A DNA stretch of 41,910 nucleotides from a virus, in IMG/VR virus record IMGVR_UViG_3300025310_000002, positions 1 to 41,910 of that record; one strand, given 5' to 3'. Shown one piece after another: positions 1-41,910 of the stretch (the stretch's first letter is position 1; each line of letters opens with the position of its first letter). The position numbers and the translations under genes are program-made. The notes beneath the pieces are model-generated. The model searched no databases, was not told the DNA's origin, and saw only the letters and a program-made list of their open reading frames with translations.

Positions 1-127
1 AATAGACTATAGCTATACTGTAATGAGAATAGTTATCATTAAGTATTACTATGCATGGAAGGTTAGCTAGATCAAGGACAAATTACGAGGAGGAAGAGAA
101 CGTGATTGTCATTCCATCGCTATTACT
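1..127. repeat. Terminal direct repeat, left copy
   Basis: These 127 bases are identical to the last 127 bases of the window. The repeat marks the closure of a circular assembly, or terminal redundancy in a phage genome. A length of exactly 127 is a common assembler k-mer, so it does not by itself give the length of any physical terminal repeat. Confidence 0.95.
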
Positions 128-191
128 GGGCAATAGCTCTGTCATTACTACTGTTACTAGTCACTACTATATATATATGATGCTGCGCTAA
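102..191 (+). CDS. Possible 29-residue peptide with GTG start
   Basis: A GTG at 102 is preceded by a strong Shine-Dalgarno run (GAGGAGG ending at 93) at normal spacing and opens a 29-codon frame ending at TAA 189-191. The peptide is hydrophobic and rich in Ser/Thr/Tyr, with no family I recognise. An ATG at 51 in the same frame lacks a ribosome site. It would be the first gene of the rightward region. The strong Shine-Dalgarno is the only support. Confidence 0.3.
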   Translation: MIVIPSLLLGNSSVITTVTSHYYIYMMLR

Positions 192-328
192 CCATTATCC
201 GCTTGCATCATTCCAAGCTATCAGTTTCTCTGTGTTGATAGTTATAATTATTAGTCCTTGAGCTTGCAAGGGCAAGGGATTGATGCAATAATGAACTTAC
301 TGAAACACACAACTTAAAGGAGCAAACC
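192..328. other. Non-coding leader before the first clear early gene
   Basis: I see no convincing gene here. The stretch holds an 8-bp inverted repeat (TTGCATCA at 203-210, TGATGCAA at 281-288) and a TATAAT at 243-248 with no clear -35 partner. It precedes a long run of rightward genes, so an early promoter or operator is expected nearby. Confidence 0.4.
243..248 (+). promoter_or_regulatory. Possible -10 element for early genes
   Basis: A TATAAT hexamer lies about 80 bases upstream of the first well-supported early gene. No hexamer resembling TTGACA is present 16-18 bases upstream, so this is a weak candidate that would need an activator or an extended contact. Confidence 0.25.
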
Positions 329-502
329 ATGACCTACTGCACAAACTACATTCGCGGCATTATGATGGCACACTGGACTGTTAATCATATTACTCGTGCT
401 TTTGGTGTGCCTGCTGCTGTAGCACGTATGCACTTCCAGTGTGTCAGCACACCAGAGCAGGTCAATGAGTTGCTTGTTGCTATCGCTAACCTTGCTGATT
501 AA
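329..502 (+). CDS. Small early protein of unknown function (57 aa)
   Basis: The ATG at 329 follows AAAGGAG (316-322) at six bases. The product begins MTYCTNYIRG and is a soluble 57-residue protein without a recognised domain. It heads a run of very short rightward genes, each with its own Shine-Dalgarno site. In lytic phages this position usually carries host-takeover proteins, but nothing in the sequence shows a specific role. Confidence 0.65.
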   Translation: MTYCTNYIRGIMMAHWTVNHITRAFGVPAAVARMHFQCVSTPEQVNELLVAIANLAD

Positions 503-514
503 TTGGGAGCTAAC

Positions 515-682
515 ATGACCAAGCAAGATTACCAAGATGAACTGTACATCCAGCTTGAGGATATGCCCTTCGGTGAACTCCGGTCTCTGTGTGAGTCTGT
601 TGGCATCAAGACGGATGAGGACATGAAGTATGGTCTGATTACGCTGTTGATTGAGTACTACACTGCAGTCAACTTTAATTAA
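515..682 (+). CDS. Small acidic early protein (55 aa)
   Basis: The ATG at 515 follows GGGAG (505-509) and the frame ends at TAA 680-682. The product (MTKQDYQDEL...) is acidic and probably helical, with a segment, LEDMPFGELRSLCESVGI, reminiscent of a small helix-turn fold. No family was recognised. It starts 12 bases after the preceding gene, so the two are probably cotranscribed. Confidence 0.65.
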   Translation: MTKQDYQDELYIQLEDMPFGELRSLCESVGIKTDEDMKYGLITLLIEYYTAVNFN

Positions 683-698
683 CTGGGGAGTTTATAAC

Positions 699-890
699 AT
701 GTCCGACAACATCGCTGTACTCGATGGTTATACCGAAGGATACTTGGCAAGCTGCTCTGAAGCAGACCTGTTTATCTTGGTTAAACCACACACCGATATG
801 GATTCCAACTTCAAGGCATGGGATACAGACAATCAGGAATACGTAAGGATTAACGGTTGGCTGTGGAACTTTGAACGTACTAACGACTAA
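699..890 (+). CDS. Small early protein of unknown function (63 aa)
   Basis: I chose the ATG at 699 because GGGGAG (685-690) precedes it; an in-frame TTG at 651 overlaps the previous gene and lacks a ribosome site. The product begins MSDNIAVLDG and ends with an aromatic-rich segment (NGWLWNFERT). It is acidic, has no membrane segment, and matches no family I know. Confidence 0.65.
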   Translation: MSDNIAVLDGYTEGYLASCSEADLFILVKPHTDMDSNFKAWDTDNQEYVRINGWLWNFERTND

Positions 891-903
891 TAGGAGATAG
901 ATC

Positions 904-1305
904 ATGCAAACTAAATCATTGATTGGTAAGAGTCTCACCTGTGCTGAAACTGGCAAGCAGTTTTTGGGTGCATCGGATGGGTTTACTACAAACTATGCAC
1001 GCGATAATGCCGGTAACATTTATTCAGATGAGGGTGTCGTTATCCGGGAAGAACGAGACTTATTAAACCGATCCAAACCGTTCTTTTGTTACCTGTCTGG
1101 GGATGGTAAGCATGTTATGGGCTGGAAAGGTAACCTTCTAGGTAAGGTTACACAAGAAACTAAAGGTGGAGGCTTCAGTAACAGTCTTACACATATTCGC
1201 GTAACAGACATTCACGGCAATACATGGTATGGTAAAGGTGCAGGACGAGGTATGTGCATAACTCTGCGAGCTACCAAACAAACCAAGGGGTTTAACTATG
1301 TGTGA
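904..1305 (+). CDS. Hypothetical early protein (133 aa)
   Basis: The ATG at 904 follows AGGAG (892-896). The 133-residue product is soluble and Gly-rich, with an N-terminal TCAETGKQF segment resembling short beta-rich phage early proteins, and a basic C-terminal half. I do not recognise a domain. Its stop overlaps the start of the next gene (ATG at 1298), suggesting translational coupling. Confidence 0.7.
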   Translation: MQTKSLIGKSLTCAETGKQFLGASDGFTTNYARDNAGNIYSDEGVVIREERDLLNRSKPFFCYLSGDGKHVMGWKGNLLGKVTQETKGGGFSNSLTHIRVTDIHGNTWYGKGAGRGMCITLRATKQTKGFNYV

Positions 1306-1477
1306 TAGACAAATTCAGAACATCATGTTTGAGGTTTTCACATATGCTTCAATAGCAGACGGTATAATGGAGGCTAAAGACGAAAGACGAGAAGACCAAA
1401 GAAAACAAATGCGAGAACAAGACTTAAAAATTAGAAGTATGCTCATTTCATTAAGTAAAGAGGAAGATCATGGATAA
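1298..1477 (+). CDS. Small charged helical protein (59 aa)
   Basis: The ATG at 1298 lies inside the end of the preceding gene, with AAGGGG just upstream (1286-1290). The 59-residue product is rich in Glu, Arg, Lys and Gln in its second half and looks like a single charged helix. Its stop at 1475-1477 overlaps the next start at 1470. The function is unknown. Confidence 0.55.
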   Translation: MCDRQIQNIMFEVFTYASIADGIMEAKDERREDQRKQMREQDLKIRSMLISLSKEEDHG

Positions 1478-1661
1478 CTATCCTGCAAACCACTGCTTCA
1501 ACCCACAATTCAAGTATGTACCGGCAGAGCATACCGACATAAGACAGACCTTTGAGCGCGTCCGCAAGGATCAGGAAAGAACCATCGATATGGTATCGGG
1601 TTGCTTTGAGCAGTTGACTAACAATGAAGTACGCCGCCAGCTTGGATGGTATCTTAAATAA
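1470..1661 (+). CDS. Small hypothetical protein (63 aa)
   Basis: The ATG at 1470 follows AGAGGAAG and overlaps the previous gene by eight bases. The product (MDNYPANHCF...) contains the segment AEHTDIRQTFERVRKD and ends in a basic, aromatic tail (RRQLGWYLK). It lacks signal peptides, membrane segments and recognisable motifs. It belongs to the same short-gene early cluster. Confidence 0.6.
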   Translation: MDNYPANHCFNPQFKYVPAEHTDIRQTFERVRKDQERTIDMVSGCFEQLTNNEVRRQLGWYLK

Positions 1662-1671
1662 AGGATAGATC

Positions 1672-1797
1672 ATGTCAGCATTATCCGTTATTTGGCACTT
1701 GCACTGCTACAACCTCGCAGACGATGGTTTTGGCAACCTCGTACCTGTATCTGGTGCTGCTTGGTCTGCTGCTTATTACTACGCGTACTCATTCTAA
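1672..1797 (+). CDS. Small aromatic/Ala-rich peptide (41 aa)
   Basis: The ATG at 1672 follows AAGGATAG at normal spacing and the frame closes at TAA 1795-1797, just before the next ribosome site. The peptide is rich in Tyr, Trp and Ala near its C terminus (AAWSAAYYYAYSF). It could be membrane-associated, but there is no clear hydrophobic helix with charged flanks. The call rests on the ribosome site and gene packing only. Confidence 0.45.
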   Translation: MSALSVIWHLHCYNLADDGFGNLVPVSGAAWSAAYYYAYSF

Positions 1798-1811
1798 CAA
1801 GGGAGAATAGC

Positions 1812-2099
1812 ATGACTGACAAAATCACATGGACAAAGATTAAACATGACGTAAATGGAAACCCGCGCTACGTCTGTCACTTTCTGGAGTTGACCACGGA
1901 AAAGGATAAGGAAATCGCTGGGGACGGATTAAACCGCATTTCCATCCTGTACAACTTGGCTGTGAAACGTGCTAATCGGATTGGTGGTCGTAAGTATCAC
2001 ACTAAGTCTTATGGTGGTGGGATTGTGTTCCAATCCTATTCTTTAGATGAAATTGAAGCAGCAATTGCGAGGTTGAAACAAGATGACAACGAAGACTAG
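1812..2099 (+). CDS. Hypothetical early protein (95 aa)
   Basis: The ATG at 1812 is preceded by AAGGGAGAA; the longer in-frame extension to 1692 has no ribosome site and overlaps the preceding peptide. The product begins MTDKITWTKI, with a central basic, Gly-rich segment (RIGGRKYHTKSYGGG) and a C-terminal helix with acidic residues. Basic patches could bind nucleic acid, but no family was recognised. Confidence 0.65.
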   Translation: MTDKITWTKIKHDVNGNPRYVCHFLELTTEKDKEIAGDGLNRISILYNLAVKRANRIGGRKYHTKSYGGGIVFQSYSLDEIEAAIARLKQDDNED

Positions 2100-2256
2100 G
2101 TCAGACTTGATAGCTCTGATAGAGCAACAGGAAATGCTACTGGCTCAATTGGTGATGCATGTACCAGTATCCAAAGAAACGTCTACTATGATCTCTGAAA
2201 CCTTCGAGTGCTTGGAGTATACACAGAAAGTGCTACACGATGAAAAACACAATTAA
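2083..2256 (+). CDS. Small helical protein (57 aa)
   Basis: The ATG at 2083 overlaps the end of the preceding gene and has GAGG about 11 bases upstream. The product begins MTTKTRSDLI and is predicted by eye to be helical with Leu/Gln spacing (LIEQQEMLLAQLV). Its end overlaps the next start at 2240. The function is unknown. Confidence 0.5.
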   Translation: MTTKTRSDLIALIEQQEMLLAQLVMHVPVSKETSTMISETFECLEYTQKVLHDEKHN

Positions 2257-2431
2257 AATTGAATTGAAGTCCGTCTGCGGTACGCCTCGCGGCTACCCTA
2301 TGGATGACACTGCCAAGCTATTTACACGGCTTACAAGGTCTAGAACCTTGGATGAATCCGACATTGAGACTATCCGCAAGCTTGGGTTTGAAGTAATCCT
2401 GGTTAATACTGAGGGTTCTAGCCATGTATAA
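2240..2431 (+). CDS. Small hypothetical protein (63 aa)
   Basis: The ATG at 2240 lies in the last codons of the upstream gene with a weak ribosome site, consistent with coupled translation. The product (MKNTIKIELK...) ends within the start region of the HTH gene at 2424. No domain was recognised. Confidence 0.55.
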   Translation: MKNTIKIELKSVCGTPRGYPMDDTAKLFTRLTRSRTLDESDIETIRKLGFEVILVNTEGSSHV

Positions 2432-2633
2432 ACCAAACTATCTGTTTAACCACGTCCTAGACCTGACTGGAATACCGTCTGACCGGCAGTTAGCGGAGAG
2501 ACTGGGGGTCAACAAGTCCAGAATCAGCAATATCCGCAACAACAAGGAACCATTCACTGCCGGTGTGCTCATAGCACTGCATGAGCTTACCGGAATACCG
2601 ACACTGCAACTCAAGGAAATGGCAGGTCTGTAG
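2424..2633 (+). CDS. Cro/XRE-like helix-turn-helix protein (69 aa)
   Basis: This 69-residue protein is almost entirely one helix-turn-helix domain. The segment DRQLAERLGVNKSRISNIRN (about residues 20-39) has the classic pattern of a first helix, a Gly turn and a recognition helix with Ser/Arg contacts, as in lambda Cro and other XRE-fold proteins. It is followed by a segment typical of the remaining helices. GAGGG (2411-2415) serves as ribosome site. It probably represses or tunes early promoters; a consensus-like promoter lies just downstream at 2677-2705. No integrase accompanies it, so a lysogeny switch is unlikely. Confidence 0.8.
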   Translation: MYKPNYLFNHVLDLTGIPSDRQLAERLGVNKSRISNIRNNKEPFTAGVLIALHELTGIPTLQLKEMAGL

Positions 2634-2676
2634 TTGCAGGAACAATAACGGGAGCCTAAAATGATAAGAACAAGAC

Positions 2677-2705
2677 TTGACATGTATCAAAATAGAGAAT
2701 CTAAT
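2677..2705 (+). promoter_or_regulatory. Sigma70-type promoter, TTGACA-N17-TCTAAT
   Basis: A perfect -35 hexamer at 2677-2682 and a five-of-six -10 hexamer at 2700-2705 are separated by 17 bases. It sits in the 137-base gap after the HTH gene and upstream of the gene at 2771, so it probably drives the replication-side genes and may be a target of the Cro-like protein. Confidence 0.6.
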
Positions 2706-2770
2706 TCAATTTACAGTAACAACTGTAGTCTTTTGTCTTACAACTCAACTTAACTTAAAGAGGTTTTATT

Positions 2771-3277
2771 ATGGATCGCATCCTTACCCGTAAAGATCAT
2801 GAAGGAAATGCTGTGGTATTCCTGCCGGATACCCTGAAAGATAACAAACTGATGGCTTGGTATGGCCAAAGCAATGCAGAACCAGTCGAAGTAACGATTG
2901 ATTATTACAAGTCCACCAAAGACCTGGACGAAAAAGAAGCCCTACGATTGAAGAAGCAGTATGAAAAGGTTTATGGGAATGGCCCTGTGTTCCTGATGCA
3001 GCGCTTCCCAAGAGGGTTCATGAAGGCGCTGAAGGAAAACAAGGTGCGTACGACAGAAGCGGTACAGAACGCTATAGAAGCGCCTGTAACGGTATCAAAC
3101 AAGGTTGTAGGCCCTCCGGTATCTGCTGCCGAGAAAGCCCACCATAGGGCCGTTAAAGCCGTGAGAATTGGCAATCTGTGGGAAGTACAAGACGAACAAG
3201 GGCAGACACTAGAAATCCTGGTGTCTAAAGATGCTGCATTGGCCGAGCTAGAACGAATGACAGCCACAATGCACTGA
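2771..3277 (+). CDS. Hypothetical early protein (168 aa)
   Basis: The ATG at 2771 follows AAAGAGG (2757-2763) and the promoter at 2677-2705. The product has two parts joined by an Ala/Val/Pro-rich linker: an N-terminal mixed alpha/beta part with many Lys/Glu pairs, and a basic C-terminal part (about residues 118-168) containing HHRAVKAVRIGNLWEVQD. I do not recognise the family. The gene stands alone between its own promoter and a strong terminator (3283-3308), so it may be expressed at a level of its own. Confidence 0.75.
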   Translation: MDRILTRKDHEGNAVVFLPDTLKDNKLMAWYGQSNAEPVEVTIDYYKSTKDLDEKEALRLKKQYEKVYGNGPVFLMQRFPRGFMKALKENKVRTTEAVQNAIEAPVTVSNKVVGPPVSAAEKAHHRAVKAVRIGNLWEVQDEQGQTLEILVSKDAALAELERMTATMH

Positions 3278-3282
3278 CTAAC

Positions 3283-3308
3283 AGCCCCTTAACTGGGGCT
3301 TTTCTTTT
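3283..3308 (+). terminator. Rho-independent terminator
   Basis: The inverted repeat AGCCCC / GGGGCT (3283-3288 and 3295-3300, six-base loop) is followed by TTTCTTTT. It lies six bases after the stop of the gene at 2771 and just before the primase ribosome site, so some transcription must read through to reach the primase. Confidence 0.85.
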
Positions 3309-3321
3309 ATAGGGGTACAGA

Positions 3322-4137
3322 TTGGCTAACTATATCAAATCAGGTTCCTGTCCTGTCTGCGGCTCGTCAGATGCCCGAGCAGAATATTCGGACGGTACAC
3401 ATTTCTGTTTCTCCTGCAATACCTTTACTGGAGCAGGGCTTAAAGACCGTCTAAAACCTCGCAGGAGCAACGAGAAGGCTGTCAAGGTCATAGACACCTC
3501 ACAATGGCAATACAGCCTGCCAGAGGTCGCTACAGCATGGCTAAACAGGTATGAACTGACAAAGGATGAACTATCCGGTTTCAGGTGGAATCCTGCCCTG
3601 ACCTCTAAGCTATGGGATGGTAATGCCGGAGCTTTAGCTATGCCTCTATGGCAGCATGGCCGAGTTGTCTGTGTATCTTATCGCCTGTTTGACAATGATA
3701 AACCCAAGTCAATCACCATTGGTTATCGTCCCTATATAACTATAAGTAATATAGCCACAGAAGATAGACACATGGATATATATGGGAGGAGTCCTACTGT
3801 AATCGTGGTAGAGGATTACATTTCAGCCTTAAAGGTATCAAGGTTGTATCCATGTATCCCTCTGCTTGGTAGCAGTATGCCTGACGATGCCATTCTGAGG
3901 CTGTCTAAGGGCTATAGGAGCGTGTTTTACTGGCTAGACGCAGATAAGTGTACCTCTGCCCTTAAAATGGCTCAAAAGGCTGCACTACTGGGGATGGAAA
4001 CGAGGACGATTTACACGGAGGAAGACCCCAAGGAGTACACTGATGGACAGATAACAGAGATAGTGGAAACAAGACTGTTTAGTAATAAGAACAGTAGTCT
4101 TAATAACTTTAATGTATTTGACAGGAAGAAACAGTAG
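3322..4137 (+). CDS. DNA primase (zinc-finger plus TOPRIM), T7 gp4A-like
   Basis: This 271-residue protein makes RNA primers for lagging-strand synthesis. Cysteines C10, C13, C29 and C32 form the template-recognising zinc ribbon. The TOPRIM core follows, with the acidic motif VVEDYISALK and the DxD motif in YWLDADK. It matches the primase half of T7 gp4, with the helicase encoded separately at 5122. The start is TTG at 3322 behind AGGGG; no ATG fits before the zinc ribbon. Two unrelated GC-richer genes and a structured gap separate it from the helicase. Confidence 0.88.
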   Translation: MANYIKSGSCPVCGSSDARAEYSDGTHFCFSCNTFTGAGLKDRLKPRRSNEKAVKVIDTSQWQYSLPEVATAWLNRYELTKDELSGFRWNPALTSKLWDGNAGALAMPLWQHGRVVCVSYRLFDNDKPKSITIGYRPYITISNIATEDRHMDIYGRSPTVIVVEDYISALKVSRLYPCIPLLGSSMPDDAILRLSKGYRSVFYWLDADKCTSALKMAQKAALLGMETRTIYTEEDPKEYTDGQITEIVETRLFSNKNSSLNNFNVFDRKKQ

Positions 4138-4147
4138 TTTGTATAAT
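4118..4147 (+). promoter_or_regulatory. Consensus sigma70 promoter, TTGACA-N18-TATAAT
   Basis: Both hexamers are perfect (4118-4123 and 4142-4147) with an 18-base spacer. The promoter straddles the primase stop codon and reads into the hairpin-rich gap, with an expected start near 4154. It is the best promoter match seen in the window. Confidence 0.72.
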
Positions 4148-4153
4148 GCATTT

Positions 4154-4270
4154 AAGAGATAAAGGGGCGCAGTGTTATGCCCCTAGATTGATACTAGAAA
4201 GCAAGCCCCCTCAAAGGGCTTGCATTACTAGTTAATAGAGATAAGCGCCAATACACTTCGGCGCTATATA
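4154..4270 (+). ncRNA. Candidate structured leader or small RNA with three hairpins
   Basis: Just downstream of a consensus promoter lie three evenly spaced stem-loops: 4163-4168/4179-4184 (AGGGGC/GCCCCT, loop 10), 4201-4208/4216-4223 (GCAAGCCC/GGGCTTGC, loop 7) and 4244-4249/4260-4265 (AGCGCC/GGCGCT, loop 10). None is followed by a clear U-tract on this strand, so they are not simple terminators. The transcript could be a small RNA or a structured 5' leader for the genes from 4378. I recognise no known RNA family. Confidence 0.45.
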
Positions 4271-4314
4271 ACAAGTAAGGAATAAACAGTAGATATTCCT
4301 GTTAAACAGTAATC

Positions 4315-4343
4315 TTGTTATCTCTGTTAATTTGAAGTAAGAT
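4315..4343 (+). promoter_or_regulatory. Weak promoter candidate before the 4378 gene
   Basis: TTGTTA (4315-4320) and TAAGAT (4338-4343) are 17 bases apart, each matching four of six consensus positions. This could give the 4378-5125 insert its own transcription, but the match is weak. Confidence 0.25.
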
Positions 4344-4377
4344 AAATTCCTGTCATAACTAATAACCAGGAGGGAAT

Positions 4378-4794
4378 ATGAAAGATAAAGAACAGCGCAT
4401 CGCGGAGCTGAAGCAGTCCGTTCTAGACGAAACCGCTTATGTCGATGGTAGAAAACCAGACGCACAGGCTCCGCTAATCGCAGATTTGCATCTGCTACTT
4501 GAGCGGATCAAGGAGTTGGAGCGCCAGAACGCTGCGTTGCTGGACGCTCTTGTGCTTGCAAAGATTCAAGGCAGCAAAGCGGACAGGGATCGGATTATTG
4601 ACCCCTCCCTCGCAGCCTCTCAACAACAGAAGGGCGGGGAGAAGTACAGGCCAGAGCTTGCGGAAGCCATTGAGCACCACAACGGCAAATGGCCGGAAAA
4701 ACTGTACAGCGGAGTCATGTTCTTCAAAGGTGTGCGAATCACTAAGGTCGAGTTCGACGCAGCAACCAATCAGGGAGGACAACAGAATGGATAA
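4378..4794 (+). CDS. Hypothetical protein with coiled coil (138 aa)
   Basis: The ATG at 4378 follows CCAGGAGGG, a strong ribosome site. The first 65 residues form a heptad-rich helix (LIADLHLLLERIKELERQNA); the C-terminal part contains EHHNGKWPEKLYSGVMFF. No enzyme motif is visible. The gene is richer in G+C than its neighbours and, with the overlapping 4787 gene, sits between primase and helicase, so it may be a later insertion. The function is unknown. Confidence 0.7.
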   Translation: MKDKEQRIAELKQSVLDETAYVDGRKPDAQAPLIADLHLLLERIKELERQNAALLDALVLAKIQGSKADRDRIIDPSLAASQQQKGGEKYRPELAEAIEHHNGKWPEKLYSGVMFFKGVRITKVEFDAATNQGGQQNG

Positions 4795-5125
4795 GACAGT
4801 ACTCAAGCCGTGCCCATTTTGCGGCTGTCACGGGCTGGGTATGACTTCAGACAGCGCAAACCCAAAACGCCATACGATCAAATGCCAGGACTGTCCCGGA
4901 CGCATGGAGTTCTTTTCATCCGATAGGCAGCAAGCCATCGCCGCGTGGAACGGTCGATACTCCGCAGCACCAGCACAGACTTTGGACGTCATCACCCGAT
5001 ACGGGTGGACAGAAGGCTTGATCGGACAGCCGTCAGAACTCGTCGAGGACGCTGGCGGCATGTATGTCAAGTTTGAAGACGTTCAAGTGCGGCTCTCCCG
5101 CCAGAATAATAAAGGAACTGAATGA
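4787..5125 (+). CDS. Lar-like zinc-ribbon protein (restriction alleviation family)
   Basis: The first 45 residues match the Lar restriction-alleviation fold: LKPCPFCGCHG provides one CxxC pair and KCQDCPG the second, followed by the conserved AIAAWNGR segment. Known Lar proteins reduce cleavage of incoming DNA by type I restriction systems. The remaining 65 residues are a tail without a recognised domain. The ATG at 4787 overlaps the preceding stop and follows GGGAGGA (4773-4779); an upstream in-frame extension to 4499 is antisense-like and lacks a ribosome site. Anti-restriction activity is inferred from the family only. Confidence 0.72.
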   Translation: MDKTVLKPCPFCGCHGLGMTSDSANPKRHTIKCQDCPGRMEFFSSDRQQAIAAWNGRYSAAPAQTLDVITRYGWTEGLIGQPSELVEDAGGMYVKFEDVQVRLSRQNNKGTE

Positions 5126-6333
5126 ATCTACAAATACTAAAGCTACTCCTGTCCAGCAGGGATACACATAGCCGATACGGTAAGTTCGTAAAGGATTGTG
5201 TAGACCAGGAAGACAGCAAGGAACTGAAGCTGATATGTAACTCGATAGACCGTCTGTTTGATGAGCATGACAGTGATTCTTTCACTGTTGATGATCTTGA
5301 CATCATGCTGTCGAAGGCGTACCCGAATCAGCCTAAGACATTGATCGAACCTATACTGGAAAGGTTAAAGAATGAGGAGGCAAATCCAGCGTTGCTTGCG
5401 TCTTACCTTGAGGACATCAAGACACGAAAGACGGCTCACGGTATCGCTCTTAAGGCGTTGCAGGTATATGAAACAGGAACAGGCTTCGATTCGCTTAAGG
5501 AAGCGATTGCAGCTAATAGCGACGATTCTTTGGGAGGATCGGAAGGAGAGGATGAGTTTGTATCGAACGACATTGCAGAACTCCTGACAGAACTAGAACA
5601 GGAACCAGGATTGAACTGGAGACTGAAGACTCTGAACGAGATGCTAGGCCCACTCCGCAAAGGTAACTTCATGTTCCTGTTTGCAAGGCCCGAATCGGGA
5701 AAGACCACATTCCTTGCCAGCGAAACATCTTTTATGCTAGAACAGCTTGACAGGCCGTTACTGTGGGTCAATAATGAGGAGGAGTCAAGAAAGGTAGTAC
5801 AGCGAGTAGTACAAGCCTCTCTTGGCGTTACTGACGAACAGCTTATGCACAATAAGGAAAGGTGCAATGATCTGTTCCAGAAGCGTACAGGAGGCCGGTT
5901 CAAGATCAATAAGGGTGGAGCTACCACTAAGCGAGGTATTGAACAGTGGTGCAAGCAGTTGAATCCTGGTTTGATTGTGTTGGATCAGATTGACAAGATT
6001 CAGGGATTTGAGGATGAACGACACGACCTCAAGATGAAACAGGTGTATGGTTGGGCGCGAGAACTGGCAAAGGCTTATGGCCCTGTTATCGCTGTCTGTC
6101 AGGCAGGTGGAACTGGCGAGAATAAGAAGTGGCTCACCATGAATGATGTAGATAGTAGTCACACAGCCAAGCAAGGCGAGGCTGATGTCGTGCTAGGTAT
6201 CGGTAAGCTGCACGATGAACAGTATGAGCGTGTCCGGTTCCTACATGCTAGTAAGAACAAGCTGACAGGTATCCACGGCAAAAAAGAGGCACTTATAAAC
6301 GTAGCTCTTGCAAGGTACGAAGACCTAAAATAA
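5122..6333 (+). CDS. Replicative DNA helicase (DnaB/T7 gp4-like RecA fold)
   Basis: This 403-residue protein should unwind DNA at the fork as a hexamer. Walker A is ARPESGKT (residues 188-195) and Walker B LIVLDQID (284-291), followed by SSHTAKQGEADVVLGI, typical of the DnaB-type core. The N-terminal 170 residues are helical and would carry the primase-interaction and hexamerisation part. The ATG overlaps the stop of the Lar-like gene (ATGA). With the primase at 3322 it replaces the fused T7 gp4. Confidence 0.85.
   Translation: MNLQILKLLLSSRDTHSRYGKFVKDCVDQEDSKELKLICNSIDRLFDEHDSDSFTVDDLDIMLSKAYPNQPKTLIEPILERLKNEEANPALLASYLEDIKTRKTAHGIALKALQVYETGTGFDSLKEAIAANSDDSLGGSEGEDEFVSNDIAELLTELEQEPGLNWRLKTLNEMLGPLRKGNFMFLFARPESGKTTFLASETSFMLEQLDRPLLWVNNEEESRKVVQRVVQASLGVTDEQLMHNKERCNDLFQKRTGGRFKINKGGATTKRGIEQWCKQLNPGLIVLDQIDKIQGFEDERHDLKMKQVYGWARELAKAYGPVIAVCQAGGTGENKKWLTMNDVDSSHTAKQGEADVVLGIGKLHDEQYERVRFLHASKNKLTGIHGKKEALINVALARYEDLK
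5747..5775 (+). promoter_or_regulatory. Promoter-like TTGACA-N17-AATAAT inside helicase gene
   Basis: A perfect -35 hexamer (5747-5752) and a five-of-six -10 hexamer (5770-5775) are 17 bases apart within the helicase coding sequence. It would increase transcription of the polymerase genes downstream. Coding constraint could produce it by chance. Confidence 0.35.
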
Positions 6334-6342
6334 GGGAGAGGT

Positions 6343-6558
6343 ATGAAACTACATGAAGAGGTGGATATACGTATCCTGGTAGACCGTCTGAGACTTCTTA
6401 AGGATAATGTCAGACAGCTTAACAAGCGGTACTCACAATGGACGGACTTGGAGAAGGCACAGATAGCTTACCCGATCATTACGTATTGCTGTGAACTGAT
6501 AGAGATACTAGACAAGGAGGAAGTAAAGAATGGATACCACGAAACTGAAACCCTTTGA
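6343..6558 (+). CDS. Small helical protein (71 aa)
   Basis: The ATG at 6343 follows AAGGGAGAGG nine bases after the helicase stop. The product is a helical protein (MKLHEEVDIRILVDRLRLLK...) with paired Leu/Arg spacing. Its end overlaps the next start at 6530. The position between helicase and polymerase suggests a replication accessory, but no domain shows this. Confidence 0.7.
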   Translation: MKLHEEVDIRILVDRLRLLKDNVRQLNKRYSQWTDLEKAQIAYPIITYCCELIEILDKEEVKNGYHETETL

Positions 6559-6898
6559 TCTTGAGAAGGCACTTGCTGGTGCTCCTGTTGTTGACGTGAC
6601 TAACCCATACAGGGAGATTATAAAAGTATATTTTATTCAGGAATTGGCGGGGGACCACAAGCTACTAATCATTTATAAAGGTGGTACTTGTGTGTGGCGC
6701 ATTGGGGGAGAACTTCGTATGGCTCCTAAGAAGGTTATGAAGTGGCTAAACTTCTACGTCAATGAACGGATAACTGACCCTAGTTTCCATCCATGGGCGT
6801 ATTACTACGATTCAAAAGAGAAGGCAGAGGAAGAAGCTATGGCGTGGAGAGGAGGATTCTTTTCACATATCGCTGTTCCAGTGGAGATTGAGGAATGA
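6530..6898 (+). CDS. Hypothetical protein upstream of polymerase (122 aa)
   Basis: The ATG at 6530 follows AAGGAGGAAG. The product starts with a short lead (MDTTKLKPFDLEKALAGAPV) and continues as a mixed alpha/beta domain with VCVWRIGGEL-like strands and an acidic C-terminal tail. Short proteins with this type of start occur beside phage replication genes, but I do not know a function. Its stop overlaps the polymerase start (ATGA at 6895). Confidence 0.7.
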   Translation: MDTTKLKPFDLEKALAGAPVVDVTNPYREIIKVYFIQELAGDHKLLIIYKGGTCVWRIGGELRMAPKKVMKWLNFYVNERITDPSFHPWAYYYDSKEKAEEEAMAWRGGFFSHIAVPVEIEE

Positions 6899-8043
6899 TC
6901 CTCACTTTTGACACAGAAACGACGACATTTGCGAAGGGGAATCCTTATAGTGTACGCAATCGTATGGTATCTATTGGCTGGAAGCTTGGCGATGGCCCTA
7001 CTACTGATGTGTTCGTGGGCGATAGTGGATGGGAGGGACAGGTTAGAACTGCGTGGGAGGCTGCTGATACTATTGTTGGCTTTAATCTCAAGTTTGATCT
7101 TGCTTGGCTGCGCAGGGAAACTGGCCTCACTGTTCGGGATAACCAGCAAGTCTATGACGTACAGCTCGCATGGTTCGTGCTCACTAACCAACAGCACCGA
7201 TATCCGAGTCTTAATCAAGTGTTAGAGTATTTCAACCTGCCTGTTAAGCTTGACGTAGTTAAGACACAGTACTGGGATAACGGAATAGACACACCTGACA
7301 TTCCTCGTCCTATTCTGTCGGAATATCTGCACCATGACGTAGAATCGACGTATCAGGCTTACCTGAAGGTTAAAGAAGCCTTGCCTGCAAGTAAGCGTAA
7401 GCTGGTGCAGCTACAGATGGCTGATCTTATCGTCCTGCAAACAATGGAGTGGGAGGGCCTCAAGTATGATAAAGAAACTTCTCTTAAGCTTGCAGAAGAA
7501 ACCCGTAAGGAGCTTGACGTTATTGATACTCAGCTTACCGATCTTGTGGGTATTGCTGGTGTTAATTTTGGTAGTGGCGATCAGCTATCGGCTATTCTGT
7601 ATGGTGGGACGATTGTTCAGGAGCATAGAGAGGAGTATCTGTTCCAGTACAAAGACCCTAAGAAGGCCCCTGCTATCAAGACCAGGAAGGTAGAGCGTGA
7701 GTACCCGATGCCTAGGCTAGTCGAACCTCTGCCACGCACTGAGTTGAAGAAGGAAGGGCTGTATGCTACTAATGAACCGACACTGAAAAGCCTTAAAGCG
7801 AAAGGTAAGGCCAAACAGATAATTGATCTGGTTCTTAAACGTGCAGCACTGGAGAAGCTGAACAGCAGTTATTACAGCGGAATCCCGAAGTTGATGGATG
7901 AGATGGACTGGCCTGATGGTGAGGTACACGGTAACTATAACCAGTGTGTTGCTACTACTGGGCGGTTATCCAGTGACAAACCAAACCAGCAGAACCTAAA
8001 CGTAGCAGCCAAGAAGCTGTTTTATTCGAGGTATGACACATGA
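6895..8043 (+). CDS. DNA polymerase A family, exonuclease part and thumb (split gene, N half)
   Basis: This 382-residue polypeptide carries the 3'-5' proofreading exonuclease: the first acidic motif FDTETTTF (D6, E8), then NLKFDLAWL, then the HHDVESTYQAY motif. The C-terminal third is the start of the polymerase domain and reaches the conserved TGRLSSDKPNQQNLN segment just before palm motif A. It stops at 8043, where an overlapping ATG at 8040 starts the second half in the -1 frame. Two coupled polypeptides probably assemble into one enzyme; a frameshift fusion is possible. The break falls between known motifs, so no residue need be lost. Confidence 0.85.
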   Translation: MILTFDTETTTFAKGNPYSVRNRMVSIGWKLGDGPTTDVFVGDSGWEGQVRTAWEAADTIVGFNLKFDLAWLRRETGLTVRDNQQVYDVQLAWFVLTNQQHRYPSLNQVLEYFNLPVKLDVVKTQYWDNGIDTPDIPRPILSEYLHHDVESTYQAYLKVKEALPASKRKLVQLQMADLIVLQTMEWEGLKYDKETSLKLAEETRKELDVIDTQLTDLVGIAGVNFGSGDQLSAILYGGTIVQEHREEYLFQYKDPKKAPAIKTRKVEREYPMPRLVEPLPRTELKKEGLYATNEPTLKSLKAKGKAKQIIDLVLKRAALEKLNSSYYSGIPKLMDEMDWPDGEVHGNYNQCVATTGRLSSDKPNQQNLNVAAKKLFYSRYDT

Positions 8044-8954
8044 TTGTCTCGTGCGATGCCTCAGGGCTGGAATGGCGAACAGCCCTGTTCTTAAGCCAAG
8101 ATAAGGTAGGGATACAGGAACTCCATGACGGTGTGGATACCCATGATGATAACCGCAGGCGGTATAAGCTAGGCGAGGGTAAAGCAGCCCGTACCACAGC
8201 TAAAATCTTCTTGTTCAAGCTGATTTATGGTGCCTCTGCCTACAGCTATGCTAATGATCCAGACTTCACGCATATCAGCACTAAAGAGAAGTTCTGGCAG
8301 GGTATCATTGACAAGACCTATGAGAAGTATCCTCAGCTTGGAGCTTGGCACGTTAAGCTAGTGCAGGAAGCTATCGAGACAGGTAAGGTAGTTATCCCTT
8401 CTGGTCGGGAGTTTGTGTTCCACGATGCTGCTAACCCAAGGGAACGACCTAAGATTCTGAACTATCCCTGTCAGGGCTTCGGCGCAGATATAGTCATGGT
8501 CGCCAGGATCAGTGCTTATAGGAGGATTAAGAAGATCAGTGACGAGATTAAGTTTGTAAATACGGTACACGATAGTAAAGTTAACGATTGTCCTGCTAAA
8601 TACCTTGACATCGTTGCACAAACGTACTATAGTTGTTACACCGACCTGCCCACGAATCTTAGCAGGATGTTTAACATAGACTTTAATGTGCCCTTGGATT
8701 GTGAAGTCACATACGGGCCTAATTTGGGGGATGAAGTGACCTGGGATAAAGAACTCCGACCTGTTCTTAAGGGCGATAAGAACCAGTGTCCTAGCTGTGG
8801 CGAGTTGTTTAACAGTACCTACGCCTTTGATACACATCGTCATGGTAGTTTCGGCAAGGATCGTCGTTGTATGACCCTTGAGGAGATGACTGAAAAGGGT
8901 ATGGCTAAGAACGACGCAGGCTTCTGGATTAGCTCAAAGAACCCATTGTACTAG
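8040..8954 (+). CDS. DNA polymerase A family, palm/fingers part, fused to FDXHR zinc domain (split gene, C half)
   Basis: All three catalytic motifs are intact: motif A CDASGLEWR (D6, E11), motif B R51/K55/F59/Y63 ending in LIYG, and motif C NTVHDSK (H177, D178). The position equivalent to E. coli F762 is Phe. After the polymerase domain, residues about 248-300 add a zinc-binding module with C250, C253, H266 and C277 around FDTHRHG, matching the FDXHR family of small phage zinc proteins. That fusion is unusual for a family A polymerase. Translation is probably coupled to the upstream half through the ATGA overlap. Confidence 0.85.
   Translation: MIVSCDASGLEWRTALFLSQDKVGIQELHDGVDTHDDNRRRYKLGEGKAARTTAKIFLFKLIYGASAYSYANDPDFTHISTKEKFWQGIIDKTYEKYPQLGAWHVKLVQEAIETGKVVIPSGREFVFHDAANPRERPKILNYPCQGFGADIVMVARISAYRRIKKISDEIKFVNTVHDSKVNDCPAKYLDIVAQTYYSCYTDLPTNLSRMFNIDFNVPLDCEVTYGPNLGDEVTWDKELRPVLKGDKNQCPSCGELFNSTYAFDTHRHGSFGKDRRCMTLEEMTEKGMAKNDAGFWISSKNPLY
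8605..8633 (+). promoter_or_regulatory. Promoter-like TTGACA-N17-TATAGT inside polymerase gene
   Basis: A perfect -35 (8605-8610) and a five-of-six -10 (8628-8633) stand 17 bases apart near the end of the polymerase gene. It would supply transcripts for the SSB, the structured gap at 10254-10560 and the exonuclease. It is one of several such matches embedded in coding sequence. Confidence 0.42.
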
Positions 8955-8962
8955 GAGACGGT

Positions 8963-9172
8963 ATGAATAAAGAACTAACCACCAAGCAGAAAGCAATCAT
9001 GGAGATTGCAGGTATGTCCGAGATTGATATCACACATGCCCAGGATTGGTACAAGGACAGCACTGGTAAGGAAGCTAGTTGGGAACAGGCATTTGATCTT
9101 ATGTCCTCGATGCGTGTACTGTTTGCCCGTTGTTTTTATGAAGAGCTTGCAAAGTTAAAGGTGACAGCATGA
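8963..9172 (+). CDS. Small hypothetical protein (69 aa)
   Basis: The ATG at 8963 follows GGAGACGG nine bases after the polymerase. The product is a helical 69-residue protein (MNKELTTKQKAIMEIAG...) with a conserved-looking DWYKDSTGKEASWEQAFDL stretch. No motif was recognised. Its stop overlaps the next start at 9169. Confidence 0.65.
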   Translation: MNKELTTKQKAIMEIAGMSEIDITHAQDWYKDSTGKEASWEQAFDLMSSMRVLFARCFYEELAKLKVTA

Positions 9173-9372
9173 TGAATCTTAACGAGATGGACAAGGTAGA
9201 GTTTATTCGGCTTCAGGCACAGTTAGGTCTTAAGTGCAACCAGCTATCTGATGTGTTAGGCGTTACAAAGGACATTGTGAATCGGTGGCGTAATGATCCT
9301 AATTGCCGGATTACTGGCCCTGCTGCACTAGCTATGCGACTGCTTGCTAAATACCCAGAGGAGTTAGAATGA
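9169..9372 (+). CDS. Small HTH DNA-binding protein (67 aa)
   Basis: The segment CNQLSDVLGVTKDIVNRWRN (about residues 23-42) fits a helix-turn-helix: a first helix, the LGV turn, and a recognition helix ending in the Trp-Arg pair seen in many XRE/YdaS-like proteins. The protein has only one domain. Its ATG overlaps the preceding stop, and the following gene overlaps it in turn. It may be a second early regulator or a DNA-binding replication accessory. Confidence 0.65.
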   Translation: MMNLNEMDKVEFIRLQAQLGLKCNQLSDVLGVTKDIVNRWRNDPNCRITGPAALAMRLLAKYPEELE

Positions 9373-9557
9373 TTAAGATAGACGGTAAGGAGTACGAGTT
9401 GGTGGAATGTCCTAGGGAATCCTCTTGTGATGGCTGTGCTTTCATTATTAGGGGGTGTGTCAAAGCGATGGATTATGCTGACTGTAGTCCTGGCACAGGA
9501 CAGTGGTATATCTTTAAGGAGGTTAAAGAGGATGGAACCGGGACGCAAGACAGTTGA
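9369..9557 (+). CDS. Small cysteine-rich protein (62 aa)
   Basis: The product carries five Cys residues in 62 (CPRESSCDGCAFIIRGC then DC), suggesting a metal-bound knuckle. It starts by ATGA overlap with the HTH gene. The arrangement IDGKEYELVECPRESSCDGC resembles small phage proteins of unknown role. Function cannot be assigned. Confidence 0.65.
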   Translation: MIKIDGKEYELVECPRESSCDGCAFIIRGCVKAMDYADCSPGTGQWYIFKEVKEDGTGTQDS

Positions 9558-9699
9558 AGACATAGTGAAGGAAATCCAGGAGCAAATCAGGTTTTTTTGG
9601 TGGAATGAGAACATTGTTAGTCGTCTTAGTGCCATGCAGAAGATTGAGCACTTAGCACGAGTAGCGATTACAGAGCTTGAAGAACAACATATCATTTAA
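9532..9699 (+). CDS. Small helical protein (55 aa)
   Basis: I selected the ATG at 9532 because AAGGAGG (9516-9522) precedes it; the longer frame from 9427 runs inside the previous gene. The product (MEPGRKTVEDIVKEIQ...) is helical, with a paired-Trp segment (FFWWNEN) and an acidic end. No family was recognised. Confidence 0.6.
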   Translation: MEPGRKTVEDIVKEIQEQIRFFWWNENIVSRLSAMQKIEHLARVAITELEEQHII

Positions 9700-9710
9700 C
9701 AAGGAGTACT

Positions 9711-10253
9711 ATGAGCGACATTCAGATTGAGATCGTAACAAAGACCATTACCCAACCTGAGGGTAAGAAGTACAAGCAGATGGAAGTCATCTACAAGAAC
9801 CTGTCTTTCCAGGGTAAGGTAGAGAACAAGAAGATTATTGACTTCTACGCCAAAGAGATTTGGCCTGCTCTTGAGGATGCTAAACAGGGTGCTGTGTTCA
9901 CTATTAGTCGTGCTAAGGAAGGTGAATACTGGACATGGAAGGGTATTACGGCAGGTGCCGTGGGAAAGTCCAGCAGTCCTGCCACTCAGTCTACAGGCTC
10001 AGGTACGTCAAGTGCAGCCCGTACTTACGTCGCAGACGATGTTAAGCAGGACATGATTATCCGTCAGTCCAGCCTTGCTAGTGCTGTTAACTTCTGTAAG
10101 GACAAAGAACTCAAACACGATGACGTGCTCATTATTGCAAGTCAGTTTGTGGAGTTTGTGTACAATAAGCCATTTACAAACGTAAAGCCTAATCCTGTTA
10201 AAGCTGCTCTGCCTGCTGATTTGGATGACGATCTTGGGGATCTACCCATCTGA
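9711..10253 (+). CDS. Single-stranded DNA-binding protein, gp2.5-like
   Basis: This 180-residue protein fits the phage SSB plan: an N-terminal beta-rich OB-like part with aromatic residues (YWTWKG), a low-complexity Ser/Gly/Thr linker near residues 84-102, and an acidic C-terminal tail (LDDDLGDLPI) of the kind SSBs use to contact polymerase and helicase. Its position between the polymerase and the exonuclease supports this. The OB fold is inferred from length, tail and context rather than from a signature motif; a recombination accessory protein is the alternative. Confidence 0.7.
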   Translation: MSDIQIEIVTKTITQPEGKKYKQMEVIYKNLSFQGKVENKKIIDFYAKEIWPALEDAKQGAVFTISRAKEGEYWTWKGITAGAVGKSSSPATQSTGSGTSSAARTYVADDVKQDMIIRQSSLASAVNFCKDKELKHDDVLIIASQFVEFVYNKPFTNVKPNPVKAALPADLDDDLGDLPI

Positions 10254-10271
10254 TGTAGTGTAATTAGTATG

Positions 10272-10540
10272 GTCTGGTGGGAACCCTGAAAAGAATCCCA
10301 CCCTTTAGTAAGGGGAAAGTGCAGGCTGATGCACACAGCGGAAACGTCCAAGCAGGCCGCCGAAACGCAAGACGAATGGACTATAGGCAGAAAGTAATCT
10401 GAAATGTTCGGTAAAAAGATTACCCTCTGATCCGTGCAGCCGGAAAGCTGGAGATCAGCACCAGCCCCCTTACTTGAGTTGATTGTGCCAAACTTCCTTT
10501 GACCGAGATAAGATTCCCATAACGGTGCAGTCAACTCAAC
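10272..10540 (+). ncRNA. Candidate multi-helix structured RNA in a 307-base gap
   Basis: No gene fits this gap. Complementary segments form a nested set: 10276-10282/10296-10302 (7 bp); a long-range helix 10307-10315/10466-10474 (9 bp) enclosing 10319-10323/10330-10334 (5 bp), 10394-10400/10417-10423 (7 bp) and 10427-10432/10453-10458 (6 bp, with an inner CAGC/GCTG stem); and a 16-bp hairpin 10474-10489/10524-10539 with three G-U pairs and a 34-base loop. The last ends 13 bases before the AGGAG of the next gene. GAAA-type segments recur between stems. No known family was recognised with confidence; it may be a small RNA, a ribozyme or a cis-regulator. Confidence 0.6.
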
Positions 10541-10560
10541 TATGACTAACAGGAGAATAT

Positions 10561-10713
10561 ATGGCAGAGCTTAAACTGTATGTGACGATTGCTGTGGAAG
10601 ACGAGTTCTTTAGTGACGTTGACTATCCTGACCACATAGCTTACGTAATCAGTATGTTGAAGGACACTGCCGAGAGCTGGGGTGGGAGCGTAACAGACTT
10701 GGAGGTTAAATAA
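10561..10713 (+). CDS. Small acidic protein (50 aa)
   Basis: The ATG at 10561 follows AACAGGAGAATAT directly after the structured gap. The product (MAELKLYVTIAVEDEFF...) is an acidic 50-residue alpha/beta peptide. Its stop overlaps the exonuclease start (TAATG). If the structured gap is a cis-regulatory leader, this and the exonuclease are the genes it controls. Confidence 0.6.
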   Translation: MAELKLYVTIAVEDEFFSDVDYPDHIAYVISMLKDTAESWGGSVTDLEVK

Positions 10714-11417
10714 TGGACTTGCTAATTGACGGAGATATTGTCGCTTTTAAGTGTGCTTTCATTGCTGAAAATATGTCCGAAGCAGAAGCAACACAATTAG
10801 CTGATGATTTCCTTGGTAATGCTGCTGACTACTACCTTACTTTCCTTGCTCGTGCTAAGTATGGTAACAGTCAAATCTTCCTGACTGGTAAAGAGTCGTT
10901 CCGTAAGGAGGTTGATCCGACCTATAAGGAGAACAGGAAGGATAAGGCAAAGCCAAAGCACCTGGAAGCTATCCGACAGCACTTGATCGATAAGTGGGAT
11001 GCTAAGGTCAGTAAGAACGGGTACGAAGCTGACGATAGCCTGGGTTACTTGCAGACTAAAGCAACGGAGCAGTCCACAGTAATCTTTAGTATTGACAAGG
11101 ACTTGCTCCAGATTCCTGGTTATCACTTTAACTTCGATAACAACACACTGACTTACGTATTGCCGTATCAAGGTTTGAAGCAGTTCTACCTACAGATGTT
11201 GATCGGTGATCCTGTTGACAATGTTAAAGGTGTTGACGGTGTTGGCAAGGTAGGAGCAGACAAGCTGTTGAAGGGCCTGCTGACTGAAGAACAGATGTTC
11301 CAGATCGTACAGGAACAGTATGCAGACGATGCCAGGATGCTTAAGAACAGTCGGCTCCTTTGGATCAAAAGAGCAGACAAAGAAAACCCGGTAGAACAAC
11401 GATTGGAGACTAAATAA
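10713..11417 (+). CDS. 5'-3' exonuclease (FEN/PIN fold), T7 gp6-like role
   Basis: This 234-residue nuclease should remove RNA primers and degrade host DNA from 5' ends. Metal-binding motifs are visible in order: LIDGDIVAF near the N terminus, YKENRKD, GYEADDSLGYL and SIDKDLLQ, then the helix-hairpin-helix region GDPVDNVKGVDGVGKVGADK that grips duplex DNA. Length and order match phage FEN-type exonucleases. Its ATG overlaps the preceding stop and its own stop overlaps the next start. Confidence 0.85.
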   Translation: MDLLIDGDIVAFKCAFIAENMSEAEATQLADDFLGNAADYYLTFLARAKYGNSQIFLTGKESFRKEVDPTYKENRKDKAKPKHLEAIRQHLIDKWDAKVSKNGYEADDSLGYLQTKATEQSTVIFSIDKDLLQIPGYHFNFDNNTLTYVLPYQGLKQFYLQMLIGDPVDNVKGVDGVGKVGADKLLKGLLTEEQMFQIVQEQYADDARMLKNSRLLWIKRADKENPVEQRLETK

Positions 11418-11575
11418 TGGAAACAGCAGGTAAATTTATTGCTCTGGCAGCCTTTGCACTTATTGTTATTCTTGGGTATGCTATCTATGCTGACAGCAGT
11501 CTGAGAGCTAAGGAACTAGAACTGAAATATGCCTCTGTAGCTGCCGGTGCTCCTCTTGCGGTGTGTGTTAAATGA
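11417..11575 (+). CDS. Small membrane protein (52 aa)
   Basis: Residues 5-24 (GKFIALAAFALIVILGYAIY) form one clear transmembrane helix, followed by a charged segment (SSLRAKELELKYAS). It starts by TAATG overlap with the exonuclease and ends by ATGA overlap with the nuclease gene. Single-span proteins in this location may be accessory lysis or superinfection proteins; no motif identifies one. Confidence 0.6.
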   Translation: METAGKFIALAAFALIVILGYAIYADSSLRAKELELKYASVAAGAPLAVCVK

Positions 11576-11925
11576 AACCATCCAGCGCCAAGTCGAAGGG
11601 CAGAACTTTCCAGCAATGGGTACGAGACAGGATTCTTGATAAATTCTCTTTACATCCTGACGATGTTAAATCTACAAGCATGGGAGCAAACGGGGAAGAT
11701 GTACAATTATCCTATGCTGCTAGACAATGTTTCCCTTACCAAATAGAATGCAAGAGTCGCAGTAAGATTGCTATCTACGGCTACTACGAGCAGGCTCAAG
11801 AGCACGGAGACAAACATGAACCTGTTGTTTTTGTGAAACAGAATCGTAGTAAGCCACTGGTTATCGTAGATGCAGAACATTTTATTGAACTTGTTAAGAA
11901 GGCTAACCAAAGTGATATGGTTTGA
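11572..11925 (+). CDS. PD-(D/E)XK endonuclease, probable Holliday-junction resolvase
   Basis: This 117-residue protein shows a restriction-like nuclease core: GRTFQQWVRDR as the N-terminal helix, D43 in NGEDV, and the E59-C-K61 motif in IECKSRS, followed by YEQAQ and a beta strand with PVVFVKQN. Small phage enzymes of this shape resolve branched DNA before packaging. It follows the exonuclease as endonuclease genes often do. Junction specificity is inferred. Confidence 0.72.
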   Translation: MKPSSAKSKGRTFQQWVRDRILDKFSLHPDDVKSTSMGANGEDVQLSYAARQCFPYQIECKSRSKIAIYGYYEQAQEHGDKHEPVVFVKQNRSKPLVIVDAEHFIELVKKANQSDMV

Positions 11926-11938
11926 TTAAGGGGACAAC

Positions 11939-12106
11939 ATGGTACAGCGATATGATCCAACACCTGAAGGAACGATGGAGAAGTACCACAGTGGTGGCTA
12001 TGTCACTTTTGATGACTACCAAGACATCCAAGAGGAGAAGGCTGATCTTGAGGCAAAAATCAAGAAGATTGAGAAGGCGCTAGCTGATCTCTGGAGGGAG
12101 ATCTAA
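11939..12106 (+). CDS. Small protein with C-terminal coiled coil (55 aa)
   Basis: The ATG at 11939 follows AAGGGGAC and the frame ends by TAATG overlap at 12104-12106. The N terminus (MVQRYDPTPEGTMEKYHSGG) precedes a charged coiled-coil helix (QEEKADLEAKIKKIEKALAD). Similar short proteins recur in phage early regions; the function is unknown. Confidence 0.65.
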   Translation: MVQRYDPTPEGTMEKYHSGGYVTFDDYQDIQEEKADLEAKIKKIEKALADLWREI

Positions 12107-12366
12107 TGGCACCACGCAAACCAAAGGTTAAAGAACCAGAAGAAGCGCCAGCTTCGAAGAGGCGAACGAAACGTGAGCCGATTATTAAAAAGTTCATCAT
12201 GGTGTCACAGGCTACCTACCTGAATCAGTATGTCGTGTATGCAGACAGCCTGGAAGAAGCCCATACACTATGGATGACCATCAAAGACAATGAGGAGGAA
12301 GGCGACATGGTATGCCTGCAACAACTGATGGATGAAACAGTAATTGATTGTAAAGAGGCTAACTAA
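12106..12366 (+). CDS. Hypothetical protein with basic N terminus (86 aa)
   Basis: The first 30 residues are Lys/Arg/Pro-rich and probably disordered, a composition suited to nucleic-acid contact. The remainder is a small alpha/beta domain (KKFIMVSQATYLNQYVVYAD) resembling the next gene's product in style. It overlaps both neighbours by one or a few bases. No function can be assigned. Confidence 0.65.
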   Translation: MAPRKPKVKEPEEAPASKRRTKREPIIKKFIMVSQATYLNQYVVYADSLEEAHTLWMTIKDNEEEGDMVCLQQLMDETVIDCKEAN

Positions 12367-12578
12367 TGTCTAAATGGTTTGAAGTGGAAATCACAGCAGT
12401 CAAGGTTGTCTGCGTTGAAATGCCAGACGAGGCTACCGAAGAGGAGGCAGTTTCTTTCGCTTGGATGGAATGTGGTCTTGACCCTGGATTTATTACAGAG
12501 AGCACGCAATGGGAGTTGAAAGACGCGCAGCAACGAGACACAGCCATTCGCCATGCCGATCAAGTGGAGTACCTATGA
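12366..12578 (+). CDS. Small acidic alpha/beta protein (70 aa)
   Basis: The product (MSKWFEVEITAVKVV...) has an N-terminal strand pair and an acidic helix containing EATEEEAVSFAW, a pattern typical of short phage proteins with a ferredoxin-like fold. It is coupled to the upstream gene by TAATG and to the downstream gene by ATGA overlap. The function is unknown. Confidence 0.65.
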   Translation: MSKWFEVEITAVKVVCVEMPDEATEEEAVSFAWMECGLDPGFITESTQWELKDAQQRDTAIRHADQVEYL

Positions 12579-12847
12579 AAGTCACACTTGGGAAGGTCTA
12601 CGGTGATGGTAGCCAGGATGTGACCTTCGATTGTATGTCAAAGCCGATGAAAGAGACACTGCTTCGTCTGGGGATGATTAAAGTAATGGAAGACGCGGTA
12701 AGGGCTAATGCTGAATGGTTGACAACACTGACTGAGGGTGACAGCCCGAAGGAAATCTTTACTGATGCCCTGAATAGACCGATGTGTAAGGGTTGTCGTC
12801 CTGATACTTGTATTGGATGCGGCGAAAGCGGAGGAGGAGCTGAATGA
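12575..12847 (+). CDS. Hypothetical protein with C-terminal Cys cluster (90 aa)
   Basis: The ATG at 12575 was chosen for its ATGA overlap; the frame extends further upstream inside the previous gene without a ribosome site. Residues about 72-84 contain CKGCRPDTCIGCGE, a four-Cys cluster suited to zinc. The N-terminal part is alpha/beta. No family is known to me. Confidence 0.65.
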   Translation: MKVTLGKVYGDGSQDVTFDCMSKPMKETLLRLGMIKVMEDAVRANAEWLTTLTEGDSPKEIFTDALNRPMCKGCRPDTCIGCGESGGGAE

Positions 12848-13092
12848 AGAACAATACATATTCCCTGTTCTCTGAAGAGATGTTGCTCCAGATGTACACA
12901 GAGCATGTTGATGAGATTCGAGAACTAGAGCGTGAACTTGATCTTATTGGAGCTGCGCTTGACGCGCTAAACGAATCTGAAGACGAAGAACCGTACTGCA
13001 CTGCTTGTAACGGTACAGGGGAAGGGCAGTATGATGGCTCCCGTTGTCGTGGTTGTAATGGGAGCGGGGTAGAACGTCGAGAGGAGGATTAA
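12844..13092 (+). CDS. Small protein with DnaJ-type zinc repeat (82 aa)
   Basis: An N-terminal helix rich in Glu and Leu (about residues 10-48) is followed by two CxxCxGxG-type units: CTACNGTGEG and CRGCNGSG, the zinc-binding repeat of DnaJ central domains. There is no J domain, so it is not a co-chaperone of the classical kind. It may bind a host protein or nucleic acid. It is ATGA-coupled to the preceding gene. Confidence 0.7.
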   Translation: MKNNTYSLFSEEMLLQMYTEHVDEIRELERELDLIGAALDALNESEDEEPYCTACNGTGEGQYDGSRCRGCNGSGVERREED

Positions 13093-13094
13093 CC

Positions 13095-13856
13095 TTGAAG
13101 CATTTAATTCTGCCAGACGTACAAGCAAAACCAGGACACGACTTCACCTTTCTTAACCATGTAGGGAGATATATTTGTGAGAAGCGCCCAGAGGTTATCG
13201 TTTGTATCGGTGATTTTGCTGACCTTCCAAGCCTCTCAAGCTACGATGTCGGCAAGAAAAGCTTTGAAGGACGCCGGTATAAAGCTGACGTGGAAGCAAC
13301 TCACGCAGCTATGGAGGCTCTCCTACAGCCTCTCAAGGCTTACAATGATAGCGCAGTCAAGAACCATAAAGAGCGCTATCGCCCACGAATGATCTTGACA
13401 CTGGGTAACCATGAGCATAGAATTAACAGGGTTGTGGACAGCGATCCTAAACTTGACGGTACTATCTCTCTTGATGATCTTAAATATACGTCTTGGGGGT
13501 GGGAGGTTTACGACTATCTTGATGTGGTTGTTGTGGACGGGGTGGCTTATTCTCATTTCTTCACTTCGGGGGTCATGGGCAGGCCAGTAGCCTCTGCAAG
13601 GGCTCTAGTACAGAAGAAGCACCAATCCTGCGTGATGGGGCATGTACAGATGGATCAAATCTACTCTGAACATACAGCAGACGGTAAGCGTATCACTGGT
13701 ATCTTTGCAGGCTGTTGCTACGAGCATGACGAGTTATATCTTGGTGCTCAAGGCAATAATTACTGGCGTGGTATCTGGATGCTGCATGACGTTAAAGATG
13801 GCGAGTTTGAGCCTATGCAAGTTTCACTATCTTACTTACGAAAGAAATACTCATGA
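13095..13856 (+). CDS. Calcineurin-like metallophosphoesterase
   Basis: This 253-residue enzyme shows the two-metal phosphoesterase signature: D8 in LPDVQ, G39-D40 in CIGDFAD, G104-N-H-E107 in LGNHEHR, and later GHVQMD and HDELY. The first motif is DVQ rather than the usual DxH, so one metal ligand is replaced by Gln. It probably hydrolyses a phosphodiester or phosphomonoester; the substrate cannot be read. The start is TTG at 13095 behind GAGGAGG; no ATG precedes the first motif. Confidence 0.82.
   Translation: MKHLILPDVQAKPGHDFTFLNHVGRYICEKRPEVIVCIGDFADLPSLSSYDVGKKSFEGRRYKADVEATHAAMEALLQPLKAYNDSAVKNHKERYRPRMILTLGNHEHRINRVVDSDPKLDGTISLDDLKYTSWGWEVYDYLDVVVVDGVAYSHFFTSGVMGRPVASARALVQKKHQSCVMGHVQMDQIYSEHTADGKRITGIFAGCCYEHDELYLGAQGNNYWRGIWMLHDVKDGEFEPMQVSLSYLRKKYS
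13395..13423 (+). promoter_or_regulatory. Promoter-like TTGACA-N17-TAGAAT inside phosphoesterase gene
   Basis: A perfect -35 (13395-13400) and a five-of-six -10 (13418-13423) are 17 bases apart. It would feed the downstream holin, spanin and ribonucleotide reductase genes. Like the other intragenic matches it is unproven. Confidence 0.38.
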
Positions 13857-14182
13857 CTACGATGATATATGGGCACGTTCAGTACTATCCACCAGATGAG
13901 GAGATGGCTAACATGGTTGACGCTAAACAGCAGTTCAAGGACAAGTGTACTGCCCTCCATAATGCTGTTGTTGATATGGTTAATAAGCCTCCTCACTACA
14001 CTAGCGGTACTATCGAGTGTATTGACTACATCAAGGATGTGCTAACCAAAGAAGAGTACATCGGCTATCTACGTGGCTGTATGATTAAGTACCAGCATCG
14101 TCTTCGTCATAAGGGAGACAGTGTAGAGAATGCCGGTAAGATGGAATGGTACAACAAGAAACTTAAGGAGGCTCTGGAATGA
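13853..14182 (+). CDS. DUF3310 protein (nucleotide-kinase gp1.7-like family)
   Basis: Residues about 43-109 match the DUF3310 pattern: VNKPPHYTSGTIECIDYIKD, then YLRGCMIKYQHRLRHKGD and the closing KMEWYNKKLKE. Some members are annotated after T7 gp1.7, a nucleotide kinase, though most are untested. The 42-residue N-terminal extension is not part of the family. ATGA overlap couples it to the phosphoesterase. A role in nucleotide metabolism would fit with the MazG and reductase genes nearby. Confidence 0.72.
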   Translation: MTTMIYGHVQYYPPDEEMANMVDAKQQFKDKCTALHNAVVDMVNKPPHYTSGTIECIDYIKDVLTKEEYIGYLRGCMIKYQHRLRHKGDSVENAGKMEWYNKKLKEALE

Positions 14183-14388
14183 AGGTAACAGTAAATAAAG
14201 AATCCGATTTCCAGCCGTTCTCACTCACTATTCGAGTCGAGAAAGAGGCAGAATATGAAGCACTTATTGAAATGGCCTGCCACGACCTGTCTGTACCGGA
14301 AGCTGTCTATGGAAACGGTACGAGTGCTCAGGCTAGGACACTAACTATCCTGCTTCAACAAATTAACGTGGCACTCGGAGCACTTTGA
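14179..14388 (+). CDS. Small hypothetical protein (69 aa)
   Basis: The product (MKVTVNKESDFQPFSL...) combines an N-terminal beta strand pair with a C-terminal helix (TLTILLQQINVALGAL). It starts by ATGA overlap and ends immediately before the holin candidate. No motif was recognised. Confidence 0.65.
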   Translation: MKVTVNKESDFQPFSLTIRVEKEAEYEALIEMACHDLSVPEAVYGNGTSAQARTLTILLQQINVALGAL

Positions 14389-14598
14389 ATGAAACTAATT
14401 AAGGAATGGAAACAATGCTTGAAATTCTTCTCGGTGCAAGCATCATTGCTTGGTACGGTCTTATCTGGTACATATACCACCATGTACAACAGCCTAAAGG
14501 ACACGATCGATCCTAAGACAATGGCAATGATTACAGGTGCTGTCTTTATTAGCAGTATTATCGGTCGTGTACTTAGCCAGGGGATTGAAAATGATTGA
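14389..14598 (+). CDS. Holin candidate, two membrane helices (69 aa)
   Basis: The protein has a short cytosol-like N terminus with Lys/Trp (MKLIKEWKQCLKFFSVQAS), one hydrophobic segment at about residues 14-34, a polar loop (NSLKDTIDPKTM) and a second segment at about 45-63, ending in a charged tail. This is the plan of class II holins and of DUF7940-type phage proteins with WK...SVQAS starts. The spanins lie 0.6 kb downstream, but the endolysin is far away on the other strand. Pore formation is inferred. Confidence 0.62.
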   Translation: MKLIKEWKQCLKFFSVQASLLGTVLSGTYTTMYNSLKDTIDPKTMAMITGAVFISSIIGRVLSQGIEND

Positions 14599-14782
14599 TA
14601 AAGACCCAGACTATAGTGCGATGCAAAGTCTATGGGATTTGTGTGCAGGCTTTGTGGAAAAACACAAGATTAACTGTCCGGAAGTTATCTACCAGCGAGA
14701 CAGCATGTACGAACTTGCCCCACTGATGATTGAGGCTATTTGTGACGAGGTGGGCTACTATGATTACGAGGACGAAGAATGA
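14591..14782 (+). CDS. Small acidic protein (63 aa)
   Basis: The ATG at 14591 overlaps the end of the holin candidate; the longer frame from 14537 lies inside that gene. The product (MIDKDPDYSAMQSLWD...) is helical and ends in the acidic tail YYDYEDEE. No family was recognised. Confidence 0.6.
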   Translation: MIDKDPDYSAMQSLWDLCAGFVEKHKINCPEVIYQRDSMYELAPLMIEAICDEVGYYDYEDEE

Positions 14783-14850
14783 CTATCTGCCCACTCTGTC
14801 ACGGTAATCATACCCTTAGTCAGTGTCCACTATGGAGGATTAAACGATGA
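14779..14850 (+). CDS. 23-residue zinc-knuckle microprotein
   Basis: The ATG at 14779 overlaps the preceding stop, with GAGGA just upstream. The whole product is a CxxC-GxH-C motif: CPLCHG, then H11, then C16-P-L-W. Its layout, CPLCxGxHxLxxCPLW, resembles tiny zinc-binding proteins seen in many phages. It is too short for routine gene callers, but the motif occupies the whole frame and the ends fit both neighbours. Confidence 0.6.
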   Translation: MTICPLCHGNHTLSQCPLWRIKR

Positions 14851-15023
14851 ATGCTAAAGACGCACACCTCATTATGTCTTGCATTGATAACGAAGGCTTT
14901 GACTATACTTTCGTTCATTACACAGACTTCAATGAGATTAAAGATGATGAGTTTCATAAGCTGCGCGAGGCTTATCTAGACGCACGAGAGGCACTACGAG
15001 AATACTTGGGAATTGACTCATGA
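14847..15023 (+). CDS. Small acidic protein (58 aa)
   Basis: The ATG at 14847 follows GGAGGA (14833-14839) and overlaps the microprotein stop. The product begins MNAKDAHLIM and its second half is a charged helix (FHKLREAYLDAREALREYLG). It ends by ATGA overlap with the inner-membrane spanin. The function is unknown. Confidence 0.62.
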   Translation: MNAKDAHLIMSCIDNEGFDYTFVHYTDFNEIKDDEFHKLREAYLDAREALREYLGIDS

Positions 15024-15523
15024 TCCCACCAGCTATCGTTACTAACCTTGGTATTGGTACTCTTGTAGCTGCTGCTGCCTTTGCTTTTGGTGTTGGTACA
15101 GGCTACAGATACGAGAAAGCTGTCTGTGCCGAGAAGTTCGCTGTAATCCAAGCAGAGCAACAGCAGCTGATCCTTAAGCACCAGGAAGAGATCGAAGCAG
15201 AGCGTCTGAAACAACGACAGACTGAATACAAGGTTGAAAAGGAAAAGGAACATGCAATCAAGACTCTTAAGCATGATTATGAGCGTCGTTCTGGTAGCAG
15301 GTTGTTCGTCAGTACCAGTTGTAACAAAGCTACCGGACAAGCCTCTACCTCAAGTACCAGCATCGTTGATGCCGGAACTACCCGAGAAGTCGAGCTTCCT
15401 CAACAGGTTAGAGACGATCTTTACAGTACGGCCTATCGAGCAGACGAAATAGTAGAAAGCTTCCGCGCCCTTCAACACTGGATTATCTATAATGGACTCT
15501 ACAAAGCCGAAAGCAGTAATTAG
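15020..15523 (+). CDS. Inner-membrane spanin (Rz-like)
   Basis: This 167-residue protein has one N-terminal transmembrane anchor (about residues 8-28, Ala/Gly-rich) followed by a long periplasmic coiled coil (about 40-100, Glu/Gln/Lys-rich). That is the i-spanin plan for disrupting the outer membrane after murein cleavage. A lipoprotein gene is nested in another frame at 15252-15452, the arrangement of lambda Rz/Rz1. The ATG overlaps the preceding stop. The 3' end overlaps the methyltransferase-like gene by 32 bases. Confidence 0.78.
   Translation: MIPPAIVTNLGIGTLVAAAAFAFGVGTGYRYEKAVCAEKFAVIQAEQQQLILKHQEEIEAERLKQRQTEYKVEKEKEHAIKTLKHDYERRSGSRLFVSTSCNKATGQASTSSTSIVDAGTTREVELPQQVRDDLYSTAYRADEIVESFRALQHWIIYNGLYKAESSN
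15252..15452 (+). CDS. Outer-membrane spanin lipoprotein (Rz1-like), nested
   Basis: The 66-residue frame has a short signal sequence ending in a lipobox (VVLVAGCSS, Cys at residue 18) and a Pro-rich mature part (LPDKPLPQVPASLMPELPEK), the hallmarks of o-spanins. It lies wholly within the i-spanin gene in another frame. I chose the ATG at 15252 with AAAAGGAA upstream; a TTG at 15234 would add six residues (MKRKRN). Together the two spanins would bridge the periplasm. Confidence 0.8.
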   Translation: MQSRLLSMIMSVVLVAGCSSVPVVTKLPDKPLPQVPASLMPELPEKSSFLNRLETIFTVRPIEQTK

Positions 15524-16151
15524 CCTGTTCGATAAGACTGGTAACGCTGTTAAGCCGTGGGCTGAAGCTGGTTATACTTGTTTCTGCTTTGACATTCAGC
15601 ATAGGGGAGTAACACGAGAAGGTAACATCTTTTTCTATGGTGTTGATATTCTAAGTCAGGTCACAGATTACTTTCTTTGTGATATCAGCCTAGATTATGA
15701 TATAAGGTTCCTGTCTGCCTTTCCTCCTTGCACTGATCTTGCTGTTAGTGGTGCTAGATGGTTTGAGAAGAAAGAGCAGGATAATCCAGGCACAAGACAA
15801 AGAGCTATGGAACTGGTGTACCGTGCAGGGGACATAGCAGAGCAGTTAGGTGTTCCGTACTACCTTGAGAATCCTGTTTCTGTTATCTCTAGTGAGTGGC
15901 GTAAGCCTGACTATACGTTCCATCCTTGGGAGTATGCTGTTCTGTGTGGGGATGATAACTACACTAAGAAGACTTGCCTCTGGACAGGAAATGGCTTTAT
16001 AATGCCTGAGAAACAGCCCCTGAATAACGGAGTTAAGCCGGATGACAGAATCCATAAGGCTGCTCCTGGCCCTGAAAGGGCTAACTTCAGGTCAGCTACC
16101 CCTATGGGATTTGCTAAAGCTGTTTTTCTTGCTAACCACAAAGGAATCTAG
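15492..16151 (+). CDS. DNA cytosine C5-methyltransferase-like protein (219 aa)
   Basis: Motif I appears as SLFDKTGNAVKPWAEAGY with FDIQ following (AdoMet site), motif IV as FPPCTDLAVSG (catalytic Cys 80) and motif VI as ENP (126-128). At 219 residues there is no room for a full target-recognition domain, unlike Dcm or M.HhaI at over 320. Such compact phage proteins are annotated as methyltransferases, but whether they modify DNA or a nucleotide is unclear. It may protect phage DNA from host restriction. Confidence 0.68.
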   Translation: MDSTKPKAVISLFDKTGNAVKPWAEAGYTCFCFDIQHRGVTREGNIFFYGVDILSQVTDYFLCDISLDYDIRFLSAFPPCTDLAVSGARWFEKKEQDNPGTRQRAMELVYRAGDIAEQLGVPYYLENPVSVISSEWRKPDYTFHPWEYAVLCGDDNYTKKTCLWTGNGFIMPEKQPLNNGVKPDDRIHKAAPGPERANFRSATPMGFAKAVFLANHKGI

Positions 16152-16463
16152 ATGGAAATGAATGACTACCAGGACAAAGCAATGTCCTACCGTCTAGAAA
16201 GCGCCACCACGATGTACGCTCTGCTGAACCTCTCTGGTGAGGTAGGAGAACTACACAGCCTACTGGCTAAACGTATTCGGGATGGTCAGCCAGCTAACTT
16301 TGATGATCTGCTGGCTAAGGAGTTGGGAGATGTGCTGTGGACTTTGACAGCTATCACACAGGACTATGGTTGGACACTCTCTGATATTGCAGAGATGAAT
16401 ATTGATAAGCTGGAAAGCCGCAAACAACGTAACGTATTGACTGGTAATGGGGATGAACGGTAA
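16152..16463 (+). CDS. MazG-like nucleotide pyrophosphohydrolase (103 aa)
   Basis: The protein carries the MazG-type metal motifs: SGEVGELHSLLAK (ExxE type) and KELGDVLWTLTAI (ExxD type), spaced as in single-domain members. Such enzymes hydrolyse NTPs or dNTPs, and phage versions may clean the nucleotide pool or lower ppGpp. It starts directly after the methyltransferase-like gene, and its last base is the first base of the reductase start codon, fitting a nucleotide-supply cluster. Confidence 0.8.
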   Translation: MEMNDYQDKAMSYRLESATTMYALLNLSGEVGELHSLLAKRIRDGQPANFDDLLAKELGDVLWTLTAITQDYGWTLSDIAEMNIDKLESRKQRNVLTGNGDER

Positions 16464-18121
16464 TGGAAATTAAACGCTTTAAGACTAGCTTCGCTGAAAA
16501 CATCTTCCGACAGAAGTATGCCCAATCGCCGGATGACAGTTGGGATAACCTTGCAGAGCGTCTGGTAGAAGATGTCTGTGGTACACGGTGGGGTACTACC
16601 AACAAGCTAATGTCTGATTCTGATAGGAAGCAACTTGAACAATACATCAAAGAGCAGAAATTCATGCCTGGAGGACGCTACCTGTACTACGCAGGACGAG
16701 AATTCAAAGCGTATAACAATTGCTATCTCCTTCGTGCAGAATACGACACACGAGAAGAATGGGCTGAGATTGTTAAGCGATCTATGTCGTGTCTCACAAC
16801 AGGAGGAGGTATCGGAATTGACTATTCTCGTCTCCGAGCAAAGGGAAAACTCCTCCGTCGTACGGGGGGCAAAGCCAGTGGACCGATTCCTCTTATGTCA
16901 GCAATTAATGAGATCGGGCGAAACGTTATGCAAGGCGGTTCTCGACGATCAGCTATCTATGCCTCCCTGAACTGGCAGCATGAGGATATTCCTGACTTCC
17001 TGAAGATCAAGAACTGGCATGACAAGCTGATTGTTCCTGGTGTTACCATGTCGGATGCCAAAGCAGCAGACTTTAACTATCCTGCTCCGTTGGATATGAC
17101 GAACATCTCTGTGAACTACGATGATGAGTGGCTGAAGAACCCACTCAATGACGTATTCATGGAGAACTGCCGACAGGCTATGATGACAGGTGAGCCTGGA
17201 TTCAGCTTTAACTTTGGAAATAAGCAGAATGAAACGCTCCGTAATGCTTGCACGGAAGTTACGTCGGAAGACGACAGCGATGTATGCAACCTTGGTTCTA
17301 TTAACATGGGTAACATTCAGTCTCTGGAGGAGTTCAAGGACGTTGTATCTCTTGCTTCTAAGTTCCTTGTCTGTGGAACCCTCCGGGCAGACTTACCATA
17401 CGAGAAGGTATATAAAGTGCGGGAAAAGAACCGCCGACTTGGACTTGGACTTATGGGTATTCACGAATGGCTGCTCAAACGAGGATACGGATACGAAGTA
17501 ACACCGGAACTACATAAATGGCTGGAGGTATATCGTGATGAATCTGACCGAAGTGCTTATGAGCATTGTGACAGGTTGTTTATTTCTCGGCCTGTTGCTA
17601 CTCGCGCTATCGCTCCTACAGGCAGTATTGGAATATTGGCTGGGACTACCACTGGTATTGAACCGTTGTTTGCTGTGGCTTATAAGCGCCGGTACCTCAC
17701 TGATGGTACTCGCTGGAAGTATGAGTACGTTGTTGATTCTACTGCTGATACTCTTATCAAAGAGTATGGACTAGACCCTGACAAGATTGATACTGCTTAT
17801 AAACTGAGTCATAATTATGAACAACGAATCAAGTTCCAAGCTGACATTCAAGATTACGTTGACATGTCAATTAGTAGCACCATCAACCTACCAGCATGGG
17901 GAACTAAAGGTAACAACCAAGACACTGTTGGAGAATTTGCTAGTACCTTGACAAAGTATGCTCCTAGACTACGGGGATTTACATGCTATCCAGATGGTAG
18001 TCGAGGAGGTCAACCAATCACTGAAGTAAGCTACGCCGAAGCAATGCAGCATAAAGGTGTAGTGTTTAACGAACACGACGTCTGCGATATCACAGGTAAG
18101 GGCGGCTCCTGTGGCGTCTAA
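16463..18121 (+). CDS. nrdJ: Ribonucleotide reductase, adenosylcobalamin-dependent (class II)
   Basis: This 552-residue enzyme converts ribonucleotides to deoxyribonucleotides using coenzyme B12 to make its radical. The active site is complete: N261, C263 and E265 in NACTEVTS, redox Cys C275 in DVCNLGSIN and C87 in YNNCYLL, the phosphate loop PTGSIGILAGTTTGIEP, and a C-terminal shuttle pair C541/C550. No gene for a class I beta subunit is present in the window, as expected for class II. It is shorter than bacterial enzymes (about 700 or more). No B12 riboswitch is visible upstream, so the cofactor must come from the host. Confidence 0.88.
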   Translation: MEIKRFKTSFAENIFRQKYAQSPDDSWDNLAERLVEDVCGTRWGTTNKLMSDSDRKQLEQYIKEQKFMPGGRYLYYAGREFKAYNNCYLLRAEYDTREEWAEIVKRSMSCLTTGGGIGIDYSRLRAKGKLLRRTGGKASGPIPLMSAINEIGRNVMQGGSRRSAIYASLNWQHEDIPDFLKIKNWHDKLIVPGVTMSDAKAADFNYPAPLDMTNISVNYDDEWLKNPLNDVFMENCRQAMMTGEPGFSFNFGNKQNETLRNACTEVTSEDDSDVCNLGSINMGNIQSLEEFKDVVSLASKFLVCGTLRADLPYEKVYKVREKNRRLGLGLMGIHEWLLKRGYGYEVTPELHKWLEVYRDESDRSAYEHCDRLFISRPVATRAIAPTGSIGILAGTTTGIEPLFAVAYKRRYLTDGTRWKYEYVVDSTADTLIKEYGLDPDKIDTAYKLSHNYEQRIKFQADIQDYVDMSISSTINLPAWGTKGNNQDTVGEFASTLTKYAPRLRGFTCYPDGSRGGQPITEVSYAEAMQHKGVVFNEHDVCDITGKGGSCGV

Positions 18122-18136
18122 TTAAAGGAGAATGAA

Positions 18137-18475
18137 ATGGGAGTTGATTACACGGCAGTATTAATGGTAGGTCAAGAGTTTGATAGTTACTCCGAAGCAG
18201 AGGAGTTCTTGAGAGAGCATGGAATTGACTTGCCTCCAGAAGACTCTGAAGAAATGGCGGAGGGGCTTGGTGAATACTTGTACAGTTTCGACGTGTTTGG
18301 CCTTAAGTGTGAACGCTTGGATTACTACAGTTCTTGGGATGGGTGTGTGCTAGGCTGGAAACCCAACGTTCATGATCCTGCTAACTTCTGTGCTCAGGTG
18401 GTCGAGATGCAGACCAAATGGGCTCAACTATTTGATGAGATGCCAGACATCGTGCATACTGTGCAGGTACACTGA
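18137..18475 (+). CDS. Hypothetical acidic protein (112 aa)
   Basis: The ATG at 18137 follows AAAGGAG. The product begins MGVDYTAVLMVGQEF and continues acidic with several Trp/Tyr residues (YYSSWDGCVLGWKPN). It is a compact single domain without recognised motifs. It follows the reductase and precedes the end of the rightward operon. Confidence 0.7.
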   Translation: MGVDYTAVLMVGQEFDSYSEAEEFLREHGIDLPPEDSEEMAEGLGEYLYSFDVFGLKCERLDYYSSWDGCVLGWKPNVHDPANFCAQVVEMQTKWAQLFDEMPDIVHTVQVH

Positions 18476-18556
18476 TAACCAAAAGGATCGGTTCCAACGA
18501 TCTAAACGGTTTAACAGGGATACAAAGAATGGTAGATTTGTTAAAAAGGAGTAATT

Positions 18557-18757
18557 ATGTGGTTCGTAACCAAGAAACAGCTAACTAAAGAACTTAAAGA
18601 CCTTGTTGATTGGCAACGACAACAGCGGGAATGGGATTTAGAGCACGTCAAACGAGTTGACGCTGAACTCCAAGCCCTAAAGCGGTACTTTGGTCTTGGC
18701 ATTCAACATAAAGCAGCATCTGTGGAAATCGTTAAGGTAACGAAGGAAGTGAAGTAA
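18557..18757 (+). CDS. Small coiled-coil protein at end of rightward operon (66 aa)
   Basis: The ATG at 18557 follows AAAGGAG. The product begins MWFVTKKQLTKELKDL and is a charged helix suited to a coiled coil over residues 5-45. It is the last rightward gene, ending five bases before the bidirectional terminator. Confidence 0.65.
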   Translation: MWFVTKKQLTKELKDLVDWQRQQREWDLEHVKRVDAELQALKRYFGLGIQHKAASVEIVKVTKEVK

Positions 18758-18761
18758 AAAC

Positions 18762-18797
18762 AAAGCCCCATTCCCTTAATTGGGTTTGGGGCTTTTT
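18762..18797. terminator. Bidirectional terminator between convergent operons
   Basis: A nine-base-pair stem AAAGCCCCA / TGGGGCTTT (18762-18770 and 18787-18795) carries an inner CCC/GGG stem. It is followed by TTTTTC on the plus strand, and on the minus strand by TTTGTTTTT. It separates the rightward genes from the leftward virion genes, which meet here. Confidence 0.88.
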
Positions 18798-18799
18798 CG

Positions 18800-19282
18800 T
18801 TATAGACTATCTTTTAATTGCATTAAAACAACATCTATGAACTTGCGTAAATCACCAGTACGACGAAGCCATCCCTTCTGGAATACCTTCATGTTGGGCC
18901 TACGCTTAATCAGGTCAAGGTAGAATGTGTTCCTCAGTTCGAGATACAGCTTGTAATCTCCGTTACATCCATCCAAGAACTTATTAGCCCTACTTACACC
19001 AGTATTAACACAAGCATCCATCTGACAACAGGCTAGAGGGAAGTCCAAACCCTCGCATCCTGCCTTATCCCAATACTCTTCTTTATAGATTTCGAGAGCT
19101 TCTGGCTTCTTCATGAACTCAACAGATTGAAGGGGTAGTCCTTTCTTCCTTCTCCAATTGTCATAGGTACGCTGTGTAATACCTAGATTAGTAGCGCCTC
19201 CTGGATCAGCAGGGTGATTAACAAAACCACCCTCCCACAACAATACAAACTCAATGATCTTTGTGAAGTTACTCGAAGACAA
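18800..19282 (-). CDS. Endolysin, GH108-type N-acetylmuramidase
   Basis: The protein cuts the murein glycan. From the TTG start at 19282, E17 in LLWEGGF and the motif HPADPGGATNLGIT (23-36) match the GH108/ZliS-type signature, followed by a helical domain with the Cys-rich DFPLACCQMDACVN. There is no signal peptide, so release needs a holin. AGGAG lies seven bases before the TTG; an ATG at 19297 in frame is nearer the upstream gene and has no ribosome site. It overlaps the 738-residue virion gene by 14 bases and ends at the terminator, last in the late operon. Confidence 0.85.
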   Translation of the reverse strand: MSSSNFTKIIEFVLLWEGGFVNHPADPGGATNLGITQRTYDNWRRKKGLPLQSVEFMKKPEALEIYKEEYWDKAGCEGLDFPLACCQMDACVNTGVSRANKFLDGCNGDYKLYLELRNTFYLDLIKRRPNMKVFQKGWLRRTGDLRKFIDVVLMQLKDSL

Positions 19283-21485
19283 GTTTAATCTCCTCATCCA
19301 CTACTGGATCAGCGGGTTCTGCTGCTACGGGTGTTTGTTCTGTTGCTTCAGCACCTATAAGGTTAATGCTGTCGAGATCAACCTCATACGCCTGCACTGG
19401 CTCTACATCGGATACTGGTTGTACCTGTGTGGTTACGTCAGCAGCTTTGGCGGCACCTTGCACAGCGGTATTAGCCATAATCTCCTTGCCGGGGAACAGC
19501 GGGTTCTGTACCGAACGAAGCTTGTTAAGCCCCTTTAAGGCTTCCTCTGCTGTCTTGGTCTTGGGTAGTCCCTGAAGGAAGTCCTTACCTTCAGGAGCAA
19601 GCAACAGTTTAGCCAGATCATCTTGGGTGAGGTTACTGCCCTTAACTACCTGCCAAATCTTATCCAGGCCATGCGCAGCATAACGACTCTGTGCGCCCCC
19701 AGCAACACCAGCAACGTCAGCTATAGCTGCTGTCATAGCCTTGGCAGTAGCTTGTTCTTCTGGCATAACATCAGCAGTACGAGTCATACGACGCATCAGA
19801 CCAACACGCTCTTCCAAGTCTTTAGCCTGACTACCAAGCACAAACTTGTACAATGTAGGGTCTTTAGTAACAGCATTGTCATACCGCTTAAGAACCTCTT
19901 CCAGCGAGAAGTTAGCTACTCCATCCTGCATACCAGGAACAGGCTTAAGCAGGTCATCATAGATGCTCTGTCGTACCTTGTTCATCAGGTCAGGATTGTA
20001 GGAGTCCAGTACCTGTGTAGCTTGAATGCGCTGTGTAGGAGTCAGCTTCTTAAATGTGTTGAACAGCTTCTCATTATCAAACTGCTCTGCTGACTTATCT
20101 ACAAAGGAGGCAGGAAGCTTCTTTTCAACAAACTCTGTCAGAGTCTCGTGATTACGTTTGGTGATGTCACGAGCACGATCCAATAAGAATGCTGCTTTAC
20201 GGACTCCTGGCTCTGTAGAAAGCTTTGCTGTGGCAAGGTCTTCCTTCAGACCAGAGAATATAGCTGAAGCAGCCCGCTTCTGATCGTTTAGAGACACGCC
20301 AGCAAGCATTCCCTCACCTTTGGCTGCATCTGCACCAAAAGCCTTCAGATTACCTTGTAGGGCCGCTAAAGAGGCTTTGCCAGTAGGTTCCGGTGGAAGG
20401 TTATTAACAGACCACTTGGGCTTCTTCTCAACAAGGTCATCCCTGAATTGTTTCAAGAACTTGACGATATTCTTGGCACTCTCTGATCCCTCATCTCCAA
20501 ACTGTGCAATCTTGGCATCCAGAGTCTTGATTGTGTTGTCAACGGAGAACAACTTAGCACTAGGATCAACTGCCTCGAATGCCCTGCCAAACCACTTATC
20601 ACCGTCCGTCTTGAGTTTGGTTGTCAGTCGTTCTACTTCCTTGCCGTAGCCCTTGTGTACTTGTGGGGCAAAGTTCTCCATCACTGCTGTTGGAGCATTC
20701 GGACGAAGTGTCTTCAGAGCAGCCTGTACCTCATCTGCTTGTCCATTACGGATGAGTTGGTAGATTTCAGCATACTTAGGGCTAGTAGCTAACATCTTCT
20801 CTGCCGCAATAGCATTCGGATTACGAACACCAGAAGCTTGTGCTACAGTCAGTTTGTTAAGCAGAGCATGGTCTTGTGGGGACATACCACTCAAGAGTTC
20901 CTTAATGGCCTTCTGCTTCTGCTCTTGACGTGCAGCTTGTACAGCACCCACACCGAATCCCGTAGCAATTGCCGTAGGCAGGGCAATATTCCCGCCTGTA
21001 ACACCATCAATAGCACCAGCGGCAGCAGAGGTTCCTGTCATAGTAGCTTTCACAGTATTGTTTCCAGGGCCAATCAAGGCACTTCCAGCCCCTTCTAAGG
21101 CCCCAAACAAGCCTCTTGATATAGGAGTATCCTCTGTAGCTTCCATAGGGATACCAGCCTTCTGTACACCCTTCTTAGCCACTTCTAGAGGTGTTGGGAA
21201 GTTGGTTCCGAACAGCTTGTTTGTTAGTGGGATACCAGCAAGTCCTACTAGACCCACCGTGGAGTTCAACACACCACTGGTCATCCCTCCAGCCACGTCT
21301 CCGAACCTGCCAGATTCCTTCAGGGCCAGATCAGAACGGATGTCATCAATCTCTTGAGATAGTTTTTCTGCTTTCTCTTGGTCGGACTTCTTAGGTGAGT
21401 CCTTAAGACGCTGATATTCAACAGCCTTCCTCCGCCAAGCATCTAGCAAGGCGGATTTAGTATTCATTACAGATTTGTCAGCCAT
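19269..21485 (-). CDS. Large internal virion/DNA-ejection protein (738 aa)
   Basis: The start at 21485 follows AAGGAAT. The product is a 738-residue helical protein with an N-terminal Lys/Glu coiled segment, then Gly/Ala-rich hydrophobic stretches (about residues 64-185) that could insert in membrane, then long charged helices. This pattern and its place after two other such genes match internal or ejection proteins of podoviruses, which form the DNA conduit through the envelope. No lytic transglycosylase motif is evident. Confidence 0.7.
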   Translation of the reverse strand: MADKSVMNTKSALLDAWRRKAVEYQRLKDSPKKSDQEKAEKLSQEIDDIRSDLALKESGRFGDVAGGMTSGVLNSTVGLVGLAGIPLTNKLFGTNFPTPLEVAKKGVQKAGIPMEATEDTPISRGLFGALEGAGSALIGPGNNTVKATMTGTSAAAGAIDGVTGGNIALPTAIATGFGVGAVQAARQEQKQKAIKELLSGMSPQDHALLNKLTVAQASGVRNPNAIAAEKMLATSPKYAEIYQLIRNGQADEVQAALKTLRPNAPTAVMENFAPQVHKGYGKEVERLTTKLKTDGDKWFGRAFEAVDPSAKLFSVDNTIKTLDAKIAQFGDEGSESAKNIVKFLKQFRDDLVEKKPKWSVNNLPPEPTGKASLAALQGNLKAFGADAAKGEGMLAGVSLNDQKRAASAIFSGLKEDLATAKLSTEPGVRKAAFLLDRARDITKRNHETLTEFVEKKLPASFVDKSAEQFDNEKLFNTFKKLTPTQRIQATQVLDSYNPDLMNKVRQSIYDDLLKPVPGMQDGVANFSLEEVLKRYDNAVTKDPTLYKFVLGSQAKDLEERVGLMRRMTRTADVMPEEQATAKAMTAAIADVAGVAGGAQSRYAAHGLDKIWQVVKGSNLTQDDLAKLLLAPEGKDFLQGLPKTKTAEEALKGLNKLRSVQNPLFPGKEIMANTAVQGAAKAADVTTQVQPVSDVEPVQAYEVDLDSINLIGAEATEQTPVAAEPADPVVDEEIKLVFE

Positions 21486-21494
21486 CTCTATTCC

Positions 21495-22844
21495 TTAGAT
21501 GTGTTTCCGCAGCTTCTTGTCCAGAGCACGTACATAAGCCTTGGCAAAGTCTTCCATGCTCATCTTCTTGTGTACTTGCGGGTTGGCATTCCATGCTTTT
21601 TGGAGAGTGCCAGCAGGGTCTTTGAGATACACTTCCTGTGCTTTAGCGGCTTCAGCAAACTCAGGTTGAGATTCCCTGTCGTCCTTCATGTTGTTACGAC
21701 CACCGACGCGACTAATCTCACCACGATTCTTAATGGCTTCCTCACGAGCACGTTTCCGTACATACTCGATCACATCTGGGATACCCTGACCTTGTGCCAG
21801 CATTGGCTTCATACGTTCTGCAAACTTACGGTCAGCATCAGATACTTGAGCACCCAGAGTACCACCAAGCATGCCCATAACCATGTCACCTGATACAGCC
21901 TGGAATGTGGTGCTGTCTCCAATGGAAGCCCGTAACTTGTCAGTACCAAGACCAAAGGTGTCAAAGAACTGAGCCACACCAAGACGCATATCAGGCAGAG
22001 CACCCCTGATTAGATTACCCTTCTCGTACAGGTTTTCCAGAGTATCTAGCTTGTCAAAGGAAGCCCTGATATCGGCTTGCTTCTTCTCCAACTCAGAGAC
22101 AGTAGCTGCATCTTTCTTTTGTCGCTCTTTACTGAACTCCGAAGTCTCACCTGCGGTGCTGTTGACACTATTGTTATTCTCAACCAAAGCACCTTGCTCA
22201 TAAGGAGCACCAATAGCAGCAATCTCCTTACCCGTTGCTTTGTCAATCAATACCTTCTGGCGAGTCTTACCACCAATGCCCTTCTCTACAACCTCTGTAT
22301 TACCTGTCTTTAGGGCTTGTGTAAGGATACCTTCAGTCTCAGTATCACCAGAGGCACGAGCAGCTTTAATCTCCTGAATCAGTGTCATTTGGCTGGACTT
22401 GCCTTCACGACCAGCCTTGGCGGCTTGTGCTCTCTTCAACAGAGCGTCTGCTTGGTTCTCACCAATCTTAGATGCCTTCTCAGCCATTTCCATAGCACGT
22501 GCTTGTGCTTGGGAAGCGACGTCATCCAAACCAGCTTCTTCCAACAGCTTGGCATACTTAGCCATACCGTCAGCACTGTTCTTGTCCAAACCCATCTCTT
22601 TAGCTTGCTTCTTTACAGCCAGAATCTTGCTGTTCTTAGCCATCTGAGGGTCTTCAATACCCAACAGATTACCGAACTGCCTACCTAGCTTCTGTGTCAT
22701 GGAGTACACAGGAGCAGCGGCAGCCTGTTCAGCATCTAGCTGTGCCATCTTAAAGCCATAGTTGGAATCTTCCTCCCGCTGCTTTTGATAAAGCAAAGCA
22801 GGGTCAATACCAAAGATGTTTGCTACTACGCTATCGTTTGCCAT
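21495..22844 (-). CDS. Internal virion/ejection protein (449 aa)
   Basis: The protein is almost entirely helical and rich in Ala, Glu, Lys and Gln (MANDSVVANIFGIDPAL...). A central region contains charged heptads suited to a coiled coil. No catalytic motif is visible. It lies ten bases upstream of the next ejection-type gene. Composition and order suggest one of the three proteins of the ejected channel. Confidence 0.65.
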   Translation of the reverse strand: MANDSVVANIFGIDPALLYQKQREEDSNYGFKMAQLDAEQAAAAPVYSMTQKLGRQFGNLLGIEDPQMAKNSKILAVKKQAKEMGLDKNSADGMAKYAKLLEEAGLDDVASQAQARAMEMAEKASKIGENQADALLKRAQAAKAGREGKSSQMTLIQEIKAARASGDTETEGILTQALKTGNTEVVEKGIGGKTRQKVLIDKATGKEIAAIGAPYEQGALVENNNSVNSTAGETSEFSKERQKKDAATVSELEKKQADIRASFDKLDTLENLYEKGNLIRGALPDMRLGVAQFFDTFGLGTDKLRASIGDSTTFQAVSGDMVMGMLGGTLGAQVSDADRKFAERMKPMLAQGQGIPDVIEYVRKRAREEAIKNRGEISRVGGRNNMKDDRESQPEFAEAAKAQEVYLKDPAGTLQKAWNANPQVHKKMSMEDFAKAYVRALDKKLRKHI

Positions 22845-22853
22845 ATCCGTTCC

Positions 22854-24815
22854 TTAGAAGTCGAAGAGATCGCCAAAATCATCCCAAGACTCACTCATAT
22901 CTAGGTTGCTGAGGTCGAAGTCCCAAGAATCAGTGAATTGATCCATGTTGACACCCAACTCACTCATGACCTGAGAAAGAGACTCTTCAGGAATACCCAT
23001 TCCAAGCAGTTTCTTAGCCATATCCGCTATTTGTCCCATTCCACCGCTAGCACCGGACAACAAGCCTCCGGCACCGTCTTTGCCTGTAATCCGGTCAAGC
23101 AGTGTGGCATTTCGTGCATTAGCAAAGCTGGCATCTCGGAATGCTCCGGTAGCCCGCAGCTTCTCCGCATCCAAAGCCATATTACCGAACAGACGAGCAC
23201 TGTTCATGTCTGCGTTAGCACGACTGTTACCAGCAGACAGAGCCTGATCTGTAGTACGAGACACAAACTCTTCAGGCTTCATAGCCATGTTCTGCAAAGC
23301 ACCTGCACGAGCAGTACGGCTGTTGGTCATGTCTTCAATGAACTTGTCACCAGACATACCCATACCAAACAGACCATTAGCCATGTCGTAGTAGGATTTC
23401 TGTTGTGCTGTACCTGCTGCACCAGACTGGATACCAATGTTATTCAAGGCACCCGCTTGCGAGATCATGTTGTTCTGACGATCAAAGGCAAGCTGACGAG
23501 AATCCTTGGTAGCATTCAAGTCCTGCATACGCTGTGCCTGCTTCAGTGCCATCAGTTCCGGAGCAGAGCCGTAGGAACCATAGTTCAGGCCAAGCCTACC
23601 CTGTTGGAGCAGCCGATTCTCCATGTCCAGGTTATCACTCTCACGAGTAGGAGCATAGATTTTCTGCATCAGGTCATACTCAGACTTGGCAGCAGCTTCA
23701 GGATCAAAGCCAGCAGCCTTGTCCAGTAGACTACCAGCACCGAACAAACCCTTCTGCTCATTGGCTGCGTACAGAGGATTAGCACGCTTGTTCAACCACT
23801 CTTTAGACAGTCCGTATGCCTGACCAGAGATGTCAGATACGTTCTGGTTGGTGTAGGGATTCAACAGACCAGGAATCTGAGCCATTGTCTGGTCTTGGAA
23901 CTCCTGCCACTTAGGAGACAGGTAGGTATGTTGTTCCCCGTTACCCACATCTACAGAGCCCCCAACACCAGTACGGATGTTGTAGGGGGTGAACTTGCCT
24001 TGATCCTTGATCTGATTGGCAATCTTCATTACATTGTCAGCAGAGGTGTTGTATGCATCCGCAACACGCTGCCCACTGTTATTCAATACACCTGCTGTGG
24101 CTCCCGTGCTTAGCAAGTCAAGCCAGAAATTGTCACTCATATTTGATCCTCCAGTTGATCCTGTAGACTGTCCACCACCAACCAGTGAGGACACAACACC
24201 TTTACCTGCTTGGCTAATACCCTTTTTAGCTAACCAGTCTCCAAAGGGATTACCAGTAGACATCCCGGTACCGTAGATTCCACCTCCTCCAAACAGACCA
24301 CCACTAGCACCTGTAGGTAGGGAAGCACCCCCGGCTAGATCAAAGCCTGAGGTCCATCCACCAGCACTACCTGCGGCTGTTCCTCCCGCTGCTGAAGCTC
24401 CTCCAAGTGCTGTGACGGCTGTCCCCATAGTGGCAGCAACAGCAATAAACTTTGCCATGTCTGTCAGGAAGCCCATGTCACCAGTGTCCTGGTATTCACG
24501 CATCCCTACAGAACCATCCTGATTCCTGTACAGAGACTGGAGATATCCTTTACGTCCGTCCGGGTCTTTGTAGTTGAAGGTAGCATTATCCCAATTCAAA
24601 CTATTGGGATCAGTACCAGCACCGAAGGAGATTTGAGCAGGAAGGCCACCAACCGTAGTACGTCCACTGGTGGCATAGTCGAAGGTATCTCCCTTGCCAT
24701 AGTTACGGTACACACCATTCGAGTCGAAGCCACCCCCATTACGTTGCAGGTTGTAGTCTTCCTGTGCCTTGGCAAGCAGATCAGACCACTTCAACTGTGA
24801 GTAATCGAAGGCCAT
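22854..24815 (-). CDS. Internal virion/ejection protein, Gly-rich (653 aa)
   Basis: Residues about 130-230 are a Gly/Ser-rich stretch with short hydrophobic segments (for example GGGGIYGTGMSTGN); the later part is helical with many Gln/Asn/Ala residues, and the C terminus is acidic and aromatic (DDFGDLFDF). It is probably a virion protein expelled with the DNA. The start overlaps the preceding stop (TAATG). A specific role cannot be read. Confidence 0.62.
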   Translation of the reverse strand: MAFDYSQLKWSDLLAKAQEDYNLQRNGGGFDSNGVYRNYGKGDTFDYATSGRTTVGGLPAQISFGAGTDPNSLNWDNATFNYKDPDGRKGYLQSLYRNQDGSVGMREYQDTGDMGFLTDMAKFIAVAATMGTAVTALGGASAAGGTAAGSAGGWTSGFDLAGGASLPTGASGGLFGGGGIYGTGMSTGNPFGDWLAKKGISQAGKGVVSSLVGGGQSTGSTGGSNMSDNFWLDLLSTGATAGVLNNSGQRVADAYNTSADNVMKIANQIKDQGKFTPYNIRTGVGGSVDVGNGEQHTYLSPKWQEFQDQTMAQIPGLLNPYTNQNVSDISGQAYGLSKEWLNKRANPLYAANEQKGLFGAGSLLDKAAGFDPEAAAKSEYDLMQKIYAPTRESDNLDMENRLLQQGRLGLNYGSYGSAPELMALKQAQRMQDLNATKDSRQLAFDRQNNMISQAGALNNIGIQSGAAGTAQQKSYYDMANGLFGMGMSGDKFIEDMTNSRTARAGALQNMAMKPEEFVSRTTDQALSAGNSRANADMNSARLFGNMALDAEKLRATGAFRDASFANARNATLLDRITGKDGAGGLLSGASGGMGQIADMAKKLLGMGIPEESLSQVMSELGVNMDQFTDSWDFDLSNLDMSESWDDFGDLFDF

Positions 24816-25066
24816 TATCGATCCTTACGTTCCAGCGCTGCTACTCGCTGGTCTAGCTGTATAACTGCTGCTGTGAGGTGTTTGACAGACTCGATATTGG
24901 CTACCTGTCGTTCATACATCAGGTCAACCTTCTCCTGGTTCTTCAGCAGTGTTGTAAGCTGGTTGTAATTGATCCCGAAGCCAAAAGCCCCCACTACTAC
25001 GGCACAGATGATGCTCCAGACAGGTAGCACCACAGGCACTACTAACGATTCAGCTACTTTTGGCAT
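24815..25066 (-). CDS. Small membrane protein with coiled coil (83 aa)
   Basis: I chose the ATG at 25066 because GAGAGGAA precedes it; an ATG at 25114 would add 16 residues without a good ribosome site. Residues 8-30 form a hydrophobic helix (VVPVVLPVWSIICAVVVGAF) followed by a coiled coil (LLKNQEKVDLMYERQVANIE). The plan suits a pinholin- or spanin-like accessory, or a virion-associated membrane protein. Which of these is unclear. Confidence 0.55.
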   Translation of the reverse strand: MPKVAESLVVPVVLPVWSIICAVVVGAFGFGINYNQLTTLLKNQEKVDLMYERQVANIESVKHLTAAVIQLDQRVAALERKDR

Positions 25067-25307
25067 GATTCCTCTCTTCCGGCGGGAGATGTCTTCGTTC
25101 AATTTCTGATTCATAGCTCAGTTCACAATGCCTCTTTGTGCCTTCTTTGTCCCAAAACAGAACCTTGTCTATGATTGTTCTTAGTTGTTTGTACGGTTGT
25201 CGATCCCTACATCTGAAGCACCTTGCCGATATTGTCTCATCGGCAAAGCCTCCAGCTAGGGTGTTAAGCAGTTGGTCTACTGCGATTAACACCTGTTTCC
25301 ATCTCAT
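25050..25307 (-). CDS. Conserved small phage protein (85 aa)
   Basis: The segments LLNTLAGGFADETISARCF, RTIIDKVLFW and HCELSYESEIERRHLPPE belong to a pattern I have met in many phage genomes near the tail/lysis end, often with conflicting names. The function is unknown. It has five Arg/Cys residues clustered at 29-36. It starts by TAATG overlap with the fibre-assembly-like gene. Confidence 0.65.
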   Translation of the reverse strand: MRWKQVLIAVDQLLNTLAGGFADETISARCFRCRDRQPYKQLRTIIDKVLFWDKEGTKRHCELSYESEIERRHLPPEERNHAKSS

Positions 25308-25774
25308 TAGAGCACCAAGACAGGTAGCTCTGCTATCAGTGCTTCAATAGTTGGGGCAGTACGTGTCCCTTGTTGTACAGCACCCATTACCTGATAACAT
25401 TTAGCCCATACATCCCCACGCCAGCCTACAAAGGCTGTACCTTCAGCCTGGAAGGGATTAGGAGCACCAGCATAGCTACAGGCAGACACAATATCGTCAT
25501 AGTTCTTGGATTGTGCCTTAGCGTCCAAGTGCTTCTGTACTGCTTCTGTGTACTCTGCCACGGTAGGTAGGACTACTACAGGAGGACGTTGTACTACTGC
25601 TGTACCGTTCCACGTATAACCAGCGCAGGTAAAACCGTCTGGTACTTCAACATCCACGATCCGCCAACCTTCAATCACATGCTTAGGGTAAATAGCATCA
25701 GCAGATTTAATCTCACCAGCCTGTTCCACTATGTCTTGTGCAAGAATGTTCTCGCCTTGGATTAAGAGTTTCAT
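25307..25774 (-). CDS. Tail-fibre assembly/chaperone-like protein (155 aa)
   Basis: The gene lies directly after the receptor-binding fibre gene, joined by ATGA overlap. Its C-terminal part (YDDIVSACSYAGAPNPFQAE, then GWRGDVWAKCYQVM) matches the DUF4376/fibre-assembly type of phage protein. Such proteins help fold or attach the fibre. I chose the ATG at 25774 with GAGGTG upstream over the GTG at 25780. Confidence 0.68.
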   Translation of the reverse strand: MKLLIQGENILAQDIVEQAGEIKSADAIYPKHVIEGWRIVDVEVPDGFTCAGYTWNGTAVVQRPPVVVLPTVAEYTEAVQKHLDAKAQSKNYDDIVSACSYAGAPNPFQAEGTAFVGWRGDVWAKCYQVMGAVQQGTRTAPTIEALIAELPVLVL

Positions 25775-27927
25775 GCGCACACCTCAATGTTGAGAAGACG
25801 GAGTTGGTAGGTTGAAGCGCCTACTGTTGTTCCTGTGTACTGAGTGTTACCGAGTACAACAATGCGGTTGCCTGATACCGCAGTATTAGCAGCACCTAAT
25901 GCAAGAGAAGGTGCATCAATAATCCCTCTGAAGTCGATAGCATCTCCATTCGTGCGGAACACAGGCATTCCAACCTGCGGCAATGGTGTGGCACTGCCGC
26001 CTGTAACGATGTAGTCGCCGCTTGACAGTCTGGTTGCGTACACCTGCGTTGGAGCGGCTGTAAGAGATATTGAATCTATGGCTGCGGATGTTCCAGTTGT
26101 AATCGTAGTTCCGCTTATCTTGTTTGCTACTGCTCTAAACGAACTTGCCGTATCGGCATCGCATTTGAGAACCGCGAATTCCGTAGTCCCTTGAGGTAGG
26201 ACTATCCCGCTCTCAGCGCTACCTGTTGCTGCAGCAGAGATACTTCGATACAGAATCGTCCCTGCCGTCACCGTCCCTCCGCTTTCGGAGAGGACTACTG
26301 CGCGGGAAATGCTGCTGCTGTCGAGATACCAGAGTAGTGCACGAGAGCTATCGAGTGGGAACAGGTGCGGGTTGTAGCGGGTTGCGCTATTAACCGTGTA
26401 CGAAACCAGATTAGCTGATAGACCACTTTCCACAGTCAGGGCAGCACCGCATGTCACCGTAGTACCAGACACGGTAAGGGCAGCTACCATCACTACGCTT
26501 GTATTGTTGTCGTCGGCTACAAGGATCTTCGTAGAGGACAACTGCACACTCGAAAGAGGAGCGGAATAAGCGGAACAATTAACCGTAATAGCAGCAGGAG
26601 TACCCACAGTACAGGTAGTACCAGACACACTTACAACAACTGCATAGTTAAAGTTTGTACTTGCCTTATACAGCACCAGCGCAGTAGTAGCGGTCAGGGC
26701 GTAGGTTGTGTGGCTTCCAGCAGTGCCGGATGATGCAATGATTGTCGCTTTTGCGCCAATCGTGACAGTCGCACCTGAAACCGACACAGCATGTGTACCT
26801 ACCTCGCCATTCGCAAAAGCCCACAAATACAGGGTTGAAGATAGCTGTGCAATCCTTGGTGCGCCTGTAAATGTCTCATAACTCCATGTGGACGCTCCAC
26901 CATTTGTTGCTGTCGTGGCTGGCGTTCCAACGGAAAGACTCAGCGACGGAGACGATCCGCTCAACGTCAACACCACTGCGGCATTGTCAGTAGCAGACGC
27001 CCCATAGAACACAATCGCGCTCGTAGCAGACACCTTAAACGCCGCGACAGGCGCACTCGAAGCCGTCGAACTCACCGTAACAGGCGTAGTCAGCACCTTC
27101 CCTGTGTTGTCCACCACAAACGCAGCAAAGCCGGAGGACAAGGCTGCGAAGTGAATACTCGTGTTGTCATCCAGCGCAACGAACGGAGCCAGAACTGTGC
27201 TCGCATACGTGCTGCTGAACGTGCTGTCGATGGTGATCAGGCCGGGTTCGAGGTTGTCGCCAATAACAGACCAAGAGCCAGCAGCGGTCGAGGCATCCTT
27301 GAGCGTGACGTAGGCAATGCCACCAGCAGCCACAGCAGAAACGAGCGTTCCGGCGTTGTCGCGGATGCCGAAGGGATAGCCGCCGTCGTTCTTGAGGATG
27401 TATTGAGGCCCACCAGTAGACAGTGTAGTAGCATCCGGCAAGGTAACAGACTTACCCATCGTAGCCATCGCTACCGGCTGGTACACATAAGAACCAGAGA
27501 CAGTAGCATTCGTGGTAATCGAGGAATTAACCGTAGCAATACCTGCATATGCCCAAGAAGCATCAGTACCATTGGTAGTGACAAACTTACCACTGTTACC
27601 AGTCTGGGCAGGCAGAGCAGCATTCATAGCCACACTCTGTACCATTGCGGTACTGGCTGCATTGGTGCTGCTGTCGGACGAAGCTACTGTAGGGACAGTT
27701 ACTGTACCACCAGTAAAGTTGTGAGTACCTGTATAGGTATCCCCTGCCTTGGTTGCCTTGAGAGCAAGCTTGGTGTCAGTAGTAGTTGTATCTTCCTTGG
27801 TAGCAATAGCAGAGGAGATAGCGTTCAATTCCGCATCAATCTCGCTACCCTTAACCAGCTTGGAAGGGTTGCCTGTTACCAGACTGTCCTTAGCTGTAAA
27901 ATTAGTACCCTTGGTGTACGAAGCCAT
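25771..27927 (-). CDS. Receptor-binding tail fibre with repeated beta-rich units (718 aa)
   Basis: The N-terminal part (MASYTKGTNFTAKDSLVTGN) resembles fibre N termini that attach to the tail. After about residue 230, six or seven units of roughly 45-50 residues recur, each with a variant of VSGTTVTxG after an aliphatic strand (for example VVVSVSGTTCTVGTPA and AALTVSGTTVTCGAAL). This is consistent with a beta-propeller or beta-prism that binds a surface sugar or protein. The middle of the gene is more GC-rich than its flanks, a sign of module exchange. No endosialidase or lyase motif was seen. Confidence 0.75.
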   Translation of the reverse strand: MASYTKGTNFTAKDSLVTGNPSKLVKGSEIDAELNAISSAIATKEDTTTTDTKLALKATKAGDTYTGTHNFTGGTVTVPTVASSDSSTNAASTAMVQSVAMNAALPAQTGNSGKFVTTNGTDASWAYAGIATVNSSITTNATVSGSYVYQPVAMATMGKSVTLPDATTLSTGGPQYILKNDGGYPFGIRDNAGTLVSAVAAGGIAYVTLKDASTAAGSWSVIGDNLEPGLITIDSTFSSTYASTVLAPFVALDDNTSIHFAALSSGFAAFVVDNTGKVLTTPVTVSSTASSAPVAAFKVSATSAIVFYGASATDNAAVVLTLSGSSPSLSLSVGTPATTATNGGASTWSYETFTGAPRIAQLSSTLYLWAFANGEVGTHAVSVSGATVTIGAKATIIASSGTAGSHTTYALTATTALVLYKASTNFNYAVVVSVSGTTCTVGTPAAITVNCSAYSAPLSSVQLSSTKILVADDNNTSVVMVAALTVSGTTVTCGAALTVESGLSANLVSYTVNSATRYNPHLFPLDSSRALLWYLDSSSISRAVVLSESGGTVTAGTILYRSISAAATGSAESGIVLPQGTTEFAVLKCDADTASSFRAVANKISGTTITTGTSAAIDSISLTAAPTQVYATRLSSGDYIVTGGSATPLPQVGMPVFRTNGDAIDFRGIIDAPSLALGAANTAVSGNRIVVLGNTQYTGTTVGASTYQLRLLNIEVCA

Positions 27928-27930
27928 AGT

Positions 27931-29445
27931 TTAGATTGCCCTTCCTGCTTTATAGTAAGTGGTCAAGTTCTGGATTGACAGGGAGTTACCGTTAATGACA
28001 GACTCAATACCGATCTGGAATGTGCATCCTGCCCCTCCCAACTGCTGATTGATACGAGTGATGTTACCTGTGTTGTACTCTGCTATTCCATACTCACTGA
28101 TGTTGTACTCAGCAGCAGTGGCAATGTCAGGAGCAGCCATTGAGCTAATCGTCTGGTAGGCAAAGTCTGTAATCCACTTGAACCGGATAGTAGAACCTCC
28201 ACCCCCTACCACAATCACATTGAGCTTCTTCAGCATCTTGATTTGTGAGAGGTTCCCTGCATCCATGTGATTCGTGAAGTAACTCATCAGATAGGTAGCT
28301 GTGTTATCGGTATAACCATAGTATTTACCGATGTAACCTGCCTTACCCATGTACAGCAGATTGTCTCGTGTGTAGCAGAACGCTGTAGGAGTCTGCCCAG
28401 ACCAAGTAGTTGCTCTCAGGCTACCATCTTCAAGCTTAAACCTCAGATCGAAGCAGTAGACCTTATCGAGTACCGGCATAGTGAGGAGGTAGAAACCATC
28501 CTTCTGCGAGTACACTGACTTGATGTTCTCTTTGTTTGTCTCGTATGGGAGTTCTGTAAGCAGAGCATCCCGCACATTCTTGGACAGGTCAGTAATAGGA
28601 GCAGACTTCTCTTGGATTAGCCTGCCGAGGCTTACCAAGCCCTTGTTAGACAGGAATAGCAGGTCCGTGCCGGTATCCTGTACTGTATCCCTACCAATGC
28701 AGCCAATGCCGTCTATAACGTCATACAGGCTCATTGTGGAGGGATTAGAGGCTCCTTGGTAGATCACCACACAGAACTTACAAAGGATCACCAGATAGCC
28801 GTTAAACGCGGCTAAAGCGACTACTTGATCTGTGCCGTTGGGGAAGACATTATGGAGGTTCAGTGTACCTGAGGCACCTGCTGTCCAGAGGTGTCCTGCA
28901 AGAGTGTCCGACCATGTGATTGTGGTTTTGTCTGTACTGGTGTCAGCCACCCAAAGTCTGCCATAGGCAGATAGAACTTCATTAGCTGTTGGTACTGTGC
29001 CAGTATAACCTGCGTGAGCAGATAGCTTTGCAAGGGTAGTGCCATCATAATAGAGTGGATCGTGTCCCCGTTGAAAGAAGTACGCTTTGTTGTTGAAGTT
29101 GACTACTTTCCAGTTATTAGCTGTCCAAGCAGCATCCGTATAAACAGAGGTTAGGGTAGAAGTCCCTGTGAAGATGTTCTTGTTGCCGATACTGAGTTGG
29201 ACTGTTGAACCATCATTCTTGACGTATTCGTGCAGTGCAGCGACAGCATTAGAACCAAGAGTAGCATTAACGGCATTTACAGGAGTCCATCCTTTCCGAG
29301 CACCCATACGACCATAACTGTCAATCACACAATTATCAGCCGTCAGTGCATAGGCTGTGTTAGCACTTGTCGGGCTATCTTGGGTGTTCAACCCATAGAA
29401 TCCCGGTGCTGTCACACCGATTGGGATTAGTTGAGTGGATGCCAT
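27931..29445 (-). CDS. Tail tubular protein B-like (T7 gp12-type) nozzle protein (504 aa)
   Basis: This 504-residue beta-rich protein follows the tail tube A-like gene and precedes the fibre, the order seen in podophages. Segments such as RKGWTPVNAV, YFFQRGHDPLYYDGTT and RLWVADTS recall the nozzle proteins. I chose the ATG at 29445, which overlaps the preceding stop (TAATG); a GTG at 29460 would add five residues. It would form the distal tail nozzle. Confidence 0.72.
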   Translation of the reverse strand: MASTQLIPIGVTAPGFYGLNTQDSPTSANTAYALTADNCVIDSYGRMGARKGWTPVNAVNATLGSNAVAALHEYVKNDGSTVQLSIGNKNIFTGTSTLTSVYTDAAWTANNWKVVNFNNKAYFFQRGHDPLYYDGTTLAKLSAHAGYTGTVPTANEVLSAYGRLWVADTSTDKTTITWSDTLAGHLWTAGASGTLNLHNVFPNGTDQVVALAAFNGYLVILCKFCVVIYQGASNPSTMSLYDVIDGIGCIGRDTVQDTGTDLLFLSNKGLVSLGRLIQEKSAPITDLSKNVRDALLTELPYETNKENIKSVYSQKDGFYLLTMPVLDKVYCFDLRFKLEDGSLRATTWSGQTPTAFCYTRDNLLYMGKAGYIGKYYGYTDNTATYLMSYFTNHMDAGNLSQIKMLKKLNVIVVGGGGSTIRFKWITDFAYQTISSMAAPDIATAAEYNISEYGIAEYNTGNITRINQQLGGAGCTFQIGIESVINGNSLSIQNLTTYYKAGRAI

Positions 29446-30101
29446 TAGTAACGGCTCCACACAGCAGAATCAGGCTCATTGGAGACTGCAATACTGATGT
29501 AATCAGCCAGCGTAGCTTTGTAGATACCGAACTGGGCATCAGACATACGACCACCATCTTCACCACGCTCAGAGATAGCCCTAGCCCAAGCACCATCAAT
29601 CACTGGCTGGCTAGGTACGCTCATGTTGTCCGTATCATCCTCAAGGTCAGCTTGTGGCTGGAAGACGTAGATACGCAGAGTATCTCCTGTGGTGTCAGGA
29701 ATCGGATGCACCTGTACCTGAACTTCACCATCCGAGGTGTAGCCAACTACAGCATAGTGGGAAGGATCGCCACGTTGATTGTCCCCGTAGATGTTATTAC
29801 GGGTCATCCATGTCTTAGGAGCGGGACGCAGGAGGCCCTTCTGGGAGACATTGTACTGGTCACAGTCAGGGAAACGAGTACGGTCAGATGTACCAGTCAG
29901 TGTGTAGGTGTGTGTCCCTGCTGTGGTGGTAATATCCATGTAGGTGGAGAGTTGACGCCAGTTCCAAGCATCTTCTACTTCCCGCTTCGTCTCATTAACG
30001 AAGTCACCGATCAGTTTGGTGTAGGCAGTATCCTGTACGGAATTGCACTCAGTCTCCCTCAACCGACGCAGTACAGCATTCACCAAGTTCTTGTAATTCA
30101 T
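29445..30101 (-). CDS. Tail tubular protein A-like adaptor (T7 gp11-type, 218 aa)
   Basis: The start at 30101 follows AAGGGAGAG. The product (MNYKNLVNAVLRRLRE...) shows the adaptor pattern: two N-terminal helices (FVNETKREVEDAWNW), then a beta-rich segment with YTLTG and IPDTTGDTLRIYVF, and C-terminal helices. It should ring the portal and receive the nozzle. Length is close to T7 gp11. Confidence 0.72.
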   Translation of the reverse strand: MNYKNLVNAVLRRLRETECNSVQDTAYTKLIGDFVNETKREVEDAWNWRQLSTYMDITTTAGTHTYTLTGTSDRTRFPDCDQYNVSQKGLLRPAPKTWMTRNNIYGDNQRGDPSHYAVVGYTSDGEVQVQVHPIPDTTGDTLRIYVFQPQADLEDDTDNMSVPSQPVIDGAWARAISERGEDGGRMSDAQFGIYKATLADYISIAVSNEPDSAVWSRY

Positions 30102-30150
30102 CTTCTGTCTCTCCCTTAGCTAGTGCTCTACGCTTAAACAATCTAGCCAT
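30049..30150 (-). other. Unexplained out-of-frame coding-like stretch
   Basis: Between the small gene ending at 30215 and the adaptor starting at 30101, a frame running 30219 to 30049 encodes protein-like sequence (RRLKGIGYPAWDAG, then NSMARLFKRR). It has an ATG at 30150 but no ribosome site. It may be the tail of the upstream small gene reached by a +1 shift, or a remnant. I do not call it a gene. Confidence 0.25.
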
Positions 30151-30214
30151 ACTGTTTGCTAGAATACCTGCATCCCAAGCGGGATACCCTATGCCCTTCA
30201 GCCTGCGTTCGTTC

Positions 30215-30454
30215 TCATCCCTTACGTTTTCCCCGTACCCCTGTCTTAGCAGGCATACTTGGTGCCTTATCAGGTGATGGAACCGGGCTTGGATGTATCT
30301 CTCGTGCAGGATCACGTCCCGTGTCTTCCTTAATCCCCTTGTTGCCATCCTCGATCACCTCTGTGTAGCTAGGATGCTTCCTCAATTCAGCAATGTCATT
30401 CTCGTTGTGAAACTCGATAATGGTGCCGTTGTACGTACTTTTGAATTTAGCCAT
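30215..30454 (-). CDS. Small structural-region protein (79 aa)
   Basis: The start at 30454 was chosen because the TTG at 30472 falls in the terminator hairpin; the ribosome site is weak. Residues 1-35 (MAKFKSTYNGTIIEFHNEND) form a compact beta/alpha start common in small phage head-tail genes. The rest is Pro/Lys-rich and disordered. The function is unknown. Confidence 0.6.
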   Translation of the reverse strand: MAKFKSTYNGTIIEFHNENDIAELRKHPSYTEVIEDGNKGIKEDTGRDPAREIHPSPVPSPDKAPSMPAKTGVRGKRKG

Positions 30455-30462
30455 GTAGTAGA

Positions 30463-30484
30463 AATGCCCCAATTAAGGGGCATT
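30463..30484 (-). terminator. Hairpin after decoration-like gene
   Basis: AATGCCCC and GGGGCATT (8 bp) enclose a six-base loop two bases after the stop of the gene at 30487. On the minus strand the stem's last two T residues are followed by TCTACT, a poor U-run, so it may act as a partial terminator or RNA-stability hairpin. Confidence 0.5.
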
Positions 30485-30486
30485 AT

Positions 30487-30810
30487 TTAGAACGACGGTC
30501 GGACTACAACAGCCTTGATCGTCGTAGAAGCAAGGTCAAGAGTGCCCCCAGACTCATTTTGCAGACGCACAGAGATGGTGTCAGCAGCCTTAACGTAAGC
30601 AGTAGCGGTAATACCAGCCAAGCTCACACCAAGACTAAAAGACAACACCATGTCGCCAAGAGCAACACCAGGAACCGTGCAGTCATGGGTTTCACCAGCA
30701 GCGTCAACCAAAGAGCCAGCATCAACAGTGCCAGTGACTACCCACATATCTGTGAATACACCTTGCATCTGTTTGGCACCACGCTCAAGCGTAACAGCAG
30801 TAACAGCCAT
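30487..30810 (-). CDS. Head decoration-like protein (107 aa)
   Basis: A beta-rich 107-residue protein (MAVTAVTLERGAKQMQG...) follows the major capsid gene. It has Val/Ala/Thr-rich strands and no Cys-rich motifs. Position, size and composition fit a capsid-decorating protein, and the same kind of small beta protein accompanies capsid genes in many phages. AGGAG precedes the start. The assignment is by context. Confidence 0.55.
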   Translation of the reverse strand: MAVTAVTLERGAKQMQGVFTDMWVVTGTVDAGSLVDAAGETHDCTVPGVALGDMVLSFSLGVSLAGITATAYVKAADTISVRLQNESGGTLDLASTTIKAVVVRPSF

Positions 30811-30833
30811 TTATATCTCCTATAAGGTTAGAT

Positions 30834-30857
30834 GAGAGGGCCACTCAAGGCCCCCTC
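30834..30857 (-). terminator. Hairpin after major capsid gene
   Basis: GAGGGGGCC and GGCCCTCTC on the minus strand form a 9-bp stem with one G-U pair and a six-base loop, 11 bases after the capsid stop. No strong U-run follows, so it may attenuate or stabilise the capsid message rather than end it. Confidence 0.5.
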
Positions 30858-30867
30858 CTTAATGGCT

Positions 30868-31902
30868 TTAAGCCGGCACTACGAACGCCAAGGCCGCGTA
30901 GTCGCGCAGTTCCTTCGTACCGTAGACGGTATCAGAAGTAACCAGAGTACTGAGATACTCTTGCTTGTACTGCGACTGAGTACGGATGCTCATCTGTTCT
31001 GCCAGAGCCATTGCATCTTTGTGGAGGATCATACCTGCACGATACTTGGTGTCAGTCGGGCTGGAAGTATTCCAGTCAACCGTCAGACCAAACTCGTCAG
31101 CATAAGAAGCACCAGTAGGAGCAGTGGAGCTAAACGACACAGACTGCGTGCTCGTCACGCTGTTGCAGTGGATGAATGGGCAGTTAGTCGAGACAAAGAC
31201 ATCCAGACCGTACAGATTACCCAGACGACCAGTCTTAATGGTGTTACCGTCACCAACAAATGCTTGCTCAGTAAAGCGGCTGATACCACGAAGGACGTTA
31301 GCCTCAACAGGCGGGATAACGATGGAGCACTCTGCACTGTTCACGTCCTGATCTTCCAGAGTCTGGATCATCTTGCGAAGACCAGCGTCAGTAAGAGCAG
31401 TACCGTTACCACCAGAAGCACCAGAGAAGTTGGTAGAACCGTCACCACCGATAACAGCCTTCTCATACAGGTTGGTAGCACCAGCGATGGAGCCAGCATT
31501 TAAGCCAGCACCCAACAGATGCAAGTCCTGGTCAACACGCTTTGCAAGTGCATAGCCTGCGTCGTCAGTGTAGAACTTACGCATGGAGGCAAGTGCTTGC
31601 ATCTCAGCGATGTCCTCATAAATCTTCGAGTATTCGAAGTGTTTGTTGATGAGGATGTCCACCACACCAGCGGTATCTGCAATCAGCGTTACCTGCGTAG
31701 AAGCAGCCTTAGCAGATGCCGAACCACGTGCCGGTACAGGGATATGCAGCGTATCGCCCTTCTTGCCTTTGAAGCTGATCTTCGTGACAAGGTTAGCGAG
31801 AACAAGCTTCGATTTATATGCGGCGATTGTTTCGTCCGACCAAATTTCCGGGATAAAGTTAGCTGCGGTAGTGATAGTGCTATGATTGGTTCCGAGACCC
31901 AT
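30868..31902 (-). CDS. Major capsid protein, HK97-like fold (344 aa)
   Basis: This 344-residue protein begins MGLGTNHSTI and contains capsid-typical segments: FIPEIWSDETIAAYKSKLVL near the N terminus, KGDTLHIPVPARGSA, and a VDQDLHLLGAGL spine-helix region. It follows the scaffold gene and precedes the decoration-like gene. AAAGGAAA is the ribosome site. The length is usual for T7-like podophages. No scaffold fusion or protease domain was seen in it. Confidence 0.85.
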   Translation of the reverse strand: MGLGTNHSTITTAANFIPEIWSDETIAAYKSKLVLANLVTKISFKGKKGDTLHIPVPARGSASAKAASTQVTLIADTAGVVDILINKHFEYSKIYEDIAEMQALASMRKFYTDDAGYALAKRVDQDLHLLGAGLNAGSIAGATNLYEKAVIGGDGSTNFSGASGGNGTALTDAGLRKMIQTLEDQDVNSAECSIVIPPVEANVLRGISRFTEQAFVGDGNTIKTGRLGNLYGLDVFVSTNCPFIHCNSVTSTQSVSFSSTAPTGASYADEFGLTVDWNTSSPTDTKYRAGMILHKDAMALAEQMSIRTQSQYKQEYLSTLVTSDTVYGTKELRDYAALAFVVPA

Positions 31903-31928
31903 GATTTATTTCCTTTAAGTAAATAGGT

Positions 31929-32723
31929 TCATTTAACACGCCCCTCACTGTAAGCCTTCATGATTTCATCACTAAGGGCTTCATACCGATTAGGGTCGGT
32001 CATTTTCAACTTGATTAAGTCAGCGCGACGGTAAATCTTCTTTGAGGATTCTCCTGTTCCAGATGCCATATCCACGCTAGCAGCCTTGAGAGATTGCTTT
32101 TGCTTGGCTTGGAGTTGTTCTGCCTGTTCCTGCTGTTTAGCAGCCTTGACAGCACGTAGCTCCTTGTAGGTAGAGAGAAGTTCATCAGCAGCATCAAAGT
32201 CATAGTTCTGAGCAGCAGCCGCTAGGGCCATTCGGACTTTAGAACCCTTAACCCATTCAATGAATTCAGGGTCTTTGCCGAACTGTTCAGGATCACCATG
32301 CTTCTCAACCAACTGCTGTTTAACCTCCTGTGCCTTCAACAGAGCCGCTGTTTCACGAGCCTGTTTCACGGCAGGGTGGTTCTCTACTACCCGATTTACA
32401 GCTTCTTTAGGATCATCAAAGAAATCGACTTCTTGAGCTAGAGGTTCTGGCTTAGTCTGCGCAGCTTGATTCTTGAGTATCTGGTCAGTGAGTTTGCGGA
32501 GTTCTCCAACTTCCTGAGCCTGACGACCAATCAGCTTCTCAGATTCCTCATAAGCCTTGACAATCTCCTTAAGAGACTTGCCCTTAAACTTCTCTGGAAC
32601 CTCATCATCTTCATTGGCTTGGGCCTTCTGCTCTGTAGGTTCTGGCTTACCAGCCAAATTATCCACATTGTCATACTGCTCAAGTTCGTCTTGATTAACA
32701 CTAGAATCCAAAATATCAGCCAT
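31929..32723 (-). CDS. Scaffolding protein (264 aa)
   Basis: This acidic, Gln/Glu/Lys-rich helical protein has no globular core: an acidic N terminus (NEDDEVPEKFKGKSL), coiled segments (LKAQEVKQQLVEKH) and a Lys/Arg-rich C-terminal part (KKIYRRADLIKLK) that would contact the capsid. The location just upstream of the major capsid gene is typical. AAGGAGGT precedes it, the strongest ribosome site in the right arm. It should guide procapsid assembly and then leave. Confidence 0.8.
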   Translation of the reverse strand: MADILDSSVNQDELEQYDNVDNLAGKPEPTEQKAQANEDDEVPEKFKGKSLKEIVKAYEESEKLIGRQAQEVGELRKLTDQILKNQAAQTKPEPLAQEVDFFDDPKEAVNRVVENHPAVKQARETAALLKAQEVKQQLVEKHGDPEQFGKDPEFIEWVKGSKVRMALAAAAQNYDFDAADELLSTYKELRAVKAAKQQEQAEQLQAKQKQSLKAASVDMASGTGESSKKIYRRADLIKLKMTDPNRYEALSDEIMKAYSEGRVK

Positions 32724-32791
32724 GTTGTATAACCTCCTTAACCAGTCGGACAGAGCCGATTACTGGAAATAATTAAAATAGAGACAGACGT

Positions 32792-33019
32792 TCAAGAATT
32801 ACGTTTTTTGTCTCTAGCTCGCCTTTCATGGTCTCGTTCCCACTTATACGTGGCACCAGGGAAGTCCCCACTGATGGGGTCTAGTGCTGTTCGTGGGGCA
32901 GGGATCATACGGTAGGCTCTTGCACCGCATTGCTTGCATTCGACATGCTCTGTGCTATGGTGAACAAAATGCTCATTGACATGGCCTTCGGCACACTCGA
33001 AATCAAGAACTATTAACAT
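32792..33019 (-). CDS. FmdB-like zinc-ribbon protein (75 aa)
   Basis: Two Cys pairs or half-pairs (FECAEGH near residue 8; VECKQCGARAYRMI near 27-40) followed by a Pro/Arg rich tail (RDHERRARDKKRNS) match small FmdB-type zinc ribbons found beside phage capsid genes. AAAGGAAG precedes the ATG at 33019, which overlaps the preceding stop (TGATG). The role is unknown; it may assist capsid assembly. Confidence 0.68.
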   Translation of the reverse strand: MLIVLDFECAEGHVNEHFVHHSTEHVECKQCGARAYRMIPAPRTALDPISGDFPGATYKWERDHERRARDKKRNS

Positions 33020-33255
33020 CAATCTTCCTTTAAGTCTTTATACGCAGTCTCTACGAGATTCTTGCGCTCCAATACCCAATCCAGTATGTCCAACTGTCCT
33101 TGTACGAAACTCAGTTGCTCTGCACCTTTAATATCTTTAATACGTGGCAGTGCTTCTTTCGCTCGTTTAACGTCATCAATGAAGTTGATCCAACCATCAG
33201 TGATGAACATGTCGAACTGTGAGTCGTAATACTGGTCTAGTTCTTTGTCTGTCAT
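33019..33255 (-). CDS. Small helical protein (78 aa)
   Basis: The product (MTDKELDQYYDSQFDMF...) is acidic and helical with the segment GAEQLSFVQGQLDILDWV. Small proteins of this kind appear between portal and scaffold genes in many phages without known role. The ribosome site is weak. Confidence 0.65.
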   Translation of the reverse strand: MTDKELDQYYDSQFDMFITDGWINFIDDVKRAKEALPRIKDIKGAEQLSFVQGQLDILDWVLERKNLVETAYKDLKED

Positions 33256-33257
33256 GT

Positions 33258-33758
33258 TTAATCCATTAACAGGAGTTCAAGGATGTACTCATCTTCATCA
33301 TCGTCATCCTGCTCTGCTTGCTTAGCCAGGAGTTGTTTCTCAACCTTCTGGACTGCTTTCAGAACCGGCAAACTCTGTGCTTCTTTAACCGCCAGAAGCC
33401 TTTGTTTTAGCTCTTTGATGACCGGCAATACATCCGGCAACGGTAGGTCTTTAAGTGGGGCTAGAGTCTTCTCTACTGTCTTAGTAATCTGGACAGGTTT
33501 AAGCTTCTTCTCTGTCTTCTGCTGTTGAGCTTTAACCTCTTGCTCAATAATCAGCTTCAGTTCAGCAGGTGTCGCTTCTACTATCCTGTTGCCAACACTG
33601 TAGCGTCGCTTCTTTGGATAACCACCACCCCTATTAGTCCGTCCCGCTTCCTCATCAACCGGAGGGGGTGTGTCATTCCCTGACAACCCATACCGGATAA
33701 TGTGGGCGATGTCACCGAATGAACCAAACCCATCGGTGATTAGGGTTGCGATACTCAC
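33258..33758 (-). CDS. Hypothetical structural-region protein (166 aa)
   Basis: The start is GTG at 33758 overlapping the preceding stop (GTGA). The N terminus (MSIATLITDGFGSFGDIAHI) is followed by a basic Pro/Gly stretch (GRTNRGGGYPKKRRYSVGNR), long Lys/Gln-rich helices, and a very acidic end (AEQDDDDEDEYILELL). I cannot assign a function; it may be a virion-associated linker. Confidence 0.6.
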   Translation of the reverse strand: MSIATLITDGFGSFGDIAHIIRYGLSGNDTPPPVDEEAGRTNRGGGYPKKRRYSVGNRIVEATPAELKLIIEQEVKAQQQKTEKKLKPVQITKTVEKTLAPLKDLPLPDVLPVIKELKQRLLAVKEAQSLPVLKAVQKVEKQLLAKQAEQDDDDEDEYILELLLMD

Positions 33759-34846
33759 GATGCACGAGTGATGCTTGTTGGTGCACTAGCGTCGTTGAGC
33801 GTAAAGGTCATTGCCGTAGTAGAACCGTCCAGTTTCTTGGCCGTCAGCGTGGTACTAGTGACAGTCTTCTCAGACATCAAAGCCCAGAGCATGTACAACA
33901 TCTGACTAGGTGTAGCTGCTGCTCCGTCTGTTGCATACCCTTCGGTCATCGCTACAGTACCCTTGGCGAAGTCGTAAGCACTCGTCAGAGTCATTGCGTC
34001 CCCTGTTGCAGCTGGAGTAGCCGGAAGGTTATCCGTCTTAGCTTTGATAGCTGCAATCTCGGTGTCTAGGAAGTCATCAATAGTATTGACGCTAGCCTGT
34101 GACGCTAGTCCGGATTGAACCTCTGTGACGAAGTCCAATGCAGTAGAAGCTGCTGTTATCACATTGTCGCCAATGGAGTGCACACAAGCAATTGCGGGAA
34201 CTATCTCGTATTCGGATGTGGCGTCGGGGGTGATGACGAATGTAGGTGCTACCGTAGCGACTTTTGTTGTTCCGTTATAGGCCGTGATGATTGCGCTTTC
34301 ACCTATACCCGTGCCTCCGACGATAATCAGTCCGTCATGCTTGTAAATATCATTCGTTGCACTTTCCCCTGATGCCAGTGTAATCGAAGAGGAGGTTCCA
34401 GCTTGCGCTGTTCCTGTTGTAATGACAAAGGAAGCATCTACCTGCCTCAGCCTGCGCCCAGCAGAGTTAACAACATTGTGACTCGCTCCCGACAGGACCT
34501 CATCCCATATTTCATCCACCAAAGTAGCACGGCTGGTGGAGTCAAGAGACACGGCATCACCAGGAAGCAAGGCCAATACCTGCATCTGTGTGTCTGTTGG
34601 GTCCGCACCCGTAGCCGTGATGTGTAGCGCCAGGTCACCCAGAGTGTCTGTATGTGAGCTAGTCAGAGCCAACTTGTACCATCCTGTAGCCAGTTCCGTG
34701 ACAGTAGGCGTGATGGAAGCAAAAGCAGCCCCAGCCTTACTAGCAGTAATGGTCAGTGTTAGGCCAGTCTTGCCTGTCACATGATCGGTTGAATCCGTCA
34801 TAAACACGACAATATCTCGTGCCGTCGATTGTTTGAGCAGTCTCAT
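33755..34846 (-). CDS. Beta-rich virion protein of unknown role (363 aa)
   Basis: An N-terminal domain starts MRLLKQSTARDIVVFMTDS and has short beta strands with repeated Thr/Ala/Ser, then a central LVDEIWDEVLSGASHNVVNS segment seen in podophage structural proteins. Composition is Thr/Ala/Ser-rich like fibre or decoration proteins. It sits between portal and scaffold, and is GC-richer than those genes. It may be a head fibre or a tail-side appendage. Confidence 0.55.
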   Translation of the reverse strand: MRLLKQSTARDIVVFMTDSTDHVTGKTGLTLTITASKAGAAFASITPTVTELATGWYKLALTSSHTDTLGDLALHITATGADPTDTQMQVLALLPGDAVSLDSTSRATLVDEIWDEVLSGASHNVVNSAGRRLRQVDASFVITTGTAQAGTSSSITLASGESATNDIYKHDGLIIVGGTGIGESAIITAYNGTTKVATVAPTFVITPDATSEYEIVPAIACVHSIGDNVITAASTALDFVTEVQSGLASQASVNTIDDFLDTEIAAIKAKTDNLPATPAATGDAMTLTSAYDFAKGTVAMTEGYATDGAAATPSQMLYMLWALMSEKTVTSTTLTAKKLDGSTTAMTFTLNDASAPTSITRAS

Positions 34847-35958
34847 TGATTAACTATCCTTCCCCGACTGTATGTGTTGCCACCTCCCCCACCAGCACCA
34901 TCGTCAAACGCCGAGGCTTTAACAAAGATTAAGGGTCTTCGCGTACTCACCGTAGACCACGCCCCAGAATCCAAGCGCGTAGCTAGACAGCAGGAAGCAC
35001 CAAGACTATGAGCGTCTAAGTGTCCTGCTGATGCCACATCGTAAATGTGTAGATTTACAGCGTTGGCTGTCGTAGGACGCAGAGCTATCCGATAGGTGGT
35101 GTTGGCGCTCAAGGAGTGTGCCTGCGAAAAAACTACATGTAGCGGTCTCGTGCCTGATGTAGTACCTAGAGTATTCCCATCAATCGCCACAGTCTCCAAT
35201 GCGGTCGTCCCACTGTATAAAATGATCTCGAAATCAGAGGAACCAGAGGAACCGTAACAAGACAGCATGGCCCCATCTACTTTAATGGGGAACGGAGCTG
35301 AAAACTCTAAAGCGTACTCATCGGCACTACCAGTGCCGCTGTTGTAGGTGGCCGCAGCGATAGCAGACATTGGCAAAGCGCCAGCCAATGTTCCGAAAGT
35401 CCCATCACTAAACTCAAGAATAATATTGGCGTTAACTGTTTGTGAGGCCCAAGAACCTGTAAACAGTAAGGTGGTTGCGTGTTGAACAGAAGAACTCGCC
35501 GATAGATGTCGGAGGTTCAGAGCATCCGCAGCAGTGAATGTCCCATACTCGACAACAACAGCAATTAGGTCTCCGTAACTAACAGAAACATCCTCGCCCA
35601 AAGCGCCAGTCTGGTGCCATGTGTTTGTGGAGAATGTGGCGGCTGCTTCCGTGACTGTGCCGTTATTCGTTGCCCCTAGCACCGTGCCAGACGGTTGGGC
35701 TGGTGGTCCAGTCGTAGTTGAAACGCTTTGAATTGATGTGGTAATTGTGCTGGACGCATTTAAGGAAACGGTTCCCGCAAGATACCCAACCTTTCTAATG
35801 CTTTTAGCAGTCCTGTCCTTAGTTTCCACTCTTCCGATAAAAGCGATTTTCTCTGTCGAAGCGTCGATCAGAGTTGCCGTAAAACTAAACCCGCTGGCTG
35901 AATAATAGGGAGGTGTCGGTATATATACGCCAATCCCCGGAATGTTTTGCATCGTCAT
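34843..35958 (-). CDS. Beta-sandwich-like virion protein (371 aa)
   Basis: The product (MTMQNIPGIGVYIPTPPYYS...) is Ser/Thr/Ala rich, mostly beta, and ends in a Gly-rich tail with NTYSRGRIVNQ, which suggests a surface-exposed virion protein. Two domains are apparent, about residues 1-190 and 190-355, each with GSGSSDFEI-like strands. It is coupled to the next gene by ATGA. Receptor or glycan contact is possible but unsupported by a motif. Confidence 0.55.
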   Translation of the reverse strand: MTMQNIPGIGVYIPTPPYYSASGFSFTATLIDASTEKIAFIGRVETKDRTAKSIRKVGYLAGTVSLNASSTITTSIQSVSTTTGPPAQPSGTVLGATNNGTVTEAAATFSTNTWHQTGALGEDVSVSYGDLIAVVVEYGTFTAADALNLRHLSASSSVQHATTLLFTGSWASQTVNANIILEFSDGTFGTLAGALPMSAIAAATYNSGTGSADEYALEFSAPFPIKVDGAMLSCYGSSGSSDFEIILYSGTTALETVAIDGNTLGTTSGTRPLHVVFSQAHSLSANTTYRIALRPTTANAVNLHIYDVASAGHLDAHSLGASCCLATRLDSGAWSTVSTRRPLIFVKASAFDDGAGGGGGNTYSRGRIVNQ

Positions 35959-36194
35959 ACAGACACCGTCACCCCGGCCTGCACGCTGGCCTTAAATTGT
36001 GCCAGCGTCTTGCCTTCGTTGTGTAGCTTCAGCGCTACCTTGCAGAACGCATCAATGTCGTCCTGAGTGATGTTGGAGCGTAGTTCTTGCACCTGCATAG
36101 GTACATCCCTTACTTGCGCTCCTTTGGTTAGACGAACAATAGCATGGTCTCCCCCGGTGCACACCGATACCAGTTGTACTGATACAGAAGCCAT
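35955..36194 (-). CDS. Small hypothetical protein after portal (79 aa)
   Basis: The product (MASVSVQLVSVCTGGDHAIV...) is a small beta/alpha protein with two Cys residues. It starts two bases after the portal stop and overlaps the next start. Short proteins here in other phages are head-tail accessories; none was recognised. Confidence 0.6.
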   Translation of the reverse strand: MASVSVQLVSVCTGGDHAIVRLTKGAQVRDVPMQVQELRSNITQDDIDAFCKVALKLHNEGKTLAQFKASVQAGVTVSV

Positions 36195-36196
36195 TA

Positions 36197-38383
36197 TTAC
36201 TCCTTAACTGGTTCAATATGGGTGGGTTTTCCGTCACCACCACGTTTAACACGCTTAACCATCTTGCCGTTCTTCATAAGGCCAGCAATCTTGCCACCTT
36301 CCATAACAACCTCACCAGGAGCATCCCTGTCGGCCATTACGCGAGCCATGATGTCTTCAATCTCTTTGAGCTTGCCTTTGGCCTCTTCAGAGTTGGTTTT
36401 AGCAGCAATAGAAGCCCTGCTACCCTCCATCTGGACGTCTACCATGCGCTCTTTAGCCTTGATTTCCCGTTCTTTAAGCAGTCGATCCGTCAATTCCAGA
36501 CGTTGCTTAAATGCCTTGTCGGTAGGGTCTTCATCCAGGTTATTAGTCGTAGCAGCGATGATTTCAGCCTGCATCTTCTGTGGCAAATACTCAGTTTCAA
36601 GCTGTACTTGCTGTGCTTCAGCCTCCAATTTAGTAGCTTCGGCCTGTTTCTTAGCCAATTCAGCCTGTGCCGTAGCAATAGCAATCTGCTGTTGCAGTTG
36701 TTGAAGCTGTTGCTGCTCTGGAGAAGGCTCAGAACGCTTGGAAATCTCAGCTTGTAGCTGTTCCCTGTTATGAACAGACGAGTTGTCCACGATACTGTTA
36801 AGAACCAGCGGATAGTAGGGGCTTTCAGGCCCCATAGTCTGCAGCAGGAAGGCAAATTGCTGCTGTTCGTACTCTCGTGCCATAATGCCCATAGAGGCAA
36901 CAGGCACAAACTTGAAGTTCTTAGCAGGATAACGCTCAGGGTCATACTGCATGTAACGCCAAGCAGCCTTCTCAACTAGCGGAATCAGGAAGTTTTCTTG
37001 GAAATTAACCAGAGTTCGCTTATTACGCTTGATAAGCAGGCCAAGAGCCATACTAAGAGCGCCATTATTGGTTTCCCCCCCGACAGCAGAGCTAACAGCA
37101 CCGGCATCAGTGGTTCCGGTAGCTTGAAGTAGCATTCGCTCAAACTCACGAGACTGCTGATAGCTGTTCTGGTCAAGGTTTCCAAACTTAAACTCCTTAA
37201 TGATCTCGCCTGGATTACCATTGGTCAGTACAGAACCTCCCGGTTGCACCTTAAACTTGGCTCCACGAGGCAGTCTGGAGGCATCCATAGCGACCATGGG
37301 AACGCTTGTAAGGGCCAGATTGTCGATACGGCTACGTACCTCTGCATCCAAGCCTTTTTGACTGTTATACGCCTTCTCAGCGATTCCACGGCCCCAGAAG
37401 GAGTTAGGTACGATGTCGTCTTGGAAGGACAGAACAGGACGATCCTGCATCATGTATGGCGAAGCTTCAGCCTTAATGATGGTTCCGTCGTTGACGATAA
37501 TGACGATTGCTTCTACCAGTTCACGGTAATCGTCTACTACGTCGTCATCCAGGTCTTCCTCTTCGAACAGTTCCTCAACTTCTTCACTTGTTGCTTCTAG
37601 AAGCTTTTTCGGAACAAGTCCGTAATAACGAATGACCTTTACACGGTCAATATCACGCTCATTGTCTTCAAAGGTAGGAGACAGGTAGTCTTCACCCTGG
37701 TCTACTCCGATGTCCACATCACGGTAGATACCCTCTTCCATACCTTTGACGATGGAATGGACAGAGACTAACTCCTCTACAGCACAACCAAGAGCCTCTT
37801 CCACACAGCGAGCATTAGGATCAATAAGGAAGTTGTTAGGCTGGATGGGCTTCAACTGCACTGAGAAGCGGCGTTTCTCACTTGAGCCTACAGCCATCAT
37901 GCCAGCGCCCATCGGCTGAGAAGCAGGCTCACGATAAGATACCTCTTTGACGACAATCTCACCGATACCTGTACCAAAGATACCGCCATTGAGCAAGCAG
38001 TCTCCAACAGCTCTACGAATCTTGTCTCGCTTGAAGTCCTGTGTGAGATTGTTCTTAATCTTCTCCACATCCATCTGTGATTCTGGCTGTTCTGTATCCG
38101 GTTCACAGTCGAAGAACATGCCACGACCAAAGATAGCCTCTTCAACCTCTGAAACATGGCTTTCAATAGCCTGTTGCGTGGCAGGAGTAATCAGCTTGGC
38201 TCGTTCAGATTCACGAGTCTTGCTGTCACCAGTCCAAATGCCACGCCAGATGTTGTAATACTCAGCCCACTTGGGATCATAGTTCTGCTGACGATGCTCA
38301 CGCCATACGTCAGTACGTGCAGTGATCCACTCAGCTAACTCTTTGAACTCGTCTTGTGGTGTGTCTTCGTTGTAGTCAATCAC
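36197..38383 (-). CDS. Portal protein (728 aa)
   Basis: This 728-residue protein fits podophage portals: an N-terminal segment with EYYNIWRGIWTGD, a long stem/wing region with VIRYYGLVPKKLLEATSEEV, a clip-like segment (PNSFWGRGIAEKAYNSQ) and a C-terminal coiled coil (about residues 555-660, Gln/Glu/Lys-rich) ending in a basic tail. It is next to the terminase genes on the late strand. It forms the vertex ring for packaging and tail attachment. The C-terminal barrel extension is longer than in T7 gp8. Confidence 0.82.
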   Translation of the reverse strand: MIDYNEDTPQDEFKELAEWITARTDVWREHRQQNYDPKWAEYYNIWRGIWTGDSKTRESERAKLITPATQQAIESHVSEVEEAIFGRGMFFDCEPDTEQPESQMDVEKIKNNLTQDFKRDKIRRAVGDCLLNGGIFGTGIGEIVVKEVSYREPASQPMGAGMMAVGSSEKRRFSVQLKPIQPNNFLIDPNARCVEEALGCAVEELVSVHSIVKGMEEGIYRDVDIGVDQGEDYLSPTFEDNERDIDRVKVIRYYGLVPKKLLEATSEEVEELFEEEDLDDDVVDDYRELVEAIVIIVNDGTIIKAEASPYMMQDRPVLSFQDDIVPNSFWGRGIAEKAYNSQKGLDAEVRSRIDNLALTSVPMVAMDASRLPRGAKFKVQPGGSVLTNGNPGEIIKEFKFGNLDQNSYQQSREFERMLLQATGTTDAGAVSSAVGGETNNGALSMALGLLIKRNKRTLVNFQENFLIPLVEKAAWRYMQYDPERYPAKNFKFVPVASMGIMAREYEQQQFAFLLQTMGPESPYYPLVLNSIVDNSSVHNREQLQAEISKRSEPSPEQQQLQQLQQQIAIATAQAELAKKQAEATKLEAEAQQVQLETEYLPQKMQAEIIAATTNNLDEDPTDKAFKQRLELTDRLLKEREIKAKERMVDVQMEGSRASIAAKTNSEEAKGKLKEIEDIMARVMADRDAPGEVVMEGGKIAGLMKNGKMVKRVKRGGDGKPTHIEPVKE

Positions 38384-39183
38384 TTAGTAGAGTCTCCGAA
38401 AGGGTCTTTAAAAAAGACATCCATCACACGCTCCTGAATGCTCTTCTTCGGAGGCAGAGTGTTTTGTGCCGTATATGGAGGCAAGTCCTTAGCATCCAGC
38501 CGTTCTGTGCGCAGTCCTGTGGTAGCCTTGTACGCTTCTATATAAGCGTCATTGTTGTTAAACAGATGCTTCCTGAGAACAGGGTCTTTAGTAATGTCGA
38601 TGCCTTTTGCTGTCTCTAGACCAGACAAGGAAGCCATAATCTCATCAAACGGAGAGTCATTGGTAGGCTTTCCACCAATAGTCTTTCCTTGGGTATAGTT
38701 AGTTAAGTACCCATCATTTGCCCCCAACTGCTTCAGGCGCTCTCTCACTTCTGGTTTAGCCGTATTTCTTTGAAACTCCAACCAGTGATCTTTAGAATAC
38801 TTGCTACCAACACCCTTAGACTTAGCATCTTGTAGAGCAGCGTCGAATGCGTCTGTCTTCCTCCAATCCTCTCCGTAACGACCACTAGCCCTGTTGTCAA
38901 GAATATGCTCAGTCTCGTGCATGATTCCGTAATCTGGAGCCTGTTTTACATAGTCTGTAGGAAGTCCCTCGTATGTACCGTGGAACAAGATCGTGTTCGG
39001 AGCATAATTTGGAACACCAAAGCTTGTACCTAGGGCAGCATTACCTAGAGATGTCCCAAACAGAGTTCCTGGATCAAAACCAACCTTCTGGTTGCCCATT
39101 TGACGAAGCCTTAGCTGCTCTCTCAAGTTGTTTTCTGCCTCTGCTTTACGCAGAGCCTCAAAGGTCTTCTTATCCATCACCAT
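38380..39183 (-). CDS. Putative zinc metallopeptidase with HETEH motif (267 aa)
   Basis: Residues 89-93 are HETEH, an HExxH motif, in the segment YGIMHETEHILDNRAS, with Glu105/Asp106 following as possible further ligands. Upstream, FHGTYEGLP suggests a compact catalytic domain of about 200 residues, and the C terminus is helical with Lys/Pro. It lies between the large terminase and portal genes, where a capsid-maturation or virion peptidase would fit. Conserved surroundings of known peptidase families were not recognised. An ATG at 39177 is an alternative start. Confidence 0.6.
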   Translation of the reverse strand: MVMDKKTFEALRKAEAENNLREQLRLRQMGNQKVGFDPGTLFGTSLGNAALGTSFGVPNYAPNTILFHGTYEGLPTDYVKQAPDYGIMHETEHILDNRASGRYGEDWRKTDAFDAALQDAKSKGVGSKYSKDHWLEFQRNTAKPEVRERLKQLGANDGYLTNYTQGKTIGGKPTNDSPFDEIMASLSGLETAKGIDITKDPVLRKHLFNNNDAYIEAYKATTGLRTERLDAKDLPPYTAQNTLPPKKSIQERVMDVFFKDPFGDSTK

Positions 39184-40433
39184 CCTGTCAGCGAATCCAA
39201 CGGTTCATACGGTTCTATTTCAAACGACTGAGAGTAATCTGCGGTTTGTATCTGATCTACGTAAGCCAGAGCATCTACCATGTCGTCGTGGACTTTAGGG
39301 TTTGGGAAGTCCAGCAACTGCTGCAAGAACTTCTTATTCCACTCACCCTTTTGGAACCAGACACGACCATGTTCCATACGTCCTTGTAAAGACCAGACAA
39401 TACGTTCAGTCTTGTTCTGTTTGCCGTGGCTTACAGCCTCGATGTGCGGATAGACGTTCAACCTCCGCATCTGATCCTCCATGTAGGGAGCCAGGGCATT
39501 CTTTAGGCTTCCACTCTCGATACCGATTGTGCTTACCTGATGCTTTTGTGCGGCTCTTAGGATTCTGATTGAGGTTTCCCGTACGTCCCATCGTCCTGCG
39601 ATAATCTCCTTGACGAACCAGCCTTCCTGCGCTACTGTTACAATGGCGATAGCTGTGTCATCAAGTCTGTTGTTTTTTAATTGTGCTTCTTTTTCTACGT
39701 CTGCAAAGCCAGCAGGATCAACAGCCATGAAGGTAAAACCACCCTTAAAGGGGGCTTCATCGACAACCTTGAACCATTCTTCCTTAAACAGACCAGAACC
39801 GGCACTCTCAAAGGTAGCTTCATACTCCTGACGGAATGCAAAGCTAGACATGGTGCTTCTAGCCTTCTCGATAACCTCTTTATTCAGGAATGGGTTATCA
39901 ATGGTCTTGAAGGCCCACGATTCCCAGTGTTCTGGGTCGTCATCCTCATTCAGATAGAGGTCATAGAACCAGTTCTTACCTTTTGGTGTACCAATAAACA
40001 GAGCACCACCGTCACAGTCAGCCAGGGTAGGCTGCAAGGCCAGTTCCCATGTCTCAGGCTTCATGTCTGCCACCTCGTCAAGGACGATGTAGGCATAACC
40101 AACGCCACGAAGGGTATCAGGACGGTCAGAACCCTTAACGAAGATTCGCCGACCATTAATCAACGTAATCATTGCAGTGTTCTCGTGGGCCTCTTTGATT
40201 ACATCCTTACCCAGAGTCTTCAGCTTATCCCAGATAATCTGCTTACCCATTGCGAAGGTGGGACAGACATATGCACAGTCAAGTTTGGGAGACTTCAGAG
40301 CCTCTGTAATCAGTACCCATGCAGCTAGTTCTGTCTTACCGAATCGTCGTCCTGCACAGACTACCTTACGTTTCTTAGTGGATTTAAAGACGGAGAGCTG
40401 TCCTGGATGTAGCTGGACACTAAGCGTCGCCAT
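39177..40433 (-). CDS. Terminase large subunit (418 aa)
   Basis: The ATPase that drives DNA packaging: Walker A GRRFGKT (28-34), Walker B YIVLDE (115-120), and a RNase-H-type nuclease with D239 in AVDPAGF, E306 in GIESG and D384 in HDDMVDALA. Length and motif order match phage large terminases, though the N-terminal part is short. It overlaps the small-terminase gene by 14 bases and the peptidase gene by a few, so the three are probably cotranslated. Confidence 0.9.
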   Translation of the reverse strand: MATLSVQLHPGQLSVFKSTKKRKVVCAGRRFGKTELAAWVLITEALKSPKLDCAYVCPTFAMGKQIIWDKLKTLGKDVIKEAHENTAMITLINGRRIFVKGSDRPDTLRGVGYAYIVLDEVADMKPETWELALQPTLADCDGGALFIGTPKGKNWFYDLYLNEDDDPEHWESWAFKTIDNPFLNKEVIEKARSTMSSFAFRQEYEATFESAGSGLFKEEWFKVVDEAPFKGGFTFMAVDPAGFADVEKEAQLKNNRLDDTAIAIVTVAQEGWFVKEIIAGRWDVRETSIRILRAAQKHQVSTIGIESGSLKNALAPYMEDQMRRLNVYPHIEAVSHGKQNKTERIVWSLQGRMEHGRVWFQKGEWNKKFLQQLLDFPNPKVHDDMVDALAYVDQIQTADYSQSFEIEPYEPLDSLTGW

Positions 40434-40980
40434 CTCGTTCTTCCTCTATAAAATCCACTACTTCAGCTTCTACAGCATTCATAGTGTTTTCGTGTACCGT
40501 AACACCCTCAACAGAGATGGTGATTGTCTTCTCGTCCTTGTTGATCGAGGTGATGTCGATGGCCTTGGTAGCTGGAGCGATACGCTCAATCAGCAGCTTT
40601 AGCATCGTGGCCTGATCCTTATCGTTATCGTCCAGAGCCTTCTTAATGACCTTGGCAATGATCTTTTCGGCCTTCTCACCGATCATTTCAGCAGCCAGAA
40701 CAGACATCTTGTTCTTGGAGCCGATAGGACGACCAGGAGGCTTATTGCCCTTGGCAAACAACTGCTTGTTCCCCTGCTTCCTGAACTTCAGATCAGGGGT
40801 TTTAACCAGTACCCGACCACTTGCCAACGGATTCCCATCGGTAGCTTGTTCTTTTAAGTCAGTCGGGACGGAGACAGGATCACCACCTTTCTCAAGAGAC
40901 TCTTTAAGTACCTTAAGTCCTTCGTCTACATCTGTGTAGACCTGCCAATTCTCATTGGACTTAGGGGCGTCGTCGGACAC
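40420..40980 (-). CDS. Terminase small subunit-like protein (186 aa)
   Basis: The gene directly precedes the large terminase. It has a basic central segment (KGNKPPGRPIGSKNK, the DUF5681-type motif) suited to DNA, a helical middle (IAKVIKKALDDNDK) and an acidic C terminus. I chose the GTG at 40980 with GGAG upstream; the TTG at 41034 would place the -35 hexamer inside the gene. It should recognise the packaging site. The family is divergent, so the call leans on position. Confidence 0.7.
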   Translation of the reverse strand: MSDDAPKSNENWQVYTDVDEGLKVLKESLEKGGDPVSVPTDLKEQATDGNPLASGRVLVKTPDLKFRKQGNKQLFAKGNKPPGRPIGSKNKMSVLAAEMIGEKAEKIIAKVIKKALDDNDKDQATMLKLLIERIAPATKAIDITSINKDEKTITISVEGVTVHENTMNAVEAEVVDFIEEERDGDA

Positions 40981-41004
40981 TGTTTCTCCATTATCGGGAC
41001 AGGA

Positions 41005-41034
41005 ATTAGGTGGGAGTCTGTTCCTCCCTGTCAA
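41005..41034 (-). promoter_or_regulatory. Late promoter candidate, TTGACA-N18-CCTAAT
   Basis: On the minus strand a perfect -35 (41034-41029) and a four-of-six -10 (41010-41005) are 18 bases apart, just upstream of the small terminase start at 40980. It would drive the whole leftward virion operon down to the terminator at 18.8 kb. Confidence 0.5.
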
Positions 41035-41250
41035 GTAGGGTCAAGTAATCAGCTTTTACCCTGCCAAGCACAAAAGCTTGTTTATATGGCTAGGAACCCT
41101 AACTATTGCTTTGACAACAGGGATACTATTAAGTTCCCTAAATCCATTAATATTCTTAACTTAACGCACAAATAACCAGGACGGTTGACAGGAAGGACAG
41201 GACGAGGGACAAATTACTCGTTTCTCGTTTGTGGAACAGGTGGAGGTATA

Positions 41251-41290
41251 AGCAGGGTGTCTCTCCAAAAGACCCCTGCTATTTTAGTTT
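41251..41290 (+). terminator. Rightward terminator-like hairpin
   Basis: AGCAGGG-T-GTC (41251-41261) pairs with GACCCCTGCT (41271-41280), giving 10 pairs with one bulged T, followed by ATTTTAGTTT. It points rightward although no rightward gene lies upstream. On the minus strand it is not followed by a U-run. Confidence 0.55.
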
Positions 41291-41356
41291 AACAGCTATA
41301 GTAAAATAAGCTGTTACTATTCTGACAAGAATATAACAGACACAATTCAAATCAAA

Positions 41357-41422
41357 CCAAGACTATTTTTAGATTTATTGTTTGGGTTGTTGTTTTTAAC
41401 TTTAATCTTTTTATAGTCTTGG
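41357..41422. repeat. Inverted repeat in AT-rich sequence
   Basis: CCAAGACTAT and ATAGTCTTGG are perfect 10-base arms; beyond a five-base mismatch, AGATT and AATCT continue the symmetry. The intervening sequence is AT-rich. It could be an origin element, an operator or a cruciform. Confidence 0.6.
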
Positions 41423-41671
41423 ACACCAAAAACATCAATTAGTTTCACTGTTCCTGCAAATATATTTATCTAATCCCACTAAATCCCTTAATTCTACAAG
41501 GTACTTAGTTGTCATTCCATAATGTGAAATGAGATAAGCTTCTTACCACTATTATTCGTTGTTATTTAGCAACAAGTCCGATATTCACCTCTCTTGTGCG
41601 TGGGGTTGTCAACCACAAACAACCACAACTGCACTACCCCGCCCCCCCCCCTATCACTACACATGGAGCCA

Positions 41672-41783
41672 TAGGCTAGGCCTACTAGCGCGACATCGAA
41701 TAGCCAACGGCTATGAGAGTACGAGGACTGCGTCCGAAGTACGCGTAATGGGACATTATGTAAAGTACGTAGTAAGGCGTACT
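41672..41783. repeat. Cluster of short hairpins at circle junction
   Basis: Within 112 bases lie a TAGGCCTA palindrome (41677-41684), ATAGCC/GGCTAT (41700-41705, 41709-41714), GGAC/GTCC framed by GTAC repeats (41719-41742), TAATG/CATTA (41746-41758) and AGTACG/CGTACT (41764-41769, 41778-41783). A TATAGCTATA palindrome follows across the junction at bases 8-17. The density suggests a protein-binding or terminal site. Confidence 0.5.
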
Positions 41784-41910
41784 AATAGACTATAGCTATA
41801 CTGTAATGAGAATAGTTATCATTAAGTATTACTATGCATGGAAGGTTAGCTAGATCAAGGACAAATTACGAGGAGGAAGAGAACGTGATTGTCATTCCAT
41901 CGCTATTACT
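41784..41910. repeat. Terminal direct repeat, right copy
   Basis: These bases are identical to 1-127. They contain the same partial leader, including the Shine-Dalgarno and GTG of the possible 29-residue peptide. Joining the copies gives a 41,783-bp circle. Confidence 0.95.

Follow-up and report, generated by a model that had tools for sequence, protein, structure and literature searches.

In this work, we analyzed a viral sequence record 41,910 bases long (the window, that is, the whole stretch of DNA) and found that the 307-base gap at 10254-10560, which extends exactly from the stop of a 180-aa SSB-like ORF to the start of a 50-aa ORF, probably folds as RNA. Our preferred though tentative reading, to which we give a probability of about 40%, is that the early, plus-strand transcript carries in this gap a lineage-specific structured element which lies between cistrons and parts the SSB message from that of the 50-aa/exonuclease genes. 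Its setting within an operon, its non-coding frames, helices that are improbable by chance and compensatory pairs in its first hairpin (hairpin 1) all point in this direction. We regard the gap as an orphan structured RNA candidate and not as a demonstrated new RNA class.

Results

The gap lies in an early replication operon and is non-coding

The window carries an exact 127-base direct repeat at its ends (1-127 and 41784-41910), which makes it probable that the genome is complete. The plus strand carries the early genes, as far as about 18.7 kb, and the minus strand the structural ones. The nearest exonucleases are those of phage MW202697, Roseobacter phage CRP-5 and Methylophilales phages MEP401/402, several of which belong to the Zobellviridae, and no annotated phage with DNA close to the first 25 kb of the window was found. 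The gap sits inside a co-directional early operon whose genes mostly abut, and its neighbors are replication genes (Table 1). The SSB-like protein had no match in PHROG or Pfam and only weak tblastn relatives in MEP401/402, where they are annotated as hypothetical; we call it SSB-like on the basis of its position and of its acidic C-terminal tail, which is typical of SSBs. The 50-aa protein showed a weak full-length match to PHROG 37516 (function unknown; E 1.3e-4) and no relatives by tblastn, and the exonuclease search of the genome collection gave no match.

Two features of the neighborhood in this and related phages were also recorded. The DNA polymerase at 6895-8954 is encoded by a pair of ORFs of 382 and 304 aa that overlap and match different parts of PHROG 17, and the MEP401/402 records likewise list two polymerase genes. 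In MW202697, positions 1633-1715 of the locus L041, 5' of the SSB-like gene, read as a tRNA-gene-like sequence ending in ...GGTTCGACTCCCACTACTCGCACCA, which is missing from the features of that record.

Table 1. Features in and around the gap at 10254-10560
Feature	Position	Strand	Description	Basis
SSB-like gene	9711-10253	+	180 aa, C-terminus DDDLGDLPI	ORF
Hairpin 1	10276-10302	+	7-bp stem GGTGGGA/TCCCACC, loop ACCCTGAAAAGAA	fold prediction
Multi-helix domain	10307-10474	+	closing helix AGTAAGGGG/CCCCTTACT, 10307-10315/10466-10474	pair probabilities
Multi-helix domain stems	10319-10323/10330-10334, 10346-10350/10377-10381, 10388-10391/10426-10429, 10394-10400/10417-10423	+		predicted fold
Possible pseudoknot	10325-10459	+	GCTGAT (10325-10330) with ATCAGC (10454-10459)	6-bp exact complements
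Hairpin 2	10474-10539	+	15-16 bp stem, three G-U pairs, 34-nt loop	
50-aa gene	10561-10713	+	precedes exonuclease	codon-usage coding signal, 0.37 bits/codon
Exonuclease gene	10713-11417	+	exonuclease	PHROG 107, E 3.4e-58

Scored with the phage's own codon usage, the six frames of the gap lie at -0.1 to -0.8 bits/codon, and the SSB-like gene, the exonuclease and the 50-aa ORF at +0.37 to +0.48 by the same measure. The gap is non-coding in all six frames, which bears out the initial annotation, where these 307 bases had been described as free of genes. A GTG-started 27-aa reading at 10319-10402 (arginine-rich and loosely resembling phage N peptides) reached 0.07 bits/codon and was dropped, and a minus-strand ORF at 10142-10534 had no Pfam match. 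On the plus strand of the gap neither a promoter-like nor a terminator-like signal was found; the search for an intrinsic terminator (a GC-rich hairpin followed by a T run) was empty, in agreement with the earlier statement that the gap does not look like a terminator.

The gap holds improbable helices with modest folding energy

The helices previously listed for the gap are all present where they had been placed, with the main ones well predicted, while the inner stems at 10338-10342/10431-10435 and within 10439-10465 are weak (pair probability about 0.3). Just four Watson-Crick helices reach a length of 7 bp or more: 10276/10302 (7 bp), 10307/10474 (9 bp), 10394/10423 (7 bp) and 10474/10539 (9 bp, or 16 bp when G-U pairs are counted). 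They are mutually compatible, being nested or side by side. Four or more helices of at least 7 bp were seen in 7% of 300 shuffles, two or more Watson-Crick helices of 9 bp in 1%, and a helix of at least 15 bp including G-U pairs in none of the 300. The stems of the multi-helix domain listed in Table 1 have pair probabilities of about 0.7-1.0, the 9-bp closing helix being near 1. The pseudoknot given in Table 1 is speculative, and its pairing competes with that of CTGATC and GATCAG (10427-10432/10453-10458).

The folding energy of the gap is by itself modest, with z-scores of -2.1 for the whole gap, -2.2 for the core and -3.0 for the core plus the long hairpin, where the core boundaries were picked from the structure and inflate its score. 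Along the genome, z fell below -2 in 44 of 593 plus-strand windows of 174 nt (about 7%; 593 of 699 genome windows were scanned), and stronger folding than in the gap was predicted for two coding stretches, 17104-17277 and 25204-25377 (z about -4 to -5), one of them inside the ribonucleotide reductase gene. The proposal of a folded non-coding RNA on the plus strand is supported by the non-coding frames, the improbable long helices, the A-rich predicted single strands, the lack of an intrinsic terminator and the compensatory change in hairpin 1 described below, its energy being only modest.

Hairpin 1 is shared with a relative that lacks the remainder of the gap

Hairpin 1 stands directly behind the SSB-like gene. 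Its counterpart was found at 112-137 of the single close relative detected, an IMG/VR contig (L003) that runs from inside the SSB gene, the end of which is nearly identical in DNA to that of the window, into an exonuclease that is 65% identical. Covariation, which the initial annotation had proposed to look for in related phages, is seen here: in two sequences aligned with a hand-set register (in the MAFFT alignment the one-base gap in the loop falls at another position), two of the seven pairs show double compensatory changes (G-C to C-G and U-A to C-G), five are unchanged and none is broken. The window pairs G10277-C10301 and U10278-A10300 correspond to C113-G136 and C114-G135 of L003, and the two loops have ACCCT and AGAA in common. 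With these two sequences and this register, hairpin 1 appears to have been kept by compensatory base changes, as would be the case for a conserved structured RNA. Across IMG/VR the hairpin 1 pattern occurred in 61 stretches, the flanking TCTG with the stem extension being present in the L003 contig only, and a search with the SSB C-terminus as a DNA pattern likewise returned that contig only.

In L003, only 67 bases separate SSB from the exonuclease start, made up of the hairpin 1 counterpart and a ribosome-binding site. The multi-helix domain and the long hairpin 2 (together, part 2) are absent, as is the 50-aa gene, and hairpin 1 leads directly to the exonuclease. The 307 bases can therefore not be treated as one unit, as had been suggested, since hairpin 1 is common to both phages and the remainder is not. 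It follows that part 2 was either gained in the branch of the window or lost in that of L003, and that it is not essential to this operon, as L003 does without it.

These comparisons bear on the possibility of an insertion that is neutral or in decay (a spacer, or a remnant of exchange with another phage), its structure being mostly due to chance and having no RNA function of its own. Such an insertion would fit its absence from so close a relative, the slot between the SSB-like and exonuclease genes being empty or holding other small genes in more distant relatives, and z-scores that are ordinary along the genome. Nevertheless, long helices are improbable by chance, the predicted loops are A-rich, and long gaps are few in the early half of this phage. 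We consider this a real rival, albeit a rather doubtful one.

Part 2 has no known family or homologue

No Rfam 15 family reached its gathering threshold anywhere in the window, and at E up to 10 the gap gave just two chance snoRNA matches, mostly within the SSB gene, so that the covariance-model check suggested earlier places it in no family. The hint of RNase P RNA is not sustained: the likeness consists of loose strings only, such as GGGGAAAGT and GACGAATGG, whereas the gap is clearly shorter than bacterial RNase P RNA and has no cmscan match to the Rfam RNase P models at E up to 10. By blastn, the gap had no match in phages and only four chance matches of 22-26 bases in plasmids. Two 16-mers of the core occurred at 17 IMG/VR loci that did not otherwise resemble the gap, and a core 20-mer was not found in the genome collection. 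A single-sequence covariance model, a weak test as it has one parent sequence, returned no sequence but the window from 590 kb of loci, and a further 18 related records gave no hit. Part 2, which is known from one sequence only, is called an orphan in this sense, i.e. as having no homologue by exact 16- to 20-mers, blastn or the single-sequence model in the phage, plasmid, IMG/VR and genome collections. A literature search on the gap returned nothing.

A ribozyme that cleaves or splices itself, or else a mobile RNA element, placed behind hairpin 1 and in front of the ribosome-binding site would account for the insertion relative to L003 and for a nested fold with a possible pseudoknot. However, the gap matches no Rfam ribozyme or group I or II intron model at E up to 10, further copies are found neither in the window nor in the 18 related records, and no interrupted gene calls for splicing. 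This reading is highly improbable and, like an RNase P-like RNA, weakly supported. That 10307-10545 may be the first known example of a phage RNA class not described so far, with a regulatory or catalytic role and movable together with the 50-aa gene, also strikes us as quite unlikely.

The plus strand is the likelier RNA strand

The core folds better on the minus strand (-62 kcal/mol, z -4.1) than on the plus strand (-52 kcal/mol, z -2.2), because mismatches in the 10388-10429 stem turn into G-U pairs there. The long hairpin, by contrast, favors the plus strand (z about -3.6 to -3.9, against -2.4 on the minus strand), because its three G-U pairs become A-C mismatches on the other. Among the bases predicted to be unpaired, A makes up 44% on the plus strand and U 43% on the minus strand, and A-rich single strands are usual in folded RNAs. 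As the genes on both sides of the gap are on the plus strand, this is the likelier RNA strand.

Folding of both strands next to replication genes would also be compatible with a site acting at the DNA level (in replication, recombination or packaging), with the hairpins formed as single-stranded DNA and possibly bound by the neighboring SSB. Yet the GC skew makes no lasting switch at the gap, and the mismatches just mentioned make the long hairpin fold less well on the other strand. A DNA site is weakly supported and, in our estimation, very unlikely.

Discussion

Besides the points given at the outset, three observations lead us to favor a structured intercistronic mRNA element: the G-U pairs of the longest hairpin form solely on the plus strand, just 5' of a ribosome-binding site (the hairpin ends about 10 nt upstream of that of the 50-aa gene); the predicted unpaired bases of that strand are rich in A; and the gap has no promoter-like or terminator-like signal within a co-directional operon. 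Against it count that part 2 has no homologue and hence offers no covariation, that the z-scores are moderate, that the minus strand folds equally well and that L003 manages without part 2. A competitor among functional RNAs would be a small trans-acting RNA in part 2, either cut out of the early message or transcribed independently from a promoter of its own, with targets in the host or the phage. The compactness of the domain, with its almost certainly paired closing helix, would suit such an RNA, and so would its being non-coding and lineage-specific, as accessory genes are, but no promoter-like or terminator-like site is seen on the plus strand and part 2 has no homologue and belongs to no known family. 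This rival is real, though we hold it to be unlikely.

If the mRNA-element reading is correct, hairpin 1 would be the more ancient part, which this lineage has immediately after the SSB gene, and the multi-helix domain, the 15-16 bp hairpin and the 50-aa gene would have been gained jointly in the branch of the window (or lost in that of L003). By analogy with T7, the long hairpin might be a duplex processed by an enzyme like RNase III, and the compact domain 5' of it could then be left as the 3' terminus of the SSB message, protecting it. The 307-base gap would also end translational coupling, so that the SSB and 50-aa/exonuclease cistrons might be expressed at different levels. Transcription of the gap, processing of its RNA and the effect on expression are all inferred.

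Among known systems, the early mRNA of T7 is cut by RNase III at intercistronic hairpins, and the resemblance may lie in a long hairpin with imperfect pairing that stands between early phage genes of one transcript. In the window, however, a multi-helix domain of about 170 nt lies 5' of the hairpin, whose duplex of 15-16 bp is a predicted one. RNAs of the GOLLD/ROOL type are structured and non-coding, and some occur in phages; they are much larger than the gap and have many covarying members, whereas the gap has no Rfam match. GOLLD and ROOL are presented as large ornate bacterial and phage-associated RNAs (PMC12286853).

Should the fold be real, the gap would represent a compact RNA in the replication operon of one branch of an uncultured phage lineage, and the window, which has the element, and L003, which lacks it, would form a natural pair for comparison. 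It would also show how tightly packed phage genomes use inserted RNA to separate neighboring genes.

A second folded gap

Another gene-free gap of the window, at 4138-4377, contains several hairpins (-65.8 kcal/mol, z -4.1, with 0 of 200 shuffles as stable) and folds more strongly than the gap at 10254-10560. Neither Rfam, at gathering score, nor the phage search gave a match for it. At 4090-4313, in and just 5' of this second gap, AACAGTAGT is present four times, as two exact copies and two with one mismatch, and across the window 24 near-matches to AACAGTAGT were observed against 13.5 expected.
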